Source of the DNA: Chitinophagaceae bacterium
GTDB lineage: Bacteria > Bacteroidota > Bacteroidia > Chitinophagales > Chitinophagaceae
DNA: 64,000 bases
NCBI GenBank assembly: GCA_947452965.1
Contig: CANGEW010000007.1
Span: 1-64,000 of the forward strand
Direction of reading: 5' to 3'
Numbering within the stretch: position 1 is the first letter of the stretch; every line of letters starts with the position of its first letter. This document shows, piece by piece, positions 1 through 64,000 of the stretch. The position numbers and the translations under genes are program-made. The notes beneath the pieces were generated by a model. It was not told where the DNA came from. It worked only from the letters and a program-made list of their open reading frames with translations, and searched no databases.

Positions 1-2
1 GT

Positions 3-614
3 AACGTATCTGCGCATACTACTCATTTGGTGGGTTCTGCTTTGAGCGATCCTTATTTGAGTTTTGCTGCGGGAATGAATGGCTTGGCGGGTCCTTTGCA
101 TGGATTAGCAAATCAAGAAGTTATTAAGTGGATTTTTGAAATGAGAGAAGCATTGGGTACGGAATCTCCAAGTAAAGAACAAATTGAAGAATACGTAAAG
201 AAAACGCTGAGTGAAGGGAAAGTAGTGCCAGGGTATGGTCATGCGGTTTTACGTAAAACGGATCCTCGCTTCACAGCACAAATGGAGTTTGGAAAAAAAC
301 ATATGGCAAATGATCCATTAGTGCAAACGGTTTGGAATATCTATGATGCGGTTCCTCCAATTTTATCCTCAATGGGAAAAATAAAAAATCCATGGCCTAA
401 TGTAGATGCGCATAGCGGAGCTTTATTGGTTCATTATGGAATGGTGGAATATGAGTTCTATACGGTTTTATTCGGTGTTTCAAGAGCATTAGGTGTATTG
501 GCCAGTCTTTGTTGGGATAGAGCGTTAGGGTTTGCTTTAGAAAGACCCAAATCAGTTACCACCGAATTGGTGAAAGAATGGTTGGACGGAAAAGGAGAAG
601 TGTGGGGAGAGTAA
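3..614 (+). CDS. gltA: Citrate synthase, C-terminal part (5' truncated by window edge)
   Basis: Open frame from base 3: [40 protein letters not shown]..., [14 protein letters not shown], typical citrate synthase active-site region. Confidence 0.95.
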
Positions 615-630
615 TTCTTTAAAACATATA

Positions 631-668
631 TAATAACAAAACGCCGGATTTCCGGCGTTTTGTTATTA
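631..668 (+). terminator. Hairpin terminator after gltA
   Basis: Near-perfect inverted repeat taataacaaaacgccgga/t/tccggcgttttgttatta. Confidence 0.75.
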
Positions 669-742
669 ATCAATTGATTGAACAAAATATACGAGATGCT
701 TTTGGATAACAAAGTTCATTTCAATATTTTCGCATTTCTTTT

Positions 743-817
<75 letters not shown>

Positions 818-833
818 AGTATAATACTTGCAA

Positions 834-860
834 AACCCTTATTCAGTAAGGGTTTTTTAT
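834..860 (+). terminator. Terminator after tRNA-Ala
   Basis: aaaccctta ttcag taagggttttttatttt. Confidence 0.7.
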
Positions 861-954
861 TTTACAGGAAATTATCAGATACTCAGATGTAGCCCTATAA
901 CTCTCAATTTGGGTATCAAATGGGTATCAAAAATTCTACAGGTGTTTTTTAGAA

Positions 955-1084
955 ATAGCGCCGCTCTCCCGACCGGTGTTTCGTAAATCCCAAATGACTA
1001 GATTCTTTACAATGTTTGTAAATCAAGACTAAGTCCTGAAGCTCTTCATACACCACGGTACCCTTCGTAAGACCGGCGCGATAT
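955..1084. repeat. 130-bp direct repeat, copy 1
   Basis: atagcgccgctctcccgaccggtgtttcg...cgtaagaccggcgcgatat; matches 2508-2637 with 3 substitutions. Confidence 0.95.
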
Positions 1085-1086
1085 AA

Positions 1087-2469
1087 TTAGTAACAATAGA
1101 ATGAATAATGACTTTGATACCAATCAGCAAATGAGGGACTTAGTACATCTGTATATGTAATAGTTACTCTACCTCCAAAGTCCCATGGATTTCCAGTCCA
1201 CCTAATATTATATCTATCGTATGTGCGATTATTCGCGTATCCTGTTCCATCTTGGTTGAGAAAAATTGCATCCCCATTTATGCTAGGAGTATACATTGCA
1301 GTAAGATTATAGCCAGTACCTGAAATTTCGTAAGATCCTCCATAAGTAAATGTATGTACACAACCATTCCATGCTATGTTAAATGCATAATCATTCATGT
1401 TGACAGAAGAAATACTATTTACATCATCAGAAGGGTTTGGTAAGTCGGAATATCCAGATGGCATTTGGTCAACTTCAGCAGCGTTGGCACTTGAATATAA
1501 CGAGTTTGATATATTGTTCAGAGGTTGAAGAATCATATCTAATGCAGAACCATGTATTGCAGGTAATATTATGCCACCGGCCACACCAGTTAACAATACC
1601 CATGGTACCCAAGCAGGGGCTGTTCCAATTGCAGTAGTTACACAAACAAAATAGGCAACTGCACTCGTTGCTCCAATTAGATTTCCAATATTTGTTAAAT
1701 TAGGAGCTCTTGCATTCATCATTCTACTAAGTGAAGTATCTGTATGGGTATTCAAAGTAATAATGTCACGCAAGGTCAAGGCTTGCGTATTGGGTTCAAC
1801 TTGAAAAACACGTAAAAAAATCAAGGAGTCATCATAGCTTACTTTTACAATAGTTGAGTCATAATTGTTATTAATCTTGCGATAGAAGGTATTAATTCTG
1901 CCTGAATTATCAAGAGTGAAATTATAGGTAGTATCAAGATGTGCTTTATCATAAAATACAACTGCATTAATTTTGGAAATGTGTGAGCTATCATCAAGGT
2001 TTCCATAATAGTTAAAAACGAAACCAGCATTCTTCCAATCGAAAATCGCTACTAAGTTATCTGTTGAGTTTGCTGGGTGCCTTATGATAAACAACTTGGA
2101 TGCAGTATCAAGCAATGGAGAGCTTGCCAAACCACCCAGCATATTAGCCCAGCGAGTGCCGTTATAGAATTGAGGTTGTCCACTGCTGTCGCAATCAGTA
2201 CAAAATATCATTAAACCGGCAACTGGATTTATGATGACATCCCTTTGTGCCGCAGTCAAGCGGGGAGGCAAAAAACCTTTGTTAATTGATGATACATCCA
2301 GTTGTGCGCAAGGGTTAGGGTTGTTAGTGCCTATTCCTACGTTTTGTGATATTGCAAACGAGACAGGTACTATCAATAGTAAGCACAGAAATAATTTTTT
2401 CATCAACAAGTTATTTGAATCAAAAATATATAAATAAACGGGTTTGTAAAAATTTACATAAATGAACAA
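1087..2469 (-). CDS. Secreted/surface protein with N-terminal NVGIGTxxPxxxAxLDVSS...GFLPPR module and unknown C-terminal domain (true start probably MKKLFLCLLL..., slightly downstream)
   Basis: Signal peptide MKKLFLCLLLIVPVSFAISQ; N-terminal module shared with 30148-31053. Confidence 0.75.
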   Translation of the reverse strand: MFIYVNFYKPVYLYIFDSNNLLMKKLFLCLLLIVPVSFAISQNVGIGTNNPNPCAQLDVSSINKGFLPPRLTAAQRDVIINPVAGLMIFCTDCDSSGQPQFYNGTRWANMLGGLASSPLLDTASKLFIIRHPANSTDNLVAIFDWKNAGFVFNYYGNLDDSSHISKINAVVFYDKAHLDTTYNFTLDNSGRINTFYRKINNNYDSTIVKVSYDDSLIFLRVFQVEPNTQALTLRDIITLNTHTDTSLSRMMNARAPNLTNIGNLIGATSAVAYFVCVTTAIGTAPAWVPWVLLTGVAGGIILPAIHGSALDMILQPLNNISNSLYSSANAAEVDQMPSGYSDLPNPSDDVNSISSVNMNDYAFNIAWNGCVHTFTYGGSYEISGTGYNLTAMYTPSINGDAIFLNQDGTGYANNRTYDRYNIRWTGNPWDFGGRVTITYTDVLSPSFADWYQSHYSFYCY

Positions 2470-2507
2470 TAACAGGTTAATTAAAAAATCTAAAAGGCAA
2501 AATGCGG

Positions 2508-2637
2508 ATAGCGCCGCTCTCCCGACCGGTGTTTCGTAAATCCCAAATGACTAGATTCTTTACAATGTTTGTACATCAAGACTAAGTCCTGAAGCTCTTT
2601 ATACACCCCGGTACCCTTCGTAAGACCGGCGCGATAT
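2508..2637. repeat. 130-bp direct repeat, copy 2
   Basis: Same orientation and length as 955-1084, 3 differences. Confidence 0.95.
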
Positions 2638-2917
2638 GGTTGATATAAAAGGTTTTTTTTATTATATTTGATATCTAAATAAATTATTTAACTCGTAAAG
2701 ACATCATAGAATAATAACATCATAAAAAATATTTACAACTTAATCGTTGCTTCTTTAGCTGAAAAAGTCAAAAACAAAAGGTACAAAGAGCAGAGATGAA
2801 AGTTCACAAAAAACGTGGGCTTTACTCTATTTGGTATTAACGAGCTTTGACTAACTTCAGCAACTGACAGATGTTGTTAGTCCACTAGTCGTTTAATTAA
2901 CGCTTAAAACTATTAAA

Positions 2918-3373
2918 ATGGGGAGAAGAATTAAATATACAACCACCCATTTTCAGCGCCCAACAAGAATAGACCAACAAACATACTTGCTGTTAAAAAG
3001 TACTTTACTTAACAATCCTGACTTTAATATTGATAAAAGTCCAGGTAGTTTTAAAGAAAATTATAAGAAAGAGTTTAAATTTTTAAAGTATTCTTTTGTT
3101 TATTTTGTATTCTTTATAATTATCCTCACTAACTTCTACGATGGTGGGCATGACAAAACAATAGATCCATTTAGAACCTTTATCACAATACCAGCAATAA
3201 TTGCAGGATTAGGTTCATTTATGATAGGTATTGATCTTTTCTTGAGTGGGCCTTCTTATGCCAATTACTTGAAAGATAAAAGAAATTATTTCGAGTCAAT
3301 GAAGTTATCAATTATTCAAAGTAGTGATTACGCAGATTTTTGTAGCTCGTTTTATTACTCATACGAAAGATAA
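2918..3373 (+). CDS. Hypothetical membrane protein (about 2 TM segments)
   Basis: Hydrophobic [15 protein letters not shown] and [22 protein letters not shown]; directly followed by the J-domain ORF. Confidence 0.65.
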
Positions 3374-3375
3374 AA

Positions 3376-3906
3376 ATGAAAAATTACTATCAAATTCTTG
3401 GTGTGCCAAAATACAGCACAGAAGTCGAAATTAAACAAGTGTATAGAAAACTTGCTATGCAGTGGCATCCCGATAAAAATAAATCAGCTAATGCACAACA
3501 AATTTTTATTGAAATTCATGAAGCTTACGAAATATTATCTAATCCCAATAAACGTAGTTTATATGATGAATTACTAAATTCTCAAAGTGTATCAGCATCT
3601 CAAATTGTAATAAACAAAAAGGAAAAAGATACTCAATATGATGACTTTGTCTATAAAGCAAGGTCACAAGCAGAAAATGCATCAAAAATGAATTTTGACA
3701 ATTTTGCTGAATTATTTTTTATTGGTGTAGGGAAAGCAAAATACTTTTTTTTGATTTTCGTGATTGTCATTTGTGGAGCAGTTGCTGTATTTGCGGGATT
3801 TCAAGAGATTTTTATAGAAGGTTCGATGAAAGGGTTATTTACTATTTTATTTGGAATTCTAATATTAAAAGGTGCACATAAATTATCAAAAAAGAACGAA
3901 AACTAA
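3376..3906 (+). CDS. J-domain (DnaJ-like) membrane protein
   Basis: [33 protein letters not shown] with HPD motif; C-terminal hydrophobic segments. Confidence 0.85.
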
Positions 3907-3943
3907 ATCTAGAGCAAAGATTGTAATTTAATATTTCAAAATT

Positions 3944-4525
3944 ATGAGAACCCTTTTATTTTTAAACTTATTCTTTTTGGTGGCTTGCTCTAACAAAACA
4001 CCTTTAGATAATCCAATTTACAAAACTGCTATAAAATTCAGTGAAGAAAAAACATGGTTGTACGACCCCAATTATTACAAAATAGCATACCCAAATGGTG
4101 ACGTACCAACAGGTGGTGCTTGCACTGATGTAATTATTCGCGTACTACGTGAAAATGGTATGGACTTACAAGAACTCATTCATGAAGACATGTTGGCTCA
4201 CTTTGATGAATACCCACACAAATGGGGACTTACCTCGCCTGATGCTAATATTGACCATCGAAGAGTGCCTAACATCATGAAATACTTTGAAAGAATGGGA
4301 TATAGTTATTCATTCAGTGGTAACATTGAAAATGATTTAAAGTATAGATACTATCAACCAGGTGATATTGTGTGTTGGGAGTTAAGTCCAGGAGTAACTC
4401 ACATTGGTATTGTGTTAAATATTAACGGTGATATCTACCATAATATGGGACCACAAGCAATGATAAGCAAAGACTTTTTATTTAACTATAAAATCATTGG
4501 ACACTACAGGATTAGCGATATTTAA
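3944..4525 (+). CDS. DUF1287-family lipoprotein
   Basis: Lipobox LFFLVACS; GGACTDVIIRVLRENGMDLQELIHEDM...YPHKWGLTSPDANIDHRRVPN. Confidence 0.8.
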   Translation: MRTLLFLNLFFLVACSNKTPLDNPIYKTAIKFSEEKTWLYDPNYYKIAYPNGDVPTGGACTDVIIRVLRENGMDLQELIHEDMLAHFDEYPHKWGLTSPDANIDHRRVPNIMKYFERMGYSYSFSGNIENDLKYRYYQPGDIVCWELSPGVTHIGIVLNINGDIYHNMGPQAMISKDFLFNYKIIGHYRISDI

Positions 4526-4566
4526 TAAGTATTATCGCTAGCGTTTATATCAATAATCTAAAAAAT

Positions 4567-4836
4567 ATGAGCAGCAGAATTGATAGAATAAAATGGCGTA
4601 AAGAAAACTTTTATTCTGGAACTAATAGCCCAATGGATATTGGAGATGCTATTGGTAGTACTTATTCTCTAGGATTAAGACTCACTTATGATGAGGTGTT
4701 AGATTTTATCATGAAACCAACTTTTGAGGAAGAAGAATTTTTAGAAAAAAGAAATTTGACGTTTGGTGAAAAACGTCAATTCATAGAGATTATTAACAAA
4801 TACATTGATTACTCAACACCACCTAATATTATATAA
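4567..4836 (+). CDS. Hypothetical protein
   Basis: ORF with translational coupling to the next ORF (4836). Confidence 0.5.
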   Translation: MSSRIDRIKWRKENFYSGTNSPMDIGDAIGSTYSLGLRLTYDEVLDFIMKPTFEEEEFLEKRNLTFGEKRQFIEIINKYIDYSTPPNII

Positions 4837-5231
4837 TGATAATTACAAAGAAATTTTACAAAGAAGATGGTATGTGGTATATCGACTTGCCAGATTTTTT
4901 AGAGGCAGGCTTGGGTACAAAAGCAAATTTATTAATGGTAGCAGGTGCTGATACTTTTCTTGACTTGCTATCTAACAACACGCATAAAGTTTCATTGGTA
5001 TTTAGCACCACTGATTTTCCATACTCTTTATGCAAGCTTAATAAGCTACATCTGGGTATGGATAAAGAATATTTAGATAAAATAGGTCATGCACCAGTTG
5101 ATTATGGTGCTTATTATGATGTGGTTGAGATGAATAAAGAACCATTTCAACATAAGCTATGGTTATGTCCTGTAACTGAATATGTATTTGGTGGCAACTA
5201 TCCAGATGAGATTTATGTAAAAGTTTTGTAG
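4836..5231 (+). CDS. Hypothetical protein, possibly DUF6717-like (family assignment uncertain)
   Basis: WYIDLPDFL...LMVAGADTFLDLL...KLWLCPVTEYVFGGNYPDEIYVKVL; similar to ORF 5280-5873. Confidence 0.6.
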   Translation: MIITKKFYKEDGMWYIDLPDFLEAGLGTKANLLMVAGADTFLDLLSNNTHKVSLVFSTTDFPYSLCKLNKLHLGMDKEYLDKIGHAPVDYGAYYDVVEMNKEPFQHKLWLCPVTEYVFGGNYPDEIYVKVL

Positions 5232-5279
5232 ATAATTGATTTTCTATAAAACAATTCAGTCATAATAAACTAATTAAAA

Positions 5280-5873
5280 ATGGTATTAAGATATTTTATA
5301 AAAAATGGAAGACAATGGTATACAGATATTCCAGGATATTTGGATCGACATCCAGGAAGGGATGCTGATTTGTATGTTGATGATTACTACTCTCATAAGC
5401 TATTTGACTTCGTTATACGTAGAGATAGCAAGCAATCCATGGTTAGATTAGAAACCACAGAGTTTAATGGTTATCATCTAAAGCTTGAAAAGTATGGAAC
5501 AGGTGAATTTGATAGACCACTCAATCAGAGTGAATATCAATTTAGAGGCGTTTGCTACAAAATAACAAGTTCAGCTTCTGATTTTAGTGGTAGTAGTCAC
5601 TCAGAATTATCTGGATTTGATAAGATTTGGCTTTGTGAAGCCCTAAAAGATTTGTTCAATGGGCAACATCCTGATCTGCTTTACATGCGAAATTTATGTA
5701 ATGGTGATGAAAACACATTAAACCCTACTGATAGAGAGAAGTTTTTAGAATTCCTAAGCACTAATACTTCGGCTGATAAAAAAAACAATCCAGGTTGTAG
5801 CACAAAAAGCATTATTATTATGGTAGTAGCTGCAGTTGTAATTGCTTTATTAAAAAGCTGTTTGTTTGGTTAA
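5280..5873 (+). CDS. Hypothetical protein, diverged paralogue of 4836-5231 with C-terminal TM anchor
   Basis: WYTDIPGYL...KIWLCEALKDLFNGQHPDLLYM; C-term SIIIMVVAAVVIALLKSC. Confidence 0.6.
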   Translation: MVLRYFIKNGRQWYTDIPGYLDRHPGRDADLYVDDYYSHKLFDFVIRRDSKQSMVRLETTEFNGYHLKLEKYGTGEFDRPLNQSEYQFRGVCYKITSSASDFSGSSHSELSGFDKIWLCEALKDLFNGQHPDLLYMRNLCNGDENTLNPTDREKFLEFLSTNTSADKKNNPGCSTKSIIIMVVAAVVIALLKSCLFG

Positions 5874-5985
5874 TGATTTATATCTCAGATATGTAGAAAG
5901 GGGAGATTAATAAATTGATTATGTATTTTTATAATGTAAGCTCTTGTAAAATGTAATTTGAACAAAGGTTAATCTCATTGTAAAC

Positions 5986-6054
5986 ACCAGGAACATCTGG
6001 TAAAATCACTTTGCAAGGCATTCAAGAGGTCACCGGTTCGTCTCCGGTGCTCTA
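5986..6054 (+). pseudogene. Decayed tRNA-Ala copy; 3' half (about 6011-6054) clearly recognisable
   Basis: ttgcaaggcattcaagaggtcaccggttcgtctccggtgctcta vs intact ttgcatggcatgcaagaggtcaccggttcgactccggtattctcca. Confidence 0.75.
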
Positions 6055-6060
6055 CATGTT

Positions 6061-6092
6061 GTGAACCCTTGCTTAGAGAGGGTTTTATTGTT
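6061..6092 (+). terminator. Degenerate copy of the tRNA-Ala terminator
   Basis: gaacccttgcttagagagggttttattgtttt. Confidence 0.5.
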
Positions 6093-6534
6093 TTAGTCGA
6101 GTTTTTTTACATTTATTATAAATAGCTCTTTAGTTTCAATCGGTCACAAACACCAAAATTGAATAAGTCTATTCCAATATTTTGATTATAATTATTGCGA
6201 TATAACAAGCATAGAAGCGCTTCAATAAACTCTTTTACCCTTTGGAACAATTGCGCAAGAGCAGGTGTTTTTTGTTACTTTGAATTTACATTTTATAATA
6301 TCCTTTTTCTTTTATATGAAAGTGGATATTTTACTATATTTGTTTTGGATGTTTTTTCTAAAAATTATTCGATGGATAGGAATTTTTGTTTAAGAGATAA
6401 CTAAATCATTGCTTTTAACTGGAAACAAAACAGAGCATAAGTTCATTTAATTAATACTATACTTCGGATAGCATTAATCTGCTTTAATTTGATAAATGTT
6501 CTTAGCCTAAGTGTATTTGTAAACATTTTTAATT

Positions 6535-8040
6535 ATGAAAAAAAAATATTGGATTAACTACTGGTTGTTATTTTTATTTACTTTTTTATGCAGTATTACT
6601 TTTGCTCAAAATAAGCCACAATTAGATAAAATAGATAAAGCAGTAGTTGTGGTTTTGATTTATGATTATTATGGCAATTATATTGGGCATGGTAGTGGTT
6701 TCATAATTGACCCTAAAGGTATTGTTGTTACAAACTATCATGTTGTTAAAGATGCATATTCTTTGAAAGTTAGAATAAATAACAATGGTTTTATGAAAGA
6801 CTATGAGGTTGAAAATATTATAAGTGGGGATGAATCTATTGATTTAGCTAAAATTTCAATAAAAAATACAAATTCAGTCAAATTTCCATATTTAAAATTA
6901 TCCAGCATTTCACCCAAAAAAGGAGATGCTTGTTGGACAATTGGAACGCCAGCTGAAATTGAATATATGAATACGGTTTCCGAAGGTATTATTTCAAATA
7001 TATATTATAAAGGTATAGCTTTATGGTCAGGTCGAATGCTTCAACTTACTGCACCTTTTACTCATGGTAGCAGCGGCGGTGCACTTGTCAATGAAAAAGG
7101 TGAAGTCATAGGTGTTACAAGTGGATTAGATCCAGGCTCTGACGGAGCAAGAGCTAACATCAATTGGGCAATCAGCTCTTATGAACTAAATAATCTTAAA
7201 TTAATTAATAAAAAATCAATTACTAGACCAGAGCAAATACCTTGCCAATTAGCATTTTATACAAATGACCCTTACACAGGAAATGTATTTTTATACGTTG
7301 ATAGGGTATTTATTGGAAGCTTTACAAAATATTACCCCAATAATTTCAAGCCATCTTGTGGTGATGATGGTACAATTACAAAGTATTTATATAGGGGTAC
7401 TCACACATATCAAGTTTATTTTGCAGCTCAAGACAAATGGTATTCCGGAACAATAACACTTGATCCGGGTGAATGTCAGATTTTTAGAGTTGGAGGGGGG
7501 TACAACTCTAATTCAAATTCATATCCTAATCAACATGATACGAATTCGGATTTTTTTGATTTTGATTTTACAGGTAAAAAAATATTAGACAGGGGAAGCT
7601 ACTCTTGGGTTGTTTCAACTGGGCTATCATTTTTAGATGCAGGAGGTGGTATGCCCTTTCCGTTGTTCGTTGAAAAATATTTTAACAACAACAAATATTC
7701 ATTACGTGGGAACATACAATTTCTAAATGACAAAAATGATGAAAATAATATTTCAAAATCATATTTTGGGATTGGGTTAGATTTAAAGAGAATTTACTAT
7801 AGACCTTACAGATGGAATTATTTTATTGCAGGAACGGCCAATTACAGAACATTTTCGGTAAGTAATCAGTCAGATTTCAAGCAAAAATATAATTATACCT
7901 ATATCGGGGGCCGATTTGGCGGGGATTGTTATGTTAGTAAAAGGTTTTATCTTACTGTAGATATAGGATTAGGATATCAAACTTTAGTTGGAGAAGTTAA
8001 CTCAGACATGAATATTTTATTTGGATATAGATTCAAATAG
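6535..8040 (+). CDS. Secreted trypsin-like (S1C/HtrA-like) serine protease with extra C-terminal, barrel-like domain
   Basis: Signal peptide; GSGFIIDPKGIVVTNYHVV (His), DLAKI (Asp), THGSSGGALVNEKGEVIGV (Ser); C-term alternating beta pattern ending LFGYRFK. Confidence 0.8.
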   Translation: MKKKYWINYWLLFLFTFLCSITFAQNKPQLDKIDKAVVVVLIYDYYGNYIGHGSGFIIDPKGIVVTNYHVVKDAYSLKVRINNNGFMKDYEVENIISGDESIDLAKISIKNTNSVKFPYLKLSSISPKKGDACWTIGTPAEIEYMNTVSEGIISNIYYKGIALWSGRMLQLTAPFTHGSSGGALVNEKGEVIGVTSGLDPGSDGARANINWAISSYELNNLKLINKKSITRPEQIPCQLAFYTNDPYTGNVFLYVDRVFIGSFTKYYPNNFKPSCGDDGTITKYLYRGTHTYQVYFAAQDKWYSGTITLDPGECQIFRVGGGYNSNSNSYPNQHDTNSDFFDFDFTGKKILDRGSYSWVVSTGLSFLDAGGGMPFPLFVEKYFNNNKYSLRGNIQFLNDKNDENNISKSYFGIGLDLKRIYYRPYRWNYFIAGTANYRTFSVSNQSDFKQKYNYTYIGGRFGGDCYVSKRFYLTVDIGLGYQTLVGEVNSDMNILFGYRFK

Positions 8041-8240
8041 CTAACTATTTTGGGTTTTGTTTTTTACGTAATCTCCTTGTAGTATCATTATTTGAATAGT
8101 TTTCATCTATCCCGAGGTCTTTTATAATGACTAAAGCAATGAAATCAAGCTAACAAGTTCGCTTTAGAAATCTAATAATTCATACAACCTCTAAAGGCGA
8201 CTTTTTTTCGTTAGTAGATAATGTTTCATTATTTTTGAAT

Positions 8241-8819
8241 ATGGCCATTCTAAAATTCAGAATCTATTGGGAAGAAGATGACAGTATCTACAGAGATATC
8301 GTTATTCAACACAAACAAACTTTCCACGATCTACACTTAGCTATTTTAAAAAGCTACGAGTTTGACAACAAACATGCAGCCACTTTTTATAAAAGTAACG
8401 ACAACTGGCAGGAAGGTCGTTCCATCAGTTTAGAGAAATACAGTCAGGTTCAATACAAAGTAGAGCCTTTAATAATGAGCGAAGTTGCTATTGGAACCCA
8501 AATTGCCGATCCCAATCAAAAGTTTATTTACGATTATGATTTTGTAAAAAACTGGCGATTTATGGTGGAATTGATTCATGTTGATAAAGTAGAAGATGCT
8601 ACGGTTGATTACCCAAAATGTATCAGAAAAGAGGGACTAGGCCCCTCACAGTATGGAACACAAGGCATTATTGACAGCAGGCTTGCCGAAATGGAAGAAA
8701 AATATGATTTGCATTCTGATCCATTGGGCGAAGGTTTTGGGGAAGAAGGGGAGGACGATGATGCTTTCGGTTCTTCTGAAGAGGAACCCGGCAGCGACGA
8801 TACTACCGAAGATTTTTAA
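8241..8819 (+). CDS. Plasmid pRiA4b ORF-3 family-like protein
   Basis: MAILKFRIYWEEDDSIYRDIVIQHKQTFHDLHLAILKSYEFDNKHAATFY; acidic tail; ATG at 8241 preferred over TTG at 8235. Confidence 0.7.
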   Translation: MAILKFRIYWEEDDSIYRDIVIQHKQTFHDLHLAILKSYEFDNKHAATFYKSNDNWQEGRSISLEKYSQVQYKVEPLIMSEVAIGTQIADPNQKFIYDYDFVKNWRFMVELIHVDKVEDATVDYPKCIRKEGLGPSQYGTQGIIDSRLAEMEEKYDLHSDPLGEGFGEEGEDDDAFGSSEEEPGSDDTTEDF

Positions 8820-8862
8820 CTGTTTTATATGAACGAGTTCTTCACAAACTCAATCATTCATC

Positions 8863-9774
8863 ATGAAAAAAACTTGCCTTGTAATTTGCGGTCCTACTGC
8901 TGTAGGAAAAACATCCGTTGCTATTCAATTGGCAACATTTCTTTCTACACAAATTATTTCTGCGGATAGTCGCCAATGTTACCAGGAGCTCAATATCGGT
9001 GTGGCCAAACCAACTCCGGATGAATTGACACAAATACCTCATCATTTTATAAATACACATTCCATTCAAGAATCATTTTCGGCAGCTGATTTTGAAAAGT
9101 ACGCATTGAATGCTGTTCAGTCTGTTTTTGCAAACAATGATATTGCCATTATGGTCGGCGGTACCGGTTTGTACATCAAAGCCTTTTGTGAAGGGTTAGA
9201 TGAAATTCCTTCTATTGATCCGGCTCTTAGAGAAGATATCACTCTTCAATATCAGCAAAATGGAATTGAATGGTTACAAAATGAATTGAAAGAGAAAGAC
9301 TCTCTTTATTTTGCTAACGGAGAAATGCAAAACCCTCAAAGAATGATGAGGGCATTAGAAGTGTTGATCACTTCAGGTAAATCAATCATCTCTTTTCAAA
9401 CCAACCCCAAAAAAGCCAGAGATTTTGATATTATTAAAATTGGTTTGGAGCTCCCGCGACAAGAATTGTATGAAAGAATTAACCAAAGAGTTGATCAAAT
9501 GGTTCAAGAAGGTCTGGTAGCTGAAGTGGCTGAATTATTGCCATATCAATCACTGAATGCGCTTCAAACTGTGGGGTATAAGGAGCTTTTTGAGTATTTT
9601 CATCAAAGAAGTTCTTTGGATAAAGCCATTGATTTGATAAAGCAAAACACCCGACATTACGCAAAAAGACAAATGACCTGGTTTAAACGAGATGAGCAGG
9701 TTCATTGGTTTTCTCCAGAAATAGAGCCTATTGTTCAATTTATTCAACAAAGAATCAAATTGAGTACACAATAA
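8863..9774 (+). CDS. miaA: tRNA dimethylallyltransferase
   Basis: ICGPTAVGKTSVAIQLA, IISADSRQCYQELNIGVAKP, MVGGTGLYIKAF, DKAIDLIKQNTRHYAKRQMTWFKRD. Confidence 0.95.
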   Translation: MKKTCLVICGPTAVGKTSVAIQLATFLSTQIISADSRQCYQELNIGVAKPTPDELTQIPHHFINTHSIQESFSAADFEKYALNAVQSVFANNDIAIMVGGTGLYIKAFCEGLDEIPSIDPALREDITLQYQQNGIEWLQNELKEKDSLYFANGEMQNPQRMMRALEVLITSGKSIISFQTNPKKARDFDIIKIGLELPRQELYERINQRVDQMVQEGLVAEVAELLPYQSLNALQTVGYKELFEYFHQRSSLDKAIDLIKQNTRHYAKRQMTWFKRDEQVHWFSPEIEPIVQFIQQRIKLSTQ

Positions 9775-9818
9775 AGACATATTTTTGCAGCTGTTCAGAT
9801 AAGCAATAAAAAATTTCT

Positions 9819-11297
9819 ATGAGTAAAGAACTGACATCAAGAGAAACCGATTATTCTCAATGGTATAATGACTTGGTGATAAAAGGGGAACTGGCAGATT
9901 ATTCAGCCGTAAGAGGCTGTATGGTAATTAAACCTTACGGTTATGCGCTGTGGGAAAACATGCGCGATCAATTGGATAAAATGTTTAAAGCTACCGGTCA
10001 CGTAAATGCTTACTTCCCTTTATTCGTGCCTAAAAGTTTGTTTGAGGCCGAAGAAAAAAATGCAGAAGGATTTGCAAAAGAATGTGCCGTGGTAACTCAT
10101 TACCGTTTGAAAAATGATCCTAACAATAAAGGTAAGCTGATCGTAGATCCAGAAGCTAAACTCGAAGAAGAGTTGGTGATTCGTCCCACCAGTGAAGCTA
10201 TTATTTGGAATACTTACAAAGGATGGATTCAGTCATACAGAGATTTGCCCATTCTGGTAAATCAATGGGCCAATGTGGTAAGATGGGAAATGCGTACCAG
10301 ATTGTTTTTGCGTACCGCTGAATTTTTATGGCAAGAAGGTCATACGGCCCATGCTACCAAAGAAGAAGCGATTGAAGAGACCACAAAAATGCTGGATGTA
10401 TATGCAGATTTTGTTGAAAAATATATGGCTGTGCCTGTAATCAAAGGAGTTAAAACGGCCAATGAAAGATTTGCAGGTGCCGAAGATACTTATTGCATTG
10501 AAGCCCTGATGCAAGATGGAAAAGCCTTACAGGCAGGAACCTCTCATTTCTTAGGACAAAATTTTGCAAAAGCCTTTGATGTACAGTTTTTAAATAAAGA
10601 GAATAAACAAGAATATGTTTGGGCAACCAGTTGGGGCGTTTCTACGCGTTTAATTGGTGCATTAATCATGGCGCATAGTGATGATCAGGGATTGATTATG
10701 CCTCCAAGAATCGCTCCGTTACAAGTAGTGATTGTGCCTATTTATAAAGGCCCCGAAAGCAAGCCGGTGATTGATGAAAAAGTAGCAGTGTTAATGAAAG
10801 AATTGAAGCAACTAGGCGTATCCGTTAAGTATGATGACAGCGACAATGCTCGTCCGGGATGGAAGTTTGCTGAATATGAATTAAAAGGCGTTCCTGTTAG
10901 AGTGGCATTAGGTATGAGAGATATCGAAAATAATGTGGTAGAGTTGGCAAGAAGAGACACCAAAGAAAAAAAATCTGTATCCATGGATGGTCTTGCTGTA
11001 TACATTCAGCAACTGCTTGAAGAAATACAGGAAAACATATTTAATCGGGCACTATCGTTCAGAAATGAAAATATTCGGGAAGCGAATTCCTGGGATGAGT
11101 TCATAGAGATTCTGGATACCAAAGCAGGGTTTGTATCGGCTCATTGGGATGGAACCCCCGAAACAGAAGAAAAAATAAAAGAGCAAACCAAAGCTACTAT
11201 CAGATGTATTCCTTTGGATAACAAACAAGAAGCGGGTGTTTGTATTTTAACCGGTAATCCAAGCACGCAAAGGGTGCTTTTTGCTAGGGCCTATTAA
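9819..11297 (+). CDS. proS: Prolyl-tRNA synthetase
   Basis: Class II aa[49 protein letters not shown]. Confidence 0.95.
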
Positions 11298-11320
11298 TTC
11301 AAAATATTAAATCAACCATT

Positions 11321-12100
11321 TTGCATAGAAAAGGCACCTATTTGAAGCGATTCATCAATGAGCATGGAGCGGAAAATATTCATCATGCAGCAGGCAAGAG
11401 GATTATCATTTCCAATGAGGCTAAGGCGCAATATGAAGAGGGAGCCATGATTGTTATTGATAAGCCGGTTCATTGGACTTCCTTTGATGTAGTTAAAAAA
11501 ATAAGAACTGTTCTTAAGATAAAAAAAGTGGGTCATGCCGGCACTTTAGATCCTTTGGCTACAGGAGTTTTGATTATATGCACCGGAAAGTTTACAAAAA
11601 AAATCAATGAGTTTATGGCACAGGAAAAAGAGTACACAGGTACTTTTACTTTGGGTGCCGTAACACCTACCTATGATTTAGAAAGTACGCCAGAGCAGCA
11701 ACAGGATATTTCACATATACAACCGGAAGCTATATACGAAACAGTTAAAAAGTTCATTGGAGAAATTGACCAATTTCCCCCAATTTATTCTGCTTTAAAA
11801 AAAGAAGGAACTCCATTATATGAATTAGCCAGAAGGGGAGAAGAGCTTGTCCTTCAATCAAGAAAAGTCTTTATCGGTGCTTTTGAAATCACGTCCGTTG
11901 AAATGCCATTAGTTCATTTTAGAATTTCCTGTTCAACTGGAACTTATATACGAAGTATTGCGCATGATTTCGGAAAGGTATTAGGTTGTGGTGCATACCT
12001 TAGTAGTCTTTGTCGTTCTAAAATTGGTTCGGTTTCGCTAGAAGATGCTGATACGATTGATGCTTGGCTTGATAAGGTGTCAATCTCTACTGAGCAATAA
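11321..12100 (+). CDS. truB: tRNA pseudouridine(55) synthase (ORF opens with TTG; core begins at ATG 11447)
   Basis: MIVIDKPVHWTSFDVVKKIR...KVGHAGTLDPLATGVLIICTGKFTK. Confidence 0.93.
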   Translation: MHRKGTYLKRFINEHGAENIHHAAGKRIIISNEAKAQYEEGAMIVIDKPVHWTSFDVVKKIRTVLKIKKVGHAGTLDPLATGVLIICTGKFTKKINEFMAQEKEYTGTFTLGAVTPTYDLESTPEQQQDISHIQPEAIYETVKKFIGEIDQFPPIYSALKKEGTPLYELARRGEELVLQSRKVFIGAFEITSVEMPLVHFRISCSTGTYIRSIAHDFGKVLGCGAYLSSLCRSKIGSVSLEDADTIDAWLDKVSISTEQ

Positions 12101-12103
12101 TTG

Positions 12104-14515
12104 CTAAAACGGATAGCCTATTCCAATACTGAAGTTGAAATTTTCATAGCGCCATTTGGTGTATTCGTCATCAGTACCTCTGGCAAACATTTTATTTAGG
12201 CAATCGCTGAAACTGATGTCCGGAGCTTTCCAACCATCATTTTGGTAAAATAATTCTGGACGCTTGAATCGAAATCCAAAATCAAATCTAACCACAAAAT
12301 AATTGAAATCCAGTCTAAGTCCGGTTCCTGCAGAAACGCCCAATTGGCTGTAAAAATTTTTCAACGTAAACTGGGAGCTGTCGGCACTGCCATCAAATTT
12401 AGTGTTGTTCATGTTCCAGATATTACCAATATCTAGAAATACGGCGCCTCTTAGGGTAAGTGTGTTGGGTATGATTTTCAGAATATCATATCTATACTCT
12501 CCATTCAACTCAAATTGAATATCTCCCGTACGATCATTAAATACATTTCCATTTGAATTATAAGGGATTAAGGATTTTCCTCCGGGTCCAATGCCTCTAA
12601 CCGACCAGCCTCTCATAGAGTTACTGCCTCCAGCAAAATATTGTTTAAAGAAAGGAAGTGTTTTATTGCTGTCAGATCCTAATAAGGGTATGCCGATACC
12701 AGCAAAACCTCTAAATGACAAGCTTGTTTTATGATATTTGATATTATATTTTAATTCTGCATCCGTTTTAATGAATCGTCTCTTATACTTATTGATTATA
12801 GGTAATAGCCCCCAAGTTAATCCTGATTCCTCTGCATTGATTCTCAAAGCGAGTTCTCTTGTTTCGGCATTTCTTACAGGGAAGGAAGTAAAATTTTTAT
12901 AAAAACTAATTCCCATACCATTAACAAAAGCGGTGTTGAATGAGAATTTTAGAAATGGATTTTGTTCTACAATTGTTTGAAAGCTATCACTTTGATTGTA
13001 TAGATTACTAAATCCAAATTTAATAAATGACCAAGACCAATCCCATCCTTTTACATTTTTTCCGTTCCATCCAAAACCAGCATTGCTAGTTAATAAATTA
13101 AATAAGTTTAATCTTGTAATATAATTAGCACCTAAGTTAATAAAGGTTTGACCTCTTCTGTCATCTTTCGTTTTGTCAAATAAATATGGAATATTTGATA
13201 AAATTAGTTTGGGAAAGATGGTGGTATTTTCATAACTAATTTCATTTGAATTGATGAAATTATCAGAACCGGTGGAATTATTATTCAATTCAATACCTGC
13301 TCTAAAATTATGCGTCATTCTGATTCCTTCTTTAAATAGATTCCTATTTGAAATCGAAATATTTTCAGAAATTCCAAACAGATTTCCTGCCAGAACGCTG
13401 CTATTATTATTTGCAGCAGAATAACTGACCTCTAAAGAATTTTCGAATCCATATTTTTTAGAAGGCGGCAATTTGATGAAAATATTTACCATACTATCCT
13501 GCTCTGGGTCATCTTCCATTTGAATATTGATGTTTTGCCAAACTCCAATTTTGTTGAGTTTATAAATGGATTCATTAAAATCAGATTGTTTGTATATATT
13601 GCCCGTCCTGAAACTAATCAGTTTTTCAAAAATGTCGTGATGAAGGATTGGTTTTTTTTCAAAAAATCTGAAATACTTGTTTTCTGAAGTTTTGATTGGA
13701 GCTGATTCGGTGTCCTTACTAGAATAATTAGGCCAAATATTAATATTATGAATTGTATATTGTTTTAGTCTACTACTGTCTTTAGGTATAACAAGTTCAA
13801 TTGATAATTTTATTTTGGGAGAGTCTATTTTTTGTTGAGCATTGGCTAGTTTTTTCAGTTGTTCAAATGGGTCGTCTGTTATCGAACTTAACGCCTCGAT
13901 TGTTGTATCACCCAATACTTTTATTTCTGCAGGGGTTATTTTGTAAAAACCATTGTTTTTAAAGCTGTCTACCACGCGATTGATATCTGCCAGAACGGCT
14001 ATTTTGCTTATTGGAGTATTTTTTTTGAAATAACTTTCTTTTTTAAAGTTGTTGTTGTAATCGGATAATTTGTTGTAGTTAAATTGATAATTTACAGAGT
14101 CTATTAAGGTAGGGTTGCCACAGATAGCATGGTAATAAACGATAATTTTTTTGCCAATAGTATCAGTCTTGAAATCAACTTTACTATTATAAAAGCCTAA
14201 ATGAAAAAGCGTAAATTTTATATTTTGTGCAGATAGTCTTGTAAAGCTGCTGTCGTAAATTTGGGGATTATTGATAAATTTAAAAAACAATACATTTTGA
14301 CTGATAACTACTTTAGAATTATCCTCTAATTGATCATACAAACGTTGAGTGAGGTTATATCTTTCGGTTTTAGAAAACGCTCCTCCAGTGACTGTAATGT
14401 TGTTTTTGTACAAGTAAAATTTATCTTTAGGTGCTTTTTTAACAAAGGGTTTGCCGCATGATGCTAAGATTAGCAGCATGATTATAATACCAATAAAAGA
14501 AAATAATTTTGTCAA
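12104..14515 (-). CDS. BamA/TamA-family outer-membrane lipoprotein (TamL-like)
   Basis: Lipobox LILASCGK; C-terminal barrel with FFKQYFAGGSNSMRGWSVRGIGPG (Omp85 signature). Confidence 0.88.
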   Translation of the reverse strand: MTKLFSFIGIIIMLLILASCGKPFVKKAPKDKFYLYKNNITVTGGAFSKTERYNLTQRLYDQLEDNSKVVISQNVLFFKFINNPQIYDSSFTRLSAQNIKFTLFHLGFYNSKVDFKTDTIGKKIIVYYHAICGNPTLIDSVNYQFNYNKLSDYNNNFKKESYFKKNTPISKIAVLADINRVVDSFKNNGFYKITPAEIKVLGDTTIEALSSITDDPFEQLKKLANAQQKIDSPKIKLSIELVIPKDSSRLKQYTIHNINIWPNYSSKDTESAPIKTSENKYFRFFEKKPILHHDIFEKLISFRTGNIYKQSDFNESIYKLNKIGVWQNINIQMEDDPEQDSMVNIFIKLPPSKKYGFENSLEVSYSAANNNSSVLAGNLFGISENISISNRNLFKEGIRMTHNFRAGIELNNNSTGSDNFINSNEISYENTTIFPKLILSNIPYLFDKTKDDRRGQTFINLGANYITRLNLFNLLTSNAGFGWNGKNVKGWDWSWSFIKFGFSNLYNQSDSFQTIVEQNPFLKFSFNTAFVNGMGISFYKNFTSFPVRNAETRELALRINAEESGLTWGLLPIINKYKRRFIKTDAELKYNIKYHKTSLSFRGFAGIGIPLLGSDSNKTLPFFKQYFAGGSNSMRGWSVRGIGPGGKSLIPYNSNGNVFNDRTGDIQFELNGEYRYDILKIIPNTLTLRGAVFLDIGNIWNMNNTKFDGSADSSQFTLKNFYSQLGVSAGTGLRLDFNYFVVRFDFGFRFKRPELFYQNDGWKAPDISFSDCLNKMFARGTDDEYTKWRYENFNFSIGIGYPF

Positions 14516-14544
14516 ACGCTGAAATTTTATAAACCTTACATTCT

Positions 14545-15291
14545 ATGTTAACTAAATCGAGTATCAAATATATTCAAAGTTTGCAGCACAAAAAATTTAG
14601 AGATGAATTAGGTGAATTTATAGCGGAGGGTCCTAAAATTGTAAATGAGTTACTTGAACAACAGATTTTTGAATGTAAATGTATTTATGCTGTTAAAGAG
14701 TGGATTGCTGAATATTCATATTTATTACAAAACAGGACTGAAATCATAGAGGAAATAGAATTCTTTGAGCTGGAAAAAATCGCTAATTATTCCACCCCCA
14801 ACCAAGTGATTGGCTTGTTTAAAAAAAAGAAGCCAATTGTCACTTTTGATTGGAGCACTAGCTGCACGGTATTACTGGAAGATATTCAAGATCCAGGAAA
14901 CTTAGGAACAATAATTCGCTCTGCTGATTGGTTTGGTATTAAGAACATTGTTTGTTCTAAAAATACAGTAGATATTTATAACCCTAAAGTTGTACAAAGT
15001 ACTATGGCTAGCTTGGGTAGAATTAATGTAATATATGAAAATTTGAAAGAATGGCTTTCTGACAAAAAAGAAATAGTGCCAGTTTATGCAGCGGTATTGG
15101 ATGGAGAACCTTTACATGAAATCAAAACTGTAAAAGCATCTGTCTTGATGATAGGAAATGAGGGTAATGGACTTTCTGATGAGTTAATTCAAATGAGTTC
15201 TGTGAAAATTACCATACCAAAAATTGGTTTAGCCGAGTCTTTAAATGCCGCCGTAGCTACCGCTATCATTTTATACGAATTACAAAAATAA
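14545..15291 (+). CDS. TrmH/SpoU family RNA 2'-O-methyltransferase
   Basis: VLLEDIQDPGNLGTIIRSADWFG, IGNEGNGLSDE, IPKIGLAESLNAAVATAIILYE. Confidence 0.93.
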   Translation: MLTKSSIKYIQSLQHKKFRDELGEFIAEGPKIVNELLEQQIFECKCIYAVKEWIAEYSYLLQNRTEIIEEIEFFELEKIANYSTPNQVIGLFKKKKPIVTFDWSTSCTVLLEDIQDPGNLGTIIRSADWFGIKNIVCSKNTVDIYNPKVVQSTMASLGRINVIYENLKEWLSDKKEIVPVYAAVLDGEPLHEIKTVKASVLMIGNEGNGLSDELIQMSSVKITIPKIGLAESLNAAVATAIILYELQK

Positions 15292-15300
15292 TGAGGGTTG

Positions 15301-16530
15301 CTATTTGAAACGAATCGCTCTAACTGGATTGATTTTTTTTATAATCCAAGTAGGAATGATTAAAGTAATCATACAAATAACAAAAGTGATGCAATCTACT
15401 AATACCACTTGCCACCATATTACTTCTACGCTGGCTTTGGAAATAAAATAAGCCTGTTCGTCTAATGTAATAAAACCTGTTTTTTCTTGTATCCAACAAA
15501 TTAAAAGCCCTGTGATTGTGCCTATACAAATGCCATATATTGCAATTAAGGATGTATGATACAGGAATATTTTTTGAATCATCCAGTTGCTCGCTCCCAA
15601 TGCTTTTAAAGTTCCGGTCATTCTGGTTCTTTCCAAAACAAGAATTATTAAACAGGTAATTAAATTAACAGCGGCAATAATCATCATAATGACAATCAAC
15701 ATGTTTTTTATCTGACCTTGCAGATTAAGCCAATCAAAAATATTAGGATAAATTTCTGTAATACTTCTACTGTACCATCCTTGTGGTAATTCTGAATAGA
15801 TAATTTGATTGAGCGTATCAGTTTGTTGATAGTCCTTTAAGAAAATCTCATACCCTCCAATTTGATTGGAATCCCAATTGTTTAATCTCTTGATTAGATT
15901 CATATCGCAGATAGCGAAATTTTTATCGTAATCTTCGATGCCTGTTTTAAATAGTCCTTTTATAATAACCTTTCTTGCCGTTCTACTTCCATCAGATCTT
16001 AAAAAATAAACTATCAAACTGTCATTCACTTTGATGTTTAATTGATTTGCTGTGTAAACACTAATATCAATTTCTTTACTGTAGCCGCTATCTTTGAATT
16101 GCAACCAAGATCCTTCTTTTAAAAAAGATTGCATTCTACTAAATTGAAATGATTGATCTACGCCTTTTAGTAATACACTTTCTATTCCAGTTTGAAATTT
16201 TAATATGGCAGATTTTGTAGCAAAGCATTCAACTGAGGTTACTTGAGGTAGATGCTGAAGGTATTTTTGAATACTGTCATTTTTTGTGATGGGATATTCC
16301 TCGGCTATACTGACTTTGTTATCTAAATTCTGCAATACCCTTATGTGTCCCCAAAAGCTAAACACTTTATGACTGATTACTTGCTGAAATCCATTTACAA
16401 AACTTAATGCAACAATCATGATGGCTACACTTAATGTAGTAGCACCTACGGCTAATCGTATAATGAATCGAGAAAAGGTTTGTTTATTTTTTTGAGCAAT
16501 TCTCTTTGCTATGAATAAGGATGTATTCAA
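15301..16530 (-). CDS. ABC transporter permease, FtsX/LolC-E family
   Basis: [34 protein letters not shown]; four TM segments. Confidence 0.9.
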
Positions 16531-16577
16531 TCAAGTATTTTTTATTATCTTTCAAAAGTAAATAATATTATGCTTAC

Positions 16578-17870
16578 ATGAACCTGGGTAAAATTTTTCT
16601 CATTTGTTTAGTTATTATACTTGTTTGTGGTCTATCTGCTTCAGATGCGCAAAATGTACAGAGAGTATATCAGCCGAATATTCAAACAGTTCAATTGTAT
16701 GAATATGGTAACCAACAAGGATTACCCATATATACTTTAAACAGCGATAATAAAATGTTCTTGTCTTTCGATGATATGGATGGTAATTATAAAAACTACT
16801 ATTACTCTTTTGTATTGTGTGATTATAATTGGCAACCGGCCAATTTGAGTGAATTTGATTATATAAAAGGGTTTATACAAAATAGAATTACTACCTATCG
16901 ATATTCAAATATTGCTTATACAAAATATACTCATTATCAGGTGAGTTTACCCGAATCTAATTCAATGCCAACAAAATCAGGTAATTACTTATTGAAGGTT
17001 TTCTTAGATGGGGATACATCTAAACTGGTTTTCACAAAACAATTTTTAGTGCTAGAACAAAGGACCATTATTAATGCATTAGTCGTTCAGCCATTATCTT
17101 CTATGCTGTATAATACACATCAAAAATTACGTTTTAATGCGAATGTTAAAGAATTAAATGCATTTAGTCCTGCACAGGAGATCAAAACGGTTATTTTGCA
17201 AAACAATCGCTGGGATAATGCCAAGAGAGATATAGTTCCTGGTTTTGTTAGGGGGAACATATTAGAATTTAATAATGAAAATACTGCCGTTTTTCCCGGA
17301 GGGAGAGAATGGCGGTGGCTTGATCTTAGGAGTTTTAGAATGGAAAATGATCCCATTGATAAGATTGTTTATAATCAAAACGAAAGCAACATTTATTTAA
17401 AAACAGATGTGGATAGGCACAATCAACGATATGCCTATTATACCGATTATAATGGATCGTATAATATCGATACTTATGAAAGTATTAACCCTTTTTGGCA
17501 ATCTGATTATACTACCGTTCATTTTTCGCTGGAGCCCACCGAAAATTTGTTTTTAAAGGGGGTGGAAGTGTATCTAGCGGGTCAGTTTACCAATTTTGAA
17601 TTAAATGAAAAGTGGAAAATGAATTTCAATCCCAACTCAGGAAAATTCGAAACCAGTGCCTTTTTAAAACAGGGCTATTATAATTATACATACATCATTG
17701 TGGATAGAAATGACGAAAATAACAATACTGATTTGGAGGGCGATCATTGGGAAACAGAAAACACCTATACTATCCTGATGTATTATAAATCATTTTCCGA
17801 TAGAAATGACCGTCTAATTGGAGCTTGTAAAATCAATTCAAGAACAGATAAACCAGGTTATAGCTTTTAA
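16578..17870 (+). CDS. DUF5103 domain protein (type IX secretion plug-protein family)
   Basis: IQTVQLYEYGNQQGLPIYTLNSDNKMFLSFDDMDGNYKNYYYSFVLCDYNWQP. Confidence 0.85.
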   Translation: MNLGKIFLICLVIILVCGLSASDAQNVQRVYQPNIQTVQLYEYGNQQGLPIYTLNSDNKMFLSFDDMDGNYKNYYYSFVLCDYNWQPANLSEFDYIKGFIQNRITTYRYSNIAYTKYTHYQVSLPESNSMPTKSGNYLLKVFLDGDTSKLVFTKQFLVLEQRTIINALVVQPLSSMLYNTHQKLRFNANVKELNAFSPAQEIKTVILQNNRWDNAKRDIVPGFVRGNILEFNNENTAVFPGGREWRWLDLRSFRMENDPIDKIVYNQNESNIYLKTDVDRHNQRYAYYTDYNGSYNIDTYESINPFWQSDYTTVHFSLEPTENLFLKGVEVYLAGQFTNFELNEKWKMNFNPNSGKFETSAFLKQGYYNYTYIIVDRNDENNNTDLEGDHWETENTYTILMYYKSFSDRNDRLIGACKINSRTDKPGYSF

Positions 17871-17916
17871 TAAGTTCATGATGCTAAATATTGTTTTTCT
17901 CTGCTTGATATTTCCT

Positions 17917-17924
17917 ATATTTGC
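17917..17924 (+). promoter_or_regulatory. Bacteroidota -7 promoter element for SRP RNA
   Basis: TATATTTG (TAnnTTTG consensus) 4 nt before the predicted RNA 5' end. Confidence 0.7.
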
Positions 17925-17927
17925 AAT

Positions 17928-18021
17928 GGCAAGTCTTATACGACCAGCTCCTGTTGAACTCCCCCAGGATCGGAAGATAGCAAGGGTAGATGGTTGAGCG
18001 GTGCGATGTAAGTAACTTGCC
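17928..18021 (+). ncRNA. ffs: Small bacterial signal recognition particle RNA (4.5S)
   Basis: Terminal helix GGCAAGT/ACTTGCC; core CCCCCAGGATCGGAAGATAGCAAGGGTAG with GGAA tetraloop; T-run after the helix. Confidence 0.92.
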
Positions 18022-18191
18022 TTTTTTATTTTCGTTCCCTCCTAATATTAATTTTTATACATCAAGTAAAAACTTCAAAAATCAGAAGTATCTTAGCATT
18101 AGTTTATCACACATCAATACTTTCATCGTCTTTGTTTTTATATTGAATAAAGTTAGATGGAGCAAATCAAAACTATTAAAAGTAATATCAA

Positions 18192-18845
18192 ATGAAATTT
18201 TTTATTGACACTGCTAATCTTTCACAAATTAAAGAAGCTCATGAGTTAGGAATTTTAGATGGGGTAACCACCAATCCATCCCTTATGGCAAAAGAAGGAA
18301 TTAAAGGAGAGGCTGCTGTAATGCAACATTATAAAACTATTTGCGAAATGGTAGATGGGGATATCAGTGCGGAAGTGATTTCAACAGATTTTGATGGCAT
18401 GATAGCGGAAGGGAAAAAGCTGGTAGCGATTCATAAAAATATTGTTGTGAAAGTTCCCATGATTAAAGATGGTATCAAAGCGATTAAGTGGTTTACTGAA
18501 AACAATATAAGAACCAACTGTACGTTGGTTTTCTCAGCAGGGCAAGCGATTTTGGCTGCTAAGGCAGGTGCTACCTATGTTTCTCCTTTTATTGGCAGAG
18601 TGGATGATAGCGGTTGGGATGGTATGGATTTGATTCATCAACTTCGTCAAATTTTCAGTTTGCAAGGCTATACAACACAAATATTGGCTGCTTCTATTCG
18701 TAATCCTAATCACATTATCAAATGTGCAGAGGCAGGAGCGGATGTATGCACTTGCCCTTTAGATTCAATACTTGGCTTATTAAAGCATCCGCTTACAGAT
18801 TTAGGATTGGCAAAGTTTTTAGAAGATGCTAAAAAATTCGCATAG
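18192..18845 (+). CDS. Transaldolase / fructose-6-phosphate aldolase family
   Basis: MKFFIDTANLSQIKEAHELGILDGVTTNPSLMAKEG...VVKVPM...TNCTLVFSAGQAILAAKAGATYVSPFIGR. Confidence 0.95.
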   Translation: MKFFIDTANLSQIKEAHELGILDGVTTNPSLMAKEGIKGEAAVMQHYKTICEMVDGDISAEVISTDFDGMIAEGKKLVAIHKNIVVKVPMIKDGIKAIKWFTENNIRTNCTLVFSAGQAILAAKAGATYVSPFIGRVDDSGWDGMDLIHQLRQIFSLQGYTTQILAASIRNPNHIIKCAEAGADVCTCPLDSILGLLKHPLTDLGLAKFLEDAKKFA

Positions 18846-18940
18846 GGGAAGATTGAAACTTGTACTTTAATTGTCAGCTTTGTGAAGTAGGTTAAAATGC
18901 AAGTAATTAACCGGAAGTCATAATCAACAAAAAACCAAAA

Positions 18941-19576
18941 ATGAATATCAAAGTCTGTGGGATGTTGACGATTCCAACTTTACTCCAACTTGAAAAGTTA
19001 GGCGTTGATTATATCGGTTTATCATTTATTCCTGACTCACATCAATACATTAGAAGTCATCTTACCTCGCAACAAATGCAAGATGCGGATCTTGATATAA
19101 AAAAAGTTGGCATATTTTGTAATGCTACAATGGACGAAATAGAAGCTGCCATTGAGGAATATGAATTGGACTTAGTTCAATGTATAGGAGAGGAATCTGT
19201 TGATTTTTGTAAATCAATTGCTGATCAAATTGAACTGATTAAATCGTTTGATGTTCAAAAATATGCTGTTAGTGAGCTTGCCAAGCAGATTGTAAAGTAT
19301 GATGAGGCATGTGATTATTATTGCTTTGATTATTATGAACAAGATGCACAGGAAGTTTCATTTGATTGGAAAAATATAGCATCCATCAAAGTTGAAAAGC
19401 CATTTTTTATTGGCAGCAAACTACTCACGTCATCCCATCTAAATAAAGTCCATGCCTTTAAACACCCCGATTTTCTGGGAGTAGATATTCAATGTGAACT
19501 TTCAAATAAATCAACAGTGGAAGATACTGCACAGGTTTTTTCTATAGTGAGATCACTGCAACAAGTTAATAATTGA
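18941..19576 (+). CDS. trpF: Phosphoribosylanthranilate isomerase
   Basis: IKVCGMLTIPTLLQLEKLGVDYIGLSFIPDSHQYI. Confidence 0.85.
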   Translation: MNIKVCGMLTIPTLLQLEKLGVDYIGLSFIPDSHQYIRSHLTSQQMQDADLDIKKVGIFCNATMDEIEAAIEEYELDLVQCIGEESVDFCKSIADQIELIKSFDVQKYAVSELAKQIVKYDEACDYYCFDYYEQDAQEVSFDWKNIASIKVEKPFFIGSKLLTSSHLNKVHAFKHPDFLGVDIQCELSNKSTVEDTAQVFSIVRSLQQVNN

Positions 19577-19669
19577 CCATTTCATACTTTTTCCTCAAAT
19601 TTGTTGTTGCAAATAGGTTTACTTAAAGAAAGATACTAATTTGCGTTTATTCTGTTTAAATCAATTAAG

Positions 19670-20425
19670 ATGAAAAAAATAATTTCTGTTGTGATGTTTT
19701 TGCCTCTATTTTCTTTGGCACAATCTCCAAGTAAGCAAGGTAATAATCCATCAAAGCCTCAAAGAGTGCCTTTAAACAACGCTATTGATAGTTTTAGTTA
19801 TGCATTGGGTATTAATATTTCTAATAGTTTGATTCAACAAGGAGTAACCGTTCTAAATATCGGAGCGATGAGTCAGGCATTTTTAGATATTATGACAAAT
19901 AAGGATAAGCAGTTTTCTCCAGAGGTTGCCAATGCAATTATCCAACAGAGATTTCAAGAAATTCAAAAGAAAAATGCAGAAGAATCAGCAGGGGATGAAG
20001 GTGGAGTAGCAATAGGAAAGACTATTCCAGATTTTGAGCAGACTGATGTAGATGGCAAAATGATTAATATACAATCATATAGGGGTAAATATGTATTAGT
20101 TGATTTTTGGGCTAGCTGGTGTGGACCCTGCAGAGGAGAAAATCCAAATGTGGTAAATGCATACAATCGCTTTAAAGATAAAAACTTTACTGTATTAGGC
20201 GTTTCATTAGATAAGTCAAAAGAACCCTGGATTCAGGCAATTAATAAAGATGGACTTGTTTGGAAGCATGTAAGTGATCTTCAAGGCTGGAGTAACTCAG
20301 TCGCTCAGAAATTTGGTATCACTAGTATTCCACAAAATTATTTGATAGATCCTAATGGGATTGTGATTGGTAAAAATCTTCGTGGCGCGGCTTTAGAAGC
20401 TAAATTAGAGAGTATCTTAAAATAA
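19670..20425 (+). CDS. Periplasmic thioredoxin (TlpA-like) with FKBP-N-like N-terminal domain
   Basis: DSFSYALGINISNSL...(FKBP_N-like); YVLVDFWASWCGPCRGENPNV (WCGPC). Confidence 0.9.
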   Translation: MKKIISVVMFLPLFSLAQSPSKQGNNPSKPQRVPLNNAIDSFSYALGINISNSLIQQGVTVLNIGAMSQAFLDIMTNKDKQFSPEVANAIIQQRFQEIQKKNAEESAGDEGGVAIGKTIPDFEQTDVDGKMINIQSYRGKYVLVDFWASWCGPCRGENPNVVNAYNRFKDKNFTVLGVSLDKSKEPWIQAINKDGLVWKHVSDLQGWSNSVAQKFGITSIPQNYLIDPNGIVIGKNLRGAALEAKLESILK

Positions 20426-20450
20426 GCCAATAGTTAAAGTCTAGTCTGAT

Positions 20451-21176
20451 TCAATAAGTCTTCAATTGTCTTTTATACAATTGTACGGTGTTCTCCATTC
20501 CGTAATAAATGGCGTCGCAAATTAACGCGTGTCCTATAGAGACTTCTAATAATCCAGGGATTTTTTTAGCAAAGTAGGAGAGGTTATGCAAGTCTAAATC
20601 ATGTCCTGCATTTATGCCTAATCCTAGTTCATTGGCTTTTACTGCAGAGTGAATGAAAGGGATAATGCCCATTTCTTTATTTTGTTGTTGATAAGCAACA
20701 GCATATGACTCTGTATATAATTCTATTCTGTCAGCACCGGTTTCTTTAGCCCCAATAATCATTTCTTCGATAGGGTTAACAAATATGGAGACACGAATAT
20801 TGGCTTTTTTAAAAATTTCAATTGTTTCCAGTAAATAATTTTTATGTTGAATCGTATCCCAGCCATGATTGCTTGTCAATTGTCCCTGCGCATCAGGCAC
20901 TAAAGTTACTTGGGTAGGTTGCGTGGATAGGACAAGGTCAATAAATTTTTGTTCTCTTGGATTTCCTTCGATATTAAATTCGGTCGTAATGATTTTTTTT
21001 AAAGCAAATACATCTTCATATCTGATATGCCTTTCATCCGGTCTAGGATGAATGGTAATGCCATCTGCTCCATATGCTTCAATGTCCTTGGTTAATTGAA
21101 TGATATCAGGATTGTTGCCTCCTCTTGCATTTCTAAGTGTGGCAATTTTGTTGATGTTGACAGATAGCTTAATCAT
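20451..21176 (-). CDS. pdxJ: Pyridoxine 5'-phosphate synthase (start at MIKLSVNINKIATLRNARGG)
   Basis: KLSVNINKIATLRNARGGNNPDIIQL, GADGITIHPRPDERHI, GLGINAGHDLDLHNL, EVSIGHALICDAIYYG. Confidence 0.95.
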   Translation of the reverse strand: MIKLSVNINKIATLRNARGGNNPDIIQLTKDIEAYGADGITIHPRPDERHIRYEDVFALKKIITTEFNIEGNPREQKFIDLVLSTQPTQVTLVPDAQGQLTSNHGWDTIQHKNYLLETIEIFKKANIRVSIFVNPIEEMIIGAKETGADRIELYTESYAVAYQQQNKEMGIIPFIHSAVKANELGLGINAGHDLDLHNLSYFAKKIPGLLEVSIGHALICDAIYYGMENTVQLYKRQLKTY

Positions 21177-21183
21177 AATTTGC

Positions 21184-21309
21184 TTATCTGACTCTAGTAA
21201 TGTTACTGCTTCTTCCACCCGGACCATACCCATTATGATTGCAAGCAATCATACCCATTGCAAAAAATAAGATTGCGATTGTAATAATTTTTTTTGTTTT
21301 GTTTTCCAT
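21184..21309 (-). CDS. Small 41-aa lipoprotein (absent from supplied ORF track)
   Basis: MENKTKKIITIAILFFAMGMIACNHNGYGPGGRSSNITRVR*; lipobox GMIAC; just upstream of pdxJ. Confidence 0.6.
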   Translation of the reverse strand: MENKTKKIITIAILFFAMGMIACNHNGYGPGGRSSNITRVR

Positions 21310-21362
21310 TTTTTATTTTAAAATTACTGAAATAAATTGATTATTGTTATACTCATCTAGTT

Positions 21363-22088
21363 TCAATTAGAGATCAAATCTCGGATAACTACTGATGCGG
21401 CAACCGCTCCAAACGTAGCTGGCAAATAGGAAATAGTTCCATAAGCTGATTTTTTATAGTTTTTCCCGTCTGTTAGCATTAAGCTTTCTTTGATGGGTGG
21501 TTCCGGAGAAAATACTGCTTTAATTCCTTTGTAAATCTGATGTTTTTTTAAATTCTTTCTTACTTGTTGTGCAAAAGGGCATAGGTAGGTTTTAGATATA
21601 TCTACAACTTTTAATTTTGTGGGATCTAATTTTGCGCCAGCACCCATGCTACTAACTATAGGAATATTTTTTGAATAGGCTGTTTTTAAAAAAGTGATTT
21701 TAGGGGTAATGCTATCAATAGCATCTACGATGTAGTCTATTTTTTCTTTAAATAAATGTTCTACCATGTCAGGGTTGATAAATTCCTTGATTACTGTTAG
21801 TTGCAACTCAGGATTGATTGCTAATAATCGCTCAGCCATTATATCAGCTTTTGACAGTCCGTGATTAGTAGACAGTGCCGGTAGTTGTCTGTTTCGATTC
21901 GTTGGATCTACTACATCGCCATCAATGATGGTCATTTTACCGATACCGCCTCTGCCAATAAATTCTGCGGCGAATGAGCCGACACCACCCATGCCTACGA
22001 CCATCACATGCTTTTTGGAAAGCGCTTGAACAGTAGCTTCTCCAATCAGTAAACTAGTTCTTCCAAGCCATGAAAAATCTTGCATCAT
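21363..22088 (-). CDS. tcdA: ThiF-family tRNA threonylcarbamoyladenosine dehydratase
   Basis: VMVVGMGGVGSFAAEFIGRGGIGKMTIIDGDVVDPTNRNRQLPA. Confidence 0.92.
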   Translation of the reverse strand: MMQDFSWLGRTSLLIGEATVQALSKKHVMVVGMGGVGSFAAEFIGRGGIGKMTIIDGDVVDPTNRNRQLPALSTNHGLSKADIMAERLLAINPELQLTVIKEFINPDMVEHLFKEKIDYIVDAIDSITPKITFLKTAYSKNIPIVSSMGAGAKLDPTKLKVVDISKTYLCPFAQQVRKNLKKHQIYKGIKAVFSPEPPIKESLMLTDGKNYKKSAYGTISYLPATFGAVAASVVIRDLISN

Positions 22089-22780
22089 AGTATAGCTGCA
22101 TTAAAAATTTTGCGATAATTTTTATGTATTTGCAAATGTAGTTGTTCTATTGAAATGTTTTTTACAGTACAAGCCTGTTGATATATTTCTTCAATGTTTT
22201 TATTGCTATCATCAGTTTCTAAAAAAATATGTTCTATGGGTAATTTTGAAAATACTTTTTGAGTATTAGGATGAAACAATGAATGGCCAAAAGATAAAAA
22301 ATAACCCTCTTTTATAAGTTGTTGCGCAATGGCTTCGTTGTTATTGAATCCATGAAATATCACCGGTACATTTAATGGATGTTCTTTTAGAATTGAGATG
22401 ATTTCTCGATGAGCTCTCACACAATGAATGATAAGCGGTTTGGCGGTTTCATTTGCGAGATGCACGTGTTGTATAAAAATCTTTTGTTGTAATGCAAAAG
22501 GGGTTTCGCATATTCTATCCAATCCGCATTCTCCGATAGCAATCACTTCATCTTTTTGTGCAGCCCAACTTAAAGTTTCTAATTCTTTATCGATGCTTTC
22601 TTTCTTAATATACCACGGATGTACTCCGATTGAATAATGAAATAAAGTATTGAGTTTATCAAATTCGTTGTGAATATTTTCAATGCACCACTCGTTAGTG
22701 GTAGCTGGTCGATGTGAATGTATATTAATGAACAAGCTTCTTTTTAATTTAAATGTAGTAATAAAATGAATTGTATACAT
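22085..22780 (-). CDS. TatD family hydrolase
   Basis: IHSHRPAT, GVHPWYIKKE, AIGECGLDR, IIHCVRA, HIFLETDDS. Confidence 0.88.
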   Translation of the reverse strand: MYTIHFITTFKLKRSLFINIHSHRPATTNEWCIENIHNEFDKLNTLFHYSIGVHPWYIKKESIDKELETLSWAAQKDEVIAIGECGLDRICETPFALQQKIFIQHVHLANETAKPLIIHCVRAHREIISILKEHPLNVPVIFHGFNNNEAIAQQLIKEGYFLSFGHSLFHPNTQKVFSKLPIEHIFLETDDSNKNIEEIYQQACTVKNISIEQLHLQIHKNYRKIFNAAIL

Positions 22781-22811
22781 AAAAACAACGCCTCTTTTTG
22801 GGAGGCGCTGT
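22781..22811 (-). terminator. Terminator downstream of ahcY
   Basis: Minus strand: agcgcctccc aaaa agaggcgttgttttt. Confidence 0.75.
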
Positions 22812-22844
22812 ATGCTTACTATTTACTAAATATAAGGTTATGTA

Positions 22845-24170
22845 CTAGTATCGATACATCTCAGCTTTATAAGGCCCTTCTTTAGGAATGCCTAAATAAG
22901 CAGATTGTTCGTTGGTAAGAACGTCTAATTCAACACCAATTTTAGCTAAGTGTAAACGAGCTACTTTCTCATCTAAATGTTTTGGTAAAACGTATACTTT
23001 GTTTTCGTATTTGTCAGGGTTAGTCCAAAGTTCAATTTGAGCCAATGTTTGGTTGGTGAAAGAGTTACTCATTACAAATGATGGGTGACCGGTTGCACAA
23101 CCTAAATTTACTAAACGTCCTTCTGCCAAAACGATAATGTCTTTCCCTTCGATAGTGTACAAATCAACCTGAGGCTTGATGGTATTTTTTGTGTTACCAT
23201 AATTGCCGTTTAACCATGCCATGTCAATTTCGATATCGAAGTGACCGATATTACAAACGATTGCTTTATCTTTCATTGATCTGAAATGTTGTTCAGTAAT
23301 CAAATCACGGCAACCACTAGCTGTAACAACGATATCAGCTTCTTTTACTGCATCTGCCATTTTCTTTACTTCAAATCCGTCCATCGCTGCTTGTAATGCA
23401 CAGATAGGATCGATTTCGGTAACGATTACACGAGCGCCTGCACCACGTAAACTCATCGCAGAACCTTTGCCCACATCTCCGTAACCACCTACAACGGCTA
23501 CTTTACCTGCCATCATCACATCAGTAGCACGACGAATCGCATCTACCAAAGATTCTTGACAACCGTATTTGTTATCGAATTTAGATTTAGTAACAGAATC
23601 ATTTACATTGATAGCAGGAATAGGAAGTGTACCGTTAGCCATACGCTCGTATAAACGATGCACGCCTGTGGTAGTTTCTTCACTTAGTCCTTTAATATGA
23701 GGGATTAGCTCTGGGTATTTATCAAAAACGATGTTGGTTAAATCACCGCCATCATCCAAAATCATATTCAAAGGCTTGTCAGCACTTCCAAAGAATAATG
23801 TTTGTTCAATACACCAATCAGCTTCTTCAATCGTTTGTCCTTTCCAAGCATACACGCCAATGCCAGCAGCAGCAATAGCAGCAGCGGCTTGATCTTGCGT
23901 AGAGAAAATATTACAACTGCTCCATTTTACTTCAGCACCCAATGCAACAAGGGTTTCGATTAAAACAGCCGTTTGAATGGTCATGTGTAAACAACCGGCA
24001 ATTCTTGCGCCTTTTAATGGCTGACTAGCACCATATTCTTTACGGATACTCATTAAGCCCGGCATTTCTGCTTCGGCTAATCTGATTTCTTTACGGCCCC
24101 ATTCTGCGAGGCTCATGTCTTTTACCTTGTGTTTTAAGGAAAAATCGATAGACTGTAATGTTGTTGACAT
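22845..24170 (-). CDS. ahcY: Adenosylhomocysteinase
   Basis: [46 protein letters not shown]-term [10 protein letters not shown]. Confidence 0.97.
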
Positions 24171-24283
24171 ATAATTGATTTAGGATGTAAATATACAATC
24201 AATAGTACAGTATTCTAAATTAATTGTAAAAAATAGTATAAAAGTATATTTAAGGCTATATTTACAGAATAAAATAGTATTAA

Positions 24284-24787
24284 ATGAATAAAAAAATAGA
24301 ACAAAAAGAACAAACGGCTGTTGCTTTGCCCGCTTTGGATAAAACAGATATGATCATTTTGAGATTATTACAGGAAAATGCCAGAGCTACGGTTAAAGAA
24401 ATTGCTGAAAAGGTTCATCTTAGCACAACACCTGTACATGAAAGAATTAAACGCTTGGAACAAACCGGTGTGATAAAACAATACGCAACGCTTGTTGATC
24501 ATACTAAAGTTAAAAAAGGACTGATGGTTATTTGTTACGTGTCTTTAAAAGAACATAGTAAAAATGCCGGAATGAAATTTATTAAATCCATTAATGCACT
24601 ACATGAAGTGATTGAGTGTTATAATATTAGTGGTGAGTTTGATTTCATGTTGAAAGTGGTAGAAGAAAATATGGATAGCTATTATGACTTTCATGTAAAT
24701 AGATTAAGTCAAATTGAAAATATGGGAAATGTGCAAAGTGTGTTTGTGATGGGAGTAATAAAACAAACGCATCAGTTGATTTGGTAA
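24284..24787 (+). CDS. Lrp/AsnC family transcriptional regulator
   Basis: LDKTDMIILRLLQENARATVKEIAEKVHLSTTPVHERIKRLEQTGVI. Confidence 0.93.
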   Translation: MNKKIEQKEQTAVALPALDKTDMIILRLLQENARATVKEIAEKVHLSTTPVHERIKRLEQTGVIKQYATLVDHTKVKKGLMVICYVSLKEHSKNAGMKFIKSINALHEVIECYNISGEFDFMLKVVEENMDSYYDFHVNRLSQIENMGNVQSVFVMGVIKQTHQLIW

Positions 24788-24788
24788 A

Positions 24789-25277
24789 TTATAATGTTAT
24801 TTCCATTACATAATCGTTCATGTAGTAGTCATTGCCAATATCAATATCTTCTTCTGCAACGATTTTGAATCCTAGTTTTTTGTAAAATTCAATGGCAGGG
24901 TTGTGTCTGTTTACATTGAGTTGTAAAGTAATTGGTTCGCTTGTTTTTATTTTACTGAAAATAAAAGTAAGTAACGATTTTCCAATTCCTTTTTCTTGCT
25001 GTGAAGTCTTTATATACAGCTTATGTAATTTGTATTGATTAGGAGATGAACACGAATAAGAAGCAAATCCTGCAGGTGATTCATTTAAATATCCAATAAT
25101 AAAATAGTGATGTAATTCATTTAATTGTTTTGTTAATGAAGGCAGGCAATAAAAATTATCAAGCATATAAGCTAACTGCTCTTTACTCAAAATTTTACTA
25201 TATGCTTCTGGCCATATTTCATGTGCTAATGCCTTGATGATTGGAAGATCAGTTTCATTGGCATATTTAATTGTCAT
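24789..25277 (-). CDS. GNAT family N-acetyltransferase
   Basis: LHKLYIKTSQQEKGIGKSLLTFI...NVNRHNPAIEFYKKLGFKIVAEEDIDIG. Confidence 0.9.
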   Translation of the reverse strand: MTIKYANETDLPIIKALAHEIWPEAYSKILSKEQLAYMLDNFYCLPSLTKQLNELHHYFIIGYLNESPAGFASYSCSSPNQYKLHKLYIKTSQQEKGIGKSLLTFIFSKIKTSEPITLQLNVNRHNPAIEFYKKLGFKIVAEEDIDIGNDYYMNDYVMEITL

Positions 25278-25289
25278 ACAACCAAAATA

Positions 25290-27899
25290 TTATAATGTTG
25301 CAAGGCTTTCTTTAATGATATTAATTTTAGCTTCGGCGTCTGCTTTTTTCTTTTGTTCCAATGCTAATACTTCTGGTTTCGCATTTTGAACAAACTTTTC
25401 ATTGCCTAGTTTCTTTTCTACAGAAACCAAGAATCCTTTTAAGTGTTCCAACTCTTTTTCCAAATCGGCTTTTTGACTGGTTATATCGATTGGTTGCTCT
25501 GTAACAATATAAAAAGTGTCCTTGTCTATAACGGTTGTAAAGGATCCGCCCACATTGCTGTTGGTATACTCTATACTACTTGTATTTACTTGTTTTGATA
25601 AGATGGTTTCAATAGATTCAAACACTTCTTTATTGGAAGTTTGGATATAGAGCTTAATGGTTTCTTTAGGTTTTACCTGTTGCTTATTTCGAATGTCACG
25701 TAAGCCGCTGATTACATTTTTAAGCAAGCTCCCTTTTTGCAAAATAATTTCATTTAAAACTGTTGCTGGCTGATGAATTTTTATACAAAGATCATCCGTT
25801 CTTTCTTGTAGCTGATGATAAATTTCTTCTGTAACAAAAGGCATGAATGGATGCAATAATTGCATTAATTCTGTAAAGAATCCAATCGTTTTATCATACA
25901 CGCTACTTTCAATAGGTTGTTCAAATCCTGGCTTTATCCATTCTAAATACCAGCTGCAAAAATCATCCCAAATTAAAGAGTAGATAGTTTTCAGCGCTTC
26001 GCTTAGTCGGAACTGTTGCATCATGGTTTCAACATCGTTGCTTACTTCTGCTAATCTGTTGCTGAACCATTCAATCGCAAAATGGTTATCATTAGAAGTG
26101 TTGCCCAATTTCCGGCCTTCCCACATTTTAATCAACTTCAACGCATTCCATATTTTATTGTTGAAGTTTCTGCCTTGTTCTAAAGCAGCTTCGTCAAATA
26201 AGATATCATTTCCTGCAGGAGAGGCAATCATGATTCCAAAACGAGTAGCGTCTGCACCATATTGATCAATCAATCCTAATAGATCGGGGGAGTTACCCAG
26301 ACTTTTACTCATTTTTCTACCCAATTTATCACGTACGGTTCCGGTGAAATACACTTCTTTAAATGGTATTTCATTTTTAAACTCAAACCCTGCCATAATC
26401 ATACGTGCTACCCAAAAGAAAATAATATCTGGTCCGGTTACTAAAGTATTAGTAGGGTAGTAGTAGTTAACATCTGCATTATTAGGGTTGCTCAATCCTT
26501 TAAAAACTTCAAAAGGCCATAGCCAACTGCTAAACCAGGTATCCAAGCAATCTTCGTCCTGATGTAGTTGGAGAGGTGCCATGCCAAATTGTTTTGTATA
26601 TTTTTCTTTGGCTTCTGTTTCATTTGCAGCTACCACAAATTGCCCCTTTTCATCGTACCAGGCAGGTATGCGATGCCCCCACCAAAGTTGGCGACTAATG
26701 CACCAGTCTTTGATATTTTCCATCCAGTGACGATATACATTTTTGAATTTAGTTGGATAGAATTTGATTTCTTCATCCATAACGGTTTTCAATGCAGGTG
26801 TGGCAATATCTTTCATGCTGAGCCACCACTGTAGACTTAACCTAGGTTCTACTACAACATCAGTTCTCTCGCTATATCCAACTTCGCTCGTATATTCTTC
26901 TGTTTTTAAAAGGAATCCTTTTTCTTCTAACTCTACAGCAATTTTTTTACGTACTTCAAATCGATCTAAGCCTACATATATTTGCGCTGCTTCGCTGAGG
27001 GTGCCGTTATCATTGAAGATATCAATGATTTCAAGTTGATGTTTTTGCCCTAGCGAATAGTCGTTTACGTCATGTGCTGGCGTTACTTTAAGTGCACCGG
27101 TTCCAAAATCCATTGCCACATAATCGTCTGCAATAATTGGGATACGTCTGTTGATTAATGGAACAAATGCAAATTTCCCCTGAAGGTGCTTGTAGCGGTC
27201 ATCATTGGGGTGAACACAAATGGCGCTGTCACCCATAATAGTTTCGGGCCTAACGGTTGCAATCACAATATGCTCATCTAATCCTTCTATAGCATATTTG
27301 AGGTGATATAATTTTTGATTAGTTTCTTTACGAATTACTTCTTCATCGCTCAGGGCAGTAAGGGCTTTTACATCCCAGTTAATCATTCTTTTACCTCTGT
27401 AAATCACTCCTTTTTCATATAATTCAACAAACACTTTAATAACGGACTCGTAATAATCGGGATCCATAGTGAAGTTCGTTCTATCCCAATCCAAGCTACA
27501 ACCCAATTTTTTTAATTGTTGTAAAATGATGCCTCCGTATTTTTCTTTCCATTCCCAAGCATACGACAAAAACTCCTCTCTGCTTAAAGATGATTTGGTG
27601 ATACCTCTTTCTCTGAGCATAGCCACCACTTTGGCTTCGGTTGCAATAGAAGCGTGGTCTGTCCCTGGCACCCAGCAAGCATTGAGTCCTTTCATTCGGG
27701 CGCGTCGGATTAAAATATCCTGAATGGTATTGTTGAGGCAATGTCCCATGTGCAATACACCGGTAACATTAGGTGGAGGCATTACGATGGTGTAAGCCTC
27801 TCTGTGATCGGGAGTACTTTTGAAGTACTGTTTATCAAGCCAATGGCTATACCATTTGTGGTCTACGGATTGGGGTTCGAAATTTTTTGACAGTTCCAT
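25290..27899 (-). CDS. valS: Valyl-tRNA synthetase
   Basis: PPPNVTGVLHMGHCLNNTIQD (HIGH), DKLGRKMSKSLGNSPD (KMSKS), C-terminal coiled coil. Confidence 0.97.
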   Translation of the reverse strand: MELSKNFEPQSVDHKWYSHWLDKQYFKSTPDHREAYTIVMPPPNVTGVLHMGHCLNNTIQDILIRRARMKGLNACWVPGTDHASIATEAKVVAMLRERGITKSSLSREEFLSYAWEWKEKYGGIILQQLKKLGCSLDWDRTNFTMDPDYYESVIKVFVELYEKGVIYRGKRMINWDVKALTALSDEEVIRKETNQKLYHLKYAIEGLDEHIVIATVRPETIMGDSAICVHPNDDRYKHLQGKFAFVPLINRRIPIIADDYVAMDFGTGALKVTPAHDVNDYSLGQKHQLEIIDIFNDNGTLSEAAQIYVGLDRFEVRKKIAVELEEKGFLLKTEEYTSEVGYSERTDVVVEPRLSLQWWLSMKDIATPALKTVMDEEIKFYPTKFKNVYRHWMENIKDWCISRQLWWGHRIPAWYDEKGQFVVAANETEAKEKYTKQFGMAPLQLHQDEDCLDTWFSSWLWPFEVFKGLSNPNNADVNYYYPTNTLVTGPDIIFFWVARMIMAGFEFKNEIPFKEVYFTGTVRDKLGRKMSKSLGNSPDLLGLIDQYGADATRFGIMIASPAGNDILFDEAALEQGRNFNNKIWNALKLIKMWEGRKLGNTSNDNHFAIEWFSNRLAEVSNDVETMMQQFRLSEALKTIYSLIWDDFCSWYLEWIKPGFEQPIESSVYDKTIGFFTELMQLLHPFMPFVTEEIYHQLQERTDDLCIKIHQPATVLNEIILQKGSLLKNVISGLRDIRNKQQVKPKETIKLYIQTSNKEVFESIETILSKQVNTSSIEYTNSNVGGSFTTVIDKDTFYIVTEQPIDITSQKADLEKELEHLKGFLVSVEKKLGNEKFVQNAKPEVLALEQKKKADAEAKINIIKESLATL

Positions 27900-27993
27900 T
27901 TATAGCGATTTTGAAAGGCTACGAAGGTACAAAAAACCAAGTTGATAATAGTTCTAGTGGTATTGAAAAAACGAATAAAGTAGTGGGTGACGT

Positions 27994-28308
27994 TTAGGCT
28001 AACATTTCAATAGTTGCATTGATATTTCTATCATTTATGGCTTCACATTGAGGCTTTAGTTTTTCAAAAGAGTCTTTTTTTACGGCATATTGCCCCTTGT
28101 GATGGATGAACAAAGCGCATTGTTCTGCCTGCTCTAGTGTATGTCCGCAAATTTCGATGAGAGTAGTAATGACCCAATCAAAAGTATTTACATCGTCGTT
28201 CCATACGATTAAATTGTAGGGTGTTTCTGTTTCAGAAAGCACGGCTACATCAGTATCTTCAGCAATAAGGGGGTTATTGGCGTTGTTGAAATGCATAATC
28301 GTATACAA
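27994..28308 (-). CDS. clpS: ATP-dependent Clp protease adaptor
   Basis: YNLIVWNDDVNTFDWVITTLIEICGHTLEQAEQCALFIHHKGQYAVKKDSFEKL. Confidence 0.92.
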   Translation of the reverse strand: MYTIMHFNNANNPLIAEDTDVAVLSETETPYNLIVWNDDVNTFDWVITTLIEICGHTLEQAEQCALFIHHKGQYAVKKDSFEKLKPQCEAINDRNINATIEMLA

Positions 28309-28395
28309 AAATATCGGTTTTGGTTGTATGGATTGACTGTAGGTAGATTTTTTTAAGATAAATTCTATATTTTTTTTGTAGAAAAAAAAATACCC

Positions 28396-28404
28396 TTATC
28401 TTTG
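28396..28404 (+). promoter_or_regulatory. Bacteroidota -7 element for tRNA-Val
   Basis: TATCTTTG (TAnnTTTG) upstream of the tRNA. Confidence 0.5.
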
Positions 28405-28420
28405 CCGTCCTTAATCGGAA

Positions 28421-28498
28421 GGGAGCTTAGCTCAGTTGGTTTAGAGCATCTGCCTTACAAGCAGAGGGTCACAGGTTCGACTCCTGTAGCTCCCACCA
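28421..28498 (+). tRNA. tRNA-Val (anticodon TAC), CCA encoded
   Basis: Acceptor GGGAGCT/AGCTCCC, anticodon loop CTTACAA, T-arm ACAGGTTCGACTCCTGT, ACCA end. Confidence 0.95.
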
Positions 28499-28505
28499 AA
28501 ACAGA

Positions 28506-28537
28506 CAAGGGTTTCAAGAAATTGGAACCCTTTTTTA
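28506..28537 (+). terminator. Terminator after tRNA-Val
   Basis: aagggtttc aagaaatt ggaaccctttttt. Confidence 0.7.
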
Positions 28538-28561
28538 TTTCCACTATTGGTACTCTTATTC

Positions 28562-28641
28562 CTATGTTCGTCTTATGACCAACATAGATTTCCTTTCTTC
28601 GCCCTATGTTTTTGGTGACAACATTAATAACGCCTCGAAAT
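28562..28641. repeat. Twin-hairpin REP-like unit 1 (degenerate)
   Basis: ctatgttcgtcttatgaccaacatag...ttcttcgccctatgtttttggtgacaacattaataacgcctcg. Confidence 0.75.
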
Positions 28642-28696
28642 AGTCCTGACTTGTAGAGACTGTTGCTTAAGACCAAATCTTCTTATTCTTTTTATT

Positions 28697-28776
28697 TCCT
28701 CAATTGGTCTTATGACCAATTGATATTATTTTCTTCGCCCTATGTTGTTGGTGATGACACCAACAACGGCTCAGAA
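28697..28776. repeat. Twin-hairpin REP-like unit 2
   Basis: tcaattggtcttatgaccaattga...ttcttcgccctatgttgttggtgatgacaccaacaacggctcagaa. Confidence 0.9.
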
Positions 28777-28837
28777 GCTAAGTTTTAATTTGAGAGTATT
28801 GCTATACAGATTAAAGCTTCTTGTTCTTATTTATTTC

Positions 28838-28916
28838 CTCTGATGGTCTTATGACCAACAGAGGGTGTCTTTCTTCGCCTTATTTTATTGGTGAAAACAC
28901 CAACAACGGCTCAGAA
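28838..28916. repeat. Twin-hairpin REP-like unit 3
   Basis: ctctgatggtcttatgaccaacagag...ttcttcgccttattttattggtgaaaacaccaacaacggctcagaa. Confidence 0.9.
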
Positions 28917-28954
28917 AATACCATTTAAGTAGGGCTAATTTACTTTTCAAGAGC

Positions 28955-29503
28955 TTGATTTCTATGATTTCTTTTGCAAAAAAAATGGAAAACTATCCAA
29001 TACATTGGCCCCAATTTTATACTGCTACAATTCTAGAATGGAAGCCATTATTAATTTCAAATACAAATAAGTGGATTATTATTGATAGTCTTCGATATTT
29101 GACACAATCAAAAATTGTAAAAGTATATGCATTAGTAATTATGAGTAACCACATTCATTTGATTTGGCAACCTATGTCTTCATATACTCCTAAAAAAGTT
29201 CAACATGTTTTTTTAAAATATACTGCACAACAAATGAAGTTTGGATTGATAGCTTCGGATAGTCCTTTTTTGAAAGAATATAGAGTGAATTCCAAGGACA
29301 GAGAATATCAGTTTTGGAAAAGAAATTCATTATCGATTGAAATATTTACACAAAAGGTATTCATTCAAAAGCTAAATTATATCCACCAAAATCCGGTAAA
29401 AGCAAAGATGGTTAAACATTCGATTGATTACTATTTTTCTTCAGCCAATTTTTATGAGAATGGTATTGATCCGTTTGGTATACTTACGGATTATTTTCTT
29501 TAA
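28955..29503 (+). CDS. REP-associated tyrosine transposase (RAYT; Y1/IS200-like, HUH superfamily)
   Basis: VYALVIMSNHIHLIWQP (H-x-H), VFLKYTAQQMK, KLNYIHQNPVKAKMVKHSIDYYFSSANFY (catalytic Tyr and YIHQNPVKA motif). Confidence 0.9.
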   Translation: MISMISFAKKMENYPIHWPQFYTATILEWKPLLISNTNKWIIIDSLRYLTQSKIVKVYALVIMSNHIHLIWQPMSSYTPKKVQHVFLKYTAQQMKFGLIASDSPFLKEYRVNSKDREYQFWKRNSLSIEIFTQKVFIQKLNYIHQNPVKAKMVKHSIDYYFSSANFYENGIDPFGILTDYFL

Positions 29504-29520
29504 ATTTTCTTTCCTTTCCT

Positions 29521-29616
29521 CTGTTGGTGCTCTTATTCCCCTGTTGGTCTTCTGACCAACAGTGATTGTTTTCTTCGCCTTATGTTGTTGGTAAATACAC
29601 CAACAACGGCTCAGAA
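29521..29616. repeat. Twin-hairpin REP-like unit 4
   Basis: cctgttggtcttctgaccaacag...ttcttcgccttatgttgttggtaaatacaccaacaacggctcagaa. Confidence 0.9.
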
Positions 29617-29726
29617 AAGCAAAGATGGTTAAACATTCGATTGATTACTGTTTTTCTTCAGCCAATTTTTATGAGAATGGTATTGATCCGTTTGGTATAC
29701 TTACGCATTATTTTCTTTAAATTTTC
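29614..29726 (+). pseudogene. Duplicated 3' fragment of the RAYT gene
   Basis: aaagcaaagatggttaaacattcgattgattactgtttttcttcagcc...cttacgcattattttctttaaattttctttc; near-identical to about 29402-29514. Confidence 0.9.
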
Positions 29727-29734
29727 TTTCTGAA

Positions 29735-29816
29735 GTTCGTGGTTGGTCTTATGTCCATCAGAGATTTCTTTTCTTCGCCTTATGTTGTTGGTGAGAATAC
29801 AAACAACGGCTCAGAG
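29735..29816. repeat. Twin-hairpin REP-like unit 5
   Basis: gtggttggtcttatgtccatcagag...ttcttcgccttatgttgttggtgagaatacaaacaacggctcag. Confidence 0.85.
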
Positions 29817-29883
29817 GCTAAATCTTATCCTGTGAGTATTGCCATACAGATTTAATATTCTTGTTATTCTTTATTTTCTTTCC

Positions 29884-29980
29884 TCTGTTGGTGCTCTTAT
29901 TCCCCTGTTGGTCTTCTGACCAACAGGGATTGTTTTCTTCGCCCTATGTTGTTGGTGAGAATACCAACAACGGCTCAGAG
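29884..29980. repeat. Twin-hairpin REP-like unit 6
   Basis: cccctgttggtcttctgaccaacaggg...ttcttcgccctatgttgttggtgagaataccaacaacggctcag. Confidence 0.9.
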
Positions 29981-30051
29981 GCTAAATTTTATCCTGTGAG
30001 TATTGCCATACAGATTTAATATTCTTGTTATTCTTTATTTTCTTTCCTTTC

Positions 30052-30146
30052 CTCTGTTGGTGCTCTTATTCCCCTGTTGGTCTTTTGACCAACAGGGATT
30101 GTTTTCTTCGCCTTATGTTGTTGGTGAATACACCAACAACGGCTCA
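30052..30146. repeat. Twin-hairpin REP-like unit 7
   Basis: cccctgttggtcttttgaccaacaggg...ttcttcgccttatgttgttggtgaatacaccaacaacggctca. Confidence 0.9.
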
Positions 30147-30147
30147 A

Positions 30148-31053
30148 TTAATCTTTTAATAATCGAACTGAAAAACCATTTCCTTTCAGTCTAGTGTTTT
30201 TTGAAATATTTGTGGTAGAATTATGAATCACTCTAGGCCATGCGTATGATTGATCAACAGGTGTTGAAGTCCAGAATTCACCATATTCTCCAATAACAGT
30301 AAATAAGAGTGTATTGATGTTTCTAAAGCCGCCTGGCAGAGCTGTAAATTGACTTGAATTTGTCGCTCCAATATTTGGAGCTATCCAATATCTTGTACCG
30401 GTATCTTTTAATTTTCCGCCCATTAATGTACTTTGAATGCATTCGTAACATGTAGTGTCAGCAGAATTATCCAAGCACTTTATCATTGAATTCCAATCTG
30501 AATTTGAAGACACATGCCATCCTAATGGAGCCAATCCTCTTGGGTCATTTACTGCATACCAATTATATAATCTGCCATATACCGAACCATAAGTAGCACT
30601 ATCATTATTATACCAGCACCAAGCACCAGTGGTTAGGTTTGCCCATTGAGTGGAGTCTGTTACCTGAGGTATAATATCTCCATTACGATATCTTGATACA
30701 TCTAGGTTTTTTGCAGTCCAAGTTTGATTACAGATTTTTACAGTTGGATAACTATGCCCATCAATGTCAGTTAATAATGTTGTGTCAATAGTTCCACAAA
30801 ATACATTCTGCCATTTTCCTAGTACAAACATTTGTAAACAATTTGAACTTGTGTTAAAAATTTGCAAGCCCGCCGCTGGGTTATTAATAGAATCTCTTTG
30901 AATTGATGTCATTCTGGGAGGTAAAAAACCACTATTGTTGGAAGATACTTCCAACTTTGCAGATGGGTGAGGGGTGTTGGTTCCTATTCCCACATTTTGC
31001 GAAAAGGAGTGAAATGAGCAAAACAATAAAACGACAATGGAGAGGTGTTTCAT
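30148..31053 (-). CDS. Secreted FISUMP (Fibrobacter succinogenes major paralogous) domain protein
   Basis: Signal peptide; NVGIGTNTPHPSAKLEVSS...GFLPPRM; TDIDGHSYPTVKICNQTWTAKNLDVSRYRNGD...YGRLYNWYAV...GWHVSSNSDWNSM...LPGGFRN...FWTSTP...GFSVRLLKD. Confidence 0.88.
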   Translation of the reverse strand: MKHLSIVVLLFCSFHSFSQNVGIGTNTPHPSAKLEVSSNNSGFLPPRMTSIQRDSINNPAAGLQIFNTSSNCLQMFVLGKWQNVFCGTIDTTLLTDIDGHSYPTVKICNQTWTAKNLDVSRYRNGDIIPQVTDSTQWANLTTGAWCWYNNDSATYGSVYGRLYNWYAVNDPRGLAPLGWHVSSNSDWNSMIKCLDNSADTTCYECIQSTLMGGKLKDTGTRYWIAPNIGATNSSQFTALPGGFRNINTLLFTVIGEYGEFWTSTPVDQSYAWPRVIHNSTTNISKNTRLKGNGFSVRLLKD

Positions 31054-31159
31054 TTATGAAAGTTTATTTTTTTCTTATATAAATAGAGTATATCAAATAT
31101 AAATAAAAATATAGTTAATCTTTTAAAAGCTTTGAATGAAAATACTAGCCAAATTCGAA

Positions 31160-31330
31160 TCATTTACTTTTCAAGAATCTTAATTCTTTGGTTTGTTTTG
31201 CAAAAAATGGGAAAAGATCTAACGAATTGGAGCCAATTAATATATTATAAGCTATTTAGATTAGAAGCCATAATCGTTATTAAGTGCAATTGAATATATA
31301 ATCTTTGATATCTTTCGATGCATAAAAATG
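31160..31330 (+). pseudogene. Decayed 5' portion of a second RAYT copy
   Basis: atttacttttcaagaatcttaattctttggtttgttttgcaaaaaatgggaaaa...ttagaagccataa aligns with 28938-29100. Confidence 0.7.
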
Positions 31331-31542
31331 ACATGATGGAAGATTAATATCATTTCACGCTGTAAAAGCTAGGGAGGATTTGATTTTTTGTAATTACCTT
31401 TACGAAGTGAAAAGAAAATTATTTATTAATGACCTTAATTATTCAATCACAACTATGTTACAGATTGGACAATAAATATGCCGAAGAGAATATCTTAGCA
31501 TGAGTTTTAAAAAATAAAAACTTACTGACAAAAAATAATTTC

Positions 31543-32220
31543 ATGATGAATTTGTTCAAATCTAAAGAGTTAAAAAAATTTGAGAAAATGTCATTTGAAT
31601 CTTACTCACAAGATGGAGAAGATATGATCATAAGATCTTTTTATGAAACAAATCCCGATTACAAGGGGTTTTATATTGATATCGGAGCATATCATCCTTT
31701 TAGATTTTCAAATACGATGTTTTTTTATAAGTCAGGCTGGAGAGGAATCAACATTGAACCTTCACCCAACGCAATAGAATTATTTCACAAATACAGGCCT
31801 GAGGATATTAATTTAAATATGGGCATTTCAGATGAAACAAGCAATTTGACTTTTTATTGTTTTAACGAGCCCGCCTTAAATAGTTTTTCTAAACAATTGT
31901 CTTATGAGAGAAATAACAAAAATGGCTACTTTATAAATAATGAAATCTCGGTAGATGTCTTTCCTTTGAGTGATGTTTTAAATAAATATTTAGGTCAAAA
32001 TCAAGCTATAGATTTTATAAATATTGATGTGGAAGGGCTAGACATAAATGTACTAAGATCAAACGATTGGAATAAATATAGCCCAAAATATCTACTTGTT
32101 GAATCCATTTCTGATAATATTGAAAATATTTTACAGGAAGAAATATATAAGTTTTTGAAAGAGAAGAACTATCAATTAATTTCAAAAACACTAAGAACGC
32201 TTATTTTTAAGAAACAATAA
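31543..32220 (+). CDS. FkbM family methyltransferase
   Basis: SYSQDGEDMIIRSFY...GFYIDIGAYHPFRFSNTMFFYKSGWRGINIEPSP...DFINIDVEGLDINVLRSNDW. Confidence 0.9.
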   Translation: MMNLFKSKELKKFEKMSFESYSQDGEDMIIRSFYETNPDYKGFYIDIGAYHPFRFSNTMFFYKSGWRGINIEPSPNAIELFHKYRPEDINLNMGISDETSNLTFYCFNEPALNSFSKQLSYERNNKNGYFINNEISVDVFPLSDVLNKYLGQNQAIDFINIDVEGLDINVLRSNDWNKYSPKYLLVESISDNIENILQEEIYKFLKEKNYQLISKTLRTLIFKKQ

Positions 32221-32307
32221 AAATATCTTTTTCGTTAATCTTATTATTATAAGTTTCTCTATTTTTCTTTCTATTTGCACTCTTCATTTTTCGTGCTTCA
32301 TTGTTTA

Positions 32308-32345
32308 CTTGCCACTGTTGATCTTATGACTAACAGGATTGACTT
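32308..32345. repeat. Degenerate REP-like hairpin remnant
   Basis: ctgttgatcttatgactaacag resembles hairpin 1 of the array. Confidence 0.55.
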
Positions 32346-32412
32346 TTTACTGACACGCATCATTTTTTCTAATTGCTCCTTTACATAACTTACCATTATT
32401 AATAATGTTATC

Positions 32413-32862
32413 ATGAGCTTTCAACATCAGTTAACTATTTTTCACCATAATTTTTGCTCTAAATGGTTGGTTATTTTTAGAGTGGCTTTGGGCTTGTCAT
32501 TATTTGTAAAAGGAATTCAATTTGTTCAGAATAATGCTATTATTTCAGAAGTTTTTCACGAATCCATTTTGTTGCAAAAATACTATTGGCTACAAACCCT
32601 TATCCCTTGGTTTCATATGTTGGGCGGTGTTTTCATAATTTTAGGTCTTTGGACAAGATGGGGCGTGGTTATTCAAATTCCTATTCTAATAGGGGCCATC
32701 CTCTTTACTCATTCAAAAACAGGAGTGTATGCCGGACAAACCAATTGGTTATTTTCGGTTATTGTTTTATTTTTTCTATTTCTGTTTTTGTTAGAAGGAG
32801 GTGGCCCCATGTCTTGGGATAACCGCATAAAAAAAGCAAAAAGAAAAGAGAGAACTACATAA
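32413..32862 (+). CDS. DoxX-like membrane protein
   Basis: Four TM segments; LGLSLFVKGIQFVQNN...WFHMLGGVFIILGLWTRWGVVIQIPILIGAILF. Confidence 0.75.
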   Translation: MSFQHQLTIFHHNFCSKWLVIFRVALGLSLFVKGIQFVQNNAIISEVFHESILLQKYYWLQTLIPWFHMLGGVFIILGLWTRWGVVIQIPILIGAILFTHSKTGVYAGQTNWLFSVIVLFFLFLFLLEGGGPMSWDNRIKKAKRKERTT

Positions 32863-32893
32863 CATATATTAAGGGGCTGTTTTTTATTTCCCT

Positions 32894-32901
32894 TATATTT
32901 G
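32894..32901 (+). promoter_or_regulatory. Bacteroidota -7 element upstream of prfB
   Basis: TATATTTG ending 4 nt before the prfB ATG. Confidence 0.6.
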
Positions 32902-32905
32902 CAAT

Positions 32906-33998
32906 ATGACAATTGAGCAATTAAAAGTTATGAGAGACCGTGTGTTGGTTTTGAGGAGGTTTCTTTGACGTCGCTAACAGAGAAGCGAAAATCAACAACG
33001 ATAAACAACTTACATTAAGTCCTGGTTTTTGGGACGATAATTCCCGCGCTACTGCCATTCTAAAAGAAATTAAGGTAAATGAATACTGGGTAAAAATGTT
33101 TCATGACGTGGCTACATTTGTAGAGGATTTTGCTGTGTTATTTGATTTTTGGAAAGAAGGCGAAACTTCCGAAGAGGAAGTGAAAGAAGCTTTCAATCAG
33201 GCAAATTCTGCAATAGAAGAAGCTGAGTTTAAGAGCACACTCAATGATCCAACAGATGCCTTGCCTGCAGTTATGCAAATTAATAGTGGTGCTGGAGGAA
33301 CTGAGAGTCAGGATTGGGCAGAAATGCTGGCACGCATGTATCGTATGTACGGCGAAAAGCAAGGGTGGTCTGTATCCGAACTGGATTGGCAATGGGGTGA
33401 TGGTGCTGGTATTAAAACATGTACTTTTCAATTTGATGGTCCGTTTGCATATGGCTTTTTAAAAGCAGAGAGTGGAGTTCACCGCTTGGTAAGAATTTCA
33501 CCATTTGACAGTAATGCCAGAAGGCATACCTCTTTTGCAAGCATCTACGTATATCCGTTAATCGACGATAGTATTGAAATAGAGGTAAACCCAGCTGATG
33601 TAGAATGGGCCTTTTTTAGAAGTGGAGGTAGTGGTGGACAAAACGTAAATAAAGTAGAAACAGCCGTACGACTAACGCATAAGCCTAGTGGTATTATTAT
33701 TGAATGTCAACAGGCCAGAACACAGGGCGAAAACAGAGAGAAGGCAATGTCGATGTTGAAGAGTAGATTGTATGAGGAAGAAATGCGTAAAAGACAAGAA
33801 GCTATTGATTCTAAAAATGCTACAAAAAAGAAAATAGAGTGGGGGTCACAAATAAGATCTTATGTATTTCATCCATACAAAATGATTAAGGATCACAGAA
33901 CAGATTATGAAGTTGGAAATGTGGGGCCGGTAATGGATGGAGAAATTGATGGATTCATCAAAGCCTATTTGATGAGTGAAAAAGAAAGTGAATCTTAA
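32906..33998 (+). CDS. prfB: Peptide chain release factor 2 with programmed +1 frameshift, join(32906..32965,32967..33998)
   Basis: ATG aca att ... agg agg ttt CTT TGA C; +1 frame continues [25 protein letters not shown]; later [24 protein letters not shown] (GGQ). Confidence 0.95.
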
Positions 33999-34678
33999 TG
34001 ATGATAAGATCGTTCACCAAATAATAAACTACCTATTCTTACCATATTGCTACCGCATGCTATTGCTAAAGGATAATCGCCGCTCATACCCATACTTAGT
34101 ACTCTAAAAGAATCATTTTTTATTTGTTCATTAATACTTGTATGTAATTGTTTTAAGAAATTGAATTCAGATTGTATGGTTTCTTTATTATCCGTAAAAC
34201 TGGCCATACCCATTAATCCAACTATATTAACAAAATCAAGTGTGATAGTTTTTTCAATAAAATATTTTTGAATAATTTGAAATAATTCATCTTCATTTAA
34301 ACCAAACTTCGTCTCTTCTTTGGCGATATGAATTTGTAGTAAGCAGTTGATTCTTTTGTTGAGTTTTTTCCCTTGTTTATTGATTTCCAATAATAGTTTT
34401 TCGCTATCTACTCCATGTATAAGATAAACAAAAGGAGCAATGTATTTTACTTTATTGGTTTGAAGATGACCAATAAAATGCCAACGGATATCTGTAGGAA
34501 GTTGAATTTGTTTGTCTGCTAATTCCTGCACATAGTTCTCACCAAAATCTCTCACCCCAATATTATAGGCCTGTTGAATGTCTTCCACAGGTTTAGTTTT
34601 GGATACGGCTACTAAAGCCGTGTTGGTGGCAGCTAATTCTTGTGAAATGTTATTATAGGCCTCAATTAAAAAAGACAT
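33995..34678 (-). CDS. YggS family PLP-binding protein
   Basis: [32 protein letters not shown]...[13 protein letters not shown]...[28 protein letters not shown]. Confidence 0.93.
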
Positions 34679-34700
34679 GAATCAAAGATACGACCAATAA

Positions 34701-35876
34701 TTACTTTAGAATAGATCTACTGATTACAATTCTTTGAACCTCGCTAGTGCCTTCATAAATCTGAGTGATTTTTGCATCTCGCATGAGACGCTCTACATGG
34801 TATTCTTTTACGAAACCGTAGCCTCCGTGTATTTGAACGGCTTCAGTGGCAGTCCACATAGCAGTTTCACTACTGAATACTTTAGCGATAGAGCTGCTTA
34901 AGGTATAGTCAATGTGATTGTCTTTTTCCCAGGCGGCTTTCAAGCAGAGTAATCTTGCCGATTCAATTTTGGTAGCCATATCGGCTAGTTTAAATTGAAT
35001 AATTTGATGGTTCATGATTTCGGTTCCAAAGGCTTTTCTTTGTTTGCTGTAGGCTAAGGATAATTCGTATGCTCCACTTGCAATTCCTAGTGCTTGTGCT
35101 GCGATGCCGATTCTGCCACCTGCTAAAGTTCTCATAGCAAATTTGAACCCAAAACCATCTTCGCCGATTCTATTTTCTTTTGGAACTTTTACATCATTAA
35201 ATAAAATGCTATGTGTATCGCTTCCGCGAATTCCAAGTTTATTTTCTTTGGCACCCACTATAACTCCGGGCCAGTTTTTTTCAACGATAAAAGCATTAAT
35301 ACCTTTGGCTCCTTTTGAGGGGTCGGTTTGTGCAATGACTAAATAGACACTGGCACTATTTCCATTAGTAATCCAATTTTTCGTTCCGTTTAATAGGTAG
35401 TAATCACCTTTGTCTTCGGCAGTTGTTTTTTGAGAAGTGGCGTCGCTTCCTGCTTCGGGTTCACTTAATAAAAAAGCGCCAATGTATAGTTCATTATCTT
35501 TTTTACCCTGTGCGAGAGGGGTTAAGTATTTTTGTTTTTGTTCTTCATTTCCGTATTCTTGTAATCCATAACAAACCAAACTATTGTTTACACTCATACA
35601 AACACTTACGCTTGCATCCACTTTACTGATTTCTTCCATTGCCAATACATAGCTAATTGTATCCATGCCACTGCCGCCATATTCTGGCTTTACCATCATG
35701 CCCATAAAGCCTAAGTCGGCTAATTTTTCAATTTGTTCTTTGGGGAATTTTTGATGTTCATCTCTTTCTATGACTCCAGGGAGGCATTCGTTTTGAGCAA
35801 AATCTCTGGCGGCTTGTTGAATCATCAAATGTTCTTCAGAAAGCTGGAAATTCATATGTGTTTTTATTTCACACAA
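34701..35876 (-). CDS. Acyl-CoA dehydrogenase
   Basis: AFLLSEPEAGSDATSQKTTAEDKG, GKNWITNG-like, QIHGGYGFVKEYHVERLMRDAKITQIYEGTSEVQRIVI. Confidence 0.95.
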   Translation of the reverse strand: MCEIKTHMNFQLSEEHLMIQQAARDFAQNECLPGVIERDEHQKFPKEQIEKLADLGFMGMMVKPEYGGSGMDTISYVLAMEEISKVDASVSVCMSVNNSLVCYGLQEYGNEEQKQKYLTPLAQGKKDNELYIGAFLLSEPEAGSDATSQKTTAEDKGDYYLLNGTKNWITNGNSASVYLVIAQTDPSKGAKGINAFIVEKNWPGVIVGAKENKLGIRGSDTHSILFNDVKVPKENRIGEDGFGFKFAMRTLAGGRIGIAAQALGIASGAYELSLAYSKQRKAFGTEIMNHQIIQFKLADMATKIESARLLCLKAAWEKDNHIDYTLSSSIAKVFSSETAMWTATEAVQIHGGYGFVKEYHVERLMRDAKITQIYEGTSEVQRIVISRSILK

Positions 35877-36013
35877 AAATAAGGCTTAGTAAACAAGAAT
35901 AATCTGATAAAATGGTCGATTTTAGAGATTGTTTTTTATCTTGTATATATGTTTACAAATCAAAGTATTCATTGAATATTTGATTGATTTTTTAATCTTT
36001 TCAATTAATAATT

Positions 36014-37000
36014 TTGAATACAGCTGCTCAAAATTTTAAAATTCAAAAATATGTTGCAATCGTTTCGATTGTTCTCTTTTTGGTTAAATTGGCTGCATGG
36101 TATCAAACCCATTCTGTTGCAATTCTTACGGATGCTTTAGAAAGTATTGTAAATATCATTGCCAGTGTAATTGGGTTGTACAGTTTGCATGTGTCTGCTA
36201 AGCCTAAGGATACGGATCATCCATATGGACATGGAAAAATTGAATTCATATCTGCCGCATTGGAAGGTATTTTAATTGGAATCGCTGGGTTTCTCATCAT
36301 ACAAGAGGCAATCATTAATTTATATCACCCACATACTATTCATCAATTAAATATTGGAATTATTTTAATTGTATCAACTGCTGTAATCAATTATGTGTTG
36401 GGGGTAACTTGTATCAAAGTAGGAAATTCTAACAATTCGTTGGCATTGATTTCGAGTGGTAATCATTTAAAAGCCGATACCTATACTACTTCAGGGATAA
36501 TTTTGGGCTTAGTTCTTTTGTATTTTACAAATATCATTTGGATTGATAGTGTAGTGGCTATTTTATTTGCGTTTATTATATTGTACACTGGCTATAAAAT
36601 AATAAAGTCCTCAATAGCTGGAATGATGGATGAAGCTGATGAAGCCTTATTGCAAAAAATGGTAGTATTGTTAAATCAGCATCGAACGTCTAATTGGATT
36701 GATTTACATAATTTACGAATTATCAAATACGGCGCTACGATTCATCTTGATTGTCATTTGACGGTTCCTTGGTATTTCAACGTTCATGAAGCTCATAAAG
36801 AAATTGACCACTTGTCTAATTTAATTAGAAATAATTTTGGTCAATCTGTAGAATTATTCGTTCATACCGATGGGTGTTTAGATTTTTCTTGTGCGATTTG
36901 TAATGTAGAAAGTTGCTCTGTTAGAAAAAACGATTTTGTCAAGAAAGTTGTTTGGACGATGGACAACATTTCTTTGGACAGAAAACATCAATTACACTAA
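36014..37000 (+). CDS. Cation diffusion facilitator family transporter
   Basis: VAILTDALESIVNIIASVIGLYSLHVSAKPKDTDHPYGHGKIEFISAALEG. Confidence 0.93.
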   Translation: MNTAAQNFKIQKYVAIVSIVLFLVKLAAWYQTHSVAILTDALESIVNIIASVIGLYSLHVSAKPKDTDHPYGHGKIEFISAALEGILIGIAGFLIIQEAIINLYHPHTIHQLNIGIILIVSTAVINYVLGVTCIKVGNSNNSLALISSGNHLKADTYTTSGIILGLVLLYFTNIIWIDSVVAILFAFIILYTGYKIIKSSIAGMMDEADEALLQKMVVLLNQHRTSNWIDLHNLRIIKYGATIHLDCHLTVPWYFNVHEAHKEIDHLSNLIRNNFGQSVELFVHTDGCLDFSCAICNVESCSVRKNDFVKKVVWTMDNISLDRKHQLH

Positions 37001-37003
37001 TTT

Positions 37004-37711
37004 TTAATGTTCAAATAGTCTGGCAACACCAAAGGCAGCTGCTGCAGCGGCAGCACCGATTAACATTACCCTAATGGCGCCAAGCCATGGATTGATGCCC
37101 GTAATTTTACTTTTAAAATATCCAAACACAAATAGACAAACCAGTGTAGCTACGATTGAATATTCTAATGCTTGCAATGAGTTGTCAATGAAAAAATAAG
37201 GGCTCAATGGTATGATGCCTCCTGCAATATATGAAAGTCCGATGTTTAACGCGCTGTTAGTGGCTCTTTTTGGATCGGGTTTTTCTAATCCTAATTCATA
37301 TTTCATCATAAAATCTACCCATCTGTCTTTATCTTGAGAAATTTCATCCGTTGCTTTGTTTTGTATTTCTTCACTCAAGCCAATATTTGCAAAAAATTCT
37401 TTCGTTTCAGCAATTTCTCTGTCTCGCAAATTTTCAACTTCGTGGTATTCTCTTTTTACCTCACTGTTGTAGTGATCTTGTTCCGTTTTTCCCGCTAGAT
37501 AACCTCCTAATCCCATAGCAATACTGCCTGCAGCAATTTCTGCAATTCCTGCAATCACAATGATATGACTACTCGCAACCGCTCCACTTAGTCCTGCCGC
37601 CAGTGCAAATGGTACGGTGAGTCCGTCGCTCATACCAATCACAACGTCGCGTAATAAGTCTGAACTTTTTAAATGCTCTTCTGTATGATCATGATGTAAA
37701 TGAGTATCCAT
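37004..37711 (-). CDS. VIT1/CCC1 family iron/manganese transporter
   Basis: LRDVVIGMSDGLTVPFALAAGLSGAV...IAEIAAGSIAMGLGGYLAGKTEQDHY. Confidence 0.93.
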   Translation of the reverse strand: MDTHLHHDHTEEHLKSSDLLRDVVIGMSDGLTVPFALAAGLSGAVASSHIIVIAGIAEIAAGSIAMGLGGYLAGKTEQDHYNSEVKREYHEVENLRDREIAETKEFFANIGLSEEIQNKATDEISQDKDRWVDFMMKYELGLEKPDPKRATNSALNIGLSYIAGGIIPLSPYFFIDNSLQALEYSIVATLVCLFVFGYFKSKITGINPWLGAIRVMLIGAAAAAAAFGVARLFEH

Positions 37712-37714
37712 ATT

Positions 37715-38953
37715 CTATGAATTTAAAATTGATAAACTTTTTTTTATGATTTCGATGGCTTCTAAAATTTCATTTTCGGTGATGATTAGGGGTGGAGCAA
37801 ATCTGATTTTATCACCATGAGTGGGCTTGGCTAGTAGTCCATTTTCTTTCAATGCTAAACAAAAGTCCCAGGATGCATCGGGATTTGAGTGTTTGATAAC
37901 GATAGCATTTAATAATCCTTTTCCTCTGATAATATCAATATGTTGAGAATTGATTTTTTGTAATTCATCTCTAAAAAGCTGTCCCATTTTTTCGGCGTTT
38001 TCGGCCATTTTTTCAGACTTCAAGACTTCAAGTGCAGCCATAGCTACCTTACAAGCTAAAGGATTTCCTCCATAAGTACTTCCATGTTCTCCAGGTTTAA
38101 TGGTAAGCATGATTTCATCATTGCACAACACCGCACTAATGGGTAAAGTGCCTCCACTTAAAGCTTTACCTAAAATTAAAATATCAGGTTTTACATTTTC
38201 ATGGTCACATGCCAGCATTTTCCCAGTTCTGGCTAAGCCTGTTTGAATTTCATCCGCAATCATCAATACATTGTATTTTGTACAAAGCTTTCGGACATTT
38301 GCGATATAACCTTCATCTGGCACTACTACACCTGCCTCACCTTGAATAGGTTCAAACATAAAGGCAGCAACCTGTTTGTTTTGGAATACGGTTTCTAATG
38401 CTTCTATATTGTTGTAAGGTACTAATTCAAATCCAGGCATATAGGGACCAAAATTTTTATAACTGCTTGGATCCGTAGAGGAAGATATGGCAGCCATGGT
38501 TCTACCCCAAAAATTTCCTTCTGCAAAAACGATAATGGCTTTATTTTCTTCAATTCCTTTTACAGTGTAGCCCCATCTTCTGGCAAGTTTAATGGCAGTT
38601 TCGCCACCTTCAACTCCGGTATTCATGGGTAATACTTTATCGTAACCAAAGTATTGTGTAATATATTGTTCATATTCTCCCAATAGATTGTTATAAAAGG
38701 CTCTGGAGGTCAACGTTAATATGCTTGCTTGTGATTGTAGGGCTTCTATAATAGTAGGGTGACAATGCCCTTGGTTTACGGCCGAGTAGCCACTTAAAAA
38801 GTCGAAATATTTTTTATCATCAACATCCCAAACATGAACTCCTTTAGCTTTTTTTAATACTACCGGTAAAGGGTGATAGTTGTGAGCGCCATATTTTTCT
38901 TCTAAGTCAAGATAATGCTGAGTTGCTGCGGATACTATTAGTTTAGAATGCAT
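37715..38953 (-). CDS. rocD: Ornithine--oxo-acid transaminase
   Basis: [79 protein letters not shown]. Confidence 0.95.
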
Positions 38954-39120
38954 AATGTTACTTTTTTATAAAACAATCTTTTTCAAAAACTGGATGACGT
39001 GGGGTCAATAGATCATACTTATTATGATAAAGAAAAGGGCGTTAATGATTGAGTAAATCAAGATTGCTTTTGAGAAAGTATACTATCGTAGTGAATGTTT
39101 TGATAGTCAAATATAGAAAC

Positions 39121-39939
39121 TTACACCCATTTGTGGAAATAGGATTTAGGAAAAGTGTTTGTAATTGAGATTTCATTTTCAAATATTCCGAAAACAGTAC
39201 TTCCAGTTCCACTCATAGAAGCATAGATAGCTCCATTTTCATATAACAGGTCTTTAATTTTTTTGATTTCAGGGTATGCTAAAAAAACGGGTGTTTCAAA
39301 GTCATTAAAAATATTTTTTTTCCATTCTGAAATGGGCTGCATGATAGATTGTTTCAAATGTTGACTTGTAAAAGAAGATAGTTGTTGAAAGGCCCAACCT
39401 GTATTAATATGAATATTGGGGTTTACGATGAATATCTTATAAGATGATAATGGAAGAGAAATAGGAGTTAATTTTTCTCCTTTACCACTTGCAAAACATG
39501 CTTGATTGTAAATAAAAAATGGACAATCGCTCCCAAGTTCCAGAGCATACAAGAGAAGTTGTTCTTTTTTTATTTGTAAATCAAATACTTGATCTAATAA
39601 TGTTAACATGTGGGCCCCATCTGATGAGCCGCCGCCTAATCCTGCTCCAATCGGTATTACTTTGTGTAAAAATAATTGAATGGGTCCTATTTGCGGATAA
39701 TCTTTTTTTAATAAATAATAAGCTTTATAACATAGGTTATTTGAAGGGTCTCCATCAACATTGATACCTGAAGTAGAAAATAATACAGGCTTTGTTTCAT
39801 TTTCTGTTGCATGAACAACTTCTAAACAATCTTTTATGTTAATGGGGTAAAAAACAGTTTCTAAATCATGGTATCCATCTGTTCTCTTATGAGTGATGTT
39901 AAGTCCAATGTTGATTTTCGCGTTTGGAAAAATTACCAT
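39121..39939 (-). CDS. ispE: 4-diphosphocytidyl-2-C-methyl-D-erythritol kinase
   Basis: PNAKINIGLNITHKRTDGYHDLETVFYPI; IPIGAGLGGGSSDGAHML; ASMSGTGSTVFGIF. Confidence 0.95.
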   Translation of the reverse strand: MVIFPNAKINIGLNITHKRTDGYHDLETVFYPINIKDCLEVVHATENETKPVLFSTSGINVDGDPSNNLCYKAYYLLKKDYPQIGPIQLFLHKVIPIGAGLGGGSSDGAHMLTLLDQVFDLQIKKEQLLLYALELGSDCPFFIYNQACFASGKGEKLTPISLPLSSYKIFIVNPNIHINTGWAFQQLSSFTSQHLKQSIMQPISEWKKNIFNDFETPVFLAYPEIKKIKDLLYENGAIYASMSGTGSTVFGIFENEISITNTFPKSYFHKWV

Positions 39940-39974
39940 AGAATGGTGTTAAATGGAGTAGGAACTAAGAGGGA

Positions 39975-40571
39975 CTATTTATTGTTTCTTTTTTTAAGTT
40001 CGTCTCTTATGGCAATTGCTTTAATATAATCTTCATTTTCTAGTACATCATTAAGCAAAGACTGTAAATCATCTATACTCATATTAGTTAAGTCTTCTTT
40101 GCCACCTGTCTCACTGGTGATAGATTTTTGCACGCCCACTTCGACAGGTTTATGGATGTCGCCGTCTTTTGTCACGCCTACTTGTGCAAGAATATTTTCA
40201 TAAGTATAAATCGGACAACCAAATCTTACGGCTAAGGCTAGTGCATCGGATGTTCTTGAATCAATTTCTACGGTATCATTTGATGAACTACAAACTAATT
40301 TTGCAAAAAATACACCTTCTTGTAAATCATTGATAATGATTTCATGCAATTCCACATTAAAGGCTAGCATGAAATTTTTCATTAAGTCATGAGTTAATGG
40401 CCTACTTGGATTTATTCTTTCCAAAGCCACGGCAATAGCCTGTGCTTCAAATCCTCCAATTACAATGGGAAGTCTTCTTAGTCCGTTTATCTCACCCAGC
40501 ACAACTGCATAAGAATGTGTTTGAGTAATACTGTGAGAAAGGGCTACAATTTCGAGTTCAATTTTTTTCAT
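39975..40571 (-). CDS. Bifunctional nuclease (DUF151) domain protein with C-terminal UVR motif
   Basis: LRRLPIVIGGFEAQAIAVALERINPSRPLTHDLM...EIDSRTSDALALAVRFGCPIYTYE; DYIKAIAIRDELKKRN. Confidence 0.9.
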   Translation of the reverse strand: MKKIELEIVALSHSITQTHSYAVVLGEINGLRRLPIVIGGFEAQAIAVALERINPSRPLTHDLMKNFMLAFNVELHEIIINDLQEGVFFAKLVCSSSNDTVEIDSRTSDALALAVRFGCPIYTYENILAQVGVTKDGDIHKPVEVGVQKSITSETGGKEDLTNMSIDDLQSLLNDVLENEDYIKAIAIRDELKKRNNK

Positions 40572-40606
40572 TCGTAGAGGAAGAAGGTTTGTTCTTACAA
40601 ATATAA

Positions 40607-40643
40607 AAAATAAGCCTTTCAGTTTTATCTAAAAGGCTTGTTT
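40607..40643 (-). terminator. Terminator downstream of etfA
   Basis: Minus strand: aagcctttt agataaaact gaaaggcttattttttat. Confidence 0.6.
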
Positions 40644-40658
40644 TATTTGATATTTTCT

Positions 40659-41624
40659 CTATGATTGTGATTTGAGCTTTTTTACAGCTTCTATGATTTT
40701 GGGCATAACTTCAAAAGCGTCGCCTACAATTCCATAATCAGCAGCTTTAAAAAAGGGGGCTTCCGGATCTTTATTGATGACTACAATTGTTTTGCTTCTG
40801 TTTACGCCGGCTAAGTGCTGTATGGCACCAGATATTCCCACGGCTATATAAAGATTAGGGGCAATAGCTAATCCTGTTTGACCTACATGTTCGTGATGAG
40901 GCCTCCAATGTACGTCAGCGACTGGTCGGCTACAGGCCGTTGCAGCCCCTAATAATTCTGCCAAATCAGTCACAAGTCCCCAGTTTTCGGGTCCTTTTAA
41001 TCCTCTTCCGCCACTCACTACGATGTCAGCTTCGCCTAGCGGTATATCGCCCGTTACTTTATTCACAGCCAATACTTCAACTTTTGAAGAGGTGGAAGAT
41101 ACTTGTAAGGACGAAACTGTAGCTGTGTTATTTGTTTTATTTATTGAAAATGAATTTGGGTTTACAGAAATGATTTTCTTATTTGTATTGATGCCGATGT
41201 TGGCAAAAGCTTTACCACTAAAAACACTTTTTTTAACAATAAAACCATTTGTTAGATTCGGTAAGGCAACAGCGCCAGAAACTAATCCTGCTTCCAATTG
41301 AACGCTCAATCTGGGTCCAATAGCCTTTCCGGTTGTGTTATTTGAAAATATCACCACTTCCGCCCCAATAGAATTACAAGCATTGAATATCACATTACTA
41401 TATACTTGTGCATCAAAGTGCTGAAGGTTATTGTCTGTGATATGATGAACTTTGGAAATGCCATAATTCCCTAATTGTGATAAATCTTCTTTACATTCTC
41501 CTATAACAATGGCTTGGGCATCGGTACCCATTATTTTGGCAGTTTCTGCCCCATAACAAGCCGCTTCAAATGATGATTTTTTTAATAGCCCTTCCGACTG
41601 GTCAATAAAAACTAATATGCTCAT
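40659..41624 (-). CDS. etfA: Electron transfer flavoprotein alpha subunit
   Basis: GEADIVVSGGRGLKGPENWGLVTDLAELLGAATACSRPVAD...GQTGLAIAPNLYIAVGISGAIQHLAG. Confidence 0.95.
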   Translation of the reverse strand: MSILVFIDQSEGLLKKSSFEAACYGAETAKIMGTDAQAIVIGECKEDLSQLGNYGISKVHHITDNNLQHFDAQVYSNVIFNACNSIGAEVVIFSNNTTGKAIGPRLSVQLEAGLVSGAVALPNLTNGFIVKKSVFSGKAFANIGINTNKKIISVNPNSFSINKTNNTATVSSLQVSSTSSKVEVLAVNKVTGDIPLGEADIVVSGGRGLKGPENWGLVTDLAELLGAATACSRPVADVHWRPHHEHVGQTGLAIAPNLYIAVGISGAIQHLAGVNRSKTIVVINKDPEAPFFKAADYGIVGDAFEVMPKIIEAVKKLKSQS

Positions 41625-41650
41625 AGTATTTGGCTTTAAAAGAAAAATTG

Positions 41651-42394
41651 TTAAATAACTTTTGCTTCATCGTGTAATAATCTTACCAGTTCTTCTGGAG
41701 TATCTGCCGATACTAATTTCACACCTGCTTTTGCTGGTGGCATTTCGAATGATACAACAGAAGTGTAATTTGAAATGGAAGCAGCTTCTATGACTTGCAA
41801 AGGTTTTGTTCGTGCCCCCATGATGCCTTTCATATTGGGGATTCTTTGTTCAGCCATTCCTTTTTGACAACTTACAACAAGGGGGAATGCTACTTTATTA
41901 ATTTCCTCTCCACCATCAATTTCTCTTGATATCACAGCTTTTTCTCCGTCAACATCAAACTTTGTGGCATGGGATACAAATGGTAAATCAAGCAAGGCAG
42001 ATAGCATGGCACCGATGGAACTGCCATTAAAGTCAATGGTTTCTTTTCCGGTGAAAATTAAATCATATTGTTTTTCTTTTGCAAGATTAGCAATTTGAGA
42101 GGCGACATAAAAGCTGTCACTTCCATCAGCATTGATTCTGAATGCCTCATCACCGCCTAATGCCAGCGCCTTTCTGATGATAGGTTCACTATCTGCGAGT
42201 CCAACGTTTACAAGATGAATACTAATAGCTGGATTTGCTTCTTTTAGTTCAATCGCTCTAACTAAAGCATACCATTCATCATAAGGATTGATAATCCATT
42301 GAACACCATCTGAGGCAAATTTCGTATTGTTATCTGCGAAAGCTATTTTTGCAGTAGTGTCGGGTGTTTTACTGATACAAACCAATATTTTCAT
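41651..42394 (-). CDS. etfB: Electron transfer flavoprotein beta subunit
   Basis: MKILVCISKTPDTTAKIAF...INPYDEWYALVRAIELKE...DLIFTGKETIDFNGSSIGAMLSALLDLPFV. Confidence 0.95.
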   Translation of the reverse strand: MKILVCISKTPDTTAKIAFADNNTKFASDGVQWIINPYDEWYALVRAIELKEANPAISIHLVNVGLADSEPIIRKALALGGDEAFRINADGSDSFYVASQIANLAKEKQYDLIFTGKETIDFNGSSIGAMLSALLDLPFVSHATKFDVDGEKAVISREIDGGEEINKVAFPLVVSCQKGMAEQRIPNMKGIMGARTKPLQVIEAASISNYTSVVSFEMPPAKAGVKLVSADTPEELVRLLHDEAKVI

Positions 42395-42497
42395 AAACAG
42401 AAATTTGTTGGTGGATAAAACATTATTTTTATTAATTCTAACGCTTGAATTAAGGACACAAATATAATTGCATTAGGGGGTTAAAAAAAACAAAGTA

Positions 42498-42809
42498 ATG
42501 GAGAGAATTGAAAAAATTATTGAGATGATTCAAAATAATGGGGCTGACAGCTTTTTACAGCATGCGTTGGCTTTAGAATATATCAAAATAAGTAAAGATG
42601 ATGAGGCGTTACATCAGTTTACTGAGTTATTAACTCGAGAGCCTGATTATATCGGCTCCTATTATCACTTAGGTAAGTTGCATGAGCGCAATGGTAGAAT
42701 TACAGAGGCTATTGCTGTGTATGAAAATGGGATGATTATTGCTAAAAAATTAAACGACAATCATAGTTTTAGTGAATTGAGGGGCGCTTATGAAGAGCTC
42801 GCTTTATGA
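42498..42809 (+). CDS. Small TPR protein
   Basis: FLQHALALEYIKISKDDEALHQFTELLTREPDYIGSYYHLGKLHERNGRITEAIAVYENGM. Confidence 0.85.
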   Translation: MERIEKIIEMIQNNGADSFLQHALALEYIKISKDDEALHQFTELLTREPDYIGSYYHLGKLHERNGRITEAIAVYENGMIIAKKLNDNHSFSELRGAYEELAL

Positions 42810-42841
42810 AAAAGGTTTGAGTGTGACTTTAAATTATTTGC

Positions 42842-44197
42842 ATGAGTTTATTAATTGAATTTCAAGAATATATTGCCAAAGAACATCTTTTTGAAAAAAA
42901 TGACCGATTGTTGATTGCCGTGAGTGGGGGTATGGATTCTATCGCTTTATGTGAGCTCTGTTATCAAAGTAATTATAAGTTCGCAATCGCTCATTGTAAT
43001 TTTAAATTAAGGGGACAAGATAGTGAGGATGATGAAGCCTTTGTAAAAAATATCGCTGCAAAATATAGTGTTCATATTTATACAAATCAATTTGATACAA
43101 GTAGCTATGCAAATAACCAGGATGTAAATATTCAATCTGCCGCTAGGATGCTTAGATATGAATGGTTCAATGAAATACTTCAAACGGAAAAAGATCAGCC
43201 ATTTTCTTGTATTCTCACAGCACACCATGCCGATGATCAGGCAGAAACAGTTATGATGAATTTTTTTAAGGGAACAGGTATCAGAGGATTATTGGGCATG
43301 TCGCCTAAAGATTCAGGAATTGGAGGAAAAATTTCGAGACCCATGTTATTTGCAAAAAAACAAACCATTCATTCTTTTGCAATCGAACATGCACTTACGT
43401 GGAGAGAGGATGTATCAAATGAAAGTAGTAAATATTCAAGAAATTTTATCAGAAACGAAGTGATTCCTTTGCTTCAAAATAAATATCCTCAGGTAACAGA
43501 TAATCTGCTTAATAATGTGGCAAGATTTTCTAATGTATATAGTATTTATGAAAATTCCATTCTTGTTAGTAAGAAAAAGCTACTATTGCAAAAAGGTACA
43601 GATTATCATATTTCTGTATTAAAATTATTGCAGTATAAAGAATTAAATACAATCATTTTTGAACTCTTATATCCTTTTGGTTTTTCAGCAAATCAGATTC
43701 CTGAAATCGTGAAATTATTAAAAGCAGAAACAGGTAAGTATATCTCTTCAGAATCATATCGAATTATAAAAAACAGGCATTGGCTTATTCTAACACAACT
43801 TCAGAATCTTCATTCAGATTTTATTCTTATCGAACAGGGGCAAGCTTCTGTTTCTTTTCACAATCTTAATCTTAGCATTCAAAATCATACGGCACCTTTT
43901 AAGATTGATAAAGACAATCACTCAGCATGTATTGATTCGAGTCTGCTTCAATTCCCATTAATTTTAAGAAAATGGAAAACAGGAGATTATTTTTATCCAT
44001 TTGGCATGAACAAAAAAAAGAAACTGAGTCGATTTTTTATTGATCAGAAATTTTCATTATTGGAAAAAGAGCACACTTGGATAGTAGAGTCCAATAAAAA
44101 AATTGTTTGGATTGTAGGCCATCGTTTAGACAATCGTTTTCGGATCACAGATCAAACAAAAAAATCCCTTCTTTTAAAGGTGTCATCTTCCAAATAA
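42842..44197 (+). CDS. tilS: tRNA(Ile)-lysidine synthase
   Basis: LLIAVSGGMDSIALCELC (PP-loop), TAHHADDQAETVMMNFFKGTGIRGLLGM. Confidence 0.95.
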   Translation: MSLLIEFQEYIAKEHLFEKNDRLLIAVSGGMDSIALCELCYQSNYKFAIAHCNFKLRGQDSEDDEAFVKNIAAKYSVHIYTNQFDTSSYANNQDVNIQSAARMLRYEWFNEILQTEKDQPFSCILTAHHADDQAETVMMNFFKGTGIRGLLGMSPKDSGIGGKISRPMLFAKKQTIHSFAIEHALTWREDVSNESSKYSRNFIRNEVIPLLQNKYPQVTDNLLNNVARFSNVYSIYENSILVSKKKLLLQKGTDYHISVLKLLQYKELNTIIFELLYPFGFSANQIPEIVKLLKAETGKYISSESYRIIKNRHWLILTQLQNLHSDFILIEQGQASVSFHNLNLSIQNHTAPFKIDKDNHSACIDSSLLQFPLILRKWKTGDYFYPFGMNKKKKLSRFFIDQKFSLLEKEHTWIVESNKKIVWIVGHRLDNRFRITDQTKKSLLLKVSSSK

Positions 44198-44830
44198 GCT
44201 AGGGTGTTTACATTCGTTGATGATCAATTCAAATAATGCAGGTTTTTTGATGGCGATTAATAAAGTCGTGAAGGATAATCCAAATAATGCACCCCATAAG
44301 TGTGCATCATGATTAATATTATCTTTGTTTTGTTTCCCCATATAAATACAGTACCAAATAAACAAGATGGCATATAGTGTTGCAGATATTCTGATAGCTC
44401 CAAAAAGATAAATACTATCCCAGGGACTAAACAATATGGTTGCAAAAACTATTGCAGACACAGCCCCAGAGGCACCTAAAGATCGATAATGAATATTGTC
44501 TTTGTATTTTAAATATGTTGGAATATCTGATAATACCAAAGCGCCAGTATATAACATTGCAAATGCAATTGGGCCGCCTAATTCTAAATTTGACAAAATC
44601 CACTCAATGTTTCTGCCAAAGAAATACAATGTAAACATGTTGAAGAAAAGATGAGGGATGTCTGCATGTAAAAATCCTGATGTTATGAAGCGGTGGTATT
44701 CGTGATTTCGTTTTACATAATAGGGCCACATGATGGTTTTGTTAATTATGTTTGGATTAGAAAAACCGATAAATGAAAAAATAACGTTAACGGTAATTAA
44801 CATCATTGTAAACGGGGCAGTGTACATCAT
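44183..44830 (-). CDS. Rhomboid family intramembrane serine protease
   Basis: HRFITSGFLHADIPHLFFNMFTLYFFG; LGASGAVSAIVFA; HDAHLWGALFGL. Confidence 0.92.
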   Translation of the reverse strand: MMYTAPFTMMLITVNVIFSFIGFSNPNIINKTIMWPYYVKRNHEYHRFITSGFLHADIPHLFFNMFTLYFFGRNIEWILSNLELGGPIAFAMLYTGALVLSDIPTYLKYKDNIHYRSLGASGAVSAIVFATILFSPWDSIYLFGAIRISATLYAILFIWYCIYMGKQNKDNINHDAHLWGALFGLSFTTLLIAIKKPALFELIINECKHPSLFGR

Positions 44831-44945
44831 TACGAAGGGATTGTTACTGATACCAAAAGTAATTTTTAAAACTGACTTTTTATTTTTTCGATGTTATTAA
44901 ATTACCGGTTCCACATAAAATCTTAGTAACTTTGACTTTTAAATT

Positions 44946-46160
44946 ATGTTTATGTTGAATTCCATTGAGTCTGCAATAGATGATATTAGAGAAGGGAAAT
45001 TAGTAATTGTAGTAGACGATGAAGATCGTGAAAATGAAGGTGATTTTGTAGCGGCTTCCGAAAAAATTACCCCTGAGATTATTAATTTCATGACTATTCA
45101 TGGAAGAGGATTGATTTGTGCTTCCTTAACAGAGGAAAGATGTATGGAATTGAATTTACAACCTATGGTAGTAGATAATACCTCTTTTCATGAAACAGCT
45201 TTTATGGTAAGTGTTGATTTGTTAGGCCATGGTTGTACAAGTGGTATATCTGCATCAGACAGGTCAAAAACTATTCAAGCGCTAATTAATCCCAATACAC
45301 TTCCTCAAGATTTAGGGAGACCGGGTCATGTTTTCCCACTTCGTGCAAAAAGAGGTGGGGTGTTAAGAAGGGCGGGTCACACCGAAGCTACCATTGATCT
45401 TGCGAAGCTTGCAGGATTACAACCTTCAGGTGTATTAGTTGAAATCATGAATCAAGATGGAACTATGGCAAGATTGCCTGAATTATTAAATATTGCAAAA
45501 CAGTTTGATGTAAAAATTATTTCAATTAAAGATTTGATAGCCTATCGTTTACAAAAAGAAACGTTGATTAAAGAAGAAGTGAGGGTGAATATGCCTACAA
45601 GCTATGGAAATTTTGAACTCATTGCATATACACAACTTAATACAGGCGAAACCCATCTGGCTTTAAAAAAGGGTAATTGGGAAAAAGACGAACCTATATT
45701 GGTTAGAGTTCATAGTAGTTGTGTGACAGGTGATATCTTGGGGTCGCTTCGTTGTGATTGTGGAGATCAACTTCATAATGCTCTAAGAATGATAGAATCT
45801 GCAGGAAAGGGATTGGTTTTGTATATGAATCAGGAGGGTAGAGGGATAGGACTAATTAATAAATTAAAAGCATATCAATTGCAAGAACAAGGATACGACA
45901 CAGTAGAAGCTAACATAAAATTAGGCTTCGGGATGGATGAAAGAGATTATGGAATTGGTGCACAAATACTTCGCGGTTTGGGAATTTCAAAAATGAAATT
46001 GATTACCAATAACCCCATAAAAAGAGCAGGTATTCAAGGATATGGTTTAGAAGTAATAGAGACTGTGCCAATTGAAATAAAGCCAAACGATTATAACAAG
46101 AATTATTTGGTTACTAAAAGGGATAAGTTAGGACATACGATTTTGACTACAAAAAAATAG
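44946..46160 (+). CDS. ribBA: Bifunctional DHBP synthase / GTP cyclohydrolase II
   Basis: [81 protein letters not shown]. Confidence 0.96.
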
Positions 46161-46176
46161 GAGTAGAGTGTAATCC

Positions 46177-49100
46177 TTAATTCTTATTAGCTTTAAAAAT
46201 ATCAGAGAACTTATCAAGGTCTTTTCTGAATGTTAATTGAATTCCTGATCTGTTTCTTTTTGTTAAACTTAAATCAATACTGCTTTTATTAAATCCAACA
46301 ACCCTTAAGGTCCCGTCTTTATTAATCATCCATTCTATCGTAATGTCGGGCGATAATAAACCTTTTTTATCAAATTGCTGCGTATAGGTTGGATCGTTAT
46401 AATCTAGATTACCTCCTAAAAGCACTTCCAATCTTTTATTTAATGATAGTTTTAATCCTGCCCTAATATTAGCTTGTAATTCTGAAGCATTTTTTTGTAC
46501 ATCAATAGTTGGGTTGATGTCTACATATGTTGACACAATGCCCTTAGTGGCTTTTTCTAATTCTTTATTAAAGAAATTTGTTAGCAACCCGCTCATTATT
46601 CCGCCAACTGTATTGGTTAGTAAATTGGTGGCATTTCCTTGTGAAAGAAAATTTTGATTACCAACGATAAAAGTATTAAACAATAATAAACTAGCTACTT
46701 GTTTATTCATTTCATTATCATCATTTTTAAAATCTGATAATTTTTTAACAACAATATCATCTCTTTTTGCATCACTTTTTTCTGTTAATTCTAAATCAAA
46801 TTTAACGAGGGGCTTTTGTAATACACCTGTTAAATGAGCAAGGATTCGTATGTCCTCTTTTTGACGATGTGTAATGTTAGGTGACAAGCTACTGATGTCA
46901 ACATTTTTAGCAAAATATTCTGTATTAATATCCATGTTTGCTAAAAGGGGATCTCCATTCCATGATATTTGCCCACTCTTAAGAGAGAAAGGTTTTTGAA
47001 AGAAGGTCTGGAAATTAAAATTGTATTCTCCTTTTGTAATATTGTAGTTTCCTCTTATAGTGAGTGGGTTAATCGTTCCTACGCTGATGTTAATCATTCC
47101 ATTTCCTTGCCCTTTTATAACGTCACCGGTTTGTTCATCTAATATTACATCTACCTTGCAGGAAGGATTTGCTTTGATGCTTAAATTAATCAGAAAATTA
47201 TTTGTACCAGTCGATAAATTATTTTGTTGAGCAGAACCTAGCTGAGTAAATTGAATATAATCAATTGCATTGCTTTCTCTTGCATTTGAAGTTGATAAAT
47301 AAATATGACTACTATCTAATAAACTGGGCTCTCCTTCAATATTCATTTGAATGTTGTTAATCGGTCCATTTACGTCCATTGTTGCTTTGCCTACAACATT
47401 ACCATAGAATTGAGGGTTGTCTTTTTTTTGAGTATTTAATAGGGTTAATTTAGAAGTTTCTAATTTTACATGGTTTAAACTAAATTCATCAAAAAAATGA
47501 TGATGAATAGAACCCTTTAACGCCCCAGAGTTATTTGCTATGTCTTTTATTTCTAGATAATCTAAATTGATTTCATCTTCATAGAAATGAAGTAGTTGCT
47601 CGTTGAGTGTGTATTTGCATTTGGTATAACCAATCGTAAATGCTGCATTCTTTATTTGTACATCTCCTGTAATAAATGGGTGGTTTTTGTTACCGTAAAC
47701 TTTCAAATTAGAACTAGCTTCTCCATTTATATCATCAAAAATTACGCCTAAGTATGGTTTTAGAATCGATAAATGTATTGTTTTAGCTTGTAGTGCTGCA
47801 TCAATTTGTCGATCGCTGGAGTCTTTATAATTATATTTTCCGTTTATTGTAAATTGGTTACTATCCAATGTGTTGGTTGTAAAATCAACATTGCCTGATT
47901 CTGTATTTGCAGAAATTTTTATTGTAGTGTTGCCAATTTTTTCATTTTCAACTTCAAGCTTTTCCACATTACCATTAAAATCTATTTGTGGATTATCAAG
48001 AGGGTTTACAATATTCACTTTCCCAGTTAGCTTGCCTTTTATCGGATTTTTTTTCAATAGAATAGGAGAGAAATCTTCTAACTCAATATTTTTAATAGCA
48101 GCGACTAATTGCTGGTTATTTGAAACATCATCCAATTCAGTAGAGATCGACAACGATTGGTCTCCTTGAACAAAGTTCATTTTATGTACATTTATAAAAT
48201 GATCTTTAATGCTAATTTCTCCATTGTTTTCAATAATCCATTTTTTTTCATTAACGATAAAGGAAGATGTATTAAAGTGAAGTTTAAAGCCATTGGAAAG
48301 CGTTGTTAGATTTGCATCTAGCTGTGCATCGTTGAATGCATTGGTCGCACTGGTTTTTATTTTTATTCCGGTATTGTCATTTTTTGTGCTTAAAAAAATT
48401 GAAGTTTGAGGAAAGTCAAAACTATCATTTAAGTTGATGTTATCTACAACGACTTTAGTAAGCAATGAGTCTGAATTACCTATGCTTGACAAATCAATAC
48501 TTTTTAGTTTTAAGTGGTTATATCCAAAAGCAGGAATATCGGCTTGCAAACCTAGATCGTTCTTTTCTAAATTAATGTGGCCTTTTATAATAGCATCATT
48601 TCCTCCTGAAATTTTTGAATTGAATAATTGTAAGTATTCTTCAATATTTCTTGATCTGATTTCAAAAGAGAAATTTTGTTTACTCAGTTCATATGTGGGC
48701 TTACTGATGTATTTTGGATAATAATTATTTAGAAAATAACTAAAGGCATCGGGTAGTTCTAGTATTTTGAATGAGCCTTCTAGTTTTGCATTTAGTTCAT
48801 TAGTGTTAAGAGTGAGTTGTTTCTTGCCCTCAAAAGATGATGAGTTAAAAACTAAAGAATCGAAAGACATTTTTTTATTGTCTCTCTGAAGTGAGGCATT
48901 ATAAATTTTTGCTTCTCCAACGAAATTGTCAATGTTGCTCCCTGTAAAGTTTAGTTTGAATAGTCCAGAAGTAGAAATGTTTTGAGGAAGAATTTGCAGT
49001 TTTTTCAAATTAGCATATTCGATTTCTGCATTGAGTTGCAGAGTGATTTCTTTATCATGCAAAGAAATGATTCCATCTGCATTATTAATTTTTAAATTCG

Positions 49101-50838
49101 GATCATTTACATCCAAGTGGCCGTTGAATTGATTATGACTAAAATTCCCGTTGATGCTGATGTCTTGATAATTATATTTATTGTATTCTAGTTGTTCAAT
49201 TTTTCCTGAAAAGTTCGCGTTGAGATTTGTGAGATCAAATCCATGGCCTTTTATAGATCCGCTGAAAGAGATGTCTTTCATTCCATTGTTATCAAGAATT
49301 TTGCCAAGTTTAAAATGATTACAAGATATATATCCTTCATAGGATGGGATTTGTTTTGAAGGGATCGATAATCTTATTTTGGTATCTACATTGCCTAAAT
49401 CGGTTGTGAAAGATCCTTCTGTGTTAAAATCAGAGAGTGTGCCATTATGCCTGCCCTTGAAGGAAATCTTTCCTAATTGTATCAATTGAGGTTGATTCAA
49501 GGTTGGAAATAAATCAGCAAGTTCATCGATGCTTGTTTGTGAACCTTTGGTCTGCCAGTCAATAAATAATTTGTCAACATTAGTTGTGTTTTTTAAATCC
49601 AGCGTTCCATTGATGGCACTTGTGTTTGTTTTTACATTTAAATTATCAATATGTAAATCTTCAATCATCCCGCTTCCATTCCCTGAAATAGTAAAGGTTT
49701 TGTGCCAGTTTTTTAATTCGGGAGCAAAAATGGCTATATCGTCAGAATGAATGGTGCTACCGATAAAGGTTCCTTTTAATTGAATGCTGTCTGTAAATTC
49801 ACTCATATCATCTACAAATGAATCATAATTCATAGAGTAATAATTTCCAAGATGACTTTTGTTAGTATAAACATCTAGGTCATTAAATTCCATTTTTTTT
49901 GAAGTAACCACAAGATTGCTTTCTAGTTTTTTTACATGAAGCCCAGAAATTTCTTTTGTTGAAAGTAGGATATGCGCAGTAAGGGTATCTCCAGTTAATG
50001 ATGCATTGGTTATATCAGCATGAATAGATCCAAAGTATAAATGTTGGCCATCAAATTGATCATTATATCTAGTTCTTGATGTTTGCAAATCGTTTTGATA
50101 AACTCCATCAATTATGTGAAGCTCTTTTGTATAAACTGACCAAGATTCATTTTTTGAAGTGATAGATGAATCTGTTTTAGTGATATTGACAATTGGAGTT
50201 GTTGAAGGCAAGTCCCTGAGTCCGGTATAATCATTATACCAAAAATAAGGTTTTAAGATTGTGATGTTTTTGATATTGACTTTTTTATTGTCATAATGAA
50301 TGCCCTCTATTTGCATATTCAATTTCTCAAATGAAGAAACCATATCTGTACCTACCCAATAATCCATTTGTTTTAAACGGATGTTTTTGAATTCTATATT
50401 TTGGGCATCTATTTGTAAGTCGGATTTTTTTGTGTTTCTTTTGCCAGTATCAAAATAGTCTATCAAAAATTGATAATTCCATTTTGGTGATTTTCGGTAA
50501 GTATTTACATAGATGTTTTCTAGCTCAATGTTCTTAAACAATATAATTTTTTTAAAAAAAAACCAATCATTCATTTCTATAAATGCGTTACCGGCAAAAA
50601 GAAGTGTGTCTTTGTTTTGATCTTCGATTAATAAATTAGAAAGATGAACCTTATTGAAAAAGGAAATAGATAATCGATCTATTGAAATTCTTGTGTGTAG
50701 TTTTTCTGAAAAAGAAATGGCTGCTTTTTTGGCGAGCCAGGTTTGAACCACTTCCATTCGTAAAACACCATAGAGAGTTATGACTAAAATGATTAGTGCC
50801 AGAATGAAACGGGATGATATGTTGACTAGCTTTCTCAG
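46177..50838 (-). CDS. Translocation/assembly module TamB-like protein (ATG at 50757; probable N-terminal extension to CTG at 50838)
   Basis: Very long AsmA/TamB-type beta-repeat protein; C-term DIKGQGNGMINISVGTINPLTIRGNYNITKGEYNFNFQ...TamB DUF490 pattern; in-frame TM anchor RFILALIILVITLYGVLR upstream of ATG. Confidence 0.85.
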   Translation of the reverse strand: MRKLVNISSRFILALIILVITLYGVLRMEVVQTWLAKKAAISFSEKLHTRISIDRLSISFFNKVHLSNLLIEDQNKDTLLFAGNAFIEMNDWFFFKKIILFKNIELENIYVNTYRKSPKWNYQFLIDYFDTGKRNTKKSDLQIDAQNIEFKNIRLKQMDYWVGTDMVSSFEKLNMQIEGIHYDNKKVNIKNITILKPYFWYNDYTGLRDLPSTTPIVNITKTDSSITSKNESWSVYTKELHIIDGVYQNDLQTSRTRYNDQFDGQHLYFGSIHADITNASLTGDTLTAHILLSTKEISGLHVKKLESNLVVTSKKMEFNDLDVYTNKSHLGNYYSMNYDSFVDDMSEFTDSIQLKGTFIGSTIHSDDIAIFAPELKNWHKTFTISGNGSGMIEDLHIDNLNVKTNTSAINGTLDLKNTTNVDKLFIDWQTKGSQTSIDELADLFPTLNQPQLIQLGKISFKGRHNGTLSDFNTEGSFTTDLGNVDTKIRLSIPSKQIPSYEGYISCNHFKLGKILDNNGMKDISFSGSIKGHGFDLTNLNANFSGKIEQLEYNKYNYQDISINGNFSHNQFNGHLDVNDPNLKINNADGIISLHDKEITLQLNAEIEYANLKKLQILPQNISTSGLFKLNFTGSNIDNFVGEAKIYNASLQRDNKKMSFDSLVFNSSSFEGKKQLTLNTNELNAKLEGSFKILELPDAFSYFLNNYYPKYISKPTYELSKQNFSFEIRSRNIEEYLQLFNSKISGGNDAIIKGHINLEKNDLGLQADIPAFGYNHLKLKSIDLSSIGNSDSLLTKVVVDNINLNDSFDFPQTSIFLSTKNDNTGIKIKTSATNAFNDAQLDANLTTLSNGFKLHFNTSSFIVNEKKWIIENNGEISIKDHFINVHKMNFVQGDQSLSISTELDDVSNNQQLVAAIKNIELEDFSPILLKKNPIKGKLTGKVNIVNPLDNPQIDFNGNVEKLEVENEKIGNTTIKISANTESGNVDFTTNTLDSNQFTINGKYNYKDSSDRQIDAALQAKTIHLSILKPYLGVIFDDINGEASSNLKVYGNKNHPFITGDVQIKNAAFTIGYTKCKYTLNEQLLHFYEDEINLDYLEIKDIANNSGALKGSIHHHFFDEFSLNHVKLETSKLTLLNTQKKDNPQFYGNVVGKATMDVNGPINNIQMNIEGEPSLLDSSHIYLSTSNARESNAIDYIQFTQLGSAQQNNLSTGTNNFLINLSIKANPSCKVDVILDEQTGDVIKGQGNGMINISVGTINPLTIRGNYNITKGEYNFNFQTFFQKPFSLKSGQISWNGDPLLANMDINTEYFAKNVDISSLSPNITHRQKEDIRILAHLTGVLQKPLVKFDLELTEKSDAKRDDIVVKKLSDFKNDDNEMNKQVASLLLFNTFIVGNQNFLSQGNATNLLTNTVGGIMSGLLTNFFNKELEKATKGIVSTYVDINPTIDVQKNASELQANIRAGLKLSLNKRLEVLLGGNLDYNDPTYTQQFDKKGLLSPDITIEWMINKDGTLRVVGFNKSSIDLSLTKRNRSGIQLTFRKDLDKFSDIFKANKN

Positions 50839-51040
50839 GTTGAGGTATTATGTGTAAAATTAACCAATAGTTCTCTACGTACAAAGTCAAAATTTGATTA
50901 ATTTATATTGCATCTAGTTGATTTTATTGCATTGATAATCAAAGCGGTATTAGTTTTTTTACATTTTTCATCCTCTTTCGTTTTACTTGAGCATATTGTA
51001 TAAAGATTATTCGATAATTTCACTACTTAAAAATTATAAT

Positions 51041-53530
51041 ATGAGATTTCTTTCTGTCTGCTTTTTTATGCTTTTTTTATGTTGTGCAAATGCACAAAAA
51101 ATTGTTTCTCCAAGTCAATTTTTAGGCTATGAATTAGGTACTCGTTTTACATCACATGATAAAGTTGTTAATTATTTCAAATCTATTGCTTCGTCCGCAT
51201 CATCAAAAATGAAGCTTCAGTCTTATGGGTTTACTAACGAGAATAATGAGTTGCTAGTTGCTTTTGTCTCATCTGCTAGCAATATTCAACACCTAGAAGA
51301 AATTCAAAAAAATAATTTACGTTTAAGTGGATTACTAAATGATAAAATTGGGGATACTCATTTACCCACGGTGGTTTGGTTGAATTATAATGTTCATGGA
51401 AATGAAGCAAGTTCTACAGAAGTAGCTTTAAAACTTTTATATGAACTAGTTTCCGATAAAAATGATTCGCTAAATAAATGGCTTGAGCATGTAGTTGTAA
51501 TAATCGACCCCTGTGTGAATCCAGATGGAAGAGATCGATATGTTCATTGGTTTAATCAAGTAGTTGGAAAAAATCCTGTTGCAAATCCAATAGCGAGAGA
51601 ACATGATGAACCATGGCCCGGAGGCAGAACTAATCATTACAATTTTGATTTGAATAGAGACTGGGCATGGCAAACGCAAATTGAAACACAAAATAGAATG
51701 GTAGTATATAATCAATGGATGCCACAAATCCTATGCGACTTTCACGAACAATACCCAAACAATCCTTATTACTTCGCGCCTGCAGCAGAACCTTTTCATG
51801 AAGTAATTACTCCTTGGCAAAGAAGCTTTCAAACCATAATAGGAAAGAATCATGCAAAATATTTTGATGCTAATGGGTGGTTGTATTTCACCAAAGAAGT
51901 ATTTGATTTGTTTTATCCTTCTTACGGAGATACCTATCCTCTATATAATGGATCTATTGGTATGACCTATGAACAAGCCGGTCATTCAAGGGGAGGGCTG
52001 TCTATATCAATTCCAAATGACACCTTAACTCTTAAAGACAGAATTAATCATCATTATACAACTAGTATAAGCACAATAGAAACCGCTTCTAATAATTTTC
52101 TAAATATTAATGAGTCTTTTGCTCTTTATTTTAAAGATGCTCAAAAAAATGGCGTAGGCGGTTACAAAACTTTTTTAATAAAAAATAACAACATACATAA
52201 AATTGAATTTTTATTGCAGTTCTTTAAAAGGAATAATATTAAATATGGTTATGCAAAACAAGGACTTACAGTAAAAGGATTTAGTTATAATACTGGTGAA
52301 GAACTTACTTACAATACCTCAGCTGCTGATATTTTCGTTTCTACTTATCAAAATAAAGGAGCTTTGGTGAAAGTGCTTTTTGAGCCTCAATCCAAATTGT
52401 CAGATTCTGTAACATATGATATTACAGCTTGGTCTATTCCATATGCTTTTGGATTGGATGCTCTCGCATTAAATGAAAAATTAGAGCCTACTCAAGTCGA
52501 GTCAAATAAGTCTAATAATATTATACAGTCCAATCAGTATGCCTACTTAGTTGATTATAATTCATTTCATTCTGTGGTTTTTTTGTCTAAACTTTTAAAA
52601 AATGGAATTAAGGTTCGTTTTGCAGAAAAAGACTTCACCTTTAATAATAAAAAATTTTTTAAAGGCACTTTAATTGTATTAAAAAATGATAATTTCAATC
52701 ATGTAAATGACTTTATTCAATTTGCAAAAGACATGAACATGGAGGTGACTTCTGTATCATCTGGAATGATGGATCAGGGAGTTGATTTTGGATCTGATAA
52801 AATTCACTTATTAAAAAAACCTTCAGTTGCTTTGGTAACAGGCGAAAGTGCAAACGCGAATGCGGCTGGTGAAATATGGCATTTGTTTGAACAACAACTA
52901 GATTATCCCATCATCTTAATGAATGCAAGCCAATTGTCAAATGCTTCTTTAAAAGATTTAGATGTTATCATTATTCCAGATGGGGATTATCCTTTTCTTG
53001 GAGATAAAGAAAGTAATCTTAAAAATTGGGTTCGTCAAGGAGGTAAATTGATTGCTATTGAAAATGCTGTTTCTCAAATGGCTTTTGGTGATTGGGGAAT
53101 ACGAACTAAAAAAGATGAAGAGTTGGATAAAAAAGAACCTTCTTATAGCGATATCAAACGATATGAAGAAAGAGAAAGACAGTCGGTCGCGTCTAATATA
53201 CCTGGAGCTATCTATAAATTAAATTTAGATGATAGTCATCCTCTAGCTTTTGGTTATCCCAATTATTATTTTACCTTAAAACTGAATAGTAATGTATTTG
53301 AATTCATGAAAGAAGGTTGGAATGTAGGTGTAATCAAGCAGGAAAATCAAGTAGCAGGTTTTGTAGGAAACAAAATTAAATCTAAAATTAAAGATGGTAC
53401 CCTCATAGCAGCACAAGATTATGGAAATGGGAGTATTGTTTATTTTGCTGATAATCCTATTTTTAGAAGTTTTTGGGAAAATGGTAAAATGTTATTGGGT
53501 AATGCTATATTCCTTGTCGGTCAACAATAA
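51041..53530 (+). CDS. Secreted M14-family zinc carboxypeptidase
   Basis: Signal peptide MRFLSVCFFMLFLCCANAQ; LNYNVHGNEASSTEVALKLLYEL; DPCVNPDGRDRY; DFHEQYPNNPYYFAP. Confidence 0.9.
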   Translation: MRFLSVCFFMLFLCCANAQKIVSPSQFLGYELGTRFTSHDKVVNYFKSIASSASSKMKLQSYGFTNENNELLVAFVSSASNIQHLEEIQKNNLRLSGLLNDKIGDTHLPTVVWLNYNVHGNEASSTEVALKLLYELVSDKNDSLNKWLEHVVVIIDPCVNPDGRDRYVHWFNQVVGKNPVANPIAREHDEPWPGGRTNHYNFDLNRDWAWQTQIETQNRMVVYNQWMPQILCDFHEQYPNNPYYFAPAAEPFHEVITPWQRSFQTIIGKNHAKYFDANGWLYFTKEVFDLFYPSYGDTYPLYNGSIGMTYEQAGHSRGGLSISIPNDTLTLKDRINHHYTTSISTIETASNNFLNINESFALYFKDAQKNGVGGYKTFLIKNNNIHKIEFLLQFFKRNNIKYGYAKQGLTVKGFSYNTGEELTYNTSAADIFVSTYQNKGALVKVLFEPQSKLSDSVTYDITAWSIPYAFGLDALALNEKLEPTQVESNKSNNIIQSNQYAYLVDYNSFHSVVFLSKLLKNGIKVRFAEKDFTFNNKKFFKGTLIVLKNDNFNHVNDFIQFAKDMNMEVTSVSSGMMDQGVDFGSDKIHLLKKPSVALVTGESANANAAGEIWHLFEQQLDYPIILMNASQLSNASLKDLDVIIIPDGDYPFLGDKESNLKNWVRQGGKLIAIENAVSQMAFGDWGIRTKKDEELDKKEPSYSDIKRYEERERQSVASNIPGAIYKLNLDDSHPLAFGYPNYYFTLKLNSNVFEFMKEGWNVGVIKQENQVAGFVGNKIKSKIKDGTLIAAQDYGNGSIVYFADNPIFRSFWENGKMLLGNAIFLVGQQ

Positions 53531-53562
53531 TATTTCTCTTTATTTTATTTCTATTTAAAGTA

Positions 53563-56019
53563 ATGCCATTGAAAAAGTTTTTTTTTATATGCTTGTTGTT
53601 TTGTTTCTATAATGTGACATCTTTCGCACAAGCGCCTCAATCGTATAGCTCCTCTGAAATTTTATTGCAACTTAAAAAATTAAAAGTATTAGGGTCGGTA
53701 TTATATATTGCTGCTCATCCAGATGATGAAAACACCACTTTATTAACCTATTTAACAAAAGAAAAATTATTTAGAACAGGTTATTTAAGTTTAACAAGGG
53801 GAGATGGCGGACAAAATCTAATTGGTGATGAACAAGGTGTGGATTTGGGATTAATAAGAAGTCAAGAATTATTAGCCGCTAGAAAACAGGATGGAGCAGA
53901 GCAGTTTTTTTCCAGTGCTTTTGATTTTGGGTATACTAAAAATCCTGAGGAAGCGCTAACAATATGGGGACATGATAAAATATTGTCTGATGTAGTATGG
54001 GTAATTCGAAATTTTAAGCCAGACGTAATTATTTGTAGATTTCCTACAACTGGAGAAGGTGGACATGGACAACATACGGCTTCGGCTTTATTAGCTGAAG
54101 AAGCTTTTGAAGCGGCAGCCGACTCATCTCAATTTCCCGATCAACTAAAAAAAATAAATTATTATGGAGAAAAAGTATCAACGTGGAAGGCTAGTCGCTT
54201 ACTTTGGAATACGTTTAATTTTGGGGGTGTTAATACACAAAAAGAGGATCAATTTAAGTTAAATGATGGTGGATATAATACATTGCTAGGTAAGAGTTAT
54301 GGTGAAATTGCAGCATTGAGTAGAAGTCAGCATAAAAGTCAAGGTTTTGGTGTGGCTGCTCAAAGAGGTAATTCAACAGAATATTTTGCAACGATAAAAG
54401 GTATTCGACCTGTATATGATATAATGGATAGTATAAATACCACTTGGAGTAGAATAGGAAATTCATCCATGGAGGAAAAAGTGGAGTCAATAATAAATCA
54501 TTTCAATCCATCACATCCAGAAAACAGCGTGATAGAGTTGTGTCAACTCTATCAATTACTTAATTCAGAGTATGCTCCTTCTTACTGGAGATACCAAAAA
54601 TTAGTTGAAATAAAAAATCTCATTCAACATTGTAGTGCTTGGTTTTCAGAAGCAGTATCTACTTCAAAATTTATTACACCTGATGATAGTGTTCACATTG
54701 CGTATTTTTTCAATAATCGAACAGGATTGTCTTTAGATAAGGTAATCATTCGTTCTTATGATCATACTCAAGTTCAATTTGATAGTATTCCTTGTAATAA
54801 GATGATGGTTCTAAAAAAAGACTTTATTTTAAATGATACATTTTTGAATACGCAACCTTATTGGTTACAAAATGAAAAATCATCTGGTACATATAACGTA
54901 AAGGAGCCGAATCTACTTAATGGGAGTTGTGGTTTATTATTGAATGAATTAGAAGTTTCATTATATGGAGTTGTAATAAATTATCCTATTCAAATTATAT
55001 GGAAACAAGTGGATCCAATAAAAGGAGAATTATATCAACCTGTTTCGGTGGTTCCAGCTTTGTCCGTTTCACCTGTACAATCCGTATTGATTTCCAATCA
55101 TTCAAATCTAATACAAGGTGAGGTTGCAATAAAGGCATTTAAAGATGTCTTAATACAATTTATTCAAGTAAATGGTAAAAAAATAGTAGATACCAATCTT
55201 TTGATGAGAAAGCAAAATGTGATTTATAAAAGTATTCCTCTGCAGGAAGGAGTTAATGAAATTAAAGTTTTCGCAAACAATCAACTATATGCTTCAGCAG
55301 TAAAAGAGATTCATTATGATCACATCCCGGATATTATTTATCAGAAAAAGGCAATTATTCAATCTAAGACAATCGATTGTAACATTGCGGGTAAAAATAT
55401 TGGATATATAAAAGGAGCGGGTGATAAAGTGCCAGATATGCTTCAGCAAATGGGGTATCATGTTCAATACTTAGAAAAAAAAGATATCGTTCTATCAAAT
55501 ATTTTAAAGTTTGATGCGATTGTGACTGGTGTTAGAGCCTATAACACTAACGAATGGTTATCCGAAGTGTATGAAGTATTAATGAGATACATTCAAAAAG
55601 GAGGTGTGATGTTAGTTCAATATAATACTAATAATCAAATAGGTCCCATTAAGGCAAAAATGAGTCCTTTTGATTTTGAGATCACAAAAAATAGAATTAC
55701 GGATGAAAATGCGACTGTTCAAATATTGAATCCATCAAACGATATCTATCATTATCCCAATCACATCCAGGCACAAGATTTTAAGGATTGGATTCAAGAA
55801 AGAAGCATTTATCACGCTAAAACTTCCGATCCACATTTTGAAAAGTGCTTCTTAATGAATGATCCTCAAGAAAAGGGCGACGACGGTAGTTTGATAATTG
55901 CCAAATATGGAAAAGGTAGGTTTATTTATACCGGACTTTCCTTTTTCAGACAACTACCCGCAGGTGTTCCGGGGGCAATGAGACTTTTCGCAAATCTTCT
56001 GGCAAAAAAGTCGAATTAG
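53563..56019 (+). CDS. Secreted PIG-L (LmbE) family deacetylase
   Basis: VLYIAAHPDDENTTLLTYLTKEKLFRTGYLSLTRGDGGQNLIG; GHGQHTASALLAEEAF. Confidence 0.92.
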   Translation: MPLKKFFFICLLFCFYNVTSFAQAPQSYSSSEILLQLKKLKVLGSVLYIAAHPDDENTTLLTYLTKEKLFRTGYLSLTRGDGGQNLIGDEQGVDLGLIRSQELLAARKQDGAEQFFSSAFDFGYTKNPEEALTIWGHDKILSDVVWVIRNFKPDVIICRFPTTGEGGHGQHTASALLAEEAFEAAADSSQFPDQLKKINYYGEKVSTWKASRLLWNTFNFGGVNTQKEDQFKLNDGGYNTLLGKSYGEIAALSRSQHKSQGFGVAAQRGNSTEYFATIKGIRPVYDIMDSINTTWSRIGNSSMEEKVESIINHFNPSHPENSVIELCQLYQLLNSEYAPSYWRYQKLVEIKNLIQHCSAWFSEAVSTSKFITPDDSVHIAYFFNNRTGLSLDKVIIRSYDHTQVQFDSIPCNKMMVLKKDFILNDTFLNTQPYWLQNEKSSGTYNVKEPNLLNGSCGLLLNELEVSLYGVVINYPIQIIWKQVDPIKGELYQPVSVVPALSVSPVQSVLISNHSNLIQGEVAIKAFKDVLIQFIQVNGKKIVDTNLLMRKQNVIYKSIPLQEGVNEIKVFANNQLYASAVKEIHYDHIPDIIYQKKAIIQSKTIDCNIAGKNIGYIKGAGDKVPDMLQQMGYHVQYLEKKDIVLSNILKFDAIVTGVRAYNTNEWLSEVYEVLMRYIQKGGVMLVQYNTNNQIGPIKAKMSPFDFEITKNRITDENATVQILNPSNDIYHYPNHIQAQDFKDWIQERSIYHAKTSDPHFEKCFLMNDPQEKGDDGSLIIAKYGKGRFIYTGLSFFRQLPAGVPGAMRLFANLLAKKSN

Positions 56020-56025
56020 AAATTT

Positions 56026-56982
56026 TTATTCAGAGATTTCTATCTGATATGAAATAATAGGTCTATCGTTGTGGATTACAGTAAAACTTATCTCGTCTTC
56101 TTTTTTAAAGGTGTAACTAAAAGTGATTACTCCATTTTCCTCATCAAAATTAATTCTTTCAGGTTTGGATTGTTTAGATCCTGATTTATAGATAATGTAA
56201 AGAGCATCTAATGGTTTGTAATCATATTTAAAAGAGAATGAAACAGGTGCATTGATTTTAGCATGAATAAGCCCTTTGCTTGGCATATTATTATTCATAT
56301 TAATGGCATAGGCTTCTGATCCAATAATTGGGAGACTGTAAAAGTCTTTTAAATTTTTTGGTCCGTTGCCAAACAACCAAGCACTGTTTTTTGGGAAATG
56401 GTCTTGATAAAAGAGCGATATTGCCGGGAAGAAATAATTACCGTTAAATGATTTAATAAAGATAGTTTGTTTGTTATCTAGGTAACCCGATGCTTTAACA
56501 ACATCTACAAAGTACCATTGTTCATTGCTATTTCCGAGTTGAATCATATTCCAGTAATGATTGGGCTCTTCGGAAGGATTGTTGATATCTTCACATTTGA
56601 TTTGAGTATATCCATTAATAACCATGCACCGAATATTAGACTGACTGCACATTTCCTGAAATAAGGAAGCAAAACCTTTTGACGTAGCAGCTCTTTTTTT
56701 TAATATTTCCATTGGATCAATATCAAGATCAGGATTTCTTTTCTGAGATTTTACATCAAAGTCAATGTTAAGTGCAATCCAGGTAAAAATAGCTCTTGCT
56801 TTCATTTCTTTTGTAGAGAAAGAAGTAGTTAATTTTTGAGATATATCAGCGATTGACATTGAATCTAGTTTGCCCAGATTTGTAACCAGCACATCAACGT
56901 TTTCATATTTAGCATTGTTTTGTGCAGGTAACAAATAATAAAAGAAGCAAAAGATGTTTAGTAAAAAAAATGATTTTATCAT
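56026..56982 (-). CDS. Secreted transglutaminase-like domain protein
   Basis: ARAIFTWIALNIDFDVKSQKRNPDLD...TSKGFASLFQEMCSQSNIRCMVINGYTQ...NHYWNMIQLG...WYFVDVVKASGY. Confidence 0.85.
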   Translation of the reverse strand: MIKSFFLLNIFCFFYYLLPAQNNAKYENVDVLVTNLGKLDSMSIADISQKLTTSFSTKEMKARAIFTWIALNIDFDVKSQKRNPDLDIDPMEILKKRAATSKGFASLFQEMCSQSNIRCMVINGYTQIKCEDINNPSEEPNHYWNMIQLGNSNEQWYFVDVVKASGYLDNKQTIFIKSFNGNYFFPAISLFYQDHFPKNSAWLFGNGPKNLKDFYSLPIIGSEAYAINMNNNMPSKGLIHAKINAPVSFSFKYDYKPLDALYIIYKSGSKQSKPERINFDEENGVITFSYTFKKEDEISFTVIHNDRPIISYQIEISE

Positions 56983-56995
56983 AAAGTAGTATTAA

Positions 56996-57030
56996 ATAAA
57001 AAAGCATTCACATAAAAATATGAATGCTAG
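56996..57030 (-). terminator. Terminator downstream of the protease gene
   Basis: Minus strand: agcattcatatttttatgtgaatgcttttttattt. Confidence 0.65.
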
Positions 57031-57059
57031 TTAGAATAAAAATACGAATTATGGAGATT

Positions 57060-58187
57060 TTAATTACCCTTAATCATAAAAACGTACTCCTGTATTTTTT
57101 TTATCTGTGTAACTCTATCAGTCTTTCGTAGAATTGGATTTGTTGTAATTTTTATGTTTTCAAAACTGGGTAATTTTTTAAGTGTATTTACAACTGAAAA
57201 AATATTGTAAGATTTTATAGCAAATACCACACCTTCGGAACTCTCTTCTTTACTTGATAGGACACCAACTAATTCTCCGTTCTTATTAATTACAGGTGAT
57301 CCGCTATTACCTTCATTGGCTAGTGTACTTAATTGGTAAAAGATTGAGTCCATTTGGTATCCATTCTTAGCACTTATATATCCTTCTCCGTATACAATTT
57401 CTTGTTTTGGAAAACCTAAAGTAAAAATGGGTTCTCCTAATTCACAGGTGGATTTTTTTATGCTAAAAGGGAGGGGGGCTAATTTTTTAAAATCTTGATC
57501 AATAATTTTAAGAATGGCAATATCATTTTGATTATCACTATAAATAGCTTCCGCAGCGAATTGCTCTCCTTTGTTATTTTCTACAACTAAATGATGGGTT
57601 GCCTCAGTTAGTACATGTGCGTTGGTAACAAGGTAGTTGTTATTCACATCAATCATAAAACCAGTAGCCCTGAAATTGCTTTCTAATTTTGATTTGGCAG
57701 GTGTTGTATTATCTGAGGTGTTGATTTGATTGACTTTCGTTTCTAATTTTTTATACTTTACATCCTGCTCTCTTATTTTTTCAACAAGAGGTCTTAGGTT
57801 ATTTACTTTTACATTAGTAAAGAACGAAAAAATGGAACTACTAAGAAAAGAAATAATGATGGCTATAGATGCAGCAACCGCAATGGTTCTTTTATATTGA
57901 TTCCAGAGGTAAATAATTTTGCTTTTAGGAGATAGGGGAGAGTTTTTGATGATGCCTTGTTGTTTTAATTTGTCAACCGTCTCTCTTATTGATTTTTTTA
58001 ATGCCTGTTGATTCCCAAACTGATCCAATTGGTCTAAAAAGTAAGTACATTCCACAAATAGTTGATCAATTTCAGGATTGTTTTGCCTAAGATTTTCAAA
58101 ATTAGCTTTCTCTTCTAAGTTCATTTCTCCTTGAAGATACTTTTCAATATCGGCGATTAATTGTGACTGGTCCATATTAATTTTCAT
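57060..58187 (-). CDS. Anti-sigma-like N-terminus + TM + trypsin-like serine protease domain
   Basis: DIEKYLQGEMNLEEKANFENLRQNNPEIDQLF; TM TIAVAASIAIIISFLSSSIFSFF; GFMIDVNNNYLVTNAHVL, NDIAILKI, ANEGNSGSPVINKNGELVGVL. Confidence 0.85.
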   Translation of the reverse strand: MKINMDQSQLIADIEKYLQGEMNLEEKANFENLRQNNPEIDQLFVECTYFLDQLDQFGNQQALKKSIRETVDKLKQQGIIKNSPLSPKSKIIYLWNQYKRTIAVAASIAIIISFLSSSIFSFFTNVKVNNLRPLVEKIREQDVKYKKLETKVNQINTSDNTTPAKSKLESNFRATGFMIDVNNNYLVTNAHVLTEATHHLVVENNKGEQFAAEAIYSDNQNDIAILKIIDQDFKKLAPLPFSIKKSTCELGEPIFTLGFPKQEIVYGEGYISAKNGYQMDSIFYQLSTLANEGNSGSPVINKNGELVGVLSSKEESSEGVVFAIKSYNIFSVVNTLKKLPSFENIKITTNPILRKTDRVTQIKKIQEYVFMIKGN

Positions 58188-58743
58188 GTTTATATTCCGC
58201 AAAGAATAATTTTTTTAACCTCATTAAGCATTTATATTTCTGGGTTTTAGCATTATCAGCATTCGTATATTTAAATTCTGCAGCAATCTCATTCATGTGC
58301 TTCTTTTGTATATAATAGGCTTCTAATAAGCTTTTACAGGGTTCCCCAATTTTCGACAATGCGTTTTCCATGATATGAAAGCGATCTTGCTGTTTTTCAT
58401 GTTTTGTCACATCCTCTTCAATAGCTACATATTCTTCAAAGTCGTCTGCTTGTAGACCAAATCGCTGAATTTGTTGTAATTTTTTTAGCCAAATTCTCTT
58501 ACAAACAGAGTAGAGGTAGGTTTTAATCAAGCAGTTAAGCTGAAATTCATTGTCTAGCGATTTTTGATACAATACAATCATAGCTTCCTGAAAAGTATCT
58601 GAGGCATCATCCATGGATCCCTTATTATTAATAATAAGGTTTTGTATCATGGGGAAGTGACTTTTATAAATAGTCTCTATAGATGCTTTATCTTGAATAG
58701 CTAAACCCTCCAATAATAGTTTATCCTGCTCGATAGTACTCAC
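58177..58743 (-). CDS. ECF-type RNA polymerase sigma factor
   Basis: DASDTFQEAMIVLYQKSL...LIKTYLYSVCKRIWLKKL...PCKSLLEAYYIQKKHMNEIAAEFKYTNADNAKTQKYKCLMRLKKLF. Confidence 0.88.
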   Translation of the reverse strand: MSTIEQDKLLLEGLAIQDKASIETIYKSHFPMIQNLIINNKGSMDDASDTFQEAMIVLYQKSLDNEFQLNCLIKTYLYSVCKRIWLKKLQQIQRFGLQADDFEEYVAIEEDVTKHEKQQDRFHIMENALSKIGEPCKSLLEAYYIQKKHMNEIAAEFKYTNADNAKTQKYKCLMRLKKLFFAEYKHEN

Positions 58744-58814
58744 TTACATTGTATTTATACTGATTTATTTGATTGGTAACCCAAAAAAAATTTTATTTTT
58801 TAGGGTTACCTTTT

Positions 58815-58822
58815 TATATTTG
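58815..58822 (+). promoter_or_regulatory. Bacteroidota -7 element for the small repeat lipoprotein
   Basis: TATATTTG. Confidence 0.55.
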
Positions 58823-58868
58823 CCGTATTAATTAGCAAATTATAATTTTAAACCAAAAAAAAATCAAA

Positions 58869-59060
58869 ATGAAAAAGTTTTTATCAATTGCTTTCATCGC
58901 TGCTTCATTAGTAGCTTGTAATGGTGGTTCTAAAGAAGAAGCTCCTGCTACAGATTCTACAGCGGTTGCTCCTGCTGCTGATTCAACTGTAAAAGTTGAT
59001 ACTGCTGCTGTTAAAGTTGATAGTGCTGCTGTAAAAGTAGACACTGCTGCTAAGAAGTAG
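58869..59060 (+). CDS. Small lipoprotein with tandem VKVD[TS]AA repeats
   Basis: MKKFLSIAFIAASLVACNGGSKEEAPATDSTAVAPAADSTVKVDTAAVKVDSAAVKVDTAAKK; lipobox SLVAC. Confidence 0.8.
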   Translation: MKKFLSIAFIAASLVACNGGSKEEAPATDSTAVAPAADSTVKVDTAAVKVDSAAVKVDTAAKK

Positions 59061-59126
59061 TTAACTCATACGTAAACTGAACTTGCCGTCAGTTTACAAA
59101 ATTTTTAAATGGCAAGCAATCGTTAT

Positions 59127-59158
59127 AGTCATTCCGTTTCAACGGAGTGACTTTTTTT
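59127..59158 (+). terminator. Rho-independent terminator
   Basis: agtcattccgtt tc aacggagtgacttttttt. Confidence 0.85.
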
Positions 59159-59225
59159 ATGAATAACTTATTAAAAATTAGTGACTTATCTTTTTTGGGT
59201 GTCTTAAATTTGACAAATAAAATTA

Positions 59226-59729
59226 TTATTGAGCGTTGTAGTGGGAGATCATTTTTTCTACCAATTTGAATGTAGCCGGACAATAATCGATATTTTGTTT
59301 GTGCACGTGAGCATATAATTTCCAGTTTTTCTTGGAAAGATGAGGGAAAGTCGCACAATCAACTGGACGTATATGATAAATAGAACATTTATTATCTTTC
59401 AAATTTAAAAATTGACAAGGTTGTTTTTTATTTACTAAGTCTTTGTTTGAATCTTTTTTTAACCATTGTTTTCTGAACTCTTCTGGTGTTTGTCCAAAAT
59501 GAGCTGAAATTCTTTTAAGATCTTGCTTTGTGAAAGTAGGGGTCATCTTCTTGCAACAATTGGCACATGACAAGCAGTCCACTTCATTCCAAACTTCTTT
59601 TTCCATCTTTGGTAAAAGGGTTGTGATGCCCTTAGGTGGCTGTTTTTCGGATGTATTAATGAATTTTCTAAACGCTTTTCTATTTGTAGAAAGTTTACGC
59701 TTGAATGACCTAAGATTCACAGAAAGCAT
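59226..59729 (-). CDS. YkgJ family cysteine cluster protein
   Basis: WNEVDCLSCANCCKKMTPTF...PCQFLNLKDNKCSIYHIRPVDCATFPH. Confidence 0.9.
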   Translation of the reverse strand: MLSVNLRSFKRKLSTNRKAFRKFINTSEKQPPKGITTLLPKMEKEVWNEVDCLSCANCCKKMTPTFTKQDLKRISAHFGQTPEEFRKQWLKKDSNKDLVNKKQPCQFLNLKDNKCSIYHIRPVDCATFPHLSKKNWKLYAHVHKQNIDYCPATFKLVEKMISHYNAQ

Positions 59730-59821
59730 GATAAAATGTATGGGTTATTAAAATAGTTGTTACACGAAATTAATGTTTAATTAAATTGTATTATCATTGA
59801 TATTCAATCTTTTCAAAAATA

Positions 59822-60724
59822 ATGTGGGAACCCTATAAAAAAGGATACAAAGCCTGGTTGCAACTCGAAAAGTCATTGGCAGAAAACTCAGTGGAGGCTT
59901 ATCTGCATGATATTGAAAAATTTACTTCGTATTTAATCGAAAAGGGTATAAAAAAAAATCCAGATGAGATTATCTTGGAAGACATAGAGCAATTTTTAAA
60001 GTGGATACATGAATTAGGAATGACAGCAACTTCTCAAGCGAGAATTATTTCTGGCATGAAAAGTTTTTATAAATATTGCATCCTAGAGCAAATTACCATA
60101 ACAGATCCTACTTTCTTATTAGAATCGCCTAAATTAAAAAGACTATTACCTGATACACTCTCTTTTGAAGAAATAGAAAAAATTATTGAACAAATTGACC
60201 TTAGTTTGCCAGAAGGTGTTCGTAATAAAGCAATTTTTGAAACTATGTATAGTTGTGGATTGCGAGTAAGCGAAGTTGTGAATTTACAATTAAGTTCTAT
60301 GTATTTAGATGTAGGCTTTATTAAAGTGATTGGAAAGGGGAACAAACAACGATTAGTTCCCATTGGAACAGATTCCATAAAGCATATTACAATTTATAAA
60401 AATAGTATTCGAAATCACCTAGGTATTAAAGCCGGTTTTGAAGATATTCTCTTTTTAAATAGGCGAGGTAAATCATTATCAAGAGTAATGATTTTTTTAA
60501 TATTAAAAGATTTAGTAAAAAAAGCAGGCATTGTAAAAAATGTATCTCCACATACTTTTCGACATTCTTTCGCAACACATTTGGTGGAAGGGGGGGCTGA
60601 TTTAAGAGCGGTTCAGGAAATGTTAGGTCATGAGAGTATTACAACCACTGAAATATATACTCATCTTGATAGGGAGTATCTTCGCTCAACATTACATGAG
60701 TTTCATCCGGCATTTAAAAAGTAA
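59822..60724 (+). CDS. xerD: Tyrosine recombinase XerD-like
   Basis: MYSCGLRVSEVVNLQLSSM; HTFRHSFATHLVEGGADLRAVQEMLGHESITTTEIYTHLDREYLRSTLHEFHP. Confidence 0.93.
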   Translation: MWEPYKKGYKAWLQLEKSLAENSVEAYLHDIEKFTSYLIEKGIKKNPDEIILEDIEQFLKWIHELGMTATSQARIISGMKSFYKYCILEQITITDPTFLLESPKLKRLLPDTLSFEEIEKIIEQIDLSLPEGVRNKAIFETMYSCGLRVSEVVNLQLSSMYLDVGFIKVIGKGNKQRLVPIGTDSIKHITIYKNSIRNHLGIKAGFEDILFLNRRGKSLSRVMIFLILKDLVKKAGIVKNVSPHTFRHSFATHLVEGGADLRAVQEMLGHESITTTEIYTHLDREYLRSTLHEFHPAFKK

Positions 60725-60735
60725 ATGGTAAAATT

Positions 60736-61476
60736 CTATTGATTACGTATGTGTTTTTTGTAGTCTTTTGATAAGCTCATGTATTTCAGTTGTAAAACCC
60801 CTAATACGCCTTCTTTTATAATCCCCTTATTCATTTTGCTAGCACCTAATTTTCGGTCAATAAATGTGATTGGAACTTCTTTGATTTTGAATCCTAATTT
60901 CCATGCGCTGAATTTCATTTCTATTTGAAAAGCATAACCAATGAATTTTATATGACTAAAATTGATTGCCTCTAATACTTTTCTTGAATAACAAACAAAA
61001 CCAGCAGTTGGGTCCATAACAGGCATCCAGGTAATCATTCTAGTATATAAAGAAGCGCCTTTAGAAAGCATGATTCTGTCGGTAGGCCAGTTTTCTAGAG
61101 CACCTCCTGTAACATATCGAGACCCTACAGCAACATCGGCTCCTTCAACACAAGCTTGGTGTAATCTGATTAGATCTTTTGGATTGTGAGAAAAGTCAGC
61201 ATCCATTTCGAATATATAATGATACCCTTTTTCTAAACACCATTTAAAACCATGAATATATGCAGTGCCTAATCCAAGCTTTCCTTTCCGCTCTTCTAAA
61301 AATAATTGACCTGGGTAGAGAGGGAATAAAGATTTCACAATATTGGCTGTTTGATCAGGAGAGCCATCATCTATCACCAAAACATGAAAATGTTCATTAA
61401 GGTCAATAACAGCTTTAATAATAGCTGCAATGTTTTCCTTTTCATTATAAGTTGGTATGATAACGATTTTCCCCAA
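60736..61476 (-). CDS. Polyprenol monophosphomannose synthase-like GT2 glycosyltransferase
   Basis: VIIPTYNEKENIAAIIKAV...VLVIDDGSPDQTANIV...FEMDADFSHNPKDL...VAVGSRYVTGGALENWP. Confidence 0.93.
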   Translation of the reverse strand: MGKIVIIPTYNEKENIAAIIKAVIDLNEHFHVLVIDDGSPDQTANIVKSLFPLYPGQLFLEERKGKLGLGTAYIHGFKWCLEKGYHYIFEMDADFSHNPKDLIRLHQACVEGADVAVGSRYVTGGALENWPTDRIMLSKGASLYTRMITWMPVMDPTAGFVCYSRKVLEAINFSHIKFIGYAFQIEMKFSAWKLGFKIKEVPITFIDRKLGASKMNKGIIKEGVLGVLQLKYMSLSKDYKKHIRNQ

Positions 61477-61533
61477 ACAAAAATATTTACAACATTAAAA
61501 TTATGTTCAAATTTAATGTAATATGCGGAGTTC

Positions 61534-62301
61534 TTATTTTTTTAATAAAGATTTATTAAAAATTTCTGTAAGTTTCTTTTTTGTGTGAAGTGGAAAATCT
61601 CCTCTCATGATCCAATCATAGTATTGAGGCTCATTTTTGAGTGTTTCGATGATTGATTTCCCCTTGTATTTTCCGAAATTGAATACCTCTATGCCTTTTT
61701 CATCGTAAATAAACCTTCTGGCATAATCGATAACTTTTTCTTCTCCAATTACTGAAAGAATTGACTCTACAGTGTTTCCAAGTTGTTTATATTTTTCAAC
61801 TTGAGCTAAAAATACTTCAATGGTAGCTTCTATATCTACTTCAGCACTATGTGCGTTCATTAATTCTTTTTCACAATAAAACTTATAAGCAGCAGATAGC
61901 GTCCTTGGTTCCATTGTATAAAAAATATGCTGCACATCAATCATCTTTCTATTACTTAAATCAACATCAATTTCTGCACGTAAAAATTCTTCCATTAATA
62001 ATGGAATATCAAATCGGTTGCTATTGTAACCTCCTAATTCACAATTTTCTAAAAATTGCTTTATTTCGTTAGCAACCTGTTTAAAAGTAGGGGCATCTTT
62101 AACCATCTCATCCGTAATGCCATGTATCTCTGATGATTTAAGAGGAATAGGCATTTCTGGGTTTAGAATTTTTCTTTTAACAACCCTCGTATTATCAGGC
62201 ATTATTTTTATGATAGCAATTTCGATAATTCTATCGGAAGAAAGATTGAGGCCAGTAGTTTCAAGATCAATAAAGGCAACAGCACGATGTAATTGTAACA
62301 T
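61534..62301 (-). CDS. DnaQ-like 3'-5' exonuclease
   Basis: VAFIDLETTGLNLSSDRIIEIAIIKI; GGYNSNRFDIPLLMEEF; NAHSAEVDIEATIEVFLAQ. Confidence 0.92.
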   Translation of the reverse strand: MLQLHRAVAFIDLETTGLNLSSDRIIEIAIIKIMPDNTRVVKRKILNPEMPIPLKSSEIHGITDEMVKDAPTFKQVANEIKQFLENCELGGYNSNRFDIPLLMEEFLRAEIDVDLSNRKMIDVQHIFYTMEPRTLSAAYKFYCEKELMNAHSAEVDIEATIEVFLAQVEKYKQLGNTVESILSVIGEEKVIDYARRFIYDEKGIEVFNFGKYKGKSIIETLKNEPQYYDWIMRGDFPLHTKKKLTEIFNKSLLKK

Positions 62302-62653
62302 TATTAAAATGTATTGAAATGATAAGATACTGCAATATAATTAAATGTTTTGAGTCGTACTTTCTAAAAAGTAAAAATTAACGATTGGGTTGGTTTGTCA
62401 AGACAAACTTAAAAACCATATTTAATTGATGGTTTAGTGCGTGTCGACAAGAATTTGGTGATTTTTTTTCATAAGGCTGGAATATCGAAATAAGTTCATG
62501 TTAAATAGTTTCTTCAAGATTTGTTATTTAAAATAATTCAAATACTTTTGTGTTGTCTATTTTTGATAAGTAAATCATATTGGTTATTCTTGGTTACTAT
62601 ATCGAATTCATTGAAAAGAGATTATTATATTCTATCAAATTGAATTAATACAC

Positions 62654-62767
62654 ATGAAAAAGATTATGTTCCTTGCTATTATATTAATGGCAGTTTTAGC
62701 AGCTTCAAGTTGTGAGTCTTCAAGAAAATCTGGTTGCCCCTCTCAAGAAGGGTTGCTTCATGGCTAA
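62654..62767 (+). CDS. Small 37-aa lipoprotein (absent from supplied ORF track)
   Basis: MKKIMFLAIILMAVLAASSCESSRKSGCPSQEGLLHG*; lipobox ASSC. Confidence 0.65.
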   Translation: MKKIMFLAIILMAVLAASSCESSRKSGCPSQEGLLHG

Positions 62768-62776
62768 ATCATTATT

Positions 62777-63109
62777 ATGAATTGGCATCAAATTGAAAAT
62801 AAAGAACAATTGGATATGTTGATTAAGAATTCTTATCAACAAGCCCAGTTGATTTTTAAGCATAGTACAAGATGTTCTATTAGTGTAATGGCAAAAGCTA
62901 GGCTAGACAAAGTTGAGAATATTTCTCATGTGACTTCACATTATTTGGACTTACTCAATTACAGAGAGCTTTCAAACCACATATCTTCTACTTTCAATAT
63001 TCATCATGAATCACCACAGGTTTTATTGATAAAATCTGGGGAGTGTATTTATGAAGAAAGCCACAATGCCATTACTGTTGATGGAATCAAAGAGCAAGTT
63101 ATCAGTTGA
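62777..63109 (+). CDS. ytxJ: Bacillithiol-system redox protein YtxJ
   Basis: QAQLIFKHSTRCSISVMAKARLDKV...YLDLLNYRELSNHISSTFNIHHESPQVLLIKSGECIYEESHNAI. Confidence 0.88.
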   Translation: MNWHQIENKEQLDMLIKNSYQQAQLIFKHSTRCSISVMAKARLDKVENISHVTSHYLDLLNYRELSNHISSTFNIHHESPQVLLIKSGECIYEESHNAITVDGIKEQVIS

Positions 63110-63231
63110 CCTATGCTTTCAATGATGTTTTTCTCTACAAAGATTTTAACGAATCGTTATGACAATCCAGATTTCATTTCAATTATTTAATTCATTTTTG
63201 TGAAGTTATTTTTCAGCTAAATTGATGATGA

Positions 63232-64000
63232 ATGAAATCGATTTTTTCTTTTTATAAGTGTTTTTTTTGTGTCATAAGCATTTTGTGTTTTCGTGATTCA
63301 CTTGCTCAAAATCCCGATTCTATTCATGTTATATTTGATCGGTTACAGTATTCACAGCAAGATACAATCACTTTTGATGTTTCACTTGATCAATTTAGTA
63401 AAGTTGCAAAAACAGCCACCATTCAATTATGCATTGAAGAAATTTCTACTGGAAGAAAATGGAATTATAGATATCCTTTGATCAATGGTTTTTTTGAAGC
63501 TAAATTAAAAATTGACAGTACTTTGAAAGATGGAAAATATGCATTCAATTTCTTGCTTCAAAAGAAATTTTTTGGTTTAAATGGTAAGGTGAAAAATGCA
63601 TCCGAGAAGGACCAGAAAATCAATTACGTATTGCTTACAAAAGGTATGCAAACTATGATGGATCAGGTTTTTTTAAACGAGGACAAAACGTTTTCTTTAG
63701 GGAAATTGTTGTTTCAAGATACCGCTATTGTTTTTTTCTCCAGGCCTAAAAAGACATATAATCCTCTAGAAATACAGATTGAAACGCCTCTAGATTCTAT
63801 TGTACCGAATTCAGACACAGTAACTCAAATTCTTACTATCGGTATACCCACAAAACATGAGCTACAGAAAGATAGTGGGCGTGTTACGTATGTTTTTAAT
63901 GGAGAGGATTCTTTATATAAAAAAATATTACCGGCTGTAATTGTCAAATCGAAAACAAAGAAATTAATTGATGATTTTGAAAGAGACAATGTTACGGGTG
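63232..64000 (+). CDS. Secreted protein of unknown function, 3' truncated by window end
   Basis: Open frame from ATG 63232 to the window edge: MKSIFSFYKCFFCVISILCFRDSLAQNPDSIHVIFDRLQYSQQDTITFDVSL... Confidence 0.75.
   Translation, partial: MKSIFSFYKCFFCVISILCFRDSLAQNPDSIHVIFDRLQYSQQDTITFDVSLDQFSKVAKTATIQLCIEEISTGRKWNYRYPLINGFFEAKLKIDSTLKDGKYAFNFLLQKKFFGLNGKVKNASEKDQKINYVLLTKGMQTMMDQVFLNEDKTFSLGKLLFQDTAIVFFSRPKKTYNPLEIQIETPLDSIVPNSDTVTQILTIGIPTKHELQKDSGRVTYVFNGEDSLYKKILPAVIVKSKTKKLIDDFERDNVTG

Follow-up and report, generated by a model that had tools for sequence, protein, structure and literature searches.

A RAYT gene within an array of inverted palindrome pairs with a (C)GCC foot in a Chitinophagaceae genome

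To our knowledge, the biochemistry of REP-associated tyrosine transposases (RAYTs) rests on two Proteobacteria groups that read GTAG. In Pseudomonas, two inverted REPs form the spreading unit, termed REPIN. A Bacteroidota group had previously been recorded with atypical structures, spotted by eye. According to the text of PMC6006769, the RAYTs of subclass 2.6, equivalent to group 5 of Bertels and colleagues, come mostly from Bacteroidetes, carry NH[LIV]H and YIH[QN]NP motifs and an SS extension, show a median HuH-Y distance of 82, and are flanked by atypical secondary structures devoid of GT[AG]G, copies of which lie elsewhere in the genome. CGTC-tagged REPs, present in some Bacteroidetes, are reported to have no associated transposase (PMC3733652).

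Here we analysed a stretch of 64,000 nucleotides (hereafter the window), located on contig C7 of a 2.34-Mb Chitinophagaceae genome (93 contigs, 87% complete), for which an original prediction had placed a RAYT gene among seven related palindromic units beside a tRNA-Val gene.

An intact RAYT gene within an array of two-hairpin units

The open reading frame, the tRNA-Val gene and the seven units were all recovered from the sequence at the positions predicted for them (Table 1). The array, spanning nucleotides 28560 to 30143, consists of seven two-hairpin units, three upstream and four downstream of the RAYT gene, all running in the same direction, and its last unit stops some 4 bp short of a FISUMP stop codon. 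The spacer motif TTTCTTCGCC..TATGTT occurs seven times in the window, always inside the array, and a 101-nt unit used as query retrieved the seven units at E values of 5e-19 to 2e-47, the next matches in the genome being at 9e-6 or weaker; the seven units are therefore not a chance occurrence. The RAYT locus holds 14 palindromes, 11 of which a covariance model matched at E below 0.1; the model's top match in the whole genome is the minus-strand REP of unit 2. A search against Rfam matched only the tRNA, and a search against PHROGs gave no significant match.

Table 1. Positions, within the window, of the RAYT gene, the array units and neighbouring features
Feature	Position	Strand	Remarks
tRNA-Val(tac)	28421-28498	+	Adjoins the array; no sign of taking part
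REPIN unit 1	28560-28639	+	REP 28560-28586 on +; degenerate REP 28608-28634 on -
REPIN unit 2	28697-28775	+	Weak REP 28697-28723 on +; REP 28744-28770 on -
REPIN unit 3	28836-28915	+	REP 28836-28862 on +; REP 28884-28910 on -
RAYT (REP-associated tyrosine, Y1 HuH transposase)	28985-29503	+	172 aa from ATG
REPIN unit 4	29537-29615	+	REP 29537-29563 on +; REP 29584-29610 on -
Duplicated RAYT 3' end (116 nt)	29615-29730	+	Parent 29398-29513, 2 differences; between units 4 and 5
REPIN unit 5	29740-29815	+	First hairpin degenerate; REP 29784-29810 on -
REPIN unit 6	29901-29979	+	REP 29901-29927 on +; REP 29948-29974 on -
REPIN unit 7	30070-30147	+	REP 30070-30096 on +; REP 30117-30143 on -
FISUMP-domain gene	30148-31053	-	Adjoins unit 7
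Remnant of the 5' end of a second RAYT	31162-31274	+	Frame disrupted; 73% identical at the DNA level to the RAYT start and the stretch upstream of it
Dispersed decayed single REP of the array family	32311-32337	+	Intergenic; covariance model

The RAYT is intact, with all catalytic residues present. Its HuH motif reads N-H-I-H, the catalytic tyrosine (Tyr132) lies in YIHQNP, and Trp111 and a C-terminal SSA motif are in place; all residues invariant among 27 aligned sequences, including the HuH, Trp, Tyr and SSA, are retained. The TTG at 28955 proposed by the ORF finder is a less likely start than the ATG at 28985, where the alignment of relatives begins. The NCBIfam model REP_Tyr_transpos matched the protein at E 5e-20 (71.9 bits, against a curated cut-off of 80 bits), while the match to Pfam Y1_Tnp was sub-threshold. 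As phmmer found no match among PDB sequences, we turned to fold comparison. The AlphaFold2 model (pLDDT 93.5) has as its top PDB match 4ER8, the E. coli RAYT bound to its REP hairpin (E 8e-9, TM 0.64-0.67, 19% sequence identity), followed by the ISDra2 and IS608 transposases. Along with the repeat-transposase linkage in relatives reported below, the family match, the fold and the intact catalytic residues bear out the RAYT and REP identities originally proposed.

The genome contains one intact copy of this gene, and its sole paralogue, 39% identical, has another repeat upstream. This RAYT-like paralogue (C4:119411-119911; L033 2894-3565, minus strand) has lost the first catalytic histidine (NRIH) and the NP of the tyrosine motif. 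Seven copies of the different palindrome, GTGCGTGTCGACACGAAA, stand upstream of it at 46-nt spacing. This palindrome has 21 sites genome-wide, one of them in the window (62437-62454), and is nearly confined to the host species. Elsewhere it forms pairs on the same strand, 109-163 bp apart, and the sequences enclosed by these pairs are mostly unrelated.

Opposed hairpins with covarying stems and a (C)GCC foot

Each unit is made of two opposed hairpins, hairpin 1 being read from the plus strand and hairpin 2 from the minus strand, on the basis of the covariance model, the asymmetry of the loops, and a sister array on contig C1, in which both GCC feet are intact. The model reads a plus followed by a minus REP in 6 of the 7 window units, unit 5 having no recognisable plus REP and units 1 and 2 each having one arm that is only weakly read, and it does so in all four units of the sister array (C1:137517-137935), where the feet are better kept than in the window. 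The units are thus REPINs, i.e. inverted REP pairs. That all units share one orientation, as originally noted, holds for the units themselves but not for their hairpins, which alternate.

The RAYT genes of 29 relatives were also examined. Sites combining the foot and the adjoining arm occurred within 500 bp of the gene at 27 of the 29 loci, versus 1.7 loci in shuffled sequence, which served as the control for this count (a CCG control pattern was discarded, since it overlaps the true foot). Upstream of the gene, 28 such sites lay on the plus and 5 on the minus strand; downstream, the numbers were 6 and 28, respectively (Fisher p = 2.8e-8), indicating that the feet face away from the RAYT gene. 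A tRNA lay beside the gene in only 2 of the 29 loci, so that tRNA adjacency is not a general trait, and the tRNA was rejected as an integration site.

In the 30 closest RAYT loci, the footed hairpins share one design: the foot 5'-(C)GCC is followed by three bases that vary, the arm GTTGGTG, a loop mostly of 4-5 nt, the arm CACCAAC, and three bases complementary to the variable ones. In 21 of these loci, 68 footed hairpin readings were obtained. Within the stem, 94.7% of cells are paired, a value biased upward because the alignment was built from hairpin matches; 34 cells are double-changed, compared to 9.7 in shuffles, and the covariation score is 0.304 versus 0.097 for shuffled and at most 0.10 for slid versions. 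The stronger evidence for the stem is that the closing pair and the three outer pairs have changed on both sides.

The foot of these REPs is GCC in place of the canonical GT[AG]G; in the window, that of hairpin 1 is worn to TTCC. When every tetranucleotide preceding any hairpin of at least 8 bp was counted, with no motif chosen beforehand, CGCC ranked first in the clade of the window's RAYT (25 of 57 loci, versus 6 of 57 for GTAG or GTGG), whereas it was not prominent in the second Bacteroidota RAYT clade. Several loci with close RAYTs (L060, L061, L064, L077, L078 and others) display the same foot and arms with a loop of about 22-32 nt, and the class of loop appears to go with the particular lineage of RAYT.

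Dispersed copies, clade-specific linkage and alternative readings

With the covariance model at E below 0.1, about 28 distinct REPs were found at 8 places in the genome, all intergenic: the RAYT array, position 32311 of the window, two places on contig C1, and one each on C18, C43, C12 and C4. Copy number is low, most copies lying in two arrays, a pattern short of wide dispersal. With the same REP at seven places outside the array, including 32311-32337, the locus is not self-contained as had been thought. In the host family, where RAYT relatives are present in 171 of 299 genomes, the exact pattern reaches up to 85 copies per genome. At least four hairpins were counted in 66 of the 171 RAYT-bearing genomes and in 11 of the 128 RAYT-less genomes (OR 6.7, p 1.7e-9; counts that ignore shared ancestry); in the latter 11, the RAYT may have been lost or left unassembled. 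A member of the same genus with a complete, single-contig genome (G246) harbors 12 hairpins, mostly GTTGGTCAGGCGACCAAC, and no RAYT at E 1e-10; these are either orphan REPs or belong to a more distant RAYT.

The original prediction had proposed an HMM or covariance-model search combined with a check of co-occurrence with RAYT homologues. Among independent named loci, all from Bacteroidota, the covariance model revealed REPs at 22 of the 30 with a RAYT of roughly 40% identity or higher, a set that includes Chitinophaga, Mucilaginibacter, Taibaiella, Terrimonas and Winogradskyella, and at only 1 of the 50 with more distant RAYTs. The tree of 108 RAYTs falls into two clades, split at 100% support. 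In the 56-row clade, which holds the window's RAYT, 47 members are REP-flanked; in the 52-row clade, only 7 are, many of them probably by chance. The repeat is neither widespread in genomes lacking the transposase nor absent from RAYT-bearing relatives, the two outcomes that had been named as speaking against the proposal.

This clade-specific linkage bears on a first alternative, which we consider quite unlikely, namely that the hairpins serve mainly to terminate transcription of the converging FISUMP and RAYT genes or to stabilise the 3' ends of their mRNAs, the RAYT being a chance neighbour. All 8 REP places in the genome are indeed intergenic, and three of them are no more than 125 bp away from the 3' end of a FISUMP gene. 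However, the same footed hairpin surrounds RAYTs across genera and families, with feet outward on both sides, while it is absent around the more distant RAYTs and those of the other clade, apart from the few loci counted above; moreover, none of the relatives' RAYT loci yielded a FISUMP gene, and the hairpins have no T-run following them. The linkage thus largely refutes this reading, with a secondary role of the hairpins in termination being possible.

The FISUMP (Fib_succ_major) genes with nearby REPs are 3 of the genome's 7 (window 30148-31053, L023 4007-4912 and L024 2131-2871), the distance from the 3' end being about 4-124 bp. This proximity is partly a matter of paralogy: the C1 array starts where the flank of the paralogous FISUMP gene on C20 runs on without REPs, the first 71 bp of 3' flank being 94% identical and the REPs being present only on C1. 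Given this paralogy and the relatives' loci, FISUMP was rejected as a general partner of the repeat.

It is quite improbable that we are dealing with a mobile element of the IS200/IS605 type, or the remnant of one, that moves as a whole and is bounded by the hairpins. The enzyme is of the same superfamily, 12 of the 27 aligned members also match the transpos_IS200 model, and both a duplicated RAYT tail and a RAYT relic are found nearby. Yet REP_Tyr_transpos matches all 27 members, and far better than IS200 does; the genome has just one intact copy and the 39%-identical paralogue, in place of the several near-identical copies of an insertion sequence; hairpins are also found without the gene; and the palindromes flanking the relatives' genes are inverted with feet outward, unlike IS200/IS605 ends, which are on the same strand.

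That the array is part of a diversity-generating retroelement acting on the C-type-lectin-like FISUMP gene, with the hairpins as target-site cruciforms, is highly improbable and was rejected: papers on such retroelements mention Fib_succ_major domains and REPs do lie at the 3' end of the three FISUMP genes listed above, but the FISUMP link is partly due to paralogous duplication, the hairpins of relatives accompany RAYT genes and not FISUMP genes, and the one reverse transcriptase that the genome (87% complete) yielded lies on C13, with no template repeat at its locus matching any of the seven FISUMP genes. That reverse transcriptase (C13:16140-16676; L108) is a PF00078 match (E 1.5e-20) within a 351-aa frame.

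A probable REPtron and its relation to known systems

Overall, the locus is very probably a REPtron, that is, a chromosomal RAYT gene together with the REP palindromes on which it would act; the steps of cleavage, strand transfer and copying are inferred from other RAYTs, among them E. coli TnpAREP. The RAYT can most likely both cut its REPINs and spread them. As a Y1 HuH endonuclease, it would most likely bind single-stranded REP hairpins, such as might form on the template of the lagging strand, and recognise both the GTTGGTG stem and the (C)GCC foot on its 5' side. By analogy with those enzymes, its tyrosine would cut beside the foot and then rejoin the ends, whereby REPINs would be copied or rearranged into new intergenic places, with the RAYT gene staying put. 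The seven REPINs probably arose by local amplification of one pair together with its AT-rich spacer.

Traces of past activity are in line with such a REPtron. The 116-nt copy of the RAYT tail begins exactly at the edge of the unit 4 REP (GGCTCAG/AAAAGC), which in foot orientation reads TTTT/CTGAGCC, i.e. the joint is at the CT beside the foot. The cuts made by E. coli TnpAREP fall at CT, on the 5' or the 3' side of its REP (PMC8266576), so this joint is consistent with enzyme action, short of proof. A simple tandem duplication is insufficient to account for the tail copy, since units 4 and 5, which follow the two tails, differ from one another. Taken together, the duplicated tail at the REP edge and the RAYT relic point to past activity.

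What is new here is a clean, clade-wide target signature, comprising foot, stem, spacing and orientation, that is valid across several families. As the tag is GCC in place of the classical GTAG, the target of the enzyme is directly testable, and the REP consensus can readily serve as substrate in binding and cleavage assays, as well as being a probe with which such repeats can be counted in thousands of genomes. More tentatively, one large Bacteroidota RAYT clade may use a separate recognition code, with the (C)GCC guide replacing GT[AG]G and being read with the near-invariant GTTGGTG stem, a proposal that we rather doubt than favour. If it were true, the (C)GCC guide would set a different cleavage dinucleotide, and the rule of cut-site choice could thus be tested by swapping feet between the codes.

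A RAYT class with atypical REPs in Bacteroidota is already known (PMC6006769), and its relatives, as counted above, are common in the host family; of the little-described system originally announced, it is therefore the target signature, and not the class, that is new. A GCC foot is not stated in the literature searched, which included the main text of PMC6006769. As far as that text describes subclass 2.6 (group 5), the window's RAYT fits it in its motifs, its SS motif, its phylum, its atypical flanking REPs and its dispersed copies, and differs in the HuH-Y distance, which is about 77 in its clade versus the median of 82, a comparison made with the text description. The second Bacteroidota clade, which has a HuH-Y distance of 85 and lacks GCC-footed REPs, may form the core of subclass 2.6.

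Three further systems can be set beside this locus: (i) the CGTC-tagged REPs (PMC3733652) are likewise short hairpins with a C-rich 5' tag, whereas here the tag is (C)GCC and a RAYT is adjacent; (ii) the Pseudomonas REPINs, associated with a group 3 RAYT (PMC3116915), share the inverted REP pair as unit, but here copies number tens and not hundreds, and the unit is longer, with an AT-rich spacer and a local tandem array; (iii) E. coli TnpAREP and its BIMEs (group 2; 4ER8) have in common with this locus the fold, the HuH-Y1 core, the inverted REP pairs around the gene and a tetranucleotide foot 5' of the hairpin, that foot being GTAG in E. coli and (C)GCC in the clade described here, and while the E. 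coli REP needs a bulge, the hairpin of this clade is usually perfect.
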